A stretch of DNA of 49,385 nt, from contig NZ_PGOI01000014.1 in the NCBI RefSeq assembly GCF_002794355.1, positions 1-49,385 of the forward strand, written 5' to 3'. The notes beneath the pieces are model-generated. The model did not search any database. It was not told the origin of the DNA and saw only the letters and a list, made by a program, of their open reading frames with translations. Below, piece by piece: positions 1 through 49,385 of the stretch (the first letter of the stretch is position 1; every line of letters begins with the position of its first letter). A program made the position numbers and the translations under genes. Source of the DNA: Pseudorhodobacter sp. MZDSW-24AT. GTDB lineage: Bacteria; Pseudomonadota; Alphaproteobacteria; Rhodobacterales; Rhodobacteraceae.

Positions 1-1032
1 GGGACGGGCGGCGGCGGGGCTGGCGGCAGCGCCGGGGGTGGCACGGGAGGCAGCGGCACGGGGGGCAGCGCCGGGGGTGGCACGGGGGGCACGCCCCCCG
101 GAGGCAGCACGGGCGGAGGCAGCACAGGGGGCGGCCCCACCCCGCCGCCCGCCGTCACATTGCCCGCACAGCCTTTCGAACCCGCGCGCCTTGCAGATTG
201 GTCCACCGATCCCGCATGGGCCGATGGCAGCACCGCCGCGCGCAGCCTTTCCGGCACCCCCGGCGATGACACGCTCATCGGCGCTTCAGGGTCGGATTTC
301 CTGCAAGGCGGGCTGGGCGATGATCTGCTCTACACGGGCCTTGGCAATGACACCGTGTTTGCCGGACCGGGGAATGACACGCTTTTCGCTGCGGGTGGCA
401 CCAACGAACTCTGGGGCGGCCCCGGAAATGATGTGATCCGGGGCCGCGGCGGCAGCGATTACATCGGCGCCGGCACGGGCGACGATCTGGTGGATGGCGG
501 CGGTGGGCAAGACACCATCTGGGGCGGCGCCGGGGCCGACACCCTGATGGGCGGCAGCCGCGCCGACAGGCTCGGGGGCGGCAGTGGTGCCGACAGGCTC
601 TATGGCTTTGGCGCGGACGATCTCATCTTCGGCGGGCCCGACGCGGATACGGTGCATGGTGGCCTCGGCGCCGACACCATCTGGGGCGGCCCCGGACATG
701 ATCTGATCGCCGGCGGCGCGGGAAATGACACGCTCTCAGCCGGAGCAGGCACCGATCACCTCTGGGGCAATGCCGGGGCCGACACCTTCCTGTTCTACCG
801 CAATTACGAACGCAGCTATCTGCGCGATTTCAACCCTGCCGAAGGCGACGAGATCGCGCTCACGCAATGGCTCTTCAACGGTGCGCCGCCCGGGGCAGAT
901 CAGATCGTGCAAAGCTATGGCCAGATCACCGCAGAAGGCGCGGTGCTCACCCTCACCGCCGCCAATGTCATCATCCACATTCCGGGATTTTATGATCTGA
1001 ACCTTCTGGCCGATCACATCGCGGTCATCTGA
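1..1032 (+). CDS. RTX-type calcium-binding secreted protein, 5' end missing
   Basis: The reading frame is open from base 1, so the gene starts upstream of the window. The first ~45 codons encode a Gly/Ser/Thr-only low-complexity stretch ending in a Pro-rich turn. Then come about ten nonapeptide RTX repeats of the GGxGxDxLx type (for example GGLGDDLLY, GGPGNDVIR, GGAGADTLM), which in the family fold into a Ca2+-binding beta roll. The C-terminal ~80 residues (GADTFLF, then YLRDFNPAEGDEI) resemble the serralysin-type C-terminal domain that carries the signal for type I secretion. Established for the family: secretion by an ABC/MFP/TolC exporter and folding outside the cell on calcium. Inferred: a surface or matrix protein, fitting the glycan genes that follow. 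The catalytic or adhesive part, if any, lies upstream. A TTG at 160 is in frame but is not needed as a start. The 165 bases to the next gene show no clear terminator. Confidence 0.88.
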   Translation, partial: GTGGGGAGGSAGGGTGGSGTGGSAGGGTGGTPPGGSTGGGSTGGGPTPPPAVTLPAQPFEPARLADWSTDPAWADGSTAARSLSGTPGDDTLIGASGSDFLQGGLGDDLLYTGLGNDTVFAGPGNDTLFAAGGTNELWGGPGNDVIRGRGGSDYIGAGTGDDLVDGGGGQDTIWGGAGADTLMGGSRADRLGGGSGADRLYGFGADDLIFGGPDADTVHGGLGADTIWGGPGHDLIAGGAGNDTLSAGAGTDHLWGNAGADTFLFYRNYERSYLRDFNPAEGDEIALTQWLFNGAPPGADQIVQSYGQITAEGAVLTLTAANVIIHIPGFYDLNLLADHIAVI

Positions 1033-1197
1033 TCCGCCCGCGCAGCCACACCGCGGCCACAGGTTTCAGTTGGAAATCCCGCCGGTTTTTGCTTTCATCC
1101 GCGCCATGACCAAGATGCTGCGCCTTGCCTGCGGGTTCTGCCGGATCGGTCCCACCCTGCTCCGGCGGGGCAGCGGTCCGCAGACGGATGCGCGCCC

Positions 1198-2880
1198 ATG
1201 CCCCTGATCCCTGCCCAGATCAGCGTCATTCTCCCCGCCTACAATGTCAGCGCCCATATCGCCGCCGCCATCCGCTCTCTGCAAGACCAAAGCTTTGCGC
1301 AGTTCGAGGCATGGGTGATCGACGATGGCTCAACCGACGACACCGCCGCGCAGGCACAGCGCGCCATGGGCACCGACGCGCGCTTTCACCTCATCCGGCA
1401 AGAAAACCGCGGCCTGTCCGGCGCGCGCAATCAGGGCCTTGATCGGGCACACGCCCCCTTTGTCGCCTTTCTCGATGGCGACGACCGCTATGATCCCGAC
1501 TTCCTTCAGGCGCTGCACGACGACCTTTCTGCCAACGCGGCCGCGCCATGGGTCGCCTGCGGGGTCAGGTTCTGCACATCCGATGGCAGGCAGCACCCGC
1601 ATTCCGCCATCCACGGCCAGACAGAGCTTCCTGCCGATGCTGCCGCCTGCGTCTACAGCCTTGGCGACTGGCGCGATGTCATCCGGCATTTCCCCTCGGC
1701 CTGGAACAAGCTCTATCGCCGGGCCTTCATCGGCGATCTGCGCTTTGATCCCGGCACCCTCTACGAAGACCACGGCTTTTTCCACCGCCTCGCCGCGCGG
1801 ACGCCCGTCCTGCGCCACCTGCCCCGCCCGCTTTACCTTTACACGCTGGAACGCGACGGCCAGATCACCCGCAGTGACAGCGAGCGGGTGTTCGAGCAAT
1901 TCACCGTGCTGGAACGCTCGGCACAGATCTTTGCCACCACAGACAAGACCGGCGCCCGCGCGGCGCTCGCGCAGCTCTCCACCCGTCTGGCCTGCGAACG
2001 CCTCGACGCCCTGCGCAGCCCCGACCGTGCCGCGCGCTTCCGCGCCGCCGCCGCCCAATTCTTCGCCCGGCATCAGATCACGCCCGATTGGCACTGGGAC
2101 ACCCATCTCGATCCGCTGCAAGCGCTCAGCCTGATCGCCGACCCGCCTCTGCTGATCCGGCCCTTTCCCGCCGATGCCGCCCCCCCCGGGCTGCGGCCCG
2201 ATCCGCACAGCCCGCACGCGCCCCTGATCGGACTCTGCCCCCCCGATCACCCGCTTCCGCCCGAGGCGCTGTGCATCGACCTTCCCGCCAGCGCGCGGAT
2301 CGACACCGCCACGCTCATACAGGCGGCCACCACGCTCCTGCGCGACAGGCTGGCGGCCGTGGTCTTGCCGCTGGCCACGGCGCAATCCCCCCAGCCGCCG
2401 CAAGCGCTCACGCCCGATCGCGCCCTTGACGCCAACCCCGCGCTTCACGCCCTCTTGTCGCGCGCGGCCTTCGCGGGCGACCCCACCTTGCGCGATCCGC
2501 AGCACCGCCTCACCGACCGCGCGTTGCGCCTCTGCGCGGCGGGCGTGCCGGTTGCATGGCTTGCGCCTCCCCTTGCCCCCGGCTTTGCCGCCAGCGCACC
2601 GCCGCCCCATGGCCCCCTGCCGCCCTCCATTGCCCGGGTCCTTCCCCCCGGCGGGGCCCGGCGGCTTGCCTTGCGCGCCGCCACCGCCCGCCCGCACCGC
2701 ACCAAGGCCCATCGCCTCCTCTCTCTCCTGCATCTCGCGGCGCTCGGCCTGCGCCACGGCTGGATCGGCACCCCGGGCCGTGTCGACCCCGACACGCCCC
2801 CCCTCTTGCGCCGGATTTTTCGCCTCCCCCCGCCAGAGCCCACAGCACAGGATTGCAACAACGCGCGCCGCCCCGCATAA
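1198..2880 (+). CDS. Glycosyltransferase family 2 with long uncharacterised C-terminus
   Basis: 560 residues. The N-terminal ~110 residues are a textbook GT2 (GT-A fold) domain: ISVILPAYN at the start, IDDGSTDDT around residues 41-48 for nucleotide-sugar binding, ENRGLSGARN, and the metal-binding acidic motif FLDGDD at residues 91-96. The W-N-K-L-Y-R segment near residue 165 and the EDHGFF segment near 190 are typical of family members that add sugars to polysaccharide chains. From about residue 270 the protein is Pro/Ala-rich and I recognise no domain. There is no obvious Shine-Dalgarno sequence before the ATG; the start was chosen because it immediately precedes the conserved first beta strand. 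The next gene starts 33 bases downstream, so the two are probably co-transcribed. The acceptor and donor sugars cannot be told from sequence. Confidence 0.9.
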   Translation: MPLIPAQISVILPAYNVSAHIAAAIRSLQDQSFAQFEAWVIDDGSTDDTAAQAQRAMGTDARFHLIRQENRGLSGARNQGLDRAHAPFVAFLDGDDRYDPDFLQALHDDLSANAAAPWVACGVRFCTSDGRQHPHSAIHGQTELPADAAACVYSLGDWRDVIRHFPSAWNKLYRRAFIGDLRFDPGTLYEDHGFFHRLAARTPVLRHLPRPLYLYTLERDGQITRSDSERVFEQFTVLERSAQIFATTDKTGARAALAQLSTRLACERLDALRSPDRAARFRAAAAQFFARHQITPDWHWDTHLDPLQALSLIADPPLLIRPFPADAAPPGLRPDPHSPHAPLIGLCPPDHPLPPEALCIDLPASARIDTATLIQAATTLLRDRLAAVVLPLATAQSPQPPQALTPDRALDANPALHALLSRAAFAGDPTLRDPQHRLTDRALRLCAAGVPVAWLAPPLAPGFAASAPPPHGPLPPSIARVLPPGGARRLALRAATARPHRTKAHRLLSLLHLAALGLRHGWIGTPGRVDPDTPPLLRRIFRLPPPEPTAQDCNNARRPA

Positions 2881-2913
2881 CCGTCACAAGCGCGGCGTCG
2901 CACAAGGCTCCGA

Positions 2914-5900
2914 ATGATCCCCTTCCGCACGGCACATGGCGCGTTGTTTCAGTGTCAGGTCGACCCGGCCTTGACCTTTTACGCAAATCTCAACTTCTGC
3001 CTCGCCCAGCCCGACCACATCGGCTTTCATCTCTCGCTGCGGCTCCCCGAAGGCGTGGTGGTCGCCAATCGCAAAGACGCAAGCGGCTGGCACCGTGAAG
3101 AGCACCTGCCGCTCCGCTTCCCCGACCGCCCCTTTGCGCTTGCCCTCGCCTTCACCGCCGCTGCCGTCACCGTCACCCTCGACGGCACCCCCTTCGGCCG
3201 CTTTCCCCGCCTCCCCCGCCCCGACCGGAAGGCCCGCTTCTTCCTGCGCCGCGGCTACCCCGATCTTGCCCGCATCGCCCATTGCAGCGTTGAAGGCGCC
3301 ATCCCTTGGGAAAGCATCGAAACCCGCGACCACAGCTTCGACCGCCTCTGGCAATCCTTGCGCCCCGGCGCGCCCCCCACCCTCACCGACCGGATGGAAC
3401 TGGCCGAGCGTCTGCCCGCGGGCCAGACCCAACCGCGCCACGCCGTGCTGCTGCCGGGGGCCGAGGCGCCGTTGCCCCTGCGGCCCGCCACCGATGCCCG
3501 CAACACGGCCCCCAACACCTTCGCCCTTCCCCAAGGCGTGGCCGCCGTGCTGATCCCGGGCCGCATCTGGCGCGGCACCGCACCCGACGCGCCCGCCCTC
3601 CTGCCGCTGATCGACACCGCCAGCGGGCACGCCCTCGCCCCCGTGCAGATCGACCGCACGGGCCTTGCCCAGCGCCTCACCCGCCTTGCCGCCTCCGGCA
3701 GTCTCGCGCATGACGATCTTGCCGCCCTGCAAGCGATCGAACATGTGCAGCACGCGGATCTCTGGCCCCGGTTGCCCTCTGCGGTGCAGTCCGCGCTCAC
3801 CGCCGCCGCCGCGCGCCTGCACCTGCAATCCCAGCTTCCCGCGTCCCCGCTTCCGCCAGCGCCGACGCCCGCGCCACAGCCCTTTGCCGCCCTCACCGCC
3901 GATCTCGCGCGGATCTTAACCACCAACCCCGACCGCGCCGCCCTCGCACACTGGCTCTCTGTCCTGCCCCGCCCAGCAGACCCCGAAGCGCTGGCCCTCA
4001 CCCTCTGCCCCAGCTTCTGCGCGGCAGATGCCTTTGATCTGCTTTACAGCGCCGCCGCTGCACGGGACCTGCCACCCCCGCGCGCCAGTGATGACGTGGG
4101 CTATCTTTCGCTGCGCCTGCCCTTTCATCTGCTCGACGGCTCCGCCGATCTGGTGGCCGATCATCTGCACCTTCTGGCCAAGCGCCACGGCGGCTGGCTC
4201 GCCAGCACCGCCATCGGCTGGATCGCCCGCAGCATCGCGCCACCCGGCGCATTGGCCCTGCCCGAGGCCAAGCGGCTTGCCATCCTGCACGGCTTTTGCG
4301 CCCTGCTGCGCGCGCAAGCCGCCGATCCTTGGGGCCGCACCCCCTGCCACGGGATGATGGAAGGCACCCTCGCCCTCATCGCCCACCTGCCACGCCTGCC
4401 CGCCGACAGCCGCAACACCCTCATCGCCAGCACGCTCATGGCCTATGGCCTGTCGCCGCGCTTCTGGTCCCGCCTGCCCAGCAGCGCAGGCGACGCCAGC
4501 CTCTCGGCCCTCGCCCCCGATCTTGCGACAGCCCGCGCGGCCTTTGCGGGGCTGAGCGATCCGCAAACCTGTGCCGCAAGCCTTGCCGAACTGGCCCGGC
4601 TGAACGTTCAAGGCACCGACTCCGCCGCGCTGTGTCTGCTCTCGCCCGACTCGCGGCGCGCGGCGGCCCCGTGGCACCCGGACATGGCCTTGCGCGATCT
4701 TTTCCACCCCGGCAACGGCACAGACCCCGATTTCGACGTGCCCGCCGCCATCGCGCGAAGCCTGCCCCGCTTTGGCCCCCGCCCTCGCGTCTCTCCCTTT
4801 CAGACGCTCGAGCGGAAGCTCGGGGCCGCTGCCTTTTCGCTGCTCACCACATGGCACAGCACCGCACCTGCGCAGCGGCACGCCGCACTGCAAGACTGTC
4901 TGACCGATGCGCTCGCGCTCTCTGGCCCGGCGGCAGGGCACCTCGGCTTGGCCGTGAGCCTTGGCCTCCTGCGCGCCCTGCACGCTGACACAGCGGCCCG
5001 CGCCCTGCTGCTCGCGCATCTGCACGCGCTGCGCGCCGGGGGAACTGCGTCCCCCGCCGACATCCTCGCCGCGCCCGCCTCGCGCCTTGCCTTGCAGGCG
5101 CTACCGCCGCAGCCCGCCGCCGCCGCCCGCGCGGCACTCGGCCTGCCTGATCTTGCCAGCCCCTCTCCGCCAGCGGATGACATCCCCAGCCCCGCCACCG
5201 CGCTTTTCAACACGGTTGTGGTGGTGATGTCCTGCCAGCCCCATCTTGCCACCCGAATTCCGGCCTTGCGCCAGACATGGCTCGCCGATCTCGACCGGAT
5301 GGGCATTCCCCATCTCATCGTCGTGGGCCGCCGCTCCGCGCCCTCTGCCGCGCCTTTGCAAGACAGCGCCGGGGTGGTTTTCCTTGATGCACCCGATGAT
5401 TACGAAGGCCTGCCGCAGAAAACCCTTGCCGCCATCGCCCATGTGCAGACGCACTTCCCCGGCCGCCGCCTGCTCAAGGTGGATGATGACTGTTTCCTGC
5501 ACGCCGAGGAATATTTCCTCAGCCTCGCCTTCCTGCGCGCCGATTACCACGGTCGCCCCTTGGGCCGCGCTCGGGGGCAGATGGACCGCACATGGCACCG
5601 TGCCAAGTCGACCACGGCGCGCGGGCAGCATGATCTCGACAAATCGCCCGAGCCCTCCACCTATGCCGATGGGGGCTCCGGCTATCTGCTCAGCCCCGAT
5701 GCGATGACCGCCCTGTCCCGCAGCGCCACCACCGCCGAAGGCCAGCGGCTGATTCAGGCCTCTTTCATGGAGGACAAGCTGGTGGGCGATCTGCTCGCGC
5801 TCTCCGGCATCCGCGTGACGGGAGATGATTACCGCGTGCATGTGCTGCGCCGCAGCCGCCCCGGCGGGCTTCTGGTGCCGAAATGGGAAGACGCCTGCCT

Positions 5901-6975
5901 TCCCTTCACCGGATCGGGGATCGCGCTTGCGCATCTCGACGGCCCGGATCTGCAACAGGCCGCCGCCCGCGCCGCGCGCGCCCGCCGCCCGACCGGGGCC
6001 AAGATCTGGCCCACGCTGGTTCCGGCCCGGCTCGGTGCGCAAAGCCATGCGCTGGATCTGCTTTCGCCCCCCGCCCGGCTTGATCTCGCCCGCAAGGCAC
6101 CCGTGGCGGTGGTCGCCTGCCTGCGCAACGAAGCGGCGATGCTGCCGCATTTCCTCGCGCATTACCGCAGCTTGGGCGTTGAAAGCTTTCTGATCGCCGA
6201 CAATGGCTCGGACGATGGCACGCTGGAACAGCTGGCCGATCAGCCCGATGTGGCGCTCTTCACCGTCGACACCGACTACAACCAGTCACATTACGGCGTG
6301 CTCTGGCAACAAGCGCTGATGGCCGCCTTCCGCCCCGACCGCTGGTCTTTGGTCGCCGATGCCGACGAGCTTCTGGTCTGGACCGCCGATGCGCGCGGGC
6401 ATCTGCCCGACCTGCTGGCCGACCCTGCCTTTCACGGCTGCGATGCCGCCCGCATCTTCATGCTCGACATGTATCCCCAAGGCCCCCTCTCTGCGACCGA
6501 CTTCGCCCGCGATCCGCCCTTCACCGCCGCCCCCTTCGTCGACCGCATGCCCTTTCTCACCACCGCCCTCGGGCGCGGACCCTTTTCCGACAGCCTCACC
6601 TACACCTCCGCCACCCGCCACCGGCTGCTGCCCGGCTCCCGCTCCGAACTCTTCGTGGCGCAGAAAATCGCCCTTCTGCGCTACCGCCCGTGGATGCGCC
6701 TCAGCGACGGGCTGCATTACGTGGGCGAAACCCGCCTCTCGCCCCGCAGCCTGCTCTTTGGCCATTTCAAATACACCGCCGCCTTCCGCGCCAAGGCCCA
6801 AGCCGAGGTCGCGCGCGGCCAGCACTTCAACAATTCCGAGGAATACCGCAAATACCTCGACCTTCTGGCCGAAGGCCGTGACCAGATCCACGAGCCCGCC
6901 GTCTCGGTCCACTGGACGCAAAGCCCCTTCGTGCAAAGCATCCTGACCACCGGCCAGCCGCCTCAGCCTCGGTAA
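2914..6975 (+). CDS. Galectin-like lectin domain fused to GT31-like and GT2/GT92-like glycosyltransferase domains
   Basis: 1353 residues, no signal peptide or TM segment seen. (1) Residues ~20-125 align by eye with animal galectins: FYANL (galectin-1 FVLNL), FHLSLRL with H39 and R43 (HFNPRF), VVVAN with N52 (IVCN), GWHREE with W59 and E62 (WGTEQR), then the beta-strand pattern ending FGRFPRLP (KFPNRL). Six of the eight classical sugar-contact positions are kept; N46 is replaced by S41 and R73 by H64. (2) Residues ~130-765 are Ala/Leu/Pro-rich, probably helical, and unrecognised. (3) Residues ~766-985 look like GT31 (fringe/core-1 galactosyltransferase type): RIPALRQTW, KVDDDCF with DDD at 857-859, YADGGSGYLLS at 917-927, FMEDKLVG at 951-958. 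(4) Residues ~1065-1340 look like Glyco_tranf_2_4/GT92: CLRNEAAMLPHF, IADNGSDDGT, VADADE at 1147-1152. Inferred role: a cytoplasmic bifunctional enzyme elongating a galactose-containing glycan, with the lectin domain holding the acceptor. Its stop overlaps the convergent GT4 gene by 13 bases. Confidence 0.85.
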   Translation: MIPFRTAHGALFQCQVDPALTFYANLNFCLAQPDHIGFHLSLRLPEGVVVANRKDASGWHREEHLPLRFPDRPFALALAFTAAAVTVTLDGTPFGRFPRLPRPDRKARFFLRRGYPDLARIAHCSVEGAIPWESIETRDHSFDRLWQSLRPGAPPTLTDRMELAERLPAGQTQPRHAVLLPGAEAPLPLRPATDARNTAPNTFALPQGVAAVLIPGRIWRGTAPDAPALLPLIDTASGHALAPVQIDRTGLAQRLTRLAASGSLAHDDLAALQAIEHVQHADLWPRLPSAVQSALTAAAARLHLQSQLPASPLPPAPTPAPQPFAALTADLARILTTNPDRAALAHWLSVLPRPADPEALALTLCPSFCAADAFDLLYSAAAARDLPPPRASDDVGYLSLRLPFHLLDGSADLVADHLHLLAKRHGGWLASTAIGWIARSIAPPGALALPEAKRLAILHGFCALLRAQAADPWGRTPCHGMMEGTLALIAHLPRLPADSRNTLIASTLMAYGLSPRFWSRLPSSAGDASLSALAPDLATARAAFAGLSDPQTCAASLAELARLNVQGTDSAALCLLSPDSRRAAAPWHPDMALRDLFHPGNGTDPDFDVPAAIARSLPRFGPRPRVSPFQTLERKLGAAAFSLLTTWHSTAPAQRHAALQDCLTDALALSGPAAGHLGLAVSLGLLRALHADTAARALLLAHLHALRAGGTASPADILAAPASRLALQALPPQPAAAARAALGLPDLASPSPPADDIPSPATALFNTVVVVMSCQPHLATRIPALRQTWLADLDRMGIPHLIVVGRRSAPSAAPLQDSAGVVFLDAPDDYEGLPQKTLAAIAHVQTHFPGRRLLKVDDDCFLHAEEYFLSLAFLRADYHGRPLGRARGQMDRTWHRAKSTTARGQHDLDKSPEPSTYADGGSGYLLSPDAMTALSRSATTAEGQRLIQASFMEDKLVGDLLALSGIRVTGDDYRVHVLRRSRPGGLLVPKWEDACLPFTGSGIALAHLDGPDLQQAAARAARARRPTGAKIWPTLVPARLGAQSHALDLLSPPARLDLARKAPVAVVACLRNEAAMLPHFLAHYRSLGVESFLIADNGSDDGTLEQLADQPDVALFTVDTDYNQSHYGVLWQQALMAAFRPDRWSLVADADELLVWTADARGHLPDLLADPAFHGCDAARIFMLDMYPQGPLSATDFARDPPFTAAPFVDRMPFLTTALGRGPFSDSLTYTSATRHRLLPGSRSELFVAQKIALLRYRPWMRLSDGLHYVGETRLSPRSLLFGHFKYTAAFRAKAQAEVARGQHFNNSEEYRKYLDLLAEGRDQIHEPAVSVHWTQSPFVQSILTTGQPPQPR

Positions 6976-8432
6976 AGCGCCAAAAGCCGGTCCAGATGCG
7001 GCCCCATCGTCTCGGGCACCACCGCATCGCGCCAATAGGCCTCGGCCCCCACCGCGCCCGACAGGATCGCCCCGATCCGCGCCGCGAAATCCGCCGCATC
7101 GCCTGCGCGGAACACAAACGCCGGGCTGCGCCCCAATTCCCGCGCCCCCCCCAGATCGCTGCACAACACCGGCACCCGCCGCGCGTGCAGCTCGATCGCC
7201 ACCTGCGGCAGGTTGTCCTCCCACATCACCGGCACCAGCCCCAGCCCCACATCCGCCAGCAGCCCGTCCAGATCCGCATGCCCATAGCCATCCTGATGCC
7301 GAAAGCCCGCCAGCCGCGGGGCCAGCGCCGCCAGCCGCGCCATCACCGCCGCCTCGCCGCGCCGCGCCGCCACCAGAAGATGCAGCCGCCCCAGCACTGC
7401 ATCGGGCAAGGCCTCCAGCGCCTCCAGCAGGAAGTAAAATCCCTTGTCCCGGCGCATATAGCCCAGATAGGCCAGCGCCAGCGTGCCATCCGCGCGCAAG
7501 ATCGGCCCGCGCGCAGGGGCCGCCGCAAAACCCTCGGCAGCCACCGTGCCAATCGGCAGCGTCACCGCCCGATCCGCCCGCACCCCTTCGCGCAGCGCGA
7601 TCTGCCGCACCCGCTCCGACACACACAGCACCACATCGCAATGCGCATTGATCCGCGCCACCATCGCCGCCCGCCGCGCCACAAAGCCCGCGCCTTCCGC
7701 CTGCACTCCGGGCGCGACCGCCCCCGCCTCCGTCCGCCGGCGCCGCAAACCCTTGCGCAGCCGCGCCAGCCGCCGCGCCACCCCAAAGGCCAGACGAAAG
7801 CTCTCGCGGTAGACCCGCCCCAGCGGCGACACCCCCGCCACTTTCAGCCTGTAGCCCAACCCATGCGCCGCCCGCACCTGCGCCGCAGGCCAGCGCTGCG
7901 GCAAGCAGGTCACACAGCGCCGCCCGGCCTCATCCTCGGTGCAGTTGCGCGCCTCGTCCTGCCAGAAATTCACCTGCGGGCAGAACGGGTAATAATTATG
8001 CAGGCTCAGCACAAAGCGGGTGCCGGGCAGCGCGGCCCGCAACGCCAGCACATCCACCGGCAGCCCTTCCAGATTGTTGAAATGCACCACATCATAAGGC
8101 CCGGTGCGGCGCAGGAAATCTTCGAACACCGCCTCGGTCGCCGGATGGCGCAGCTGCGCGGACTGCCCGAAAGACGCATGCCCCGGCGCCAGCACGCCCG
8201 AATTCACCAGATCAAACCGCCGCCCGCGATCGTCCATCGGGCCATGCCGCATCGGTTCCCAGCGCGGCGCGCGGCGCAGCGGATCGTAAGAGGTGCCACT
8301 GGCCAGAAACACCGCCTCCACCCCGTTGCGCCCCCGCAAAGCCTGCATCAGATTGCGCTGATACAGGGAAACCCCGCCGCCGCGCTGTTCCGGGTCCAGA
8401 TAATCCACCCAGTTCACATACAGAATCTTCAT
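6963..8432 (-). CDS. Glycosyltransferase family 4-type (GT-B fold)
   Basis: 489 residues counted from MKILYVNWVDYLDP; the frame stays open 43 codons further upstream, but that stretch lies inside the preceding gene and is not conserved-looking. The N-terminal domain has the Gly-rich acceptor-side loop RGGGVSLYQRN. A cysteine-containing insert after LHNYYPFCPQVNFW (several C residues, including RRCVTCL) is common in a subset of GT4 enzymes. The C-terminal Rossmann half has LAYLGYMRRDKGFYFLLEAL and the ELHARRVPVLCSDLGGARE segment that in GT4 contacts the donor nucleotide sugar. Retaining transfer from a nucleotide sugar in the cytoplasm is the family reaction; the sugar is unknown. Its start overlaps the stop of the sulfotransferase gene by 4 bases, so the two are translated from one mRNA. 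Confidence 0.87.
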   Translation of the reverse strand: MKILYVNWVDYLDPEQRGGGVSLYQRNLMQALRGRNGVEAVFLASGTSYDPLRRAPRWEPMRHGPMDDRGRRFDLVNSGVLAPGHASFGQSAQLRHPATEAVFEDFLRRTGPYDVVHFNNLEGLPVDVLALRAALPGTRFVLSLHNYYPFCPQVNFWQDEARNCTEDEAGRRCVTCLPQRWPAAQVRAAHGLGYRLKVAGVSPLGRVYRESFRLAFGVARRLARLRKGLRRRRTEAGAVAPGVQAEGAGFVARRAAMVARINAHCDVVLCVSERVRQIALREGVRADRAVTLPIGTVAAEGFAAAPARGPILRADGTLALAYLGYMRRDKGFYFLLEALEALPDAVLGRLHLLVAARRGEAAVMARLAALAPRLAGFRHQDGYGHADLDGLLADVGLGLVPVMWEDNLPQVAIELHARRVPVLCSDLGGARELGRSPAFVFRAGDAADFAARIGAILSGAVGAEAYWRDAVVPETMGPHLDRLLALYRG

Positions 8433-9178
8433 GCGGGCAGCTCGTCCTGAAGCCAGTCCTCGCGCCCCAGATGCCGCATATAGGCCTCGATCGGCCCCGG
8501 ATCGGCAAAACGGTCCAAAACCCGGTTCGCCCCCTGCTTCACCAAGGCCGAGGCCATGCAAGGATCAGGCTCCACCCCCAGAAAGCCGCAGATCTGCGCG
8601 GCAAAGCCGGGCTGGAACATCTCCCGATACTCCACCGTCATCTTGCGGTTCGGCAACCGCTCCAACCATTGCGCAAACAGAAAATCCATCGTCGCATAGT
8701 CATGCCAATGCTGGCTGATCTGCTGCGGCGTCGCCTCAATCTTCTTGCGCATGCCCAAAGACCGGCGGGTCTGCGCCCAATTCCGCGTCTGCATCGCCTT
8801 CAGATATGACGCCACCTGCGCAAGACGGTTGTAGCGATGCACGTAAACGATCGTCACGTCCGACAGTTCGGGCAACTGCGTCAACACCCGGATGTTGTGC
8901 CCCAGCATCAGCTTGAACCCAATCCGCTTGTGCGGCCCGCTGGCATGGCGCTGAAAGAACGCTTTCAGGAAATAGCGCGGCGCCCGGTCGCGTTCCCACA
9001 GCAGATCAGGGCTATAGTCCGCCGCGCCGGTCTCGATCACCGAATAAGGGTTGAAGACCTCGCCCGAACAGCTGATCTCGGGATGCGAATCCAGCAGGCT
9101 CATCAGATAGGTGGTTCCGCTGCGCGGCAGACCCACGATCACAAATCGCCTGTCCTCATCCTGCATCGGCCCGGTCAT
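8429..9178 (-). CDS. PAPS-dependent sulfotransferase
   Basis: 249 residues from the ATG at 9178. Residues 12-24 (FVIVGLPRSGTTY) are the 5'-phosphosulfate-binding loop that replaces a P-loop in sulfotransferases, and IVYVHRYNRLAQVASY matches the 3'-phosphate-binding region. EVFNPYS and the Y-R-E-M-F segment resemble NodH/Stf0-like carbohydrate sulfotransferases. Family reaction: transfer of sulfate from PAPS to a hydroxyl, here most likely on a sugar, given the flanking glycosyltransferase and UDP-galactopyranose mutase genes. I chose 9178 because GGGCGGGATGGA lies just before it; an in-frame GTG at 9208 would add ten residues without a good Shine-Dalgarno, and ATG 9166 is a third option. A 25-codon ORF with a better ribosome-binding site overlaps the start in another frame (see separate entry). 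Confidence 0.85.
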   Translation of the reverse strand: MTGPMQDEDRRFVIVGLPRSGTTYLMSLLDSHPEISCSGEVFNPYSVIETGAADYSPDLLWERDRAPRYFLKAFFQRHASGPHKRIGFKLMLGHNIRVLTQLPELSDVTIVYVHRYNRLAQVASYLKAMQTRNWAQTRRSLGMRKKIEATPQQISQHWHDYATMDFLFAQWLERLPNRKMTVEYREMFQPGFAAQICGFLGVEPDPCMASALVKQGANRVLDRFADPGPIEAYMRHLGREDWLQDELPA

Positions 9179-9233
9179 TCCATCCCGCCCTGCTTCCGCC
9201 CGAAACACGGGCGGATGCGAACAGTTTCACCAT
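9156..9233 (-). other. Possible upstream ORF/leader peptide before the sulfotransferase
   Basis: On the minus strand an ATG at 9233 is preceded by GAAGGAGATC, the best ribosome-binding site in this stretch. It opens a 25-codon reading frame (MVKLFASARV...) that ends at 9156, a few codons inside the sulfotransferase gene in a different frame. Termination so close to the sulfotransferase starts would allow translational coupling. It could equally be chance. Confidence 0.3.
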
Positions 9234-9332
9234 GATCTCCTTCAGGGCAAGGGGGTGCCGGAAATTTAACCCCCCCGTTGTCTGCCACAGCATGGCCCGC
9301 TAACGTGGGTCACGCAGGGCGGAGAACAGCAG

Positions 9333-10439
9333 ATGGGCATTCTGATTGTCGGCGCAGGCTTCTCGGGTGCCGTCATCGCGCAAGAACTGGCGCAGGCCGG
9401 TCTGTCCAGCACCGTCATCGACAGCCGCAGCCATATCGCCGGGAATTGCCACACCGAACGCTGCCCCGAAACCGGCATCCTGCTGCACCGCTATGGCCCG
9501 CATATCTTCCACACCGATGATGCCGAGGTCTGGGCCTATCTCAACGCGCTTGGCCCCATCATGCCCTTTCGCAATCAGGTCAAGGCCACGGTGCGCGGCG
9601 CGGTCTATGCGATGCCGATCAACCTGCACACGATCAACCAGTTCTTCGGCCAGACGCTGCGCCCGGCCGAGGCGCGGGCCTTCATCGCGCGTCGCTGCCA
9701 CCCCGCCCATACACCCGCCGTCAGCTTTGAAGATCAGGCGCTGCAAATGGTCGGCCCCGAGCTGTATGAGGCATTCTTCAAGGGCTACACCGAAAAGCAA
9801 TGGGGCCTGTCACCCCGCGCCTTGCCCGCGTCCATCCTCAAGCGGCTGCCGATGCGCTTCAATTATGATGACAACTATTTCAGCCATCGCTTTCAGGGCA
9901 TCCCGCAGGATGGCTATACCCCGCTGGTCGCGCGGCTGCTCGATCATCCACGGATCACCACCCATCTGAACACGCCCTATCGCCCCGACATGGCGGCCGC
10001 GCAGGATCACATCTTCTGGTCAGGCCCGCTGGACGGCTATTTCGGCTTCCGGCTCGGGCGGCTCGGCTACCGCACGCTTGATTTTGAACGCTTCACCGAG
10101 GATGGCGATTATCAGGGCTGCGCGGTGATGAACCACCCCGACGCCAAGGTGCCCTATACCCGCGTCACTGAACACAAGCATTTCGCACCTTGGGAAAGCC
10201 ACGCGCAAACCGTGTGTTACCGCGAATATGCACGCGCGGCGGGCCCCGAGGATACGCCCTATTACCCCATCCGGCTCAGCGCGGAACAGGCGCTCTTGTC
10301 CGACTATCAAGCACTGGCCAAGGCCGAAGCCGGGGTCACCTTCGTGGGGCGGCTGGGCACCTATCGGTATCTCGATATGGATGTGACCATCCGCGAGGCC
10401 CTCGACACCGCCCGCCACTTCCTCGCCCAGCGTCGCTGA
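9333..10439 (+). CDS. glf: UDP-galactopyranose mutase
   Basis: 368 residues, the usual length. GAGFSG at residues 7-12 is the FAD dinucleotide-binding loop; RSHIAGNCHTE and YGPHIFHTDD are the two signatures that mark UGM among flavin amine oxidase-like proteins, and GYTEKQWG and the NYDDNYF segment belong to the substrate-binding region. The enzyme interconverts UDP-galactopyranose and UDP-galactofuranose with reduced FAD, supplying the donor for Galf-containing polysaccharides. The ATG is preceded by GGCGGAGAAC at suitable spacing. The gene is divergent from the sulfotransferase/GT4 pair, with a ~100-base shared upstream region. It implies that the glycan made by this locus, or another surface glycan of the cell, contains galactofuranose. 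Confidence 0.95.
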   Translation: MGILIVGAGFSGAVIAQELAQAGLSSTVIDSRSHIAGNCHTERCPETGILLHRYGPHIFHTDDAEVWAYLNALGPIMPFRNQVKATVRGAVYAMPINLHTINQFFGQTLRPAEARAFIARRCHPAHTPAVSFEDQALQMVGPELYEAFFKGYTEKQWGLSPRALPASILKRLPMRFNYDDNYFSHRFQGIPQDGYTPLVARLLDHPRITTHLNTPYRPDMAAAQDHIFWSGPLDGYFGFRLGRLGYRTLDFERFTEDGDYQGCAVMNHPDAKVPYTRVTEHKHFAPWESHAQTVCYREYARAAGPEDTPYYPIRLSAEQALLSDYQALAKAEAGVTFVGRLGTYRYLDMDVTIREALDTARHFLAQRR

Positions 10440-10671
10440 CCCCACTCGGCCCAGTGCTCTGCGCCAAGTGCTCTGCGCCAAGCGCTCAGAACCTGTCGCG
10501 CAAGATCTGATGGCGCACCTGCGGCGCAAGAGCTTTGCCTCGTCGCGCGCGTGCCGCGCGTCTCCTCAGGCGCTTTTCACCCGAATGCACCGAGAGAAAG
10601 GATTAAAAAACTCTTAACGCTCACAGGTCATATCATTGATTTCAAACGATATTCCCATTCTGCCCACCGTG
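10440..10671. other. Intergenic region between convergent glf and murD
   Basis: 232 bases between the stops of glf and murD. A short direct repeat (GTGCTCTGCGCCAA, twice in tandem with a third partial copy) lies at about 10454-10490. The right half is AT-richer than its surroundings. No clear Rho-independent terminator, tRNA or ORF is seen. Confidence 0.5.
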
Positions 10672-12075
10672 TTACACGGCCAAAAGCCCCCGGACCCGCT
10701 CCACAAAGTCCTCGCCCCTTTTTTCAAAGTTGGGGTATTGGTCAAAACTGGCCGCCGCCGGGGCCAGCAAGACCACTTCCCCCGGCTGCGCCTCCTCCGC
10801 CGCCCGCGCCACGGCCCGCTCCATCGTCTCGCAGATCTCATGCGGCGTCTGGCCCAACTGCAAGGCAAAGTCCCGCGCGGAATGGCCGATCAGATAGGCC
10901 TTCACGACGGGGCCCAGATGCGGCTGCAAGGCGGCGATCCCGCCATCCTTCCCCATCCCCCCCGCAATCCAGCGGATCGCAGGGAAGGCCTGCAAAGCCT
11001 TGGCCGCGCTGTCCACATTGGTGGCCTTCGAGTCGTTGATGAACCGGACCCCCTCCCGCTCACCCACCAGCTGGCTCCGGTGCGGCAGCCCGGCGAACGA
11101 TTGGAACGCCCCCTCGATCAGCTTCGGCGCAATCCCCAGCGCCCGCACCGCAGCATAGGCCGCGCAGGCGTTCTGATGGTTGTGCGCCCCCGGCAATCCT
11201 GCCACGCCCCGCAGATCGATGCTGGCCACCTGCCGCCCTTTGCGCCACTCAGACAGGAACCCCTTGCGGGCAAAGACGCTCCACCCGAACTGATCCAGCT
11301 TTTGTCCCGAAGAAATCCGGATCACCCGGTCATCCTGTGGCCCCATGCTCAGTTGATTGGCCAGAAACTGCCCCTCGACCTCATCCACCCCGATCACGGC
11401 CCGGTCTGGCCCGCCTTCGGAAAAGAGCCGCCGCTTGGCCGCAAAATAGCCCCCCATCCCGTTGTGCCGATCCAGATGATCCGGCGACAGGTTCGTGAAA
11501 ACCGCGACATCCGGGGTCAGCGCGCGGGCGAGGTCGGTCTGATAGCTGGAAAGTTCCAGCACCACCACCTCGCCATCCTGCGCAGGCTCGATCGACAAGA
11601 CGCCCTTGCCGATATTGCCCGCCATCTGAACCGGCCGCCCCGCCACGTCGAGGATATGGCGGATCAGCGCCGTGGTCGTGGATTTTCCATTCGACCCTGT
11701 CACGCAGACCACGCGGGGCATGGTTTCGAAATTGTCCCAGTCAGCGGTCGCGAAGCTGCGGAAGAACAGGCCGATGTCATTGTCAACCGGCACCCCGGCC
11801 TGGAGGGCGCGGGCGATGAGCGGGTTGGGAACAGGATAGAGGTGAGGGATGCCGGGGCTGGTGATCAGGCAGGCCACGTCCTCGAAGGCACCGGCACGGC
11901 TGAGGTCGGTAAGGGTGAACCCTTCGGCTTCCGCCTTGGCGCGGGACTCGGGGCTGTCGTCCCACAAGAGCGGCGTGGCTCCCCCGGCGATCAGGGCGCG
12001 GGCGGTGGCGAGGCCTGACCGCCCCAAGCCCAGAACGGCGACCTTTGCGCCTGCGTAGCCCTTGACTGGAATCAT
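10672..12075 (-). CDS. murD: UDP-N-acetylmuramoylalanine--D-glutamate ligase
   Basis: 467 residues, full length. The Rossmann-like N-terminal domain starts [28 protein letters not shown] at ~125-135 is the Mur ligase ATP loop; [10 protein letters not shown] and FINDSKATN are the MurD catalytic and C-terminal-domain signatures. It adds D-Glu to UDP-MurNAc-L-Ala in the cytoplasm. It lies last in the minus-strand dcw run here: ftsW, murG and murC, which normally follow, are absent. Within this gene the base composition of the + strand shifts from C-rich (its 3' two-thirds) to G-rich (its 5' part), although the protein reads as intact. Confidence 0.97.
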
Positions 12076-12099
12076 CTGCCGCCCCCGTTTGCCTGACCC

Positions 12100-12762
12100 T
12101 TAGGGGATAGGGGATGGCGGGGGATCTTGGAAGAGGGCGGCGCGTCCGGCGGGTGAGAGGACGTAGCGCCCCTTGGCGGGGTGGTCGAACCAGCCGTAGT
12201 GATTGGCCAGAAGGATGCTGCCTGCCCGGGCGATGCCGGTGGCGCGCGCCAGTGTGGCGGGGCTTTGCGGATCGGGGGTTGCGGCCAGTGCCTCGGCCAG
12301 CCGGATCGCGTCCTGGCGGTAGGCGGTCATTCGTTTGATCCCGGTAGTGCCGCCGATATTGGGGTCGCCCTTGCGCTGGTGAAATTCCTTGAGAAGCCGC
12401 GCGGCCTTGGCGCTGTTCTTGCGGGGTTGGTAGGGGGCGGGGTCGAGGTGAGGCTCGACCTGACCGGCACGAACGGTCAGCAGGCCCAGACCGAGGCGGC
12501 GCAGGAGGGCCGTGAGGTCGCGGTAGCGATGGGTCCATTTGGGAGGCTGGGGGACGGCGAGGTAGACGTGGTCGAAGAGCCCCTGACGGGCCACGCCCTG
12601 AAGGATGAGGGAGAGGTTGAGGCTGGTTTTCAGCTCGACGATCAGAGGGGGGTCCTCGCCCCGGCAGGCCATCACATCGGCGGCCCCGACCTCGGCCTTG
12701 ACGGTGTAGCCTTGGGCTTCGAGGAAGGCTTTGACGGGGGGGTAGAGGTCGGCTTCGCTCAC
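12100..12762 (-). CDS. DUF2161 family protein, putative PD-(D/E)XK nuclease-like
   Basis: 220 residues. The N-terminal ~110 residues have the pattern of a PD-(D/E)XK fold: V-K-A-F-L-E-A-Q-G-Y helix, AEVGAADVMA with D29, and LIVELKT with E43 and K45. A variable basic linker follows (around RKNSAKAARLLKEFHQRKGD), then a C-terminal segment that looks like a small winged-helix (LARATGIARAGSILLANHYGWFDHPAKGRYVLS). DUF2161 proteins are annotated as putative phosphodiesterases with no known substrate. It sits 24 bases upstream of murD and 73 bases downstream of the two-TM gene, all on one strand, so it is carried within the dcw transcript. No link to cell-wall synthesis is known to me. Confidence 0.8.
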   Translation of the reverse strand: MSEADLYPPVKAFLEAQGYTVKAEVGAADVMACRGEDPPLIVELKTSLNLSLILQGVARQGLFDHVYLAVPQPPKWTHRYRDLTALLRRLGLGLLTVRAGQVEPHLDPAPYQPRKNSAKAARLLKEFHQRKGDPNIGGTTGIKRMTAYRQDAIRLAEALAATPDPQSPATLARATGIARAGSILLANHYGWFDHPAKGRYVLSPAGRAALFQDPPPSPIP

Positions 12763-12835
12763 AGGTTTCCCCCTGTGTTACACGGGATGGAATCAGATGA
12801 TTTCAATGGCTTAGCCCTGCGAGATTCAGGATTTG

Positions 12836-14620
12836 TTAAGACTTCGCGGGCGCGTCTTCCCACAGATCGCGGCCGGGATGGGCGCGGGCGCGTTCGGTTG
12901 CCCAATGGCTGAGCCGATCCGGCACGGGCTGCGGCGGGCTGGAGGGATCGCCAAAGGCTTCGTAGCTGTAGAGCCGCAGCATTTGCAGGCGCAGGTGGCG
13001 CTGCAAGAGATCGCCGTCCAGATCGAGATCGGCCATCGCCTCGGTCAAGGCGCGCAAGACTCCGATGGGCGAAATCAGGCGCACCAAAAGCGGGATCGCC
13101 CAGACAAAGACGGGCGAGAAGGCAGGGGCATCCTCATCGGCTTCGCCGGGATAATGGTCGATGTGGCGGTAGAAGGCGGGCGAATGGCGGATGCGTTCTT
13201 CGGGCGGCGGCGCAGACAGATCGGGCGGAGGGGCGACATCCGCCTCGGGCGGGGGGTCCAGAGTTTCGAACCAAGCGCGGTTCTCTTCCTCGGTCTGCTC
13301 TGGCCGCTCTTCGGACGCGTCAGGATAGAGGTCTTCAATCTGATCCGCTGTGAGGTCATCGAAGCTGGGCGCACCTTCGAAGTGACGATCCGCCTGCGCC
13401 TGCGTGATGCTGAAAGGCGTGGCGATGCCGTGATGCGAGATGCAAGGCAAGAACCGCCCCAGAATCGCGCCGAGCGCCTCGGGCGTGGCGGGGCCGCGCA
13501 GGGGAAAGCCGCGCGAGGCCATCGCCGCGCCTTCGCTATGGGTCACATCGAGGATGCGCAGGCGGCTGTCAAAGCATGCCTTCGGCATGGCATCGGCGGC
13601 CAGCAGCGCACCCGGCATATCGGCGCTGCGCAGGAAGGCCAGCGAGTCATACTGCCCGAAGAGATCGGGCAAGCGGGTCAGGGCATGATAGCCTTCGGCC
13701 CCAAGGTCGGGCACAGGCCAGACGGTGCCGTGGCGCTGTGCGACCGTGTCATAAGGAGAGACGGGCCGCGCCAGATGCGCGCCGAGCGGGGCGAAAGGAC
13801 CCGAGATCAGGCTTGCGAACCGACGTGACAGCACCGTGTGCAGAAGGCCGGAACGCGGCGAGGTGAGCTGGGTGATGAAATCTTCCAGCGCTTGGCGTGC
13901 ATGGTTCTGCGCGGCGTCAAAGGCGGGGACGGCGGCGGCGACCGAAAGATGCGTTTTGGTGAAGCTGTCTTCATGGGGCCAGTAAGGCACGGCGCCGACG
14001 CCGAGCCGCTGCATGTCGGCAAAGCCCGCGAGGTCATAATCTGGCAGATTATAGATGACGGAGCCGAAAAAATCATCCGGGTCATCGGCCAAAGCGATGT
14101 GGTCTGGCAGATCCTTGGGATCGGGGTCTTTGCCATGCACCGCGCGGTGATCGTCGATCATGGCCTGTTTGCGCGCGGCCAGAACGGCGCGCAGCACGTC
14201 ATTGGGCCGCTGGTCGCGGCGGTAATCTTCAAAGAGCCGCGCGTGCGTCAGATGCGCGCCCGCCAAGGCGGTGGCGTGCATGGCGCGGATCACATCGCGC
14301 AGGCGGTCTTGCAGGGCGTTGGTTTCTTCGACCAGTGCGGTGATTTCGGGCTGGTAGATATCCAGAAGCGCGATGGTGCGTTCCTTTTCGGCCGATTGCA
14401 CCGAGCGCAAGGCGAGGAGGAGCGCCACTGACGAGGCGACGGCCGAAATGGCGAGGCCGACTGTGGATTGCAGCAGCGGATAGGCGGCAGAATCGCCGCT
14501 GGAGAGCGGATCGTCCGACAACAGCCGCACCCAGACAAGGATGGTGGCAAAGACGAAGGAGGCAAGGATGATGAGCAGGACCAGAAGCCCGCTGCATATC
14601 AGGAGCTTTCTGGCCTGCAT
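12836..14620 (-). CDS. Two-TM membrane protein of unknown function in the dcw operon
   Basis: 594 residues, not recognised. Residues ~7-31 and ~46-70 are hydrophobic and should span the inner membrane. Residues ~70-110 (SAEKERTIALLDIYQPEI... and VEETNALQDRLRDVI) look like a coiled coil. The remaining ~450 residues are soluble, acidic near the C-terminus (a run of E/D/P around residues 400-470), with no motif I can name. The N-terminal layout, with two TM helices and then a helix starting near the membrane, resembles membrane-anchored signalling or phage-exclusion-type proteins, but this is only a resemblance. Its ATG is 9 bases from the mraY stop, so it is translated within the operon. Confidence 0.7.
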   Translation of the reverse strand: MQARKLLICSGLLVLLIILASFVFATILVWVRLLSDDPLSSGDSAAYPLLQSTVGLAISAVASSVALLLALRSVQSAEKERTIALLDIYQPEITALVEETNALQDRLRDVIRAMHATALAGAHLTHARLFEDYRRDQRPNDVLRAVLAARKQAMIDDHRAVHGKDPDPKDLPDHIALADDPDDFFGSVIYNLPDYDLAGFADMQRLGVGAVPYWPHEDSFTKTHLSVAAAVPAFDAAQNHARQALEDFITQLTSPRSGLLHTVLSRRFASLISGPFAPLGAHLARPVSPYDTVAQRHGTVWPVPDLGAEGYHALTRLPDLFGQYDSLAFLRSADMPGALLAADAMPKACFDSRLRILDVTHSEGAAMASRGFPLRGPATPEALGAILGRFLPCISHHGIATPFSITQAQADRHFEGAPSFDDLTADQIEDLYPDASEERPEQTEEENRAWFETLDPPPEADVAPPPDLSAPPPEERIRHSPAFYRHIDHYPGEADEDAPAFSPVFVWAIPLLVRLISPIGVLRALTEAMADLDLDGDLLQRHLRLQMLRLYSYEAFGDPSSPPQPVPDRLSHWATERARAHPGRDLWEDAPAKS

Positions 14621-14628
14621 CTTGCGGC

Positions 14629-15711
14629 TTACCTTACCTTGAGTGTCGCCAGCCCGATCAGGGCGAGGATCAGGCTGATGATCCAGAAGCGGATGACGAT
14701 TTGCGGCTCTGCCCAGCCTTTCTTCTCGAAATGGTGGTGGATCGGGGCCATCAGGAAGACCCGTTTGCCGGTGCGTTTGAAGTAGAGCACCTGAATGATG
14801 ACGCTGAGCGCCTCAACCACAAAGAGGCCGCCGACGATGGCGAGCACGATTTCATGCTTGGTGCAAACAGCGATGGCACCGAGCGCGCCGCCCAAGGCAA
14901 GGCTGCCGGTGTCGCCCATGAAAACGGCGGCGGGGGGGGCGTTATACCAAAGGAACCCCATGCCGCCGCCAAAGAGCGCGGCGCAGAAGATCAGAAGCTC
15001 GCCCGTGCCCGGCACGAAATGGACGCCAAGGTATTGGGTGTAATTGAAGTTGCCCACCACATAGGCAATCACGCCCAAGGTGCCGGCGGCGATCATCACC
15101 GGCATGATGGCCAGCCCATCGAGCCCGTCGGTGAGGTTCACCGCATTGGCAGCGCCCACGATCACGATCATGCCAAAGGGGATGAAGAAGAAGGACAGGT
15201 TCAGCAGCAGGTCTTTCAGGAAGGGAAAGGCCAACTGATTGGTGAGTTCCGGCGGGTGGAAGCTGCTGGCGGCGAAGGCGGCGAGCAGGGCGATGAGCAA
15301 TCCGGCAGAAAAGCGCACCTTGCCCGAGACGCCCTTGGTGTTTTGCTTGGTGACCTTGGCGTAATCATCGGCAAAGCCGATGAGGCCGAAGGCGACGGTG
15401 ACGAGCATCACGATCCAGACATAAGGGTTGTCGAGCCGCGCCCAGAGCAGCGTGGAAAAGATCAAGGCCGAGAGAATCAGCAGCCCGCCCATGGTGGGGG
15501 TGCCGGCCTTGGCGAAATGGGTGGCCGGGCCGTCATCGCGGATGGGCTGGCCCTTGCCCTGCTTGCGGCGCAGGATGTTGATGAGCGGCTGGCCGAAGAG
15601 GAAGCCGAAGATCAGCGCGGTCAGGAAGGCGCCGCCGGCCCGAAAGGTGATGTAGCGGAAGAGGTTGAAAAAATCCCCCCCCGCCGAGAATTCGGTCAGC
15701 AGATACAACAT
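14629..15711 (-). CDS. mraY: Phospho-N-acetylmuramoyl-pentapeptide transferase
   Basis: 360 residues, the standard length, about ten TM helices. [16 protein letters not shown] near residue 60, the aspartate motif [18 protein letters not shown] and the [11 protein letters not shown] segment near residue 325 are the catalytic and substrate-binding signatures of MraY. It transfers phospho-MurNAc-pentapeptide to undecaprenyl phosphate, making lipid I in the inner membrane. The ATG follows the murF TAA with no gap, which indicates tight translational coupling. Confidence 0.98.
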
Positions 15712-17160
15712 TTACGCGGTCCCTTCTGTTGGGGCGTTGCCTTGGCCCATTTTGCGCAGGGCGTCAACGACGAGGCTGACCTTTGAGCCTTTGGAGCCTT
15801 TGACCAGAACAATATCGCCGGCGTCGACGAGTTGGCGCGCATGGGCGGCCAGTTCGGGCGCGGTGTCCACCCAATCGCCGCGCTGTTTACGCGGGAGGGC
15901 GGCGTGCAGGGCGCGCATGCGCGGCCCGACACAATGGATGGTGTGGATCGCCTCGAGCCCCGGATGGCGGGCAATGGCGGCGTGCAGGGCGGACTCGGTG
16001 GGGCCAAGTTCCAGCATGTCGCCCAGAATGGCGATGCGGCGGCCCTGCCCCACCCGGCCCACGCCGTTTTCGGGCTGGGCGGCGATCAGCACGTCAAGGC
16101 TTGCGGCCATGGAGGCGGGGTTGGCGTTGAAGGCGTCGTCGATCAGCTGGAAGCTGGTCTCCTCGACCCGGTCGAGGTGGATGGTTTCCCGGGTGCCGCG
16201 GCCTTGCGGGGGCAGCCAGTTGCCGATGTCACAGGCCGAGAGGGCCGGATCACAGCCGAGCGCGTCGGCCACCCCAAGCGCGCCAAGCGCGTTGAGGGCG
16301 AAGTGCTTGCCGGGGGTGCGCACCTTGAACAGCACCGGACGCCCGGCGCAGGTGGCCCGCACGACCGTCGCCTCGTCGGTGAGGTCGACATGATCGAGGT
16401 GATACGCCGCCCCGGGGGTGGTGCCAAACAGCAAGGCCTTGGCGCCGACCGCTGCGGCCTTGGCGGTGAGGATCGGCGTGGTGGGCAGGTCGGCATTCAG
16501 CAAGGCGGTGCCGCCGGGCACGAGGCCTTCGATGATGGCGGCCTTTTCATGGGCGATGCCCTCGAGGCTTTCAAAGGCTTCGAGATGCGCGGCGGCGACG
16601 GTGGTGATCATCACCACATGCGGGGCGGCGAGACGGGATAGGGGGGCGATCTCGCCCGGGTGGTTCATCCCGATCTCGATCACGGCGAAATCGGCATCGG
16701 CGGGCATCCGCGCCAGCGTCAGCGGCACGCCCCAGTGGTTGTTGTAGCTGGCCTCGGCGGCATGGACATCGCCTTGGCCGCCCAGAATCGCGCGCAGCAT
16801 TTCCTTGGTGCTGGTCTTGCCGACCGAGCCTGTCACGCCGACCACCTTGGCGCGGGTGCGGGCGCGGGCGAAGCGGCCCAGATCTTCGAGCCCGCGCAGC
16901 ACATCGGGCACGATCAGCAGCGGCGCATCGGCGGCGACGCCTTCGGGACGGCGGCTGACGAGGGCGGCGGCGGCGCCTTTTTGCAAGGCTTGGGCCACGA
17001 AATCATGGCCATCGCGCACATCGGCCAGCGCCACGAACAGATCGCCGGGGCGCAGGGTGCGGGTGTCGATGGAGACACCCTTGGCCTGCCACGTCGCGGT
17101 GCATTGGCCGCCCGTCGCGGCCACGGCGTCGGCGGAGGTCCAGAGCGGTGTTGCGGTCAT
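15712..17160 (-). CDS. murF: UDP-N-acetylmuramoyl-tripeptide--D-alanyl-D-alanine ligase
   Basis: 482 residues. VSIDTRTLRPGDLFVAL near the N-terminus is the MurE/F uracil-binding region; VVGVTGSVGKTSTKEML is the ATP loop; YNNHWGVPLTLARM and EIGMNHPGEI are MurF-specific; DDAFNANPASM is in the C-terminal ligase domain. It adds D-Ala-D-Ala to the UDP-MurNAc-tripeptide. The start overlaps the murE stop by one base (TGATG), as usual for this operon. Confidence 0.97.
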   Translation of the reverse strand: MTATPLWTSADAVAATGGQCTATWQAKGVSIDTRTLRPGDLFVALADVRDGHDFVAQALQKGAAAALVSRRPEGVAADAPLLIVPDVLRGLEDLGRFARARTRAKVVGVTGSVGKTSTKEMLRAILGGQGDVHAAEASYNNHWGVPLTLARMPADADFAVIEIGMNHPGEIAPLSRLAAPHVVMITTVAAAHLEAFESLEGIAHEKAAIIEGLVPGGTALLNADLPTTPILTAKAAAVGAKALLFGTTPGAAYHLDHVDLTDEATVVRATCAGRPVLFKVRTPGKHFALNALGALGVADALGCDPALSACDIGNWLPPQGRGTRETIHLDRVEETSFQLIDDAFNANPASMAASLDVLIAAQPENGVGRVGQGRRIAILGDMLELGPTESALHAAIARHPGLEAIHTIHCVGPRMRALHAALPRKQRGDWVDTAPELAAHARQLVDAGDIVLVKGSKGSKVSLVVDALRKMGQGNAPTEGTA

Positions 17161-18641
17161 CAGATCACCCCATCCAGCGCGGCCACGGCAACGCTGGCCT
17201 GTTCGACATCGTCAAAAGGATAGACCTGACCGGCGATGGTCTGGCCGGTTTCATGGCCTTTGCCCGCGATCAGCAGCGCGTCGCCGGGTTGCAGCGCATC
17301 GACGCCGCGCAGGATGGCTTCGGCGCGGTCGCCCACTTCGGTCGCCTGAGGGCAGGCGGCCATGATGGCGGCGCGGATCGCGGCGGGGTCTTCGCCGCGC
17401 GGGTTGTCATCGGTGACGAACAGCACATCGGCATGGGCCGCCGCCGCCGCCCCCATCAAGGGGCGCTTGCCGGTGTCACGGTCGCCACCGGCGCCGAACA
17501 CGATGACGATGCGGCCCATCACATGCGGGCGGAGCGCGCGCAGGGCGGTTTCGATGGCATCGGGCGTATGGGCGTAATCAACATAAACCGCCGCGCCATT
17601 GGCGCGCGTGGCGGCCAGTTGCATCCGACCGCGCACACCCGCAAGCTTGGGGAGCGTGGCGAAGACCGCTTGCGGGTCATCGCCCGAGGCGATGGCAAGG
17701 CCTGCGGCCAGCGCCACATTCTCGGCCTGAAAGCCGCCGACGAGGTTGAGGCGCGTCATGTAGGGCTGACCCTGCCACGAAAAGCGCAGATCCTGACCGG
17801 TGGCGTCATAGCGTTGCGACAGGAGGCGCAGGTCGGCCCCCTGCCCGTGACCGATGGTCATGGTGGGCAGGTTGCGATTGAGGCAAAGCTCGACAATATC
17901 TGAGCCATGCGCCCCGTTGAGGTTCACCACCGCCACCGCATCATCGGGCAAGAGCCGGGTGAAGAGCGCGGCCTTGGCGGCCAGATAGGCCTCCATCGTG
18001 CCATGGTAATCCAGATGGTCTTGCGTGAGGTTGGTGAAGCCTGCGGCACACAGACGGACACCATCCATCCGGCGCTGGTCGAGCCCGTGGGACGAGGCCT
18101 CCATCGCGCCATGGGTCACCCCGGCGGCGGCGGCCTGTGCCAAGACGCTTTGCAAGGTGATGGCGTCGGGCGTGGTATGGGCCGAGGGCGCGGTCCAAGC
18201 GCCTTCGACCCCGGTGGTGCCGATGTTGATGGCGGCATGGTCCAGCGCTTCCCAGATCTGCCGGGTGAAGGTGGCGGCGCTGGTTTTGCCATTGGTGCCG
18301 GTGACGGCGACCATGCGCGGGGGCTGCGCCCCGAACCAGAGGGCGGCGGCGCGGGCCAGCGCTTCGCGCGGGTCTTCGACCACGATCACGGCGGGCGCAT
18401 CGGGGGGAAGCAGGCGCACACCTGCGGCATCGGTCAGGATGGCCACGGCGCCTTGCGCGATGGCGGTCGCGGCAAAGGTGGCGCCATGCACGCGGGTGCC
18501 CGGCAGCGCGGCAAAGAGAAAGCCGGGCTGCACCGCCCGGCTGTCCACCGTCAGGCCGGTCAGGACAGGGTTTGCCCCTGCCCTTGGGGTCAGCCCCAGA
18601 TCTGCCAAAGTGGCGCGGCGGGTCGCCGGATGCGGTGCCAT
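17160..18641 (-). CDS. murE: UDP-N-acetylmuramoyl-tripeptide synthetase (meso-DAP adding)
   Basis: 493 residues. VDSRAVQPGFLFAALPG is the N-terminal nucleotide-binding motif, AVTGTNGKTSAATF the ATP loop, and EASSHGLDQRR and TNLTQDHLDYHG the catalytic motifs. DDNPRGEDP near residue 405 is the DNPR signature of MurE enzymes that use meso-diaminopimelate rather than lysine, as expected for a Gram-negative bacterium. It lies 11 bases downstream of ftsI and overlaps murF by one base. Confidence 0.97.
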   Translation of the reverse strand: MAPHPATRRATLADLGLTPRAGANPVLTGLTVDSRAVQPGFLFAALPGTRVHGATFAATAIAQGAVAILTDAAGVRLLPPDAPAVIVVEDPREALARAAALWFGAQPPRMVAVTGTNGKTSAATFTRQIWEALDHAAINIGTTGVEGAWTAPSAHTTPDAITLQSVLAQAAAAGVTHGAMEASSHGLDQRRMDGVRLCAAGFTNLTQDHLDYHGTMEAYLAAKAALFTRLLPDDAVAVVNLNGAHGSDIVELCLNRNLPTMTIGHGQGADLRLLSQRYDATGQDLRFSWQGQPYMTRLNLVGGFQAENVALAAGLAIASGDDPQAVFATLPKLAGVRGRMQLAATRANGAAVYVDYAHTPDAIETALRALRPHVMGRIVIVFGAGGDRDTGKRPLMGAAAAAHADVLFVTDDNPRGEDPAAIRAAIMAACPQATEVGDRAEAILRGVDALQPGDALLIAGKGHETGQTIAGQVYPFDDVEQASVAVAALDGVI

Positions 18642-18652
18642 GTCATATCCCC

Positions 18653-20446
18653 TCAGTTCCGGACGGCTGTTAGCGTATCCACCGGGGGGGCTTCAACACT
18701 TGGGCGAATCCCGAGCAGCGGTGCGATGCGGCGGGTGATCTCGGCGGCGACAGGCACCGCCGTCCAGCCCGCGGTGCGGCGCGGTTCGGTGCCGCTGGTT
18801 TCCACCGGCTCGTCCAAGGTGACAAGCACGACATATTTCGGATCGGAGGCCGGGAAGACAGAGGCGAAGGTGTTGATCACCTTGTCTTTGTAATACCCGC
18901 CGGTGCGCTTGGGCTTGTCGGCGGTGCCGGTTTTGCCCGCGACTTCGTAGCCTTCCACCTCGGCCATGCTGGCGGTGCCGCGCGTCACCACCTGACGCAG
19001 CATTTCCACCGACGCATCGGCCACTTCTTCGCGCATTACCCGCACGCCCGGCTGCGGGCCCGCCTGTTTGAGCAGCGTGGGTTTGACGGTGATTCCCCCA
19101 TTGGCGATGGTGGCATAGGCGGCGGCAAGGTGCAGCGGGCTGGCCGACATGCCGTGGCCGTAAGAGGTGGTGATGGTCACGATGTCGGGCCAGCGGGCGG
19201 GCAGCAGCGGCTTGGCGCCGGGGGCTTCGGTAAGTTCGATCGGGGTGGGATCGAAGAAGCCCAGCGATTTCAGGAAGGCCTGCTGGCGCAAACCGCCGAT
19301 TTGCAGCGCAAGGCGGGCGGTGCCCACGTTGGAGGATTTCACGATCACATCGGTGACCGTGGCGAGGGGGCCGTAATTCTTGTTCTGGAATTCGCGGATG
19401 CGGTGGCGGCCCCATTGCATGGGGGCATTGGCATCGACCAGCGTGTCGGGGCCGACCATGCCCAGTTCCATCGCCTGCGCGGTGGCAAAGATCTTGAAGG
19501 TGGAGCCCAGTTCATAAACCCCCTGCACCGCGCGGTTGAACAGCGGGCTGTCACCGGGTTCGGCATCCTTGGGCAGCACCGGGTTGGGGCGGTTGTTGGG
19601 GTCGAAGGCGGGCAGACTTGCCATCGACACGACTTCGCCGGTTTTCACATCCATGATGATGGCGGCGCCGCCTTTGGCGTTCATCATGGTGATGCCCGCA
19701 TCAAGGATTTCCTCGACGGCGGCCTGAACGGTGAGGTCGAGCGACAGTTCGAGCGGGGTGGCCGAGAGGGCGGGATCGCGCAGCCGCGCATCCATGGCCC
19801 GCTCGATCCCGGCGGTGCCGATGACTTCGGCGGAATGCACGCCTTCGGCGCCAAAGGAGGTGCCGCCCAGCACATGCGCGGCCAGCGTGCCGTTCGGATA
19901 GAGGCGCATTTCGCGCGGGCCGAACAACAGGCCCGGATCGCCGATGTCATGCACGGCTTGCATCTGCTCGGGGCTGAGCACCTTGCGCAGCCACATGAAG
20001 CTGCGGCCATCGGTGAAGCGGCGGGTCAGATCTTCGGCGTTGAGTTCGGGGAAGATGGCGGCGAGTTCGCCTGCGACGCGCGCCGGGTCCACCATGTCTT
20101 TCGGATGCGCATAGAGCGCGTGGGTCAGCATGTTGGTGGCCAGCACGCGGCCATTGCGATCGGTGATGTCGGCGCGCTGGGCGAGGATTTCGGCGCCAGA
20201 GGCAAAGGAGCGCGGTTCTGCGGCCTCGGTGGTGGCGACAAGGCCCATGCGCATGCCGATGGCAGAGAAGGCGACAAAGAACGCAAGCCCCAGCACCAGA
20301 AGCCGCACCTCGGCGCGGTTGCGCGAGGCGTCGCGGATCTGTTCATGGCGAAGGCGCAGATTCTCGCGTTCGATCACATCGGGGTTTTCGCCTTGGGCGC
20401 GGGCCTTGAGGATGCGGGCGAGCGGGCGGAGGGGGGTGCGGGTCAC
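18653..20446 (-). CDS. ftsI: Septum peptidoglycan transpeptidase PBP3
   Basis: 597 residues. A cytoplasmic N-terminus of ~50 residues is followed by one TM helix (LLVLGLAFFVAFSAIG) and then the pedestal and transpeptidase domains. Catalytic motifs: STFK with the nucleophile at about S315, SSN (VKSSNVGTARL), and KTG (VAGKTGTAD). It cross-links septal peptidoglycan in the divisome with FtsW. The start is GTG, in a GTGA overlap with the ftsL stop, so expression is coupled to ftsL. The partner ftsW is not in this window. Confidence 0.97.
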   Translation of the reverse strand: MTRTPLRPLARILKARAQGENPDVIERENLRLRHEQIRDASRNRAEVRLLVLGLAFFVAFSAIGMRMGLVATTEAAEPRSFASGAEILAQRADITDRNGRVLATNMLTHALYAHPKDMVDPARVAGELAAIFPELNAEDLTRRFTDGRSFMWLRKVLSPEQMQAVHDIGDPGLLFGPREMRLYPNGTLAAHVLGGTSFGAEGVHSAEVIGTAGIERAMDARLRDPALSATPLELSLDLTVQAAVEEILDAGITMMNAKGGAAIIMDVKTGEVVSMASLPAFDPNNRPNPVLPKDAEPGDSPLFNRAVQGVYELGSTFKIFATAQAMELGMVGPDTLVDANAPMQWGRHRIREFQNKNYGPLATVTDVIVKSSNVGTARLALQIGGLRQQAFLKSLGFFDPTPIELTEAPGAKPLLPARWPDIVTITTSYGHGMSASPLHLAAAYATIANGGITVKPTLLKQAGPQPGVRVMREEVADASVEMLRQVVTRGTASMAEVEGYEVAGKTGTADKPKRTGGYYKDKVINTFASVFPASDPKYVVLVTLDEPVETSGTEPRRTAGWTAVPVAAEITRRIAPLLGIRPSVEAPPVDTLTAVRN

Positions 20447-20805
20447 AGCGGTTCCTCCTCGGGGTTCAGCTGGCCATGGACCATGACGGAGTTGTTGAGG
20501 TCGCCGAAAAATTCCTCGACCGCCGGATAAGAGATCGTGGCGGTGTCGCCGAATTGCGACGGCTCGAGCGGCAGAAGGCCAAGGCGTTCAAAGTTGAGCG
20601 CGGCGAGTTCGCGCAGGCGGTCGGGGCGGTTGAGATAGGCCCATTCGGCACGCTGGAGCGCGAGAGCCTCACGCAGGCCCGCGATTTCGGAATTGAGGCG
20701 CGACACGTCGCGCAAGGCTTGGCGGGTGTCGTAATGTTCGCGGTAGGCCCAGAACCCAAGGCCCAGCACGGCGATGAAGGACAGAACATAGATGACGGGG
20801 CGCAT
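20443..20805 (-). CDS. ftsL: Cell division protein FtsL
   Basis: 120 residues: a very short cytoplasmic tail, one TM helix at ~3-20 (VIYVLSFIAVLGLGFWAY), then a coiled-coil (LRDVSRLNSEIAGLREAL) and the conserved RPDRLRELAALNFERLGL segment with a downstream tail. FtsL works with FtsB and FtsQ in the divisome. Identification rests on size, topology and position between rsmH and ftsI. It overlaps rsmH by one base and ftsI by four. Confidence 0.93.
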   Translation of the reverse strand: MRPVIYVLSFIAVLGLGFWAYREHYDTRQALRDVSRLNSEIAGLREALALQRAEWAYLNRPDRLRELAALNFERLGLLPLEPSQFGDTATISYPAVEEFFGDLNNSVMVHGQLNPEEEPL

Positions 20806-21812
20806 CAGCGGCGGCCTTTCTTCTGAGCGGGCGGTTCGGGCAGGCCAAGCGCGGCGGGATCGACGCTTTGCGCAGGCGCCGCGGTGCGGCGACCGATGCG
20901 CAGCTTGGCCGAGCGCGCGCGGGGGTTGTCTTCCAGCTCGGCCTCATCGGGGCCGACGGCGCGCTTGGTGACCAGATCAAAGCGCGCGGTGTTCAGCGCG
21001 GTTTGCGGCGCGTAGCGGTTGGCGTTTGATTCGCTGCCCGAGGCCTGCTGGAAAAAGCGTTTCACGATGCGGTCTTCCAAGGAGTGGAAGCTGACGACCG
21101 CCAGAAGCCCGCCGGGTTTGAGCGCGCGTTCGGCGGCCATCAGGCCTTCGGCCAGTTCGGTGAATTCGGTGTTCACCGCGATGCGGATGGCTTGGAAGCT
21201 GCGGGTGGCGGGGTGGCTTTGCCCCGGTTTGGGGCGCGGCAGGCAGCGCGCCACGATTTCGGCGAGCTGCAGCGTGGACTCGATCGGCGCGCGGCTGCGG
21301 TGTTCGACGATCGCGCGCGCGATGCGGCGCGAGGCGCGTTCTTCACCGTAGTGATAGAGGATATCGGCCAGCCGGGTTTCGTCGGCGGTGTTCACCAGAT
21401 CGGCGGCGGAGGGCCCGTCTTGCGACATCCGCATGTCGAGGGGGCCGTCTTTCATGAAGGAAAACCCGCGCTCGGCCTGATCGAGCTGCATGGAGCTGAC
21501 GCCCAGATCCAGCACCACGCCATCGAGCGGCTGCGGCGCGTAGTGGTCAAGGTTGGAGAAGGTGCCGGGCACCAGCGTCAGACGGTCGCCATAGGTGCCG
21601 CGCCAGCGTTGCGCCATCTCCAGCGCCAGCGGGTCACGGTCGACCCCGATGACATCGGCCCCGGCGTCGAGCAGCGCGCGGGCATAGCCCCCTGCCCCGA
21701 AGGTGCCATCCAGCCAAAGCCCGCCGATGGGGGCGCAGAGGTCCAGAATGGGGCGCAAAAGCACCGGGATATGGGGGGCGCGACCCTGATCGTGATCGCC
21801 GGTCTCTGCCAT
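20805..21812 (-). CDS. rsmH: 16S rRNA (cytosine(1402)-N(4))-methyltransferase
   Basis: 335 residues. [10 protein letters not shown] at the start, the SAM-binding loop [27 protein letters not shown], and the C-terminal [16 protein letters not shown] are RsmH (MraW) signatures. It N4-methylates C1402 in the decoding centre of 16S rRNA. The ATG lies one base after the mraZ stop. Residues 300-335 are a basic/Pro-rich tail. Confidence 0.97.
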
Positions 21813-21813
21813 C

Positions 21814-22326
21814 TCACCCTACCTTTGGGTAACGGCCAACCACCGCAAGGGCATCTTCACCGTCATCATCTTCGTCATCATCGCTGAACAGGTCTCGATA
21901 CACATCGCCGCGCCACAGCGAAAAGCGGTCAGTCGCGCCGGCAAGGGCGGAGTCGACGCCGTCCTTGATCATCTCGGGCGTGATGCCCAGCTTTTCGCGC
22001 ACGGGGCCGGGCAGGACGATGCGGCCATCGTCATCGATTTCCACCGTGGCCGAGCGGGTGATGAGGTCACGTTCGGCCTTGATCCGGTCCTTGCTGCCCA
22101 AGGGGATGCTTTCCACCCATTTCGCCAGCGCATCGGCCCCGGCCATGGAATAGCAATCGCAGAACTGCCGGTTCTTGCCGCCATAGACGATGATCATGCG
22201 GGTGCGGGGGCTGTCGGAGGTGCGGGTATCGCCAGCGTCGAGGACACGCCGAAACGGTGCCGGGATCAGCACCCGGGCTTTCGAATCTACCTTCTGGTAG
22301 TATTCACCGCGAAACATGTCCGACAT
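21814..22326 (-). CDS. mraZ: Transcriptional regulator MraZ
   Basis: 170 residues from ATG 22326; an in-frame ATG three codons later (22317, MFRGEYYQK) fits the usual MraZ N-terminus equally well. Two SpoVT/AbrB-like repeats are visible: [15 protein letters not shown] and [19 protein letters not shown]. In E. coli, MraZ represses its own operon by binding TGGG repeats with a 10-bp period; candidate boxes lie ~480 bases upstream here, implying a long leader. The C-terminal ~25 residues are very acidic (DDEDDDGED). No clear Shine-Dalgarno is seen, in keeping with a structured leader. Confidence 0.93.
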
Positions 22327-22785
22327 ATTTGCTGAGCTTGCGCCCGTCCCTTTCCGATCTTCCAGCCCCGGATGGGGCATCTTTCGCAGCCCCGGACGGG
22401 GCCAAAACCTTGGGCCAGAAATGGGAACGGCGGACCGAGCTGCTGCCACTGCTCGATCCGCCGCCTGTCCCATCGCTGGGCGTCCAGCTACGCGCGCCAC
22501 CTGGGGGAGATGTCTGCTCGCTCACGCGCCGGATCTGTGTTGTCTAAACGGGTTTGCCTGTATGAAGCCTGACTGTTTCGCCTGTTCGCGGTCTTTGAAG
22601 CTGCCGCTGCTGTTCGTACTGCCCGTTTCGATGTTGCTAGGGATGCCACGGGATCATCTGGGAAGCAACGGGAATTTTCGGGCGCAAGTGGGCAGATTTG
22701 GTTTCAGCCCCCCGAAGAAAACATCATCTAGCCCTCTTGCCCAACAAAATGCAGCGGAAAACCCGCTATCACGACCGCGTGAACG
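22327..22785 (-). ncRNA. Long mraZ 5' leader, candidate UpsM-type sRNA
   Basis: No ORF on the minus strand explains these ~460 bases between the proposed promoter and mraZ. Several stems are visible: a nested one at ~22626-22671 (CCCGTTGCT pairing with AGCAAC...AACGGG), a strong GC-rich one at 22429-22462, and two small GCCCC/GGGGC hairpins at ~22367-22403, just before the mraZ start. In Rhodobacter sphaeroides the dcw operon has an extended leader that terminates early to give the sRNA UpsM, reported as a family-wide trait. Position and structure match; I could not compare the sequence. The exact 5' and 3' ends are unknown. Confidence 0.55.
22415..22462 (-). terminator. Candidate internal terminator of the mraZ leader
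   Basis: Minus strand: GGCGGA...TCCGCC with an inner CGAGC/GCTCG stem, arms 22451-22462 and 22429-22440, followed by a loosely U-rich GTTCCCATTTCT. This would end an UpsM-like RNA about 90 bases before mraZ. The U-tract is weak. Confidence 0.4.
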
Positions 22786-22824
22786 CTATATCTAGTGAGC
22801 GTGATTTTTTCCCAGACATTCCCG
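22786..22824 (-). promoter_or_regulatory. Candidate dcw promoter with MraZ boxes
   Basis: Minus strand: CGGGA and TGGGA boxes 10 bases apart (22809-22824), then ~13 bases, then an AT-rich TAGATATAG around 22786-22794 that could be a -10 element. The 10-bp spacing of GGGA boxes matches known MraZ operators, and placing them over the -35 region would give repression. Only two clear boxes are present where three are usual. Confidence 0.45.
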
Positions 22825-22895
22825 GACAGATCTGGCGAGCCTCAGATGACCCGGGGACAATTGCACATTTGCAACAGGCACATGCGGGAGAAATG

Positions 22896-22923
22896 GAAAA
22901 ATCCGGGCTGTTCACCCGGATTT
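22896..22923 (-). terminator. Rho-independent terminator downstream of mrp
   Basis: Minus strand: AAATCCGGG, loop of 7, CCCGGATTT, followed by a short T run. Perfect 9-bp stem, 73 bases after the mrp stop. It separates mrp from the dcw transcript. Confidence 0.75.
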
Positions 22924-22995
22924 CCCAGAAAATCCCAAGTCCGTGATTCGGCGTGATCGCGGTTTCCCGGGCCGTCCCGGCTGATCCCGCCGGGC

Positions 22996-24102
22996 CTAGG
23001 CCATGCCCCCGGCGATGAGCCGATGGGCGATGCGGGCATAGGCTTCGGCCTCGGGGGCGTCGGTGGCGGCGATGGGGGTGCCGCTGTCGCCCGCCTGCCG
23101 CACCGCAAGGGTCAGCGGCAATTCGCCCAAGAAAGGCAGATCAAGGCGATGGGCATCGGCCTGCACGCCGCCGTGACCAAAGATCTGGGTTTCATGCCCG
23201 CAATTGGGGCAGCAGAAGGTGGACATGTTCTCGATCAGGCCCAGCACCGGGGTCTTGAGCTTTTGGAACATATCAAGCGCCTTGCGGGCATCCAGAAGCG
23301 CCACATCCTGCGGGGTGGAAACGACGATGGCCCCGGTCAGTTGCGTGCGCTGGCACAGGGTAAGCTGGATGTCACCGGTGCCGGGGGGCAGGTCGATGAG
23401 CAGGATGTCCAGCGGCCCCCAAGCCACTTGTGTGAGGAGTTGTTGCAGCGCGCCCATGATCATCGGCCCGCGCCAGATCACCGCCTCGTCCTCTTTGAGC
23501 ATGAGGCCGAGCGACATCATGGTGACACCATGCGCGCGCAAGGGTTCGATGATCTTGCCATCCGGGCTGCCGGGGCGGCGGTTGACGCCCATCATGCGCG
23601 GCTGGCTGGGGCCGTAGATATCGGCATCGAGCAGGCCGACGCGGCGGCCTTGGCGGGCAAGCGCGACTGCGAGGTTGGACGAGACCGTGGATTTGCCCAC
23701 CCCGCCCTTGCCCGAGCCGATGGCGATGATGCGGTCGATTCCCGCCAGCTTTTGCGGCCCGCCCTGTTGCGGTGTCGGGTGCTGGCCGATCTTGAGCGCG
23801 GGGGCGACCTGCCCCGGCGGCGGCGCGGCGGGCTTGGCCGCAGGACCATGCGCGGTGGTAACCGCCTGCACAGTGGCCACGCCGGGCAGCGCGCGCACCG
23901 CCGATTCCGCCTGAGGCTGAAGGGCCGCGACCGCGCGCGCGATCTCGGGGCTGGGCGCTTCGATCACGAAACGGACGCTGGCCCCGCCCGACGATTCGTC
24001 GATGGAGAGCGCGCGGATCATGTCTTGCGAGACCAGATCCCCCCCCTGTGGCAGCTTGACGCGCGCCAGAGCCGCCATGACTTCACTGTGCGAGACACCC
24101 AT
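22996..24102 (-). CDS. mrp: Fe-S cluster carrier protein Mrp/ApbC
   Basis: 368 residues. The N-terminal ~95 residues are a MIP18/DUF59-type domain ([17 protein letters not shown]); an Ala/Pro linker follows; the rest is a ParA/MinD-like P-loop NTPase: [20 protein letters not shown] (deviant Walker A), [21 protein letters not shown] (Walker B) and the cluster-binding CxxC in STFCCPNCG. Established role: ATP-dependent carrier delivering Fe-S clusters to apoproteins in the cytoplasm. It is read away from the DUF1127 gene, with a 256-base divergent region between them, and ends at its own terminator before the dcw leader. Confidence 0.95.
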
Positions 24103-24271
24103 TGTTGTTTTCCTTTTGCCTGTCCTTGCGGCACAGTTGCGATCTTTGCCCGAAAGCTCAAGGTTTGCTTGACCAAACGCTCAAATTTTGCGCGAAGGCG
24201 CTGTAATTAATGACGTTTCTGTGACAGCCAGCCATGCGGTTGCTGCATGGCGGCATTGCGCCGGGGAGCTA

Positions 24272-24299
24272 TTGTGCAGTTGCAGCATTTGCCCCATGT
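24272..24299 (+). promoter_or_regulatory. Candidate heat-shock (RpoH-type) promoter of the DUF1127-sRNA operon
   Basis: TTGTGC (24272-24277), 14 bases, then CCCCATGT (24292-24299), which resembles the CCCCAT -10 element of sigma-32-type promoters. In R. sphaeroides the homologous ccaF1-ccsR operon is driven by RpoHI/RpoHII. The start of transcription would be ~50 bases before the ATG. Confidence 0.5.
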
Positions 24300-24358
24300 T
24301 ACCCCTAACAACGCGGCAGAACGCTGCAACCGAAATCGAAGCAAGAGGCTAGACGACC

Positions 24359-24574
24359 ATGGCTTATGTAAACTCCTCGCGTGCTGCGTCTTACGGCATC
24401 GCTGACCGGGCGGCGGCCATCGTGAAATCCATTCGCGTCGGTCTGGAACGTCGTCGGGTGTTCAAGCAGACGGTGCGTGAACTGCAAGCGCTCTCGAACC
24501 GCGAATTGGCGGATCTGGGCATCCACCGCAGCATGATCACCCGGGTTGCCAATGAGGCAGCCTACGGCAAGTAA
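24359..24574 (+). CDS. Small DUF1127 protein, CcaF1-like
   Basis: 71 residues. The C-terminal half is the DUF1127 motif: RRVFKQTVRELQALSNRELADLGI followed by HRSMITRVANEAAYGK, with the conserved L-S-x-R-E-L-x-D-L-G-I core. The N-terminal half is basic (SIRVGLERRR), as in family members that bind RNA. The ATG is preceded by AAGAGG. In R. sphaeroides the equivalent protein (RSP_6037, CcaF1) is a small RNA-binding protein encoded directly upstream of the CcsR sRNAs and affects RNA turnover. Here the stop codon is 11 bases before the first CCUCCUCC hairpin, so protein and sRNAs must share a primary transcript. The homology to CcaF1 is inferred from domain and context. Confidence 0.88.
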   Translation: MAYVNSSRAASYGIADRAAAIVKSIRVGLERRRVFKQTVRELQALSNRELADLGIHRSMITRVANEAAYGK

Positions 24575-24585
24575 GGTTCTTTGCG

Positions 24586-24654
24586 AGGCCCCCTCCTCCT
24601 CCCTGGGGCCTGTAGCAAAAGCGTCGGCATCTTTCTCCTCCCTGATGCCGACGC
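24586..24654 (+). ncRNA. CcsR-like sRNA unit 1 (two hairpins)
   Basis: Hairpin 1: AGGCCCC/GGGGCCT closing a loop CTCCTCCTCCCT (24586-24611). Hairpin 2: perfect 10-bp stem GCGTCGGCAT/ATGCCGACGC with loop CTTTCTCCTCCCTG (24621-24654). Two stem-loops exposing CCUCCUCCC is the described architecture of CcsR (cuckoo-family) RNAs. Hairpin 2 carries the most divergent loop of the array. Confidence 0.8.
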
Positions 24655-24692
24655 CCCTTTAAACCGGAGCACGCGCTCCTATCTGATACGGG

Positions 24693-24762
24693 AAGCCCAC
24701 TCCTCCTCCCTTGGGCTTTTCGGAACAGCGGCACTCTCTCTCCTCCTCCCTGAGGGTGCCGC
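24693..24762 (+). ncRNA. CcsR-like sRNA unit 2 (two hairpins)
   Basis: Hairpin 3: AAGCCCA/TGGGCTT around CTCCTCCTCCCT (24693-24718), followed by TT. Hairpin 4: GCGGCAC/GTGCCGC with a larger loop containing CTCTCTCCTCCTCCCTGAG (24728-24762). The stem sequences differ from unit 1 while the loop core is kept. Confidence 0.8.
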
Positions 24763-24814
24763 GGATCATTCGAGGGAACGACTTTTTAAGGTCTGACCCT
24801 TACCACAGTTCGAA

Positions 24815-24881
24815 CGGCTCCTCCTCCTCCCTGAGCCGGTCGGATCAGCGGCGGCCCCCTCCTCCTCCCTGGGGTCGCCGC
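24815..24881 (+). ncRNA. CcsR-like sRNA unit 3, first copy of a tandem triplication
   Basis: Hairpin 5: CGGCTC/GAGCCG (24815-24838); hairpin 6: GCGGCGGCCCC/GGGGTCGCCGC (24848-24881); both loops CTCCTCCTCCCT. Units 3, 4 and 5 and the spacers after them are almost identical and start 122 and 121 bases apart, a recent tandem duplication. Confidence 0.82.
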
Positions 24882-24936
24882 GCCCGAAATTCGAGGGCCA
24901 GATCCTTGCGGGTCTTCTCCCTCACCTCAGTTCGAA

Positions 24937-25003
24937 CGGCTCCTCCTCCTCCCTGAGCCGGTCGGATCAGCGGCGGCCCCCTCCTCCTCCCTGGGGTCGC
25001 CGC
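24937..25003 (+). ncRNA. CcsR-like sRNA unit 4, second tandem copy
   Basis: Hairpins 7 and 8 have the same stems, loops and internal spacing as unit 3. The spacer before it (CGCCCGAAATTCGAGGGCCA, then a TTCTCCCTCAC segment) is shared with the neighbouring units and is single-stranded-looking, a plausible place for RNase cleavage of the precursor. Confidence 0.82.
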
Positions 25004-25057
25004 GCCCGAAATTCGAGGGCCAGATCCTTGCGGTTCTTTCCCTCACCTCCGTTCGAA

Positions 25058-25124
25058 CGGCTCCTCCTCCTCCCTGAGCCGGTCGGATCAGCGGCGGCCC
25101 CCTCCTCCTCCCTGGGGTCGCCGC
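25058..25124 (+). ncRNA. CcsR-like sRNA unit 5, third tandem copy
   Basis: Hairpins 9 and 10, identical in stems and loops to units 3 and 4. The spacer upstream has diverged slightly (GCGGTTCTTTCCC in place of GCGGGTCTTCTCCC). Confidence 0.82.
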
Positions 25125-25177
25125 GCCCGAAATTCGAGGGTCGGATCCTTGCGGGTCTTCTCCCTCACGACGGTTCG

Positions 25178-25258
25178 ATCCTGCCCCCTCCTCCTCCCTG
25201 GGGTTGGATTGAAAAGCGGAACCTGACGCCCCCTCCTCCTCCCTGGGGTTCGGGTTCC
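25178..25258 (+). ncRNA. CcsR-like sRNA unit 6 (two hairpins)
   Basis: Hairpin 11: ATCCTGCCCC/GGGGTTGGAT (25178-25209); hairpin 12: GGAACC...CCCC/GGGG...GGTTCC (25218-25258). Both loops are CTCCTCCTCCCT. The upstream spacer still resembles that of units 3-5, so unit 6 may be an older duplicate. Confidence 0.78.
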
Positions 25259-25264
25259 CTGATA

Positions 25265-25340
25265 GGCCGGCCCCCTCCTCCTCCCTGGGGTTGGTCGTGA
25301 ATGATGCGGCGGCGCCCCTCCTCCTCCCTGGGCGTCGCCG
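25265..25340 (+). ncRNA. CcsR-like sRNA unit 7, last of the array
   Basis: Hairpin 13: GGCCGGCCCC/GGGGTTGGTC (25265-25296); hairpin 14: CGGCGGCGCCC/GGGCGTCGCCG (25307-25340), an 11-bp stem with one G-U pair. Both loops are CTCCTCCTCCCT. Hairpin 14 also serves as the array's terminator. Confidence 0.8.
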
Positions 25341-25350
25341 TTTTCATTTT
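25307..25350 (+). terminator. Rho-independent terminator of the DUF1127-sRNA transcript
   Basis: The 11-bp GC stem of hairpin 14 is followed directly by TTTTCATTTT, the best U-tract in the array. It ends the precursor before the BenE gene. Confidence 0.8.
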
Positions 25351-25356
25351 CGGGAC

Positions 25357-25385
25357 TTGCGATTGCCGGGCCGGGCCGGGATAGT
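25357..25385 (+). promoter_or_regulatory. Candidate sigma-70-type promoter of the BenE-like gene
   Basis: TTGCGA (25357-25362), 17 bases of GGCC-rich spacer, then GATAGT (25380-25385). Optimal spacing and position (20 bases before the start codon) support it; the -10 match is partial. Confidence 0.4.
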
Positions 25386-25404
25386 CGCGGCAAACGGGGG
25401 CGAT

Positions 25405-26550
25405 ATGCGGATTTCTTTGATTTCGGCGGCACTTGTGGCGGCACTGGTCGGTTATGGCTCGACCATTGCGCTGGTGCTCGCGGCGGCTTTGGCGGTGGGC
25501 GCGGATGCGGGCCAGACCGCAAGCTGGGTGCTGGCGATCTCGCTGGCCAAGGCGGTGGGGTCGGCGTGGCTGTCGGTGTGGAATCGGGTGCCGGTGGTGC
25601 TGGCGTGGTCCACCCCCGGGGCGGCGCTGATCGCGGCGACCACGGGGGTCACGATGGCGCAAGCGGTGGGCGCCTTTGTGCTGGCGGGGGCCTTGGTCGC
25701 GCTGACGGCGGCGGTGCGGCCTTTGGGGCGGTTGGTGGCGGCGATCCCGGACGGGATTGCGGCGGCGATGCTGGCGGGGGTGCTGCTGCCGTTTTGCTTG
25801 CGCGGCGCAGGGGCGGCCGAATCGGCGCCGGGGCTGGTGCTGCCGATGGTGGCGGTGTTTGCGCTGGTGCGGCTGTGGAATCCGGCGCTGGCGGTGCTGG
25901 CGGCTTTGGCGGCGGGGGTGGCGCTGGCGTTTGGCACCGGGGCGGCGCTGCTGCCCGCGCTTGAGCTTGCGGCCCCGGCGCTGGTCTTCGTGATGCCGGA
26001 CTGGGATATGGGCGTGCTGATCGGTCTGGGGGTGCCGCTCTATCTGGTGACGATGGCAAGCCAGAACCTGCCCGGTTTCGCGGTGATGCGGGCGGCAGGC
26101 TATGAGCCGCCGGTGACGCGGGCGCTGGCCGTAACCGGGGGGATTTCCGCCGTTTCGGCGCTGTTTGGCGCGCATACGGTGAATATGGCGGCGATCACGG
26201 CGGCGATCTGCATGGGCGATGACGTGCATCCCGACCGCAGCCAGCGCTGGAAGGTGGGGCTGGCCTATGCCGGGGCTTGGGTGGCTTTGGGGCTGTGCTC
26301 GCCGCTGATTCTGCTGTTGCTGGCGGCCTTGCCGCCACAGGTGATGGGGGCCTTGGTGGCGCTGGCGCTGCTGGGGCCGCTGATGGGCGCGCTGACCGGG
26401 GCCTTTGCCAGTGCGGAAACGCGCTTTGCCGCCACCATCACGCTGGCGGTGGGCGGGTCTGGCGTGGTGGTGTTTGGCGTGGGCGCGGCCTTTTGGGGGC
26501 TGGTCGCGGGCTTGGCGATCTATGGGCTGGAGCGGGCCAAACGCGGCTGA
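25405..26550 (+). CDS. BenE family (benzoate/H+ symporter-type) membrane transporter
   Basis: 381 residues from ATG 25405, preceded by ACGGGGGCGAT; the frame is open further upstream, but there it runs through the sRNA array. The protein is almost entirely hydrophobic, about 11-12 TM helices. Family marks: AWSTPGAALIAATTGVT near residue 70, VPLYLVTMASQNLPGFAVM near 215, and GAHTVNMAAITAAICMG near 260. BenE-type carriers are related to the NCS2/SulP fold and are named for benzoate uptake, but most are uncharacterised; no benzoate degradation gene is near, so the substrate is unknown. The gene uses G-rich codons (GCG, CTG, GGG) very strongly, in line with the positive GC skew of this side of the window. 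Confidence 0.9.
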   Translation: MRISLISAALVAALVGYGSTIALVLAAALAVGADAGQTASWVLAISLAKAVGSAWLSVWNRVPVVLAWSTPGAALIAATTGVTMAQAVGAFVLAGALVALTAAVRPLGRLVAAIPDGIAAAMLAGVLLPFCLRGAGAAESAPGLVLPMVAVFALVRLWNPALAVLAALAAGVALAFGTGAALLPALELAAPALVFVMPDWDMGVLIGLGVPLYLVTMASQNLPGFAVMRAAGYEPPVTRALAVTGGISAVSALFGAHTVNMAAITAAICMGDDVHPDRSQRWKVGLAYAGAWVALGLCSPLILLLLAALPPQVMGALVALALLGPLMGALTGAFASAETRFAATITLAVGGSGVVVFGVGAAFWGLVAGLAIYGLERAKRG

Positions 26551-26562
26551 CCCGCCGCACGG

Positions 26563-28929
26563 TCAGAACGGCACTTCACTCGCAGGGGTGACAAAGCGGG
26601 CAACCAGCTTTTTCGGGCCCGCATGTTCGAAATCCACATCCAGCTTGTCGCCTTCGATTTCGGTCACGCGACCATAGCCGAACTTCTGGTGAAACACCCG
26701 GTCGCCGATGGAGAAGGCGGAAATCGCCTCGGCGTCGATGGTGAGGTGCCGGGTTTCGCGCGGTTGCTGCACCGGGCGCTGCGTTGCCCCTTGCAGACGG
26801 CGCCAGCCGGGGGAGTTGTAGACATCGGCCTTGGACACCCGTTCCTCGAGCGCGGAGCCAAAGCCGACAGTGGCCGCCGCACCGAAACCGCCGCCGTAAA
26901 GGCCGGGCGGGGTCAGCACCTCGACATGATCGCTGGGGAGTTCGTCGATGAAGCGGCTGGGAAGCTGGCTTTGCCACTGGCCATAGACGCGGCGGTTGGA
27001 GGCGAAAGAGATGGTGCAGAGCGATTCGGCTCGGGTGATGCCGACATAGGCAAGGCGGCGCTCTTCCTCGATCCCCTTGAGGCCCGATTCGTCCATGCTG
27101 CGCTGGCTGGGGAACAGCCCGTCTTCCCAACCGGGCAGGAAGACCACCGGAAACTCCAGCCCCTTGGCCGCGTGCAGCGTCATGATGGTGATCTTCTCGG
27201 ACGCTTCCTCGGTTTCATTGTCCATGATGAGGCTGACGTGTTCGAGGAATCCTTGCAGATTGTCGAATTGCTCGAGCGCCTTCACCAGTTCCTTGAGGTT
27301 GTCGAGCCGCCCCGGCGCCTCGGGCGTTTTGTCGTTTTGCCACATGGCGGTGTAGCCCGATTCGTCCAAGATCATCTCGGCCAGAGCGATATGGTTGTAA
27401 TCGGGTTTCAGAGTGATCTGGTGCCAGCGGTCGACGCCTTCGACGAACTGGCGCAGCTGACCGCCGCCCTTGCCGCCGATCACCGCTTTGGCCACCGCTT
27501 CGCGCGCGCCGTCCAGAAGCGGCACTTCGGCCGCACGGGCAAGGCGCTGGATTTCGCCCTGCGCCTTGTCACCCAGCCCGCGTTTGGGGGTGTTGATGAC
27601 GCGTTCAAAGGCCAGATCATCCTCGGGTGAGACGGCGAGGCGGAAATAGGCCATCGCGTCACGGATTTCCTGACGTTCATAGAATCGCGGGCCGCCGATC
27701 ACGCGGTAGGGCAGACCGATGGTGAGGAAGCGGTCTTCAAAAGCGCGCATCTGATGCGAGGCGCGCACCAGAATTGCCTGATGGTCAAGGCTGACCGGGT
27801 CCATGCCCCGGGTGCCGCGTTGCAGCGATTCGGCCTCTTCGCCGATCCAGCGCGCCTCTTCCTCGCCATCCCAATGGCCGATGAGGCGGACTTTCTCGCC
27901 CGCCTCCCCTGCTGTCCACAGGGTCTTGCCAAGGCGCCCTTTGTTCGCGGCAATGACCCCGCTTGCGGCGGCAAGGATATGGGCGGTGGAGCGGTAATTC
28001 TGTTCCAGCTTGATGACGGTCGCGCCGGGAAAATCCTTTTCAAAGCGCAGGATGTTGCCCACCTCGGCCCCGCGCCAGCCGTAGATGGACTGGTCGTCAT
28101 CGCCCACGCAGCAGATGTTTTTATGCGCCTGCGCCAGAAGCCGCAGCCAGAGGTATTGGCAGATGTTGGTGTCTTGGTATTCGTCCACCAGAATATAGCG
28201 GAACCAGCGCTGATACTGGCCCAGCACATCGGGATGCGCCTGAAAGATGGTGACGCAGTGGAGGAGCAGATCGCCGAAATCGGTGGCGTTCAGGGTGCGC
28301 AGGCGGTCTTGGTAGGCGGCGTAAAGCTCGGTCCCCATATTGTTGAAGCCCGAGGCTTCGGCAGAGGGAACCTTCATCGGCGTCAGCGCGCGGTTCTTCC
28401 AGCCGTCGATCATTCCGGCCAGCATGCGGGCGGGCCAACGCTTTTCATCGATATTTGCAGCCGAGATCAGTTGTTTGAGCAGGCGAATCTGATCGTCAGT
28501 GTCGAGAATGGTGAAATTCGGCTTCAGCCCTGCCAGTTCGGCGTGGCGGCGCAAGATTTTCACCGAGAGCGAGTGGAAGGTGCCCATCCAAGGCATGCCC
28601 TCGGACCGTTCGCCCAACAGCCGGGCCACACGCTCTTTCATCTCGCGCGCGGCCTTGTTGGTGAAGGTGACGGCGAGGATTTCGTTCGGACGCGCGCGCC
28701 CCATGTGCAACAGATGGGCGATGCGGCTGGTGAGTGCTTTGGTCTTGCCGGTGCCCGCGCCCGCGAGCATCAGGACGGGGCCATCCAAGGCCTCGACCGC
28801 TGCGCGTTGGGCGGGGTTCAGGTCGTCGAGATAGGGCGCAGGCCGAGCGGCCATGGCGCGCTGTGACAGCGGCACCTGTTGCGGCGCGGCGGCGGCCTCG
28901 AAGGCGTCGTTTTCATCCCAATCGGTCAT
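26563..28929 (-). CDS. uvrD: ATP-dependent DNA helicase UvrD/PcrA type
   Basis: 788 residues from the ATG at 28929 (MTDWDENDAF); longer in-frame options upstream look non-coding. Superfamily 1A motifs in order: LNPAQRAAVE (Q-motif), LAGAGTGKTKALTSRI (Walker A), TFTNKAAREMKER, LVDEYQDTN (Walker B), GDDDQSIYGWRGA (motif III), EQNYRST, and TLHAAKGLEFPVVF / AYVGITRAE (motifs V, VI). It unwinds DNA in nucleotide excision and mismatch repair and clears recombination intermediates. The C-terminus ends with the KFGYGRVTEIEGDKLDVDF segment typical of the family's RNA-polymerase-interacting Tudor-like tail. It is divergent from pyc. Confidence 0.95.
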   Translation of the reverse strand: MTDWDENDAFEAAAAPQQVPLSQRAMAARPAPYLDDLNPAQRAAVEALDGPVLMLAGAGTGKTKALTSRIAHLLHMGRARPNEILAVTFTNKAAREMKERVARLLGERSEGMPWMGTFHSLSVKILRRHAELAGLKPNFTILDTDDQIRLLKQLISAANIDEKRWPARMLAGMIDGWKNRALTPMKVPSAEASGFNNMGTELYAAYQDRLRTLNATDFGDLLLHCVTIFQAHPDVLGQYQRWFRYILVDEYQDTNICQYLWLRLLAQAHKNICCVGDDDQSIYGWRGAEVGNILRFEKDFPGATVIKLEQNYRSTAHILAAASGVIAANKGRLGKTLWTAGEAGEKVRLIGHWDGEEEARWIGEEAESLQRGTRGMDPVSLDHQAILVRASHQMRAFEDRFLTIGLPYRVIGGPRFYERQEIRDAMAYFRLAVSPEDDLAFERVINTPKRGLGDKAQGEIQRLARAAEVPLLDGAREAVAKAVIGGKGGGQLRQFVEGVDRWHQITLKPDYNHIALAEMILDESGYTAMWQNDKTPEAPGRLDNLKELVKALEQFDNLQGFLEHVSLIMDNETEEASEKITIMTLHAAKGLEFPVVFLPGWEDGLFPSQRSMDESGLKGIEEERRLAYVGITRAESLCTISFASNRRVYGQWQSQLPSRFIDELPSDHVEVLTPPGLYGGGFGAAATVGFGSALEERVSKADVYNSPGWRRLQGATQRPVQQPRETRHLTIDAEAISAFSIGDRVFHQKFGYGRVTEIEGDKLDVDFEHAGPKKLVARFVTPASEVPF

Positions 28930-29010
28930 GCGTCCGTTATACGCCGGATTGAGGCGATGAAAAGCGTCTGTTCGCGACTTGTTCACATTTTCCCTGCAGA
29001 AAGGCGGGAT

Positions 29011-29055
29011 TTCGCAGGTGCAAAGATTGCCCTGCATATTTCGCAAACTTTGCAG
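29011..29055 (+). promoter_or_regulatory. Candidate operator pair upstream of pyc (GCAAA/TTTGC palindromes)
   Basis: TTCGCAGGTGCAAAG (29011-29025) and TTCGCAAACTTTGCAG (29040-29055, core palindrome GCAAACTTTGC), 29 bases apart. The AAACTTTGCA core resembles operators of RamB/PccR-type regulators of short-chain acyl-CoA and acetate/propionate metabolism. Position ~100 bases before the pyc start fits regulation of that gene. Inference only. Confidence 0.35.
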
Positions 29056-29157
29056 TTTGGTGACACAGCGCCCTTGCGCTGCAGTGCGGCGCCAATAGAG
29101 TGAGGCGGATTGCCGCGCCTGTGATGCGCCGCGCGCATGCCTTTAAGGGAGAAAACC

Positions 29158-32100
29158 ATGCCCGAGTTCAGCAAAATTCTTGTCGCCAACCGGGGAGAAA
29201 TCGCCATTCGTGTGATGCGGGCCGCGAATGAGATGGGCAAGAAAACGGTGGCGGTGTTCGCGGAAGAGGACAAGCTGAGTCTGCACCGGTTCAAGGCGGA
29301 TGAAGCCTATCGGATCGGCGAGGGTCTGTCGCCGGTGGGGGCGTATCTGTCGATCCCCGAGATCATCCGTGTGGCCAAGATGTGTGGCGCGGATGCGATT
29401 CATCCGGGCTATGGGCTGCTGTCGGAAAACCCTGATTTCGTGGATGCCTGCGATCAGGCTGGCATCATCTTTATCGGGCCGCGCGCCGAGACGATGCGCG
29501 CGCTGGGGGATAAGGCGAGCGCCCGGCGGGTGGCGGTCGAGGCCGGGGTGCCGGTGATTCCGGCCACGGAAGTGCTGGGCGAGGATATGGCCGCGATCAA
29601 GGCCGAGGCGAAGGCGGTGGGCTACCCGCTGATGCTCAAAGCGTCTTGGGGCGGTGGCGGGCGCGGGATGCGGCCGATCCTGGCCGAGGAGGAGCTGGAG
29701 GCCAAGGTGCGCGAAGGGCGGCGCGAGGCCGAAGCCGCCTTTGGCAATGGCGAGGGCTATCTGGAAAAGATGATCCTGCGCGCGCGCCATGTGGAGGTGC
29801 AGATTCTGGGCGACAAGCATGGCCAGATCTATCACCTGTGGGAGCGCGATTGCACGGTGCAGCGGCGCAACCAGAAGGTGGTGGAGCGCGCCCCTGCCCC
29901 CTATCTGACCGAGGCGCAGCGGGCCGAGGTTTGCGAGATGGGCCGCAAGATTTGTGCCCATGTGAATTACGAATGCGCGGGCACTGTCGAATTCCTGATG
30001 GATATGGACTCGGGCAAGTTCTACTTCATCGAGGTGAACCCGCGCGTGCAGGTGGAGCATACCGTGACCGAAGAGGTGACGGGCATCGACATCGTGCAGG
30101 CGCAGATCCTGATTGCCGAGGGCAAGACGCTGGCCGAGGCGACGGGGGTGGCGGATCAGTCGGGCGTGCGGCTGAACGGCCATGCGCTGCAATGCCGGGT
30201 GACGACGGAAGACCCGCTGAACAATTTCATCCCCGATTATGGCCGCCTGACCGCCTATCGCAGCGCCACCGGCAACGGGATTCGTCTGGATGGCGGCACC
30301 GCCTATGCGGGGGGTGTGATCACCCGCTATTATGATTCGCTGTTGGTGAAGGTGACGGCCCATGCGCAGACGCCGGAAAAGGCGATTGCGCGGATGGACC
30401 GCGCCTTGCGCGAGTTCCGGATTCGCGGTGTGGCGACGAATATCGAATTCGTCATCAACCTGTTGAAGCACCCGACCTTTCTGGATGACAGCTACACCAC
30501 CAAGTTCATCGACACGACGCCGGATCTGTTTGCCTTCCGCAAGCGGCGGGACCGGGCGACCAAGATCCTGACCTATATCGCCGATATCACGGTGAACGGG
30601 CACCCCGAGACGGCGGGCCGCGCCAAGCCCCCGGCCGAGGCCAAGGCGCCCAAAGCGCCGCCCTTGCGCTCTGAGCCCGCGATGGGCACCCGCAACCTGC
30701 TGGAACAAAAAGGTCCGCAAGCGGTGGCGGACTGGATGAAGGCGCAGAAAAAGGTGCTGATCACCGACACCACGATGCGCGACGGGCATCAGTCGCTGCT
30801 GGCGACGCGGATGCGGTCGATCGACATGATCAAGGTGGCCCCGGCCTATGCCGCCCATCTGCCGCAACTGTTCAGCGTGGAATGCTGGGGCGGGGCGACG
30901 TTCGATGTGGCCTATCGCTTCTTGCAGGAATGCCCGTGGCAGCGGTTGCGCGATCTGCGCGCACAGATGCCCAATCTGATGACGCAGATGCTTTTGCGCG
31001 CGAGCAATGGCGTGGGTTACACCAATTACCCCGACAATGTGGTGCAGGCTTTCGTGAAACAGGCTGCCGAGACGGGCGTGGATGTGTTCCGCGTGTTCGA
31101 TTCGCTCAACTGGGTCGAAAACATGCGCGTCGCAATGGATGCGGTGCTGGAGGCGAACAAGGTTTGCGAAGGCACGATCTGCTATACCGGCGATCTGCTG
31201 GACCCGGCGCGGTCGAAATATGACCTGAAATATTATGTGGAGCGCGCGCTGGAGCTCAAGTCGGCGGGCGCGCATGTGCTGGGCCTGAAGGATATGGCGG
31301 GGCTGTTGAAGCCGGCGGCGGCGCGGGTTCTGATCAAGACGCTGAAACAGGAGGTGGGGCTGCCGGTGCATTTCCACACGCATGACACCAGCGGTGCGGC
31401 AGCGGCGACGATTCTGGCCGCCTGTGACGCCGGGGTGGATGCGGTGGACGCGGCGATGGATGCGTTTTCGGGCGGCACCTCGCAGCCTTGCCTTGGGTCG
31501 ATTGTCGAGGCGCTGCGCCACACCGACCGCGACACCGGGCTGGATATTGCCGCGATCCGCGAAATCTCGAACTATTGGGAGCAGGTGCGTGCGCAGTATC
31601 TTGCGTTTGAATCGGGCACCCCTGCCCCGGCGTCAGAGGTTTACCTGCACGAGATGCCCGGCGGGCAGTTCACCAACCTGAAGGCGCAGGCGCGGTCTTT
31701 GGGCCTTGAGGAGCGCTGGCCCGAGGTGGCGCAGGCCTATGCCGATGCCAACCAGATGTTCGGCGACATCGTGAAGGTGACGCCATCGAGCAAGGTGGTG
31801 GGCGACATGGCCTTGATGATGGTGGCGCAAGGGCTGAGCCGGGCGCAGGTGGAGGACCCAGCCGTGGATCTGGCCTTCCCCGACTCGGTGGTGGACATGC
31901 TGCGTGGCAATCTGGGCCAACCGCATGGCGGCTGGCCAGAGGGCATTCTGAAGAAGGTGCTGAAAGGCGAGGCACCGTTGACGGCGCGTCCGGGCGAAAC
32001 GCTGCCGCCCGTCGATCTGGAAGAGGTGCGCGCAAAGCTTTCGGCCGATCTGAACGGCTATACGGTCGATGACGAGGATCTGAACGGCTATCTGATGTAT

Positions 32101-32598
32101 CCCAAGGTGTTCCTGGACTACATGGGCCGCCACCGCACCTATGGCCCGGTGCGAATCCTGCCGACGAAGACGTTCTTCTACGGCATGGAGCCGGGAGAAG
32201 AGATCACGGCGGAAATCGACCCGGGCAAGACACTGGAGATCCGGCTGCAAACCGTCGGCGAGGCCGATGATGCGGGCGATGTGAAGGTGTTCTTCGAGCT
32301 GAACGGCCAGCCTCGGGTGATCCGGGTGCCGAACCGTGCGGTCAAGGCCAAGACCGCCGCGCGCCCCAAGGCGGCCGAAGGCAACCCCGCCCATATCGGC
32401 GCGCCGATGCCGGGATCTGTGGCCAGCATCGCGGTGAGCGTGGGCCAGAAGGTGCGCGCGGGCGATCTGCTTTTGACCATTGAGGCGATGAAGATGGAAA
32501 CCGGGCTGCACGCCGACCGCGAGTCGGTCGTAAAGGCCTTGCACGTGCAGGCGGGCAGCCAGATCGACGCCAAAGACCTGTTGATCGAACTGGAATAA
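29158..32598 (+). CDS. pyc: Pyruvate carboxylase
   Basis: 1146 residues, the normal length of the single-chain enzyme. Start chosen at 29158, after AAGGGAGAAAACC; an ATG seven codons earlier overlaps that site. Domains: biotin carboxylase ~1-450 (ILVANRGEIAIRVMRA, ASWGGGGRGMR, FIEVNPRVQVEH), carboxyltransferase ~530-800 (ITDTTMRDGHQSLLATRMRS, THDTSGA), PC tetramerisation region, and the C-terminal biotinyl domain with EAMKMETGL, biotin attached to K1112. It carboxylates pyruvate to oxaloacetate with ATP and bicarbonate, an anaplerotic step. Monocistronic: own upstream region and a strong terminator after the stop. Confidence 0.98.
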   Translation: MPEFSKILVANRGEIAIRVMRAANEMGKKTVAVFAEEDKLSLHRFKADEAYRIGEGLSPVGAYLSIPEIIRVAKMCGADAIHPGYGLLSENPDFVDACDQAGIIFIGPRAETMRALGDKASARRVAVEAGVPVIPATEVLGEDMAAIKAEAKAVGYPLMLKASWGGGGRGMRPILAEEELEAKVREGRREAEAAFGNGEGYLEKMILRARHVEVQILGDKHGQIYHLWERDCTVQRRNQKVVERAPAPYLTEAQRAEVCEMGRKICAHVNYECAGTVEFLMDMDSGKFYFIEVNPRVQVEHTVTEEVTGIDIVQAQILIAEGKTLAEATGVADQSGVRLNGHALQCRVTTEDPLNNFIPDYGRLTAYRSATGNGIRLDGGTAYAGGVITRYYDSLLVKVTAHAQTPEKAIARMDRALREFRIRGVATNIEFVINLLKHPTFLDDSYTTKFIDTTPDLFAFRKRRDRATKILTYIADITVNGHPETAGRAKPPAEAKAPKAPPLRSEPAMGTRNLLEQKGPQAVADWMKAQKKVLITDTTMRDGHQSLLATRMRSIDMIKVAPAYAAHLPQLFSVECWGGATFDVAYRFLQECPWQRLRDLRAQMPNLMTQMLLRASNGVGYTNYPDNVVQAFVKQAAETGVDVFRVFDSLNWVENMRVAMDAVLEANKVCEGTICYTGDLLDPARSKYDLKYYVERALELKSAGAHVLGLKDMAGLLKPAAARVLIKTLKQEVGLPVHFHTHDTSGAAAATILAACDAGVDAVDAAMDAFSGGTSQPCLGSIVEALRHTDRDTGLDIAAIREISNYWEQVRAQYLAFESGTPAPASEVYLHEMPGGQFTNLKAQARSLGLEERWPEVAQAYADANQMFGDIVKVTPSSKVVGDMALMMVAQGLSRAQVEDPAVDLAFPDSVVDMLRGNLGQPHGGWPEGILKKVLKGEAPLTARPGETLPPVDLEEVRAKLSADLNGYTVDDEDLNGYLMYPKVFLDYMGRHRTYGPVRILPTKTFFYGMEPGEEITAEIDPGKTLEIRLQTVGEADDAGDVKVFFELNGQPRVIRVPNRAVKAKTAARPKAAEGNPAHIGAPMPGSVASIAVSVGQKVRAGDLLLTIEAMKMETGLHADRESVVKALHVQAGSQIDAKDLLIELE

Positions 32599-32620
32599 GC
32601 GCGCCATTCCAAAAGGTTGA

Positions 32621-32650
32621 AAGCCCCGGCCTTGCGCCGGGGCTTTTTTT
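32621..32650 (+). terminator. Rho-independent terminator of pyc
   Basis: AAGCCCCGGC, loop CTTGC, GCCGGGGCTT followed by a run of T. Perfect stem 22 bases after the pyc stop. Confidence 0.92.
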
Positions 32651-32761
32651 ATTGGGGTTTTCGCAAGGGTCACGACGGGGCCGAAAAAAAACGCGAGGAC
32701 CGTGCATTTTCCGCTTGCAGCCACCTGCGCCATTCCCTAAAACCCGCCTTACCGAAACGGT

Positions 32762-32836
32762 GCGGGCGTAGCTCAGGGGTAGAGCATAACCTTGCCAAGG
32801 TTAGGGTCGGGCGTTCGAATCGCCTCGCCCGCTCCA
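32762..32836 (+). tRNA. tRNA-Gly(GCC)
   Basis: 75 bases with encoded CCA. Acceptor arms GCGGGCG/CGCCCGC, D-loop region AGCTCAGGGGTAGAGC, anticodon loop TTGCCAA with anticodon GCC, T-arm GGGCGTTCGAATCGCCT. All four arms close. Confidence 0.97.
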
Positions 32837-32850
32837 TTTCGGTCTGTAAG

Positions 32851-32874
32851 AGGGCAGCTTCGGCTGCCCTTTTT
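32851..32874 (+). terminator. Rho-independent terminator of tRNA-Gly
   Basis: AGGGCAGC, tetraloop TTCG, GCTGCCCT, then TTTT. A UUCG-capped stem 14 bases after the tRNA. Confidence 0.9.
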
Positions 32875-33008
32875 CATTTCTCCCCCATGCGTTTCAAACA
32901 GATGATTTCGCCCCCGCTGACGCGGAGGGGAGGCCGTCTGTGCTATGCAAAGGGTGCCGGGATCTGGCCGGAGGCCGAGGGCGCCTGCCGCGGCGCAAGG
33001 CGCGGAGG

Positions 33009-33038
33009 GGAAAAAGAAAAAGCCGCCCGAAGGCGGCT
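33009..33038 (-). terminator. Rho-independent terminator of tRNA-Tyr
   Basis: AGCCGCC/GGCGGCT with loop CGAA (33021-33038). Read on the minus strand it is followed by a T-rich run (33010-33020); on the plus strand TTTTCTTT also follows, so it may work both ways. Confidence 0.85.
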
Positions 33039-33069
33039 TTTCTTTGTGTCGGTCCCCATCCGGATAGGA

Positions 33070-33153
33070 TGGTGGGTGACCCTGGAATCGAACCAGGCAT
33101 GGGTCTCCCCGGCGGAGTTACAGTCCGCTGCCGCACCTTGCAGCTCGTCACCC
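33070..33153 (-). tRNA. tRNA-Tyr(GUA)
   Basis: 84 bases with encoded CCA. Minus strand: acceptor GGGTGAC/GTCACCC, discriminator A, anticodon loop CTGTAAC with anticodon GTA, a long class II variable arm, and T-arm CCTGGTTCGATTCCAGG. Confidence 0.95.
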
Positions 33154-33291
33154 GACGGGGGCGGAATACCCAAGGCGCGGGGGGGCGTCAAGCGCCGAAT
33201 GCAGGATTGTGCCAAGAGTTTCGGCTTGCGCATCCCCCCTGCCCCGCCGCATTCTGCGGGGCCAGAAACGCGGGCCCGAACAAGAGGCTGA

Positions 33292-34104
33292 ATGATGAAG
33301 ACCGGAACCACGAAACCGACATGGGTGATCGACAAGGAACGCGGCAAGCGGGCCGAAGCCAAGGAGACGGTGTGGCTGTTCGGCCTGCATGCGGTGCGCG
33401 ACGCGCTGGTGAACCCCGCGCGGGAAAAACTGCGGCTGGTGGTGACGAAGAACGCGCTGGACAAGCTGGAGGCGGCGGTGGCGCAATCGGGGATGCAGCC
33501 CGAGATCGCCGATCCGCGCCGCTTTGACGTGCCGATCGACGAAGGCAGCGTGCATCAGGGGGCGGCGCTGGAGGTGCGGCCCTTGAACTGGGGCAAGCTG
33601 GCGGATGTGGCGATTTCGGGCGCGGGGGCGCCTTTGGTGGTGCTGCTGGACCGGGTCACCGATCCGCACAATGTGGGCGCGGTGCTGCGGTCTGCCGAGG
33701 TGTTCGGCGCGCGCGCGGTGATTGCGCCGCGCCACCATTCAGCACCCGAGACCGGGGCGCTGGCCAAGACGGCCAGCGGTGCGCTGGAGCGGCAGCCCTA
33801 TCTGCGGGTGGGCAATCTGTCGGACGCGATGCAGGAGTTGCGCGAGATGGGCTATGTGCTGATCGGACTGGCCGGAGAGGCAGAGCACACGCTGGAGGGC
33901 GCGCTGGACCTTGCCAACAAGCGCCCGATCGCGCTGGTGATGGGGGCCGAAGGGCCGGGCCTGCGCGAGAAAACCCGTGAGACCTGCGATCATCTGGCGC
34001 GGATTCCCTATGCCGGGGGGTTTGGCAGCCTGAACGTGTCGAACGCGGCGGCGGTGTCGCTGTATGCCGCGAGCCAGCGGATGGATCACAAAGCCGCGAC
34101 ATGA
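33292..34104 (+). CDS. rlmB: 23S rRNA (guanosine-2'-O-)-methyltransferase, TrmH family
   Basis: 270 residues; two consecutive ATGs (33292, 33295) could both start it. N-terminal substrate-binding domain (VWLFGLHAVRDALVNP), then the SpoU/TrmH SPOUT knot with its three motifs: VTDPHNVGAVLRSAEVFGA (motif 1), LVMGAEGPGLR (motif 2), IPYAGGFGSLNVSNAAAVSLY (motif 3). RlmB methylates G2251 of 23S rRNA; closely related proteins modify other sites, so the exact target is inferred. It is divergent from tRNA-Tyr. Confidence 0.9.
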   Translation: MMKTGTTKPTWVIDKERGKRAEAKETVWLFGLHAVRDALVNPAREKLRLVVTKNALDKLEAAVAQSGMQPEIADPRRFDVPIDEGSVHQGAALEVRPLNWGKLADVAISGAGAPLVVLLDRVTDPHNVGAVLRSAEVFGARAVIAPRHHSAPETGALAKTASGALERQPYLRVGNLSDAMQELREMGYVLIGLAGEAEHTLEGALDLANKRPIALVMGAEGPGLREKTRETCDHLARIPYAGGFGSLNVSNAAAVSLYAASQRMDHKAAT

Positions 34105-34195
34105 GGTTTAAGGCTGTTTTAAACTTCCTATCTGAGAGTGAGGAGGCACGGGCTGGAACCCCCGTCTCTCATTCACTGTCCCTCGTTCCACACTG

Positions 34196-34229
34196 GGCGC
34201 CCGGGTTACCCCCCGCGGCGCCTTTTTCT
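34196..34229 (+). terminator. Probable terminator between rlmB and the CoA-binding protein gene
   Basis: GGCGCC (34196) and GGCGCC (34217) pair around a CGGG/CCCG inner stem, followed by TTTTTCTTT. It lies about 90 bases after the rlmB stop and just before the next ribosome-binding site. Confidence 0.6.
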
Positions 34230-34242
34230 TTGAGGTGAGATC

Positions 34243-34686
34243 ATGATGTCTGACGAAGACACGCGGATTGCCGCGATTCTGACGCGCTGCCGCACCATTG
34301 CGCTGGTGGGCTGGTCGCCGAAGCCGGATCGGCCAAGCCACCGGGTGGCGGCCTTTCTGGTGCAGCAGGGCTATCGGGTGATTCCGGTGAACCCCGGACA
34401 GGCGGGGCAAAGCGCGCTTGGCGAAGTGGTGCGCGCCAGTCTGGCCGAGATCGAGGGGCCGGTGGATATGGTCGACATCTTCCGGCGGTCGGAAGAGGCA
34501 GGCGCGGTGGTGGATGCGGCGTTGGCGAAGTTCCCGGAGCTGCGCTGTGTCTGGATGCAGCTGGGCGTGGAGGACGCGGCGGCGGCTGCGCGGGCCAAAG
34601 CGCGCGGGGTGGCGGCGGTGATGAACCGTTGCCCGGCGATCGAGATTCCGCGGTTGGGACTGACGGGCGTCGCCGGGCGGGCGTGA
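34243..34686 (+). CDS. CoA-binding domain protein (YccU-like)
   Basis: 147 residues, single Rossmann-like CoA-binding domain: RCRTIALVGWSPKPDRPSHR at the N-terminus, GYRVIPVNPG, VDMVDIFRRSEEA, CVWMQLGVED and AVMNRCPAIE toward the end, all standard for the stand-alone family resembling the N-terminus of succinyl-CoA synthetase alpha. Function in the cell is unknown; binding of CoA or a nucleotide is inferred. Start ATG 34243 (or the next codon, also ATG) follows GAGGTGAGATC. Its stop faces hisE, with 23 bases between them. Confidence 0.88.
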   Translation: MMSDEDTRIAAILTRCRTIALVGWSPKPDRPSHRVAAFLVQQGYRVIPVNPGQAGQSALGEVVRASLAEIEGPVDMVDIFRRSEEAGAVVDAALAKFPELRCVWMQLGVEDAAAAARAKARGVAAVMNRCPAIEIPRLGLTGVAGRA

Positions 34687-34709
34687 CGCCCTTCGCCCTG
34701 TGGGCTGCG

Positions 34710-35038
34710 TCAGGGCCGCCGCGCGGCCTTTTCCGTCAGGCCCGAGGTGCCTTCGCGGCGCTCCAGCTCGGCCAGCACATCGGCCAGCGCCACATCGCGC
34801 GCCGCCAGCATCACCAGGAGGTGGTAGAGCACATCCGCCGCCTCGGAGGTGAGCTTTGCGCGGTCGCCCTTGACCGCTTCGATGATGGCCTCCACCGCCT
34901 CTTCGCCGAACTTCTCGGCGCATTTCTCCGGGCCTTTGGCGAGGAGCTTGGCCGTCCAGCTCGAGTCGGGCTCGGCCCCCTTGCGGGCGGCGATGGTGGC
35001 GGCGAGACGGTCAAGCGTGTGCGGCATGGCAGGCGCTG

Positions 35039-35042
<4 letters not shown>
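34710..35042 (-). CDS. hisE: Phosphoribosyl-ATP pyrophosphatase
   Basis: 110 residues. The all-alpha MazG-like fold is recognisable by [25 protein letters not shown] and [16 protein letters not shown], with the acidic EExxE and ExxD metal-binding residues. It hydrolyses phosphoribosyl-ATP to phosphoribosyl-AMP, the second step of histidine synthesis. Its start overlaps the hisF stop by four bases. The partner hisI is not in this window. Confidence 0.95.
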
Positions 35043-35800
<758 letters not shown>

Positions 35801-35835
35801 GTGACGAGCCTAGCGCGTGTGATGGGGCGGGGAAA

Positions 35836-35895
35836 GGGGGGCTTTGCCCCCCTTCGCGCTGCGCGCACCCCCCAGGATATTTGGGAACAGATGAG
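35836..35895 (-). repeat. 3'-end-associated intergenic element after hisA, with GC hairpin
   Basis: Read from the hisA stop on the minus strand: CATCTGTTCCCAAATATCC, then a GGGGGGC/GCCCCCC hairpin (35836-35852). The first part matches the elements after hisB and after the Lrp gene. The hairpin is followed by only a few T, a weak terminator. Confidence 0.6.
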
Positions 35896-35897
35896 GA

Positions 35898-36617
35898 TCA
35901 GGTCTTAAGGAGCGCAAGGGCGGTGGCGAGGTCGATGGCGCCATCATAGAGCGCGCGGCCCGAGATGGCACCGGCGATGGCGCCGGTGGCTTTCAGCGCT
36001 GTCAGATCCGCCATGGAGGAGACGCCGCCGCTGGCGATGACGGGGATCGTGACCGCGCGGGCCAGCGCTTCGGTCGCGGCGATGTTGGGGCCCTGCATGG
36101 CGCCATCGCGGTCGATGTCGGTGTAGATGAGCGCGGCGACCCCGGCATCTTCGAAACTGCGGGCGAGATCGGTGGCCATGACATCGGTCTCTTCGGCCCA
36201 GCCTTTGGTGGCGACCCGGCCCTTACGGGCATCGATGCCGACGGCGACCTGACCGGGGAAGGCACGGGCGGCTTCACGCACCAGATCGGGGTTTTCCACC
36301 GCGACGGTGCCGAGGATCACCCGGGCGAGGCCTTTGGAGAGCCACATCTCGATGGTGGCCATGTCGCGGATGCCGCCGCCAAGCTGGGCGGGCACCGTGA
36401 TGCGATTGAGGATGGCCTCGACCGCGGCGGCGTTCACCGGCTGACCGGCGAAGGCGCCGTTGAGGTCGACGAGGTGGAGCCAGTCGCAGCCTGCGGCTTC
36501 GAATTTGGCGGCCTGAGCGGCGGGGTCATCGCCGAAGACGGTGGCGGCGGACATCTCGCCGCGCAAGAGACGGACGCATTGGCCGTCTTTCAGGTCGATT
36601 GCGGGATAAAGGATCAT
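35898..36617 (-). CDS. hisA: ProFAR isomerase
   Basis: 239 residues from ATG 36617 ([17 protein letters not shown]); the open frame upstream is not coding-like. Half-barrel repeats as in HisF: AIDLKDG with the catalytic Asp, [44 protein letters not shown] with the second catalytic Asp, and [16 protein letters not shown]. Converts ProFAR to PRFAR, the substrate of HisF/HisH. Separated from hisF by ~97 bases holding a repeat element, looser spacing than usual for his operons. Confidence 0.97.
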
Positions 36618-36753
36618 GGGGCCCCCGGTGTCAGCGTTTCCCCCCTTTGGCATGGCAGGCAGGCGATGCCAAGAGGGCCGCGACCCGACGTCATGCTTGC
36701 AAGGCGGCAGGCCCCGTGCGGAAGATCGGGCACGCTTCAGGGAGGAGCCCCAA

Positions 36754-37149
36754 ATGAACAGAGTCGTGAAACGGGTGGCGGCGGCCGCCGCCATAGCACT
36801 GCTTGCCGGAACCGCTGGTGCCGAGCCGATTGTCGGCCTGTGGCAGACACAGGCGGATGAAGGCGCCTATGCCCATGTGCAGATCGCGCCCTGCGGCGCC
36901 AATTTCTGCGGAACCATCGTGAAAACCTTCAAGGCCGGTGCGGAATACCAATCGGAAAACCTTGGCAAGCAATTGGTGCGCGACATGGCGCCCAAGGGCA
37001 ATGGCGCCTATGAAGGCAAGGTGTGGCGGCCGTCAAACAACAAGGTCTATCTGGGCAAGATCGCGGTGAACGGATCGGCGATGAAGCTGTCGGGCTGCGT
37101 GGCGGGCGGGCTGATCTGTTCCAAGCAGGACTGGCAGAAGATCAAGTGA
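36754..37149 (+). CDS. DUF2147 family secreted protein
   Basis: 131 residues from ATG 36754, preceded by GGGAGGAGCCCCAA. A signal peptide ([19 protein letters not shown]) is followed by the DUF2147 domain, [25 protein letters not shown] to [20 protein letters not shown] and a Cys-containing C-terminus ([16 protein letters not shown]). DUF2147 proteins are small periplasmic lipocalin-like barrels with no known activity. It lies on the opposite strand between hisH and hisA, so it interrupts the his gene order. Confidence 0.87.
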
Positions 37150-37281
37150 GGCTTGCCCTTGCGGCAGGCTTTGGCGCGGTCTGGGGCGCGGTTTGCCCCC
37201 CGGACCGCGCCGGTGTTCAGCGCGCGTCTTACAGCGGCCCATCTTTGAATCGGGCAAAGATCAGGGCGGGTTTGCGCCGCC

Positions 37282-37920
37282 TTAAGGCTTCCATTGCAGG
37301 AAATTGGCAATCAGGCGCAGGCCGGTGGCTTGCGATTTTTCCGGGTGGAACTGGGTGCCGACCATGGTGCCGCGCCCGATGATGGCGGTGACATCGCCCG
37401 CGTAATCCACATGGGCGAGCCGTTGCGCCGGATCGGCGACGCGGAAATGATAGGAATGCACGAAATAGGCGTGATCGCCGCTGGCGATGCCGGCAAGCAC
37501 CGGGTGGGCATGATCGATCACCAGATCGTTCCAGCCCATATGCGGCACCTTGAGGCTTGGATCGGCGGGGCTGATGCGCACCACCTCGCCCGGGACCCAG
37601 TCGAAACCCTTGGTGTCAGCATATTCGCGGCCCCAGCTGGCCATCATCTGCATGCCGACGCAAATGCCGAGGAAAGGGCGGCCTTTGTGGGTGACGGCCT
37701 CTTCGATGGCCTCGAACAGGCCGCCGTGATCGCCGAGCGCGCGGCGGCAGGCCGGGAAGGCGCCGTCGCCGGGCAGCACGATGCGGTCGGCGCGGGCGAT
37801 ATCTTCGGGGCGGGAGGTGACGAGGACCGCGCCGCCGCCGGTTTCGGCCGCCATGCGCTGAAAAGCTTTCTCGGCGGAGTGCAGGTTGCCGCTGTCATAG
37901 TCGACGAGAACGGTGAGCAT
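37282..37920 (-). CDS. hisH: Imidazole glycerol phosphate synthase, glutamine amidotransferase subunit
   Basis: 212 residues. Class I glutamine amidotransferase: VDYDSGNLHS at the N-terminus, LPGDGAFPACRRAL, the nucleophile elbow LGICVGMQMM, VPHMGWNDL, AYFVHSYHF and the His/Glu pair in TQFHPEKSQATGLRL. It feeds ammonia to HisF. Confidence 0.97.
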   Translation of the reverse strand: MLTVLVDYDSGNLHSAEKAFQRMAAETGGGAVLVTSRPEDIARADRIVLPGDGAFPACRRALGDHGGLFEAIEEAVTHKGRPFLGICVGMQMMASWGREYADTKGFDWVPGEVVRISPADPSLKVPHMGWNDLVIDHAHPVLAGIASGDHAYFVHSYHFRVADPAQRLAHVDYAGDVTAIIGRGTMVGTQFHPEKSQATGLRLIANFLQWKP

Positions 37921-37956
37921 GGTTCTGGACCCTTGGCGCCCGGCGGGGCTGTGGGA

Positions 37957-37990
37957 GCCTCCGGCGGGGATATTTGGAAACAGATGAAAG
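37957..37990 (-). repeat. 3'-end-associated intergenic element after hisB
   Basis: Read from the hisB stop on the minus strand: CATCTGTTTCCAAATATCCC then CGCCGGAGGC. Same family as the elements after hisA and after the Lrp gene, each directly downstream of a stop codon in the sense direction. Confidence 0.65.
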
Positions 37991-37992
37991 GC

Positions 37993-38580
37993 TTAGAGGG
38001 CGCCTTTGGTGGAGGGCAGTTGGCCTGCCATGCGCGGATCGGGCTCTACCGCCATGCGCAGGGCGCGGGCGACGGATTTGAAGGCGGCTTCGGCGATGTG
38101 ATGGCTGTTGAGGCCATGCACGCGGTCGACGTGCAGGGTGATGCCGCCGTGGGTGGAGAAGCCCTGAAAGAATTCGCGCACGAGTTCGGTGTCGAAGCTG
38201 CCGATCTTGGGGCTGGGGAAGGCGACGTTCCAGACCAGATAGGGCCGCGCCGAAAGATCGAGCGCGCAGGTGATCTGGGTGTCGTCCATGGCGAGGGCGA
38301 AATGGCCGTAGCGGCGGATGCCTTTTTTGTCACCCAGCGCCTTGGCCAGCGCCTGCCCCAGCGCGATTCCGCAATCTTCCACCGTGTGGTGATCGTCGAT
38401 GTGCAGATCGCCCTTGGCGCGCAGGGTGATGTCGATCAGCGCGTGGCGGGCCAGCTGGTCCAGCATGTGATCGAAGAAGCCCACACCGGTGTCGATGTCA
38501 TAGCGGCCGGTGCCGTCGAGGTTGATCGAGACGGTGATCTCGGTTTCGGCGGTCTTGCGGGTGAGTTCGGCGGTGCGCAT
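37993..38580 (-). CDS. hisB: Imidazoleglycerol-phosphate dehydratase
   Basis: 195 residues, the monofunctional form. The two metal-binding His motifs are present: [14 protein letters not shown] and [14 protein letters not shown] in the first repeat, and [16 protein letters not shown] in the second. It dehydrates imidazole glycerol phosphate (Mn2+-dependent in the family). It starts 31 bases after sitD on the same strand, so it may be read from the manganese-transport transcript. Confidence 0.97.
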
Positions 38581-38611
38581 CAGGGGCCCCCCTTGGGTTG
38601 GGTTCGCGGCC

Positions 38612-39481
38612 TTATAGGGTGCCGGGCGCGCGATGGGAAGCGATCAGCGCGGCGGTGGCCAGCATGAGACCCGAGACCGTGGCGATCATGCCCGCCGCCG
38701 AGAGGGTGAAGGGAAGGCCCAGCCAGAGGGGCGCGTAGCCTGCGAGGACGGTGCCGAGCACGGCGGCGCCGATGGCAAGGCCGAGCGAGACGGCGAGTTG
38801 TGCGGGCAGGCTGCGGGTGAGCAGGCGCGCGGCGGCGGCGGGGCAGATCAGCATGGCGATGGTGAGGATGGAACCCACCGCCTGAAAGGCCGCGACGGCG
38901 GCAAGGGCGGTGGCCCCCGTGAGCCCGGCGCGCAGCAAGGCGACCGGGACGCCTTGGGTCTGGGCAAAGACCGGGTCGAAGGTGGCGAGCGTCAGCGGCC
39001 GCCAGACCAGCCGCAGGGCCAGCGCCAGCCCTGCGGCGACGAGGGCGAGGCGCAGCAGTTCGGGCGGCGGGCCTCCGAGCCAGATCAGGCTTTCGAGATT
39101 GCCGTAAAGCGCATGCTCGACATCCAGATGCACGCCAGCGGTGCCGGTGGTTTCCAAAAGCACGACGCCAAGCGCGAACATGGCGGTGAACACGACCGCC
39201 ATGGCGGCCCCGGGCTCCATCCCGCTGCGGCGGGTCACGGCTTCGATCAGCAGGGCCGAGGCGGCGGCGGCGGCAAGCGCCCCTGCCCCCATCACCGCGC
39301 CACTGGCGGAGCCGGTGAGCAGGAAGGCCGCGACGATGCCGGGCAGGACGACATGGCTCATGGCGTCGCCCAGCATGGCGCGGCGGGACAAGAGCAGGAA
39401 GTTGCCCGGAAGCGCGCAGGCGATGGCCGCCAGCGCGGCGATCAGGAGGGGCGGCAGCGAGAAGAGCAGGAATTCATCCAT
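38612..39481 (-). CDS. sitD: Manganese/zinc/iron ABC transporter permease, second subunit
   Basis: 289 residues from ATG 39481, eight or nine TM helices. [22 protein letters not shown] near the N-terminus is the conserved ABC-3 permease segment facing the ATPase; [11 protein letters not shown] and a long run of hydrophobic helices follow, including one with [22 protein letters not shown]. It forms the inner-membrane channel with SitC. Overlaps sitC by eight bases. Order A-B-C-D matches the Sit/Mnt operons of alphaproteobacteria. Confidence 0.92.
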
Positions 39482-40331
39482 GGCGCCGCCCCCGGAGAAG
39501 CAGGGTGACGGCAAAGAGCGCCGCCGCGAGCAGCACGATGACGGGGCCGGTCGGCAGATTGGGCACCCCGGCCGAGATGGCGGCGCCGGTGTAGCCGCAG
39601 GCCGCGCCGATCAGGGCCGCAAGGCAAGCGGTGCCGGTGACGGTGGTGCTCCACATCCGAGCGGTGACGGCGGGGGTCACGAGCAGCGCCACGATCAGGA
39701 TCAGCCCGGTGACATTGAGGCCGACCAGAACCACGGCCAGCACCAGCGCCATCAGCGCCGCATCCATCCGGCGCGGGTGGATGCCCATCATCCCGGCGTG
39801 CAGAGGATCGAAGGCCACCATGGCGAGAGGACGGCGCAACGCCCAGAGGGCCGCGCAGACGGCAAGGCCGCCAAAGCCGATCACCAGCGCATCGGCGCGC
39901 AGCATCCCGGCGGTGGAGCCCAGCAGCACGGTTTCCAGCCCCGCCGGGCGACCCGTGCCAAGGCCTTGGATCAGCGTGAGAATCACGATCCCCGCGCCGT
40001 AGAAGCTGGCCAGCACCGCGCCGGTTGCGGCGTCTTCGTGGATCTGGCGCGACAGGCGCTGCACCGCCCAGAGCCCGGCGGCGGCGGTGAGCGCCGCGCC
40101 CAGCATCAGACCGGGCAGGAAACGGCCATCGCCGCCCAGCGCCACCATGGCCAGAAAGGCAAGCCCAATGCCCGGCAGGGTGGCATGGGCCATGGCATCC
40201 GACATCAGCGCGCGGCGGCGCAGAGTGAGAAAGGCCCCGGCCGCGCCCGCAGAGGCGCCGAGCAAGGCGGCTCCCAGACTGACCAGCGCTGCATTGTAGC
40301 CGCCTTGCAGCAGCAGCGCCTGCCAGATCAT
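39474..40331 (-). CDS. sitC: Manganese/zinc/iron ABC transporter permease, first subunit
   Basis: 285 residues, ABC-3 family: FLTLRRRALMSDAMAHATLPGIGLAFL corresponds to the ATPase-coupling segment, and FDPLHAGMMGIHPRRMDA and TGLILIVALLVTPAVTARM are the other family blocks. Nine or so TM helices. Overlaps the sitB stop and the sitD start, so all four subunits are translationally coupled. Confidence 0.92.
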   Translation of the reverse strand: MIWQALLLQGGYNAALVSLGAALLGASAGAAGAFLTLRRRALMSDAMAHATLPGIGLAFLAMVALGGDGRFLPGLMLGAALTAAAGLWAVQRLSRQIHEDAATGAVLASFYGAGIVILTLIQGLGTGRPAGLETVLLGSTAGMLRADALVIGFGGLAVCAALWALRRPLAMVAFDPLHAGMMGIHPRRMDAALMALVLAVVLVGLNVTGLILIVALLVTPAVTARMWSTTVTGTACLAALIGAACGYTGAAISAGVPNLPTGPVIVLLAAALFAVTLLLRGRRHG

Positions 40332-41110
40332 GGGGCAGACCGAAGGAGCGGCACGCCCCCAAGGGCAGGGCCATAGGCCTGCGCGAGGGCAGCGGGGGTG
40401 AAGGTAGTGGCCACGGGACCTTCGGCGATGGTGCGGCGGTTCAGCAGCAGCACCCGGTCAAAATAGGTGGCGACGGTCGACAGATCATGGTGCACGGCGA
40501 TGATCGTGGCGCCCGTGTCCCGCAAGGATTTCAGCACGTCGATGATCGCGGCCTCGGTCGCGGCATCGACACCGGCGAAGGGTTCATCGAGCAGGAAAAG
40601 ATCGGCTCCTTGCGCCAGCGCGCGGGCCAGAAACACCCGCTGCTGCTGCCCGCCCGACAGCGCGCCGATCTGGCGGCGGGCAAAGGCTTGCATGCCGACA
40701 CGCTCCAGCGCAGCCATCGCCCGCGCTGACGTCTGCGCGGTGATGCGGCCCAGAAGTCCGGTCTGGCGGTAGCAGCCCATGAGCACCACATCAATCACGC
40801 GCACCGGAAAGCTCCAGTCCACGGCGGCGCGCTGCGGCACATAGGCGATGCGGGCCATGGCGGCGGCGACCGGGCTGCCAAAGGCGCTGACCGTGCCTTC
40901 GCCCTGCTCCAGCCCCAGCACCGATTTGAGGAAGGTCGATTTTCCCGCGCCATTGGGGCCGATGATCGCGGTCATCGCGCCCGTTGGAAAGCAGGCGCTG
41001 GCATTGTCGAGGGCAAGCACATCTTGGTAGCGCAGCGTCAGGCCTTGCACGCGGAGGGCACAGGCCGCCCCGCTTTGCTGCGCCCATTTGCCCGCCATAT
41101 CCTTAGCCAT
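40328..41110 (-). CDS. sitB: Manganese/zinc/iron ABC transporter ATP-binding protein
   Basis: 260 residues from ATG 41110, which overlaps the sitA stop. Walker A GPNGAGKST, Q-loop YVPQRAAVDWSFP (the VDW motif is characteristic of metal-transport ATPases), signature LSGGQQQRVFLARALAQ, Walker B LFLLDEPFAGVD, and the switch His in VHHDLS. Powers import through SitC/SitD. Residues 1-20 are an extra N-terminal stretch; a later ATG (MAGKWAQQ) is a possible start. Confidence 0.94.
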   Translation of the reverse strand: MAKDMAGKWAQQSGAACALRVQGLTLRYQDVLALDNASACFPTGAMTAIIGPNGAGKSTFLKSVLGLEQGEGTVSAFGSPVAAAMARIAYVPQRAAVDWSFPVRVIDVVLMGCYRQTGLLGRITAQTSARAMAALERVGMQAFARRQIGALSGGQQQRVFLARALAQGADLFLLDEPFAGVDAATEAAIIDVLKSLRDTGATIIAVHHDLSTVATYFDRVLLLNRRTIAEGPVATTFTPAALAQAYGPALGGVPLLRSAP

Positions 41111-42035
41111 TGGCGCCGAGCCTTTGATGGGCACCGCGTTCCGGCGCGACCCCGCCCAGCGCACGGGCAATGGTGGTGGCGTTGTGATCCATCATCCCCA
41201 CCCAAGTGCCTTCATAGCTGCCCTCGGGCCCCATCGCATCAGAGAACAATTCCCCGCCGATGGTGACACTGTGGCCTTTGGCGGCGGCCCCTTCGATCAG
41301 GGCGCGCAGCGCGCGGTCAGACACCGAGCTTTCCACGAACACGGCAGGCACACGCCGGGCGACCAGCAGATCGACCAGTTCGGAAATGCGGGCCAGACCC
41401 GCCTCGGATTCGGTGGAGATGCCTTGCACGCCTTCAACCTCGAGCCCGAAGGCGCGGCCGAAATAGGCAAAGGCATCATGCGCGGTGACCAGCAAGCGCG
41501 ACTCGGGCGGGATCGTGGCCAGCACCTCTTGGGCATAGCTGCCGATGGCGGTAATCGAGTCGCGGTAGGCGGCGCCTTTGGCGGCAACATCGGGAACAAA
41601 CGGGGCCAATGCCGGCTCCATCGCTTGCGTGGCCTGTGCCCAGAGGGCGGGATCGAACCAGATGTGCGGATCGGGGCGGTCGGGATAATCGGGGTCTGAC
41701 AGCAGCCGATCGGCGGGCAAGGTTTCGGCAACCGCAAGCACCGAGGTGTTGGGCGCGAGCCCCGCCATCAGCGTGGCGAATTGCGCTTCGAGATTGAGGC
41801 CGTGCCAGAAGACCAGATCGGCGCGCGACAAGGTCAGAATGTCATTGCGGGTGGGGCGGTGGCCGTGCGGGTCCATCCCCGGCCCGATCAGCGCGGTGAC
41901 GGGCAGACCGCTGAGCGCGCGCGCGGCATCGGCGATCATGCCGGTCGTGGCCACGATGGAAGGAGGGTTGGCCCCAGCGATCCGCGGCGCAAGGGCCGCA
42001 GCCATGAGGCCCAGAAAGGTCCGTCGCAACAGCAT
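41103..42035 (-). CDS. sitA: Manganese/zinc/iron ABC transporter substrate-binding protein
   Basis: 310 residues. The leader RRTFLGLMAAALAPRIAGA has twin arginines followed by F-L, so export through Tat is likely. Cluster A-I metal-binding ligands are visible: H57 in GMDPHGH, the His of DPHIWFD, Glu in STESEAG and the Asp/His of MMDHNATT near the C-terminus. Binds Mn2+ (perhaps Zn2+ or Fe2+) in the periplasm. Assignment to manganese rests on the operon order and on the Mur/Fur-type palindromes just upstream, not on the ligands alone. Confidence 0.92.
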   Translation of the reverse strand: MLLRRTFLGLMAAALAPRIAGANPPSIVATTGMIADAARALSGLPVTALIGPGMDPHGHRPTRNDILTLSRADLVFWHGLNLEAQFATLMAGLAPNTSVLAVAETLPADRLLSDPDYPDRPDPHIWFDPALWAQATQAMEPALAPFVPDVAAKGAAYRDSITAIGSYAQEVLATIPPESRLLVTAHDAFAYFGRAFGLEVEGVQGISTESEAGLARISELVDLLVARRVPAVFVESSVSDRALRALIEGAAAKGHSVTIGGELFSDAMGPEGSYEGTWVGMMDHNATTIARALGGVAPERGAHQRLGANG

Positions 42036-42077
42036 GGAAAAACAGCTCCGATCAAGACTATCGTTGCAGGGAAGATA

Positions 42078-42122
42078 TGCGAATTATTCGCAATGTCAAT
42101 TCTATTGAGAATGATTCTCAAT
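42078..42122 (-). promoter_or_regulatory. Two Mur/Fur-type operators upstream of sitA
   Basis: Perfect palindromes TGCGAATTATTCGCA (42078-42092) and ATTGAGAATGATTCTCAAT (42104-42122), 43-87 bases before the sitA start. The second is a near-consensus Fur-family box; the first resembles the TGCAAAT...ATTTGCA-like sites of alphaproteobacterial Mur. They fit repression of sitABCD by Mn2+-loaded Mur. Confidence 0.75.
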
Positions 42123-42227
42123 TTATAGCGTGGCACAGCGGGCCGGGCCGCAGCGCGCTTTCGCGGCGGGGCAAAGACCGCTAGACAAGGCAGGCTGTCA
42201 GAGGCAAGGCCGCCAACGGAAACACCG

Positions 42228-43229
42228 ATGCCCGCATCCGAACCCAAAGCACAACCGGCGTTCACGCTTATGGCCATCGGTCAGGCCGGGCGGCTGCAAT
42301 ATGAGGCGATCCTGCTCGCGGGGTCGCTGCGGCTGACCAATCCGGGCTTTGCGGGCCGCTTGGTGATTTGCGAGCCGCAACCGGGGCCCTTGTGGACGGG
42401 CGATCCGCGCATGAGCGCGGGGGCGCGGGCGGTGCTGGAAGATCTGGGGGCGACGATCCTGCCCTTTGAGTCTCAGGTGTTCGGGGAGGCCTATCCTTAT
42501 GGCAACAAGATCGAGGCGCTGGCCGCCCTGCCCGAGGCGCCGTTTCTGTTTCTGGACACAGACACGCTGATCACCGGGGATCTGGCCACGCTTGCGCTGG
42601 ATTTCACGCGGCCGTCGGCCAGTCTGCGCCGAGAGGGCACTTGGCCCCGGATCGAGCTCTACGGCCCCGGCTATACAGACATCTGGTCCGCGCTCTACCG
42701 CCGGTTCGGGCTGGATTTTGCGGCCTCGCTGGACCTTGCGCAGCCTGATGAGTATTGGCAGCGCTACCTCTATTTCAACGCGGGCTGGTTCTTTCACGAA
42801 AGCCCGCGCCGTTTCGGCGCGCGGTTCCTCAGCTATGCGCGGTCGATCCGCGATGACCCTCCGCCCGCGCTGGTGCTGCAAGAGTTGGACCCGTGGCTGG
42901 ATCAGGTGGCATTGCCGCTGGTGATTGCGTCTTTTGGCGGCGGGCGACCGGGGCCGGAGCTTGCGGGGCTGGATGGCGCGGTGACCTGCCATTACCGAAG
43001 CCTGCCCCTGCTCTATGCGCGCGAAAGCGACCGGGTGGTGGCGGTGCTGGAAGCCGTTGCCAAAGACCCAGCCTTGCGCCGGGTGCTGCGAGAGCATCCG
43101 CCGGTGAAGGCGATGGTTTATCAGAATCAAGGCCGCCGTGCGCGGGCGCTGTTTGACCGCGCCGCCCTGCCCCGGCGCGAGCAGCTGATCCGCAACACGC
43201 TCAAACGCGCGGGGCTCTGGCTGCGTTAA
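42228..43229 (+). CDS. Putative nucleotide-sugar glycosyltransferase with DxD motif
   Basis: 333 residues. The order of motifs is that of a GT-A glycosyltransferase related to GT8-like enzymes: QYEAILLAGSLRLTNP at the N-terminus, PYGNKIEALAALPEAPF, the metal/nucleotide-binding FLFLDTDTLI near residue 108, and YLYFNAGWFFHESPRRFG, comparable to the acceptor loop FNAGVLLxN of GT8. The C-terminus is basic and helical. No neighbour is a glycan gene: it is divergent from sitA and convergent with the LysE gene, sharing stop-codon bases (43226-43229). Donor and acceptor unknown; the start is preceded by GGAAACACCG, a weak ribosome-binding site. Confidence 0.7.
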   Translation: MPASEPKAQPAFTLMAIGQAGRLQYEAILLAGSLRLTNPGFAGRLVICEPQPGPLWTGDPRMSAGARAVLEDLGATILPFESQVFGEAYPYGNKIEALAALPEAPFLFLDTDTLITGDLATLALDFTRPSASLRREGTWPRIELYGPGYTDIWSALYRRFGLDFAASLDLAQPDEYWQRYLYFNAGWFFHESPRRFGARFLSYARSIRDDPPPALVLQELDPWLDQVALPLVIASFGGGRPGPELAGLDGAVTCHYRSLPLLYARESDRVVAVLEAVAKDPALRRVLREHPPVKAMVYQNQGRRARALFDRAALPRREQLIRNTLKRAGLWLR

Positions 43230-43819
43230 AGGCCAAGCACCGGCCAGAGCGAGGCGACCAGCAAGACCGCCATGGTCACGTTGAAAGCCTGCAGGCGGCG
43301 GTGGGTGGTCAGGAAGCGGCGCAATTGCTGGCCCGCCAAGGTCCAGACCGACACCGAGGGCAGGTTGACCATAGCAAAGACCACCGCCACGGTAAGCATG
43401 GCCGCCCAGTCCTGCGCGCTGGCATAGACCGTAACGGCCGTGAGCGCCATTGCCCAGGCCTTGGGGTTCACCCATTGGAAGGCCGCCGCCTGCAAGAAGC
43501 TGAGAGGGCGCCCGCCGACCTGCCCTTCCCTTGGGGCGGCAGCATGGGCGATCTTCCACGCAAGCCACAGCATATACAGCACCGACAGCAGCTTGAGCCC
43601 TGTTCCCAAGGCCGGTTGCCGTTGAAAGACCTGCGCCAGCCCCAGACCGACAAGGAACACCATGAGCGCATGGCCAAGGCTGATGCCCAGCATATGCGGC
43701 AGGCTGCGCCGGAAGCCGAAATTGGCGCCCGAGGCGAGAAGCATCATGTTGTTCGGCCCCGGGGTGACCGAGGTGACAAAGGCAAAGCCCACAAGGGCGA
43801 GGAGAAGAGGCTGGTCCAT
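43226..43819 (-). CDS. LysE family amino-acid exporter
   Basis: 197 residues from ATG 43819; the frame upstream runs antisense through the Lrp gene and is not coding. Six hydrophobic segments and the family signature VTPGPNNMMLLASGANFGFRR near residue 15, then LGISLGHALMVFLVG and FQWVNPKAWAM. RhtB/LysE exporters efflux amino acids or homoserine lactones. The divergent Lrp-family gene 72 bases away is the usual partner and likely its regulator, with an operator in the shared region. Confidence 0.92.
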   Translation of the reverse strand: MDQPLLLALVGFAFVTSVTPGPNNMMLLASGANFGFRRSLPHMLGISLGHALMVFLVGLGLAQVFQRQPALGTGLKLLSVLYMLWLAWKIAHAAAPREGQVGGRPLSFLQAAAFQWVNPKAWAMALTAVTVYASAQDWAAMLTVAVVFAMVNLPSVSVWTLAGQQLRRFLTTHRRLQAFNVTMAVLLVASLWPVLGL

Positions 43820-43891
43820 GCGCTGCTTGTGGCACGCTTTGCGCGGCACAGGATTGCAAGCTGCGGCGTCTATCCTTAATTTGCGCAACAA

Positions 43892-44344
43892 ATGACGAAG
43901 ATCGACGCCACAGACCAAAAGATATTGCGTGAACTCACGCGAGACGCCAAGCAATCCAATCTGGAGCTTGCCGCGCGGATCAACCTGTCGCCCTCCGCCA
44001 CGCTGCGCCGCGTGCAAGAGCTGGAGCGGCAAGGCGTGATCAAGGGCTACCGCGCGGTGCTGGACCCGGCGGCACTGGGCGTGGGCTTCATCGCCTATGT
44101 CACCGTCGGGCTGAACACCCACAGCAAGGCCGCGCAGGAAGCCTTTGAGCGCGCCGTCGCCCGCGCGCCGCAGGTCAGCGAATGCCACAACATCACGGGC
44201 ACGGTGGAATATCTGCTGCGCGTCGAGGCCACCGATCTGGCCGCCTACAAGCATTGGCACACGGATGTTATGGGCGTGCTGCCGCAGGTGCGTGCGATCA
44301 CCACCTATGTGGTGATGGGCAGCCCGAAAGACCTGCGCGCCTGA
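43892..44344 (+). CDS. Lrp/AsnC family transcriptional regulator
   Basis: 150 residues. N-terminal helix-turn-helix: IDATDQKILRELTRDAKQSN to LAARINLSPSATLRRVQELE, then the RAM ligand-binding domain (GFIAYVTVGLNTHSKAAQEAF, CHNITGTVEYLLRVEATDL). Members act as octamers/dimers that sense amino acids and often control a divergent LysE-type exporter, as arranged here. Which amino acid is unknown. Confidence 0.93.
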   Translation: MTKIDATDQKILRELTRDAKQSNLELAARINLSPSATLRRVQELERQGVIKGYRAVLDPAALGVGFIAYVTVGLNTHSKAAQEAFERAVARAPQVSECHNITGTVEYLLRVEATDLAAYKHWHTDVMGVLPQVRAITTYVVMGSPKDLRA

Positions 44345-44371
44345 CGGAACGCGCATTGACGCGCCTCGGAT

Positions 44372-44454
44372 TTGCACCTTTTCCAAATACTCCCGCCGGA
44401 GGCTCCGGCCGCCGATGCCGGACGCTCCGCGGGGAGTATTTCAGAAAGGTGCAA
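44372..44454 (+). repeat. Large inverted repeat after the Lrp gene, member of the 3'-end element family
   Basis: Arms TTGCACCTTTTCCAAATACT(CCC) at 44372-44394 and its complement at 44432-44454 match at 20 of 23 positions, with a GC-rich centre containing the CGCCGGAGGC core. The left arm equals the elements found after hisA and hisB, in the same orientation to the preceding stop codon. It could act as a bidirectional transcript end. Confidence 0.7.
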
Positions 44455-44486
44455 TGCAAAGACCCTCTTGCGCCGGCGGGCAGCGG

Positions 44487-44540
44487 TTGATGGAGGCGGC
44501 GATCCCCGATAGCGTTCGGCGCGGAACCATCAAGGGGGGA
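44487..44540 (+). promoter_or_regulatory. Possible leader hairpin in front of metY
   Basis: TTGATGG (44487-44493) pairs with CCATCAA (44527-44533), whose 3' end abuts the metY Shine-Dalgarno AAGGGGGGA. Closing the stem would place the ribosome-binding site at the base of a structured element. No known SAM or SAH riboswitch consensus is evident to me. Confidence 0.3.
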
Positions 44541-44546
44541 CACCAG

Positions 44547-45839
44547 ATGACCGACACACCCGGCTACGGCTTTGACACGCTGGCCATTCACGCGGGCGCC
44601 GCGCCTGATCCGGCGACCGGCGCGCGGCAGGTGCCGATTTACCAGACCACGGCTTATGTGTTCCGCGATGCGGATCACGCGGCGAAATTGTTCAATCTGC
44701 AAGAGGTGGGCTATATCTATTCGCGCCTCACCAATCCGACCGTTTCGGCGCTGGCCAATCGGGTTTGCGCGCTGGAAGGGGGCGCGGGGGCGATCTGCTG
44801 TTCATCGGGCCATGCCGCGCAGATCATGGCGCTGTTCCCGCTGATGGGACCGGGGCTGAACATCGTGGCCTCGACCCGGCTCTATGGCGGGACGATGACG
44901 CAGTTCAGCCAGACCATCAAACGCTTTGGCTGGTCGGCCAAGTTCGTCGATTTCGACGATCTGGCGGCGGTCGAGGCAGCGGTGGATGACAACACGCGGG
45001 CGATTTTCTGTGAAACCATCGCGAATCCCGGCGGATATATCACCGATCTGGACGCGATCGCGGGGATTGCCAACAAGGTTGGCCTGCCGCTCATCGTGGA
45101 TAACACGACCGCGACGCCGTATCTGTGCAAGCCGATCGAGCATGGGGCGACGCTGGTCGTGCATTCGGCCACCAAATACCTGACCGGCAATGGCAGCGTC
45201 ACCGGCGGGGTGGTGGTTGATTCGGGCACATTCGACTGGTCGGCGAGCGGCAAGTTTCCGTCGCTGTCGGAACCCGAGCCCGCCTATCACGGGCTGGCCT
45301 TTCACCCTGCGCTTGGCGCCATGGCCTTTACCTTCCACTCCATCGCCGTGGGCCTGCGCGATCTGGGGATGACGATGAACCCGCAAGGCGCGCATTACAC
45401 GCTGATGGGCATCGAAACCCTGTCCTTGCGGATGCAGCGGCATGTGGAAAATGCGATGGCCGTGGCGAAATGGCTGGAGGCCGATCCGCGGGTCGAGATG
45501 GTCACCTATGCCGGGCTGGAGAGCAGCCCCTATGCCGCGCGCATTCCGCGCATCTGCCCCAAGGGCGCGGGCGCGCTGTTCACCTTTGGGCTGAAGGGCG
45601 GCTATGACGCCTGCGTCAAGCTGATCGACAATCTGAAACTGTTCAGCCATGTCGCCAATCTGGGCGACACGCGCAGCCTGATCATCCATCCGGCCTCGAC
45701 CACCCACCGCCAACTGCCGGAAGCGCAGCAGATCAAGGCGGGCGCTGCCCCCAATGTGGTGCGCGTCTCGATCGGGATCGAGGATCTGGCCGATATCATC
45801 GCGGATCTGGATCAGGCGATGGACAAGGCGATGGCCTAG
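44547..45839 (+). CDS. metY: O-acetylhomoserine aminocarboxypropyltransferase (sulfhydrylase)
   Basis: 430 residues from ATG 44547, preceded by AAGGGGGGACACCAG. A PLP-dependent Cys/Met-metabolism enzyme: GFDTLAIHAGAAPDPATGAR, PIYQTTAYVF, the SxxTNPT segment, SSGHAAQIMAL, IVDNTTATPYLCKP, and HSATKYLTGNG with the PLP-binding K210. The long form (~430 residues) with SLIIHPASTTHRQL near the end is typical of O-acetylhomoserine sulfhydrylase rather than cystathionine gamma-synthase. It makes homocysteine from O-acetylhomoserine and sulfide (or methanethiol). Confidence 0.94.
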   Translation: MTDTPGYGFDTLAIHAGAAPDPATGARQVPIYQTTAYVFRDADHAAKLFNLQEVGYIYSRLTNPTVSALANRVCALEGGAGAICCSSGHAAQIMALFPLMGPGLNIVASTRLYGGTMTQFSQTIKRFGWSAKFVDFDDLAAVEAAVDDNTRAIFCETIANPGGYITDLDAIAGIANKVGLPLIVDNTTATPYLCKPIEHGATLVVHSATKYLTGNGSVTGGVVVDSGTFDWSASGKFPSLSEPEPAYHGLAFHPALGAMAFTFHSIAVGLRDLGMTMNPQGAHYTLMGIETLSLRMQRHVENAMAVAKWLEADPRVEMVTYAGLESSPYAARIPRICPKGAGALFTFGLKGGYDACVKLIDNLKLFSHVANLGDTRSLIIHPASTTHRQLPEAQQIKAGAAPNVVRVSIGIEDLADIIADLDQAMDKAMA

Positions 45840-45866
45840 GGCAATGGTCTGAGGCGATGGTCTGAG

Positions 45867-45884
45867 GCCCGCGCATTCGCGGGC
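45867..45884. terminator. GC hairpin between convergent metY and the SIMPL gene
   Basis: GCCCGCG, loop CATT, CGCGGGC. Perfect stem about 28 bases after metY, but with no T run on either side, so termination is uncertain. Confidence 0.45.
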
Positions 45885-45942
45885 GCGCCCGGTGGCACGC
45901 CCGCGGAAGCATCACGAAAGGATCGCGAAAGAATCGCTCCGC

Positions 45943-46647
45943 TTACTGGTTGATTTCAAATACGATTGTCACGCTGGCACTGGTGGCCACCTCGCCTGCG
46001 GCCACGGGCACGGCGCCGGCGGCATCGGCGGATTGGCGGAACATCGGCTGCGGGGCGGCGTAGCCACCGCCTTCGGTGATCGACACGATCTTGCCCAAAG
46101 TCGCCCCTGCCGCCTCGACCAGCAGGGTGGCGCGGGCGCGGGCGTCCTCGACCGCGGCCTTGCGGGCGGCATCCAAGGCCGGGCGCGGCTCGGACAGGCC
46201 GAAGCTGAGGCCGTTCAACGTGTTGGCCCCGTCCTGAATGGCCGCATCGAGCACGCCGCCCAAGCCGTCAAGGTCGCGGATGCGCACGGTGAGCTGATTG
46301 GAGGCGGTGTAGCCGTCGATGCGCTGGCGGGCCCCGTTGTCATAGCCCGTCCAGTTGGGGTTGATCGACAGATTGGTGGTCTGCATGTCGCGGTCGGCGA
46401 TTCCGGCGGCCTTGAGCCGGGCCATCACGGCATTCAGCGCCTCGGTGTTGGCGGCCATGGCCGCGGCGGCGCTGTCGCCCAGAGTGGTGACGCCCAAGGA
46501 CAGGCTGGCAATGTCAGGGACGCCATCGACGGTGCCTTCGCCGGTGACGGTGATCTGCGGCACGCTGGGGCCGGACTGGGCGAAGGCCGCGGTGAGCGCG
46601 GTGGATGACACGAGCGCGGCGATCAGGGCGGCTTGCAGGATACGCAT
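45943..46647 (-). CDS. SIMPL domain (DUF541) periplasmic protein
   Basis: 234 residues from ATG 46647. Signal peptide ILQAALIAALVSSTALTAAFA, then the SIMPL/DUF541 domain: QITVTGEGTVDGVPDIASLSL, ALNAVMARLKAAGIADRDMQT, NLSINPNWTGYDNGARQRIDG, and the C-terminal YAAPQPMFRQSADAAGAVPVAAGE with the closing beta strand SASVTIVFEI. BP26/OMP28-like family members form periplasmic channel-like rings; the physiological role is unknown. Convergent with metY. Confidence 0.9.
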   Translation of the reverse strand: MRILQAALIAALVSSTALTAAFAQSGPSVPQITVTGEGTVDGVPDIASLSLGVTTLGDSAAAAMAANTEALNAVMARLKAAGIADRDMQTTNLSINPNWTGYDNGARQRIDGYTASNQLTVRIRDLDGLGGVLDAAIQDGANTLNGLSFGLSEPRPALDAARKAAVEDARARATLLVEAAGATLGKIVSITEGGGYAAPQPMFRQSADAAGAVPVAAGEVATSASVTIVFEINQ

Positions 46648-46818
46648 GGTGAAATCTCCATCTGATGCGATCAGTTTCCGGTGATGAAACGCGCGCCGCA
46701 ACCCGATCCTTGGGGGATCACGGGGCTTTTTCTTCCCTTCGGCAAAAAGCTGCTGTAGGAACATGAGGCCCGCAAGGAACGGTTCCCGCACCTTGTTCCC
46801 TCATGCTAGATGCCGGAC

Positions 46819-49385
46819 ATGAAACCAAGTTTTGCCCTGAACCTGACCGAAGACGGCATCACCCTGCTGCACCGCGCGTCGCGGGGCTGGGTGGATGTCG
46901 GCACTGTGGCTTTTTCCGACCCGGAGCTGACGGCGCGGATGGCCGACCTGCGCGCGACCGCGTCGACGCTGGCGCCAGAGGGGGGCGGCACCAAGCTGAT
47001 CATCCCCGAGTCGCAGATCCTGTATTTGCAGATAGATGCCAGCGGCCCCGATGAGGCGCGCCGCCGTGCGCAAATCGAGGCGGCGCTGGATGGGCGCACG
47101 CCCTATGCGCTGGATGAGCTGGTCTATGACTGGTCGGGGACCGGGCCGACGGTGACGGTGGCCGTGGTGGCGCGCGAAACGCTGGCCGAGGCCGAGGCGT
47201 TTGCGACCGAGCATGGTTTTGACCCGGTGGCCTTTGTGGCCGCCCCCGGACGGGGTTTCGATGCCGAGCCTGTCTTCGTCCCGTCGACGGCGGCGCCTCT
47301 GCCCGATGCGGGCGCACAGGACGCGGCCGAGGCCGCGCCCTCCTCTGCCACGGCGGAAGACACGGCAGAAGACACGGCGGAAGACGTGGGGCCAGAAGAC
47401 ACGGGGCCAGACGCCGCTGCGGCCTTGGTCGAAGACGTGACGGAAAACCCGCAGGTGGAAGAGCCCGCTGTGTCGGTGTTCTCCGAGCCAGAGGTTTTTG
47501 AGCCAGAAGTTTCCGAGGCTGAGGTTTCTGAGCCAGAGATTTCTGAGCCGGTGGTGGAGCGGCCTGCCGACCCTGAGCCGGAGCACGTGCCCAGCGTCGC
47601 CGCGCCGCAGGCCCCACGCCCGGACGTTGCGGAGGCAGCGCGGGCGCCGGAGCCCGCCGCGCAAGCAGAGCCAGAACCACGTGCGGTCGCACAGCCGCAG
47701 GCAGACCGCCCCGCGGCGGTGACGCGGGACACAGAGACTGAACCTGCGGCCTTTGTTGAGACGCTTTTCCCGACGCTGGGAACGCCGACCCCGGCCGCGC
47801 GGGCCGCTGAGTCGCCTGCGCCTGTCAGGGAGCGGGCCGAGTCGGCGCCGCCGCCGCTCAACCGCGCCGCGCCGCGCCCGGATGCGCCTGCGGTGACGCC
47901 TCCGGTCGAGGACAGCGAAGCGCCGATGGCGGTGGATGTGGCGCCGGAGGATGGCGATGCGCCGGAGGCAGCAGAGCCGACCCGTGCCGCCCGTCCGGGC
48001 TTTCGCCCGGCGATGGGCGGGGCGCCTTTTGACGACGAAGACGATTTGCCCCCCGCCCCTTCGGCGGCGGCGCTGATGGCCTTTTCGGCGCGGCGTCAGG
48101 CGGAAGGCGCCACACGCCCCTTGGGCGGCGCAGACCCGGCTGCGCTTCGCGCCGACACCGGCACCGCACGCCCTGCCGCGCCGCCGGTGAGCCGCTCTGG
48201 CACCGCCAAGCCTGCGGTCGAGCGGCCTGCGGCCGCGCGGCCGGTGCCGAAATTCAGCTATGACGATCCGGTGCCGCCGCCGCCGCGCCTGCCCGGAGAT
48301 CCTCCGACCGCGCCCGCCCCTGCGGCGGCGAAGGCGGGCAAGGGATTGGGCAAGCTGAGCACTTTGGTGACGGCGCCCAGCATTCCCGGCACCCGCAAGA
48401 AAAAACCCGCCGTGAGCGCGCCGAGCGCGGCGGCGCCAACGCTGGTGAAGCCCGCGGCAGCCGCCTCGACGCTGGCGCCGATGGGGGCGATGGACGCGGC
48501 CTCTGGCAAGAGCGGGATGGCGGCGGCGGTGCAATCCTTGACGCGGCCAAAGCAGGCCTCTCCGGATGCGATTGCGCGGGGGCTGAGCGCGCGGGCGGTC
48601 TCGCAGCGGGGCAAGCCAAAGTATCTGGGGCTGATCCTGACCGGCATTTTGCTGGTTTTGCTGGCCTTGGTGGCGGCATGGTCGTCTTTCTATCTGACAC
48701 GCGGCCCGGATGTGCCCTCGGACGTGGAGGTTGCGGCCTTTGACCCCGATGCAGAGGCCTTGGCGGATGGGCAACTGCCCGAGGCCGAGCCGGATGGTCT
48801 GGCGGCTTTGGCCGAGCCGGACGATTTGCCGGTGGATGTGGACCTGAGCGATCTGGCGCCGGTGGCGGCGGAAGAGACCGTGGCCGCGCCGGAACCGGTG
48901 GTCGCCGAGGCGGCCACCGCGGCGACGGAACCTGCGCCGCAGACAGCGGTTCAGGCCGAGGCCGCTGCCGCTGGCCAGCCGGAAGCGGTGGAGCAGGACG
49001 AGATTTTCCTTGCCGGGATGGACACCCCGCCCGCGCTGAGCGACCCTTTGACCTTGCCACAACCTGCGGCGCGCGGCGATGCCCCGCCCGCGGCGCAGAT
49101 GCCGCCCCCGCCCTTTGGGACGGTGTATCAGTTTGATGCGCAAGGGCGGATCGTTCCGACTGCCGAAGGCATCATGACGCCCGATGGCGTGCTGCTGGTG
49201 GCGGGCAAGCCCGCGCGTCTGCCGCCCCAGCGCCCGGCCTCGGTCGCGGCGGCGGCAGCGGCGGCGGTTGCGGTGCCCGCAGAGGCGGATGCGACGGCGG
49301 CGGCAGAGGCGGCCCCCGTCGCGCCGGGTGCGCTGACGCCGGCCGAGACCTTTGCGGCAGATCCCGCCTTGTCAGATGCGCGGCC
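46819..49385 (+). CDS. Large protein with PilM/GspL-like N-terminal domain and one TM helix, 3' end missing
   Basis: 855 codons are present and the frame is still open at the window edge. Residues 1-~160 look like the cytoplasmic actin-like half-domain of GspL/PilM: SFALNLTEDGITLLHR, TKLIIPESQILYLQID, RRRAQIEAALDGRTPYALDE, then LVYDWSGTG and VTVAVVARETLAEAEAFA. Residues ~160-590 are a very long Ala/Pro/Glu-rich, probably disordered region with EPEV/SEPE-type repeats around residues 225-250. A single TM helix lies at ~602-626 (YLGLILTGILLVLLALVAAW), followed by an acidic Ala-rich periplasmic region and the segment VYQFDAQGRIVPTAEGI. Start ATG 46819 is preferred; ATG 46810 is in frame. In GspL the same cytoplasm-TM-periplasm order links an ATPase to an envelope machine; no secretion or pilus gene is visible here, so the function is open. 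Confidence 0.75.
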   Translation, partial: MKPSFALNLTEDGITLLHRASRGWVDVGTVAFSDPELTARMADLRATASTLAPEGGGTKLIIPESQILYLQIDASGPDEARRRAQIEAALDGRTPYALDELVYDWSGTGPTVTVAVVARETLAEAEAFATEHGFDPVAFVAAPGRGFDAEPVFVPSTAAPLPDAGAQDAAEAAPSSATAEDTAEDTAEDVGPEDTGPDAAAALVEDVTENPQVEEPAVSVFSEPEVFEPEVSEAEVSEPEISEPVVERPADPEPEHVPSVAAPQAPRPDVAEAARAPEPAAQAEPEPRAVAQPQADRPAAVTRDTETEPAAFVETLFPTLGTPTPAARAAESPAPVRERAESAPPPLNRAAPRPDAPAVTPPVEDSEAPMAVDVAPEDGDAPEAAEPTRAARPGFRPAMGGAPFDDEDDLPPAPSAAALMAFSARRQAEGATRPLGGADPAALRADTGTARPAAPPVSRSGTAKPAVERPAAARPVPKFSYDDPVPPPPRLPGDPPTAPAPAAAKAGKGLGKLSTLVTAPSIPGTRKKKPAVSAPSAAAPTLVKPAAAASTLAPMGAMDAASGKSGMAAAVQSLTRPKQASPDAIARGLSARAVSQRGKPKYLGLILTGILLVLLALVAAWSSFYLTRGPDVPSDVEVAAFDPDAEALADGQLPEAEPDGLAALAEPDDLPVDVDLSDLAPVAAEETVAAPEPVVAEAATAATEPAPQTAVQAEAAAAGQPEAVEQDEIFLAGMDTPPALSDPLTLPQPAARGDAPPAAQMPPPPFGTVYQFDAQGRIVPTAEGIMTPDGVLLVAGKPARLPPQRPASVAAAAAAAVAVPAEADATAAAEAAPVAPGALTPAETFAADPALSDAR

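What the first reader, a model, noticed from the sequence alone, without database searches (positions are those of the whole stretch)
2914..6975. Bacterial galectin-like domain fused to a GT31-like galactosyltransferase and a GT2/GT92-like domain
Seen: residues ~20-125 carry the galectin sugar-site pattern in order (H39, R43, N52, W59, E62 and a Val before N52; two of eight positions changed). Residues ~766-985 carry R..TW, KVDDD, Y.DGG.GY.LS and MEDK..G, the order of GT31 fringe/core-1 galactosyltransferases. Residues ~1065-1340 carry CLRNE, DNGSDDGT and DADE. Known: galectins and GT31 enzymes are mainly eukaryotic, and plant hydroxyproline galactosyltransferases also join a galectin domain to GT31. 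Inferred: independent assembly or transfer of a lectin-guided galactosyltransferase, here with a second catalytic domain. I know of no described bacterial protein with this order.
Basis: partly seen in the sequence, partly recalled or inferred. Interest (0 to 1): 0.9.

Follow-up and report, generated by a model that had tools for sequence, protein, structure and literature searches.

The report
Bacterial galectin fused to glycosyltransferases
Some marine and freshwater bacteria carry a large enzyme that joins a galectin-like sugar-binding domain, a type best known from animals, fungi and plants, to two sugar-adding domains, probably to build a surface polysaccharide.

The parts
2914..6975 (+). 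whole gene, 1353 aa: galectin-like domain, beta domain, helical solenoid, GT31, GT2_4
   Evidence: 68-71% identical full-length copies in five same-genus genomes
2914..3339 (+). galectin-like domain, residues 1-142
3028..3099 (+). sugar-site residues H39, S41, R43, V50, N52, W59, E62
   Evidence: H39/R43/N52/W59/E62 all present in 72 of 74 rows
3355..3651 (+). small beta domain, about residues 148-246, no Pfam match
   Evidence: secondary structure of the model; no Pfam match in the window protein
3655..5139 (+). alpha-helical solenoid, about residues 248-742, no Pfam match
   Evidence: model, mean pLDDT 89.5 for the whole 880-residue piece
5167..5943 (+). GT31-like GT-A domain, residues 752-1010
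5482..5490 (+). DDD 857-859, DxD-type metal/donor motif
   Evidence: invariant in 74 sequences
5770..5775 (+). ED 953-954, xED-type catalytic motif
   Evidence: invariant in 74 sequences
6034..6972 (+). GT2 domain (PF13704), about residues 1041-1353
   Evidence: PF13704 9.9e-26; motif conservation 80 or 81 of 81
1198..2880 (+). upstream GT2 gene, 560 aa; its homologue is fused to the N terminus of the same protein in 19 of 80 relatives
   Evidence: PF00535 4.9e-30; fusion count
1..1032 (+). RTX-repeat protein, 3' part; the frame runs off the contig start
   Evidence: PF00353; open to base 1
6963..8432 (-). GT4-type glycosyltransferase, convergent
   Evidence: PF13692 and PF13439 over cut-off; reading frame
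8429..9208 (-). sulfotransferase
   Evidence: PF13469 7.1e-15
9333..10439 (+). UDP-galactopyranose mutase (Glf)
   Evidence: PF03275 1e-75; TIGR00031 305 bits, cut-off 303.75

Best explanation
The gene encodes a cytosolic modular glycosyltransferase that builds a galactose-containing, often sulfated surface polysaccharide (capsule or exopolysaccharide). SHOWN by sequence and model: a galectin-like N-terminal domain with a conserved galactoside-site pattern, a linker made of a small beta domain and a helical solenoid, a GT31 domain and a GT2 domain with intact motifs; a partner GT2 encoded next door or fused; a GT4, sulfotransferases, Glf and a capsule-type ABC exporter encoded nearby in part of the relatives. 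INFERRED: GT31 and GT2_4 each add one sugar of the repeat (GT31 probably a beta-1,3-linked galactose or related sugar), with the partner GT2 adding a third. The galectin domain grips beta-galactoside units of the nascent chain and keeps it near the active sites (acceptor selection and processivity). The product is sulfated and leaves through the ABC exporter.
For: Domains and folds. Conserved lectin site, 72 of 74. Conserved catalytic motifs. Locus, counted over the 53 of 80 loci with at least 20 kb held, against 20 stretches of 20 kb from relatives at places I chose: partner GT2 44 of 53 v 0 of 20 (two query proteins pooled, fused copies included); GT4 34 v 0; Glf 18 v 0; ABC permease 23 v 0; export-type 'sugar transporter' 21 v 0; a sulfotransferase like that of pS3B 19 v 0. 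The partner GT2 is fused in 19 of 80; on the tree, which holds 18 of these, well-supported branches force at least 3 changes of the fused state. Plasmid pS3B carries the gene with GDP-fucose, rhamnose, Glf, sulfotransferase and exporter genes. In the window's own genome an exporter set with ManC and a GalE-like gene is on another contig, C1. No obvious membrane helix: highest 19-residue hydropathy mean 1.55. The nearest solved folds include CHSY3, of the chondroitin polymerase complex; modular polymerases with export through ABC transporters are established in Klebsiella (PMC11231755, passages read).
Against: No binding or enzyme data. Ser replaces the Asn between the galectin His and Arg in 72 of 74 rows, and the last Arg is variable, so affinity or specificity may differ. 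The permease was seen in fewer than half of the 53 loci (23) and Glf in 18; in the five loci nearest the window (L080-L084) neither the permease nor the sugar transporter was hit within the held stretch, and in the window's own genome the set is on another contig. Nucleotide-sugar genes are weaker evidence, as the control stretches hold some too (Fcl 6 of 53 v 1 of 20, galE 12 v 1, rfbB 16 v 2, rfbC 8 v 1). An RTX gene often lies nearby (18 of 53), so a protein target is not excluded. Some relatives lack the lectin or its residues: of the 28 rows, by eye, L063 and L079 have no recognisable galectin and L066 and L078 have lost signature residues; L115 has HQNWV; L111's frame has no lectin.
Confidence: 0.58

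Rival explanations
1. The enzyme glycosylates a protein, such as the neighbouring RTX protein, much as plant galectin-GALTs start glycans on hydroxyproline-rich proteins; the lectin docks on already galactosylated protein.
For: RTX gene upstream of the partner GT2 in the window and within the held stretch in 18 of 53 loci v 0 of 20 controls; plant precedent (PMC8667403, passages).
Against: No RTX hit in the other 35 of 53 loci, while partner GT2 (44), GT4 (34), permease (23) and sulfotransferase (19) point to a polysaccharide. RTX proteins normally leave by a type I route (recalled), so the timing of a cytosolic glycosylation is unclear.
Confidence: 0.17
2. The galectin-like domain is a structural or assembly module (for example for dimer formation) that binds no sugar; the enzyme is an ordinary two-GT polysaccharide enzyme.
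For: Asn-to-Ser change and variable last Arg; a few relatives lack the domain.
Against: Five sugar-site residues are kept together in 72 of 74 rows although mean column identity is only 36%, which fits selection on binding. The solved Toxascaris galectin (4hl0) has the same Ser in its first domain (alignment).
Confidence: 0.15
3. The galectin domain is a chain-end sensor for termination or hand-over to the exporter (quality control) and not a processivity grip.
For: Carbohydrate-binding modules on the ABC ATPase play this role in Klebsiella O antigens (PMC11231755, passages); the solenoid could act as a spacer.
Against: The lectin sits on the polymerase chain itself, and the Pfam scans recognised no terminator module in it.
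Confidence: 0.1

Closest known systems
Plant galectin-domain GT31 galactosyltransferases (Arabidopsis GALT1-6)
   Same: PF00337 and PF01762 in one chain (PMC8667403, passages; PMC5225481, passages); galectin first (order recalled)
   Different: Here ~630 residues (beta domain plus solenoid) lie between, a second GT domain follows, there is no obvious membrane helix, and the setting is a bacterial polysaccharide locus. Plant enzymes are membrane-anchored Golgi proteins (recalled). PMC5225481 (15 archaea and 52 bacteria among the genomes sampled) reported the joined pair only in land plants.
Animal chondroitin polymerase CHSY3 and other GT31 enzymes (B3GalT5, B3GalT6, C1GalT1, B3GNT2, Manic Fringe)
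   Different: The second domain is GT2 (PF13704), and a lectin domain is present
Bacterial modular polymerases with ABC export (WbbM, WbbB, WbdA)
   Same: Two or more GT modules in one protein, cytosolic assembly, ABC exporter; WbbM makes the O2a backbone (PMC11231755, passages; that it is a galactan needing Glf is recalled)
   Different: GT31 module and galectin domain; a coiled-coil ruler was not looked for; the product is unknown
Galectins (animal, fungal)
   Same: Fold and six of eight site residues
   Different: Asn to Ser between His and Arg, variable last Arg, and a module of a large enzyme instead of a free lectin

Membership tests
Galectin domain (PF00337) | Pfam score above gathering cut-off | tested here: met
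   29.4 bits whole protein, 34.6 for the segment, cut-off 22.1; 62 of 74 rows match at E up to 0.01
Galectin domain (PF00337) | galectin beta-sandwich fold | tested here: met
Galectin domain (PF00337) | full eight-residue sugar-site signature (as the finding and recall have it) | tested here: not met
   H, R, V, N, W, E kept; Asn is Ser41 and last Arg is His64. I therefore call it galectin-like, a homologue by profile and fold, not a canonical galectin
Galectin domain (PF00337) | binds beta-galactosides | not testable with these tools
   needs protein
GT31 (PF01762) | Pfam score above gathering cut-off | tested here: met
   29.5 bits, cut-off 23
GT31 (PF01762) | GT-A fold of the GT31 type | tested here: met
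GT31 (PF01762) | DxD and xED motifs | tested here: met
   invariant in 74 sequences
GT31 (PF01762) | donor and linkage (beta-1,3 transfer) | not testable with these tools
   needs enzyme assay
GT2 (PF13704) | Pfam score and catalytic Asp motifs | tested here: met
   90.5 bits, cut-off 27.5; D1149 and D1151 in 80 of 81
Plant galectin-GALT family | membrane-anchored Golgi protein (recalled) | tested here: not met
   no hydrophobic helix by hydropathy; highest 19-residue mean 1.55
Plant galectin-GALT family | common descent of the fusion | not tested
   no plant sequences were at hand for a tree
Modular ABC-dependent polymerase | two or more GT modules in one chain | tested here: met
Modular ABC-dependent polymerase | ABC exporter encoded in the locus | tested here: inconclusive
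   permease in 23 of 53 loci, not in L080-L084; on another contig in the window's genome
Modular ABC-dependent polymerase | coiled-coil ruler or terminator | not tested
   coiled coils were not looked for

The most novel reading that the evidence does not exclude
Bacteria of the Rhodobacterales use a built-in galectin as the chain-holding clamp of a two- or three-GT polysaccharide polymerase, a lectin-guided synthase reached independently of the galectin-GALT enzymes of land plants. The galectin site thus serves synthesis inside the cell and not recognition outside it.
Probability: 0.35. Interest if true: 0.85.

Novelty: new variant of a known kind. Interest (0 to 1): 0.68.

Why it matters
A 2026 review describes galectins as lectins of fungi and animals (PMC13084444, passages), and the galectin+GT31 pairing was reported only from land plants (PMC5225481, passages). 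Here is a bacterial family of at least 73 members with the sugar-site residues kept. The role of the galectin domain in plant GALTs is stated to be unknown (PMC8667403, passages); a bacterial homologue without an obvious membrane anchor, present in culturable strains, makes that question testable. It also marks gene clusters for a probably sulfated surface polysaccharide of roseobacters and their kin, whose key gene bears only the name glycosyltransferase in the five plasmid records seen.

Tried and rejected
ORF 6996-8450 (+), first taken as the downstream gene, is an antisense shadow of the GT4 gene on the other strand. It has no Pfam or NCBIfam match, and in relatives its frame is broken by stops of all three kinds at different places. 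A recoded or selenocysteine gene was considered and dropped for that reason. My first count of this ORF as a conserved neighbour is therefore not used.

Contamination by eukaryotic DNA: rejected, because full-length copies lie in several bacterial genomes among bacterial genes.

Phage origin: no match to P0001 in 50,697 phage records.

Galectins and GT31 outside the family: PF00337 in 2 of 398 sampled genomes of the phylum and PF01762 in 2 of 398, both times the window's genome and G304 of the same family; other phyla were not sampled. The 14 named control genomes showed neither. The solenoid and beta domain were searched in Pfam for 10 of 74 members: no match over a cut-off. They were not folded apart, so I do not claim a new fold. 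A Foldseek search of the second model was never accepted; the VIA second look on it did run. Published support for galactoside binding by the Ser-bearing Toxascaris domain was looked for and not found (search listing, passages of PMC9402972).
Full report
CHECK OF THE OBSERVATION. The reading frame 2914-6975 (+) encodes 1353 residues without a break. Pfam finds, above curated cut-offs, galectin (PF00337, residues 26-98, E 6.2e-7), GT31 (PF01762, 784-967, 7.8e-7) and GT2 (PF13704, 1071-1167, 9.9e-26). A single-sequence search of solved structures with residues 1-141 already gives Galectin-9 at 2.3e-7. With a 74-row profile, solved galectins come up at 2.5e-19; the GT31 profile of 28 rows gives B3GalT6 at 1.4e-8 and B3GalT5 at 5.9e-6. 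This is far beyond chance.

FAMILY. Of 101 genomes searched (own included), seven besides the window's have a long match over most of the protein (G002, G011, G004, G009, G013 at 68-71%; G031 and G022 at 42-43%); the other matches cover only the GT2 part, one N-terminal piece of G022 apart. PF00337 was found in 8 of 295 genomes of the family, PF01762 in 21 of 390 of the order, in frames of 1205-2085 aa. In the phylum sample each was found in 2 of 398, both in the same family. A scan of a collection of 84,980 species genomes gave 126 relatives of the GT31 domain, the best 80 of which were kept. By their labels these are Rhodobacterales, except three named only to class or phylum (L099, L140, L155), Methylobacterium sp. 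Leaf118 (L120) and one labelled Bordetella petrii (L126). The last two group together inside the roseobacter part of the tree, which suggests transfer or mislabelled contigs. My lectin profile (built from 24 of the 28 rows, same family) finds the domain in 73 of 80; six of the other seven frames are cut by a contig end, and L111 is not. Pfam's own galectin model matches 62 of 74 lectin segments. H39, R43, N52, W59 and E62 are all present in 72 of 74, Ser41 in 72. The earlier set of 28 rows (partly the same genomes) holds four exceptions by eye: L063 and L079 without a recognisable lectin, L066 and L078 with lost residues; that set was not counted by script.

LOCUS. Around the gene in the window lie an RTX protein (cut by the contig start), a GT2 gene 33 bases upstream, and on the other side a GT4 and a sulfotransferase on the opposite strand and Glf. 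Parts of this set recur in relatives. The GT2 gene is fused to the front of the protein in 19 of 80, giving frames of 1812-2054 aa (the shortest cut by a contig end) with three GT domains; on the tree, with 18 of the 19, well-supported branches force at least three changes of that state. Of the 53 loci (of 80) with at least 20 kb held, 44 have the partner GT2 (two queries pooled under one name, fused copies included), 34 the GT4, 18 Glf, 23 the ABC permease, 21 the export-type sugar transporter, 19 a pS3B-like sulfotransferase and 18 RTX; of 20 stretches of 20 kb from relatives none has any of these, but some hold the commoner sugar-nucleotide genes (Fcl 1, galE 1, rfbB 2, rfbC 1; against 6, 12, 16 and 8 of 53). 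The control is small, and its places were my choice. In the five loci nearest the window (L080-L084) neither the permease nor the sugar transporter was hit. Five plasmids of Roseobacteraceae carry the gene with its lectin. pS3B has it with GDP-fucose, Glf, sulfotransferase, ABC exporter and rhamnose genes, p4SUD7 with sulfotransferase, exporter and galE. In the window's own genome an exporter set, with ManC and a GalE-like gene, lies near the end of another contig.

MECHANISM. The protein has no obvious membrane helix and keeps the catalytic motifs of both GT domains. I infer a cytosolic polymerase or co-polymerase of a surface polysaccharide, in which the galectin domain holds the growing chain. 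Klebsiella gives the precedent for modular polymerases with ABC export and for sugar-binding modules that read the chain end (PMC11231755, passages). In plants the role of the galectin domain in such enzymes is stated to be unknown, with the suggestion that it might hold another galactose (PMC8667403, passages).

NOVELTY. A survey that included 52 bacteria stated that sequences with both PF01762 and PF00337 were identified only in land plants (PMC5225481, passages). My searches for bacterial galectins or bacterial galectin-GT31 proteins (open-licence papers only) showed none in the titles and abstract starts listed; the lists were capped for three of them (20 of 48, 20 of 67, 12 of 1,911). NCBIfam gave no match for the protein, and the five plasmid records call it only glycosyltransferase or glycosyltransferase family 2 protein. 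Each domain is of a known family; the combination, the order and the setting are the new part. So: a new variant of a known kind, with a testable and surprising use of a galectin.

Noticed in passing
window 6996-8450 (+): Long ORF of 484 aa antisense to the GT4 gene; it matches relatives only because the other strand is coding.
   Followed up: yes
window 1-1032: RTX-repeat protein whose frame runs off the contig start after a Gly/Thr/Ser-rich linker; in four close relatives (L033-L036) the frame is 851-917 aa.
   Followed up: partly
L120 and L126: Copies labelled Methylobacterium sp. Leaf118 and Bordetella petrii group together within the roseobacter part of the tree: transfer or mislabelled contigs.
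   Followed up: partly
L160:14787-15563 and L161:8203-8958: Genes annotated hypothetical, with an RRTGGT-type motif near the start and no Pfam match, each like genes in 13 of 53 loci; possibly unrecognised sulfotransferases (my reading).
   Followed up: no
G000:C24:668857-670853: Two neighbouring GT2 frames of about 350 aa, 34-35% identical to the C-terminal domain; such pairs recur in other relatives and may be kin of the source of that domain.
   Followed up: no
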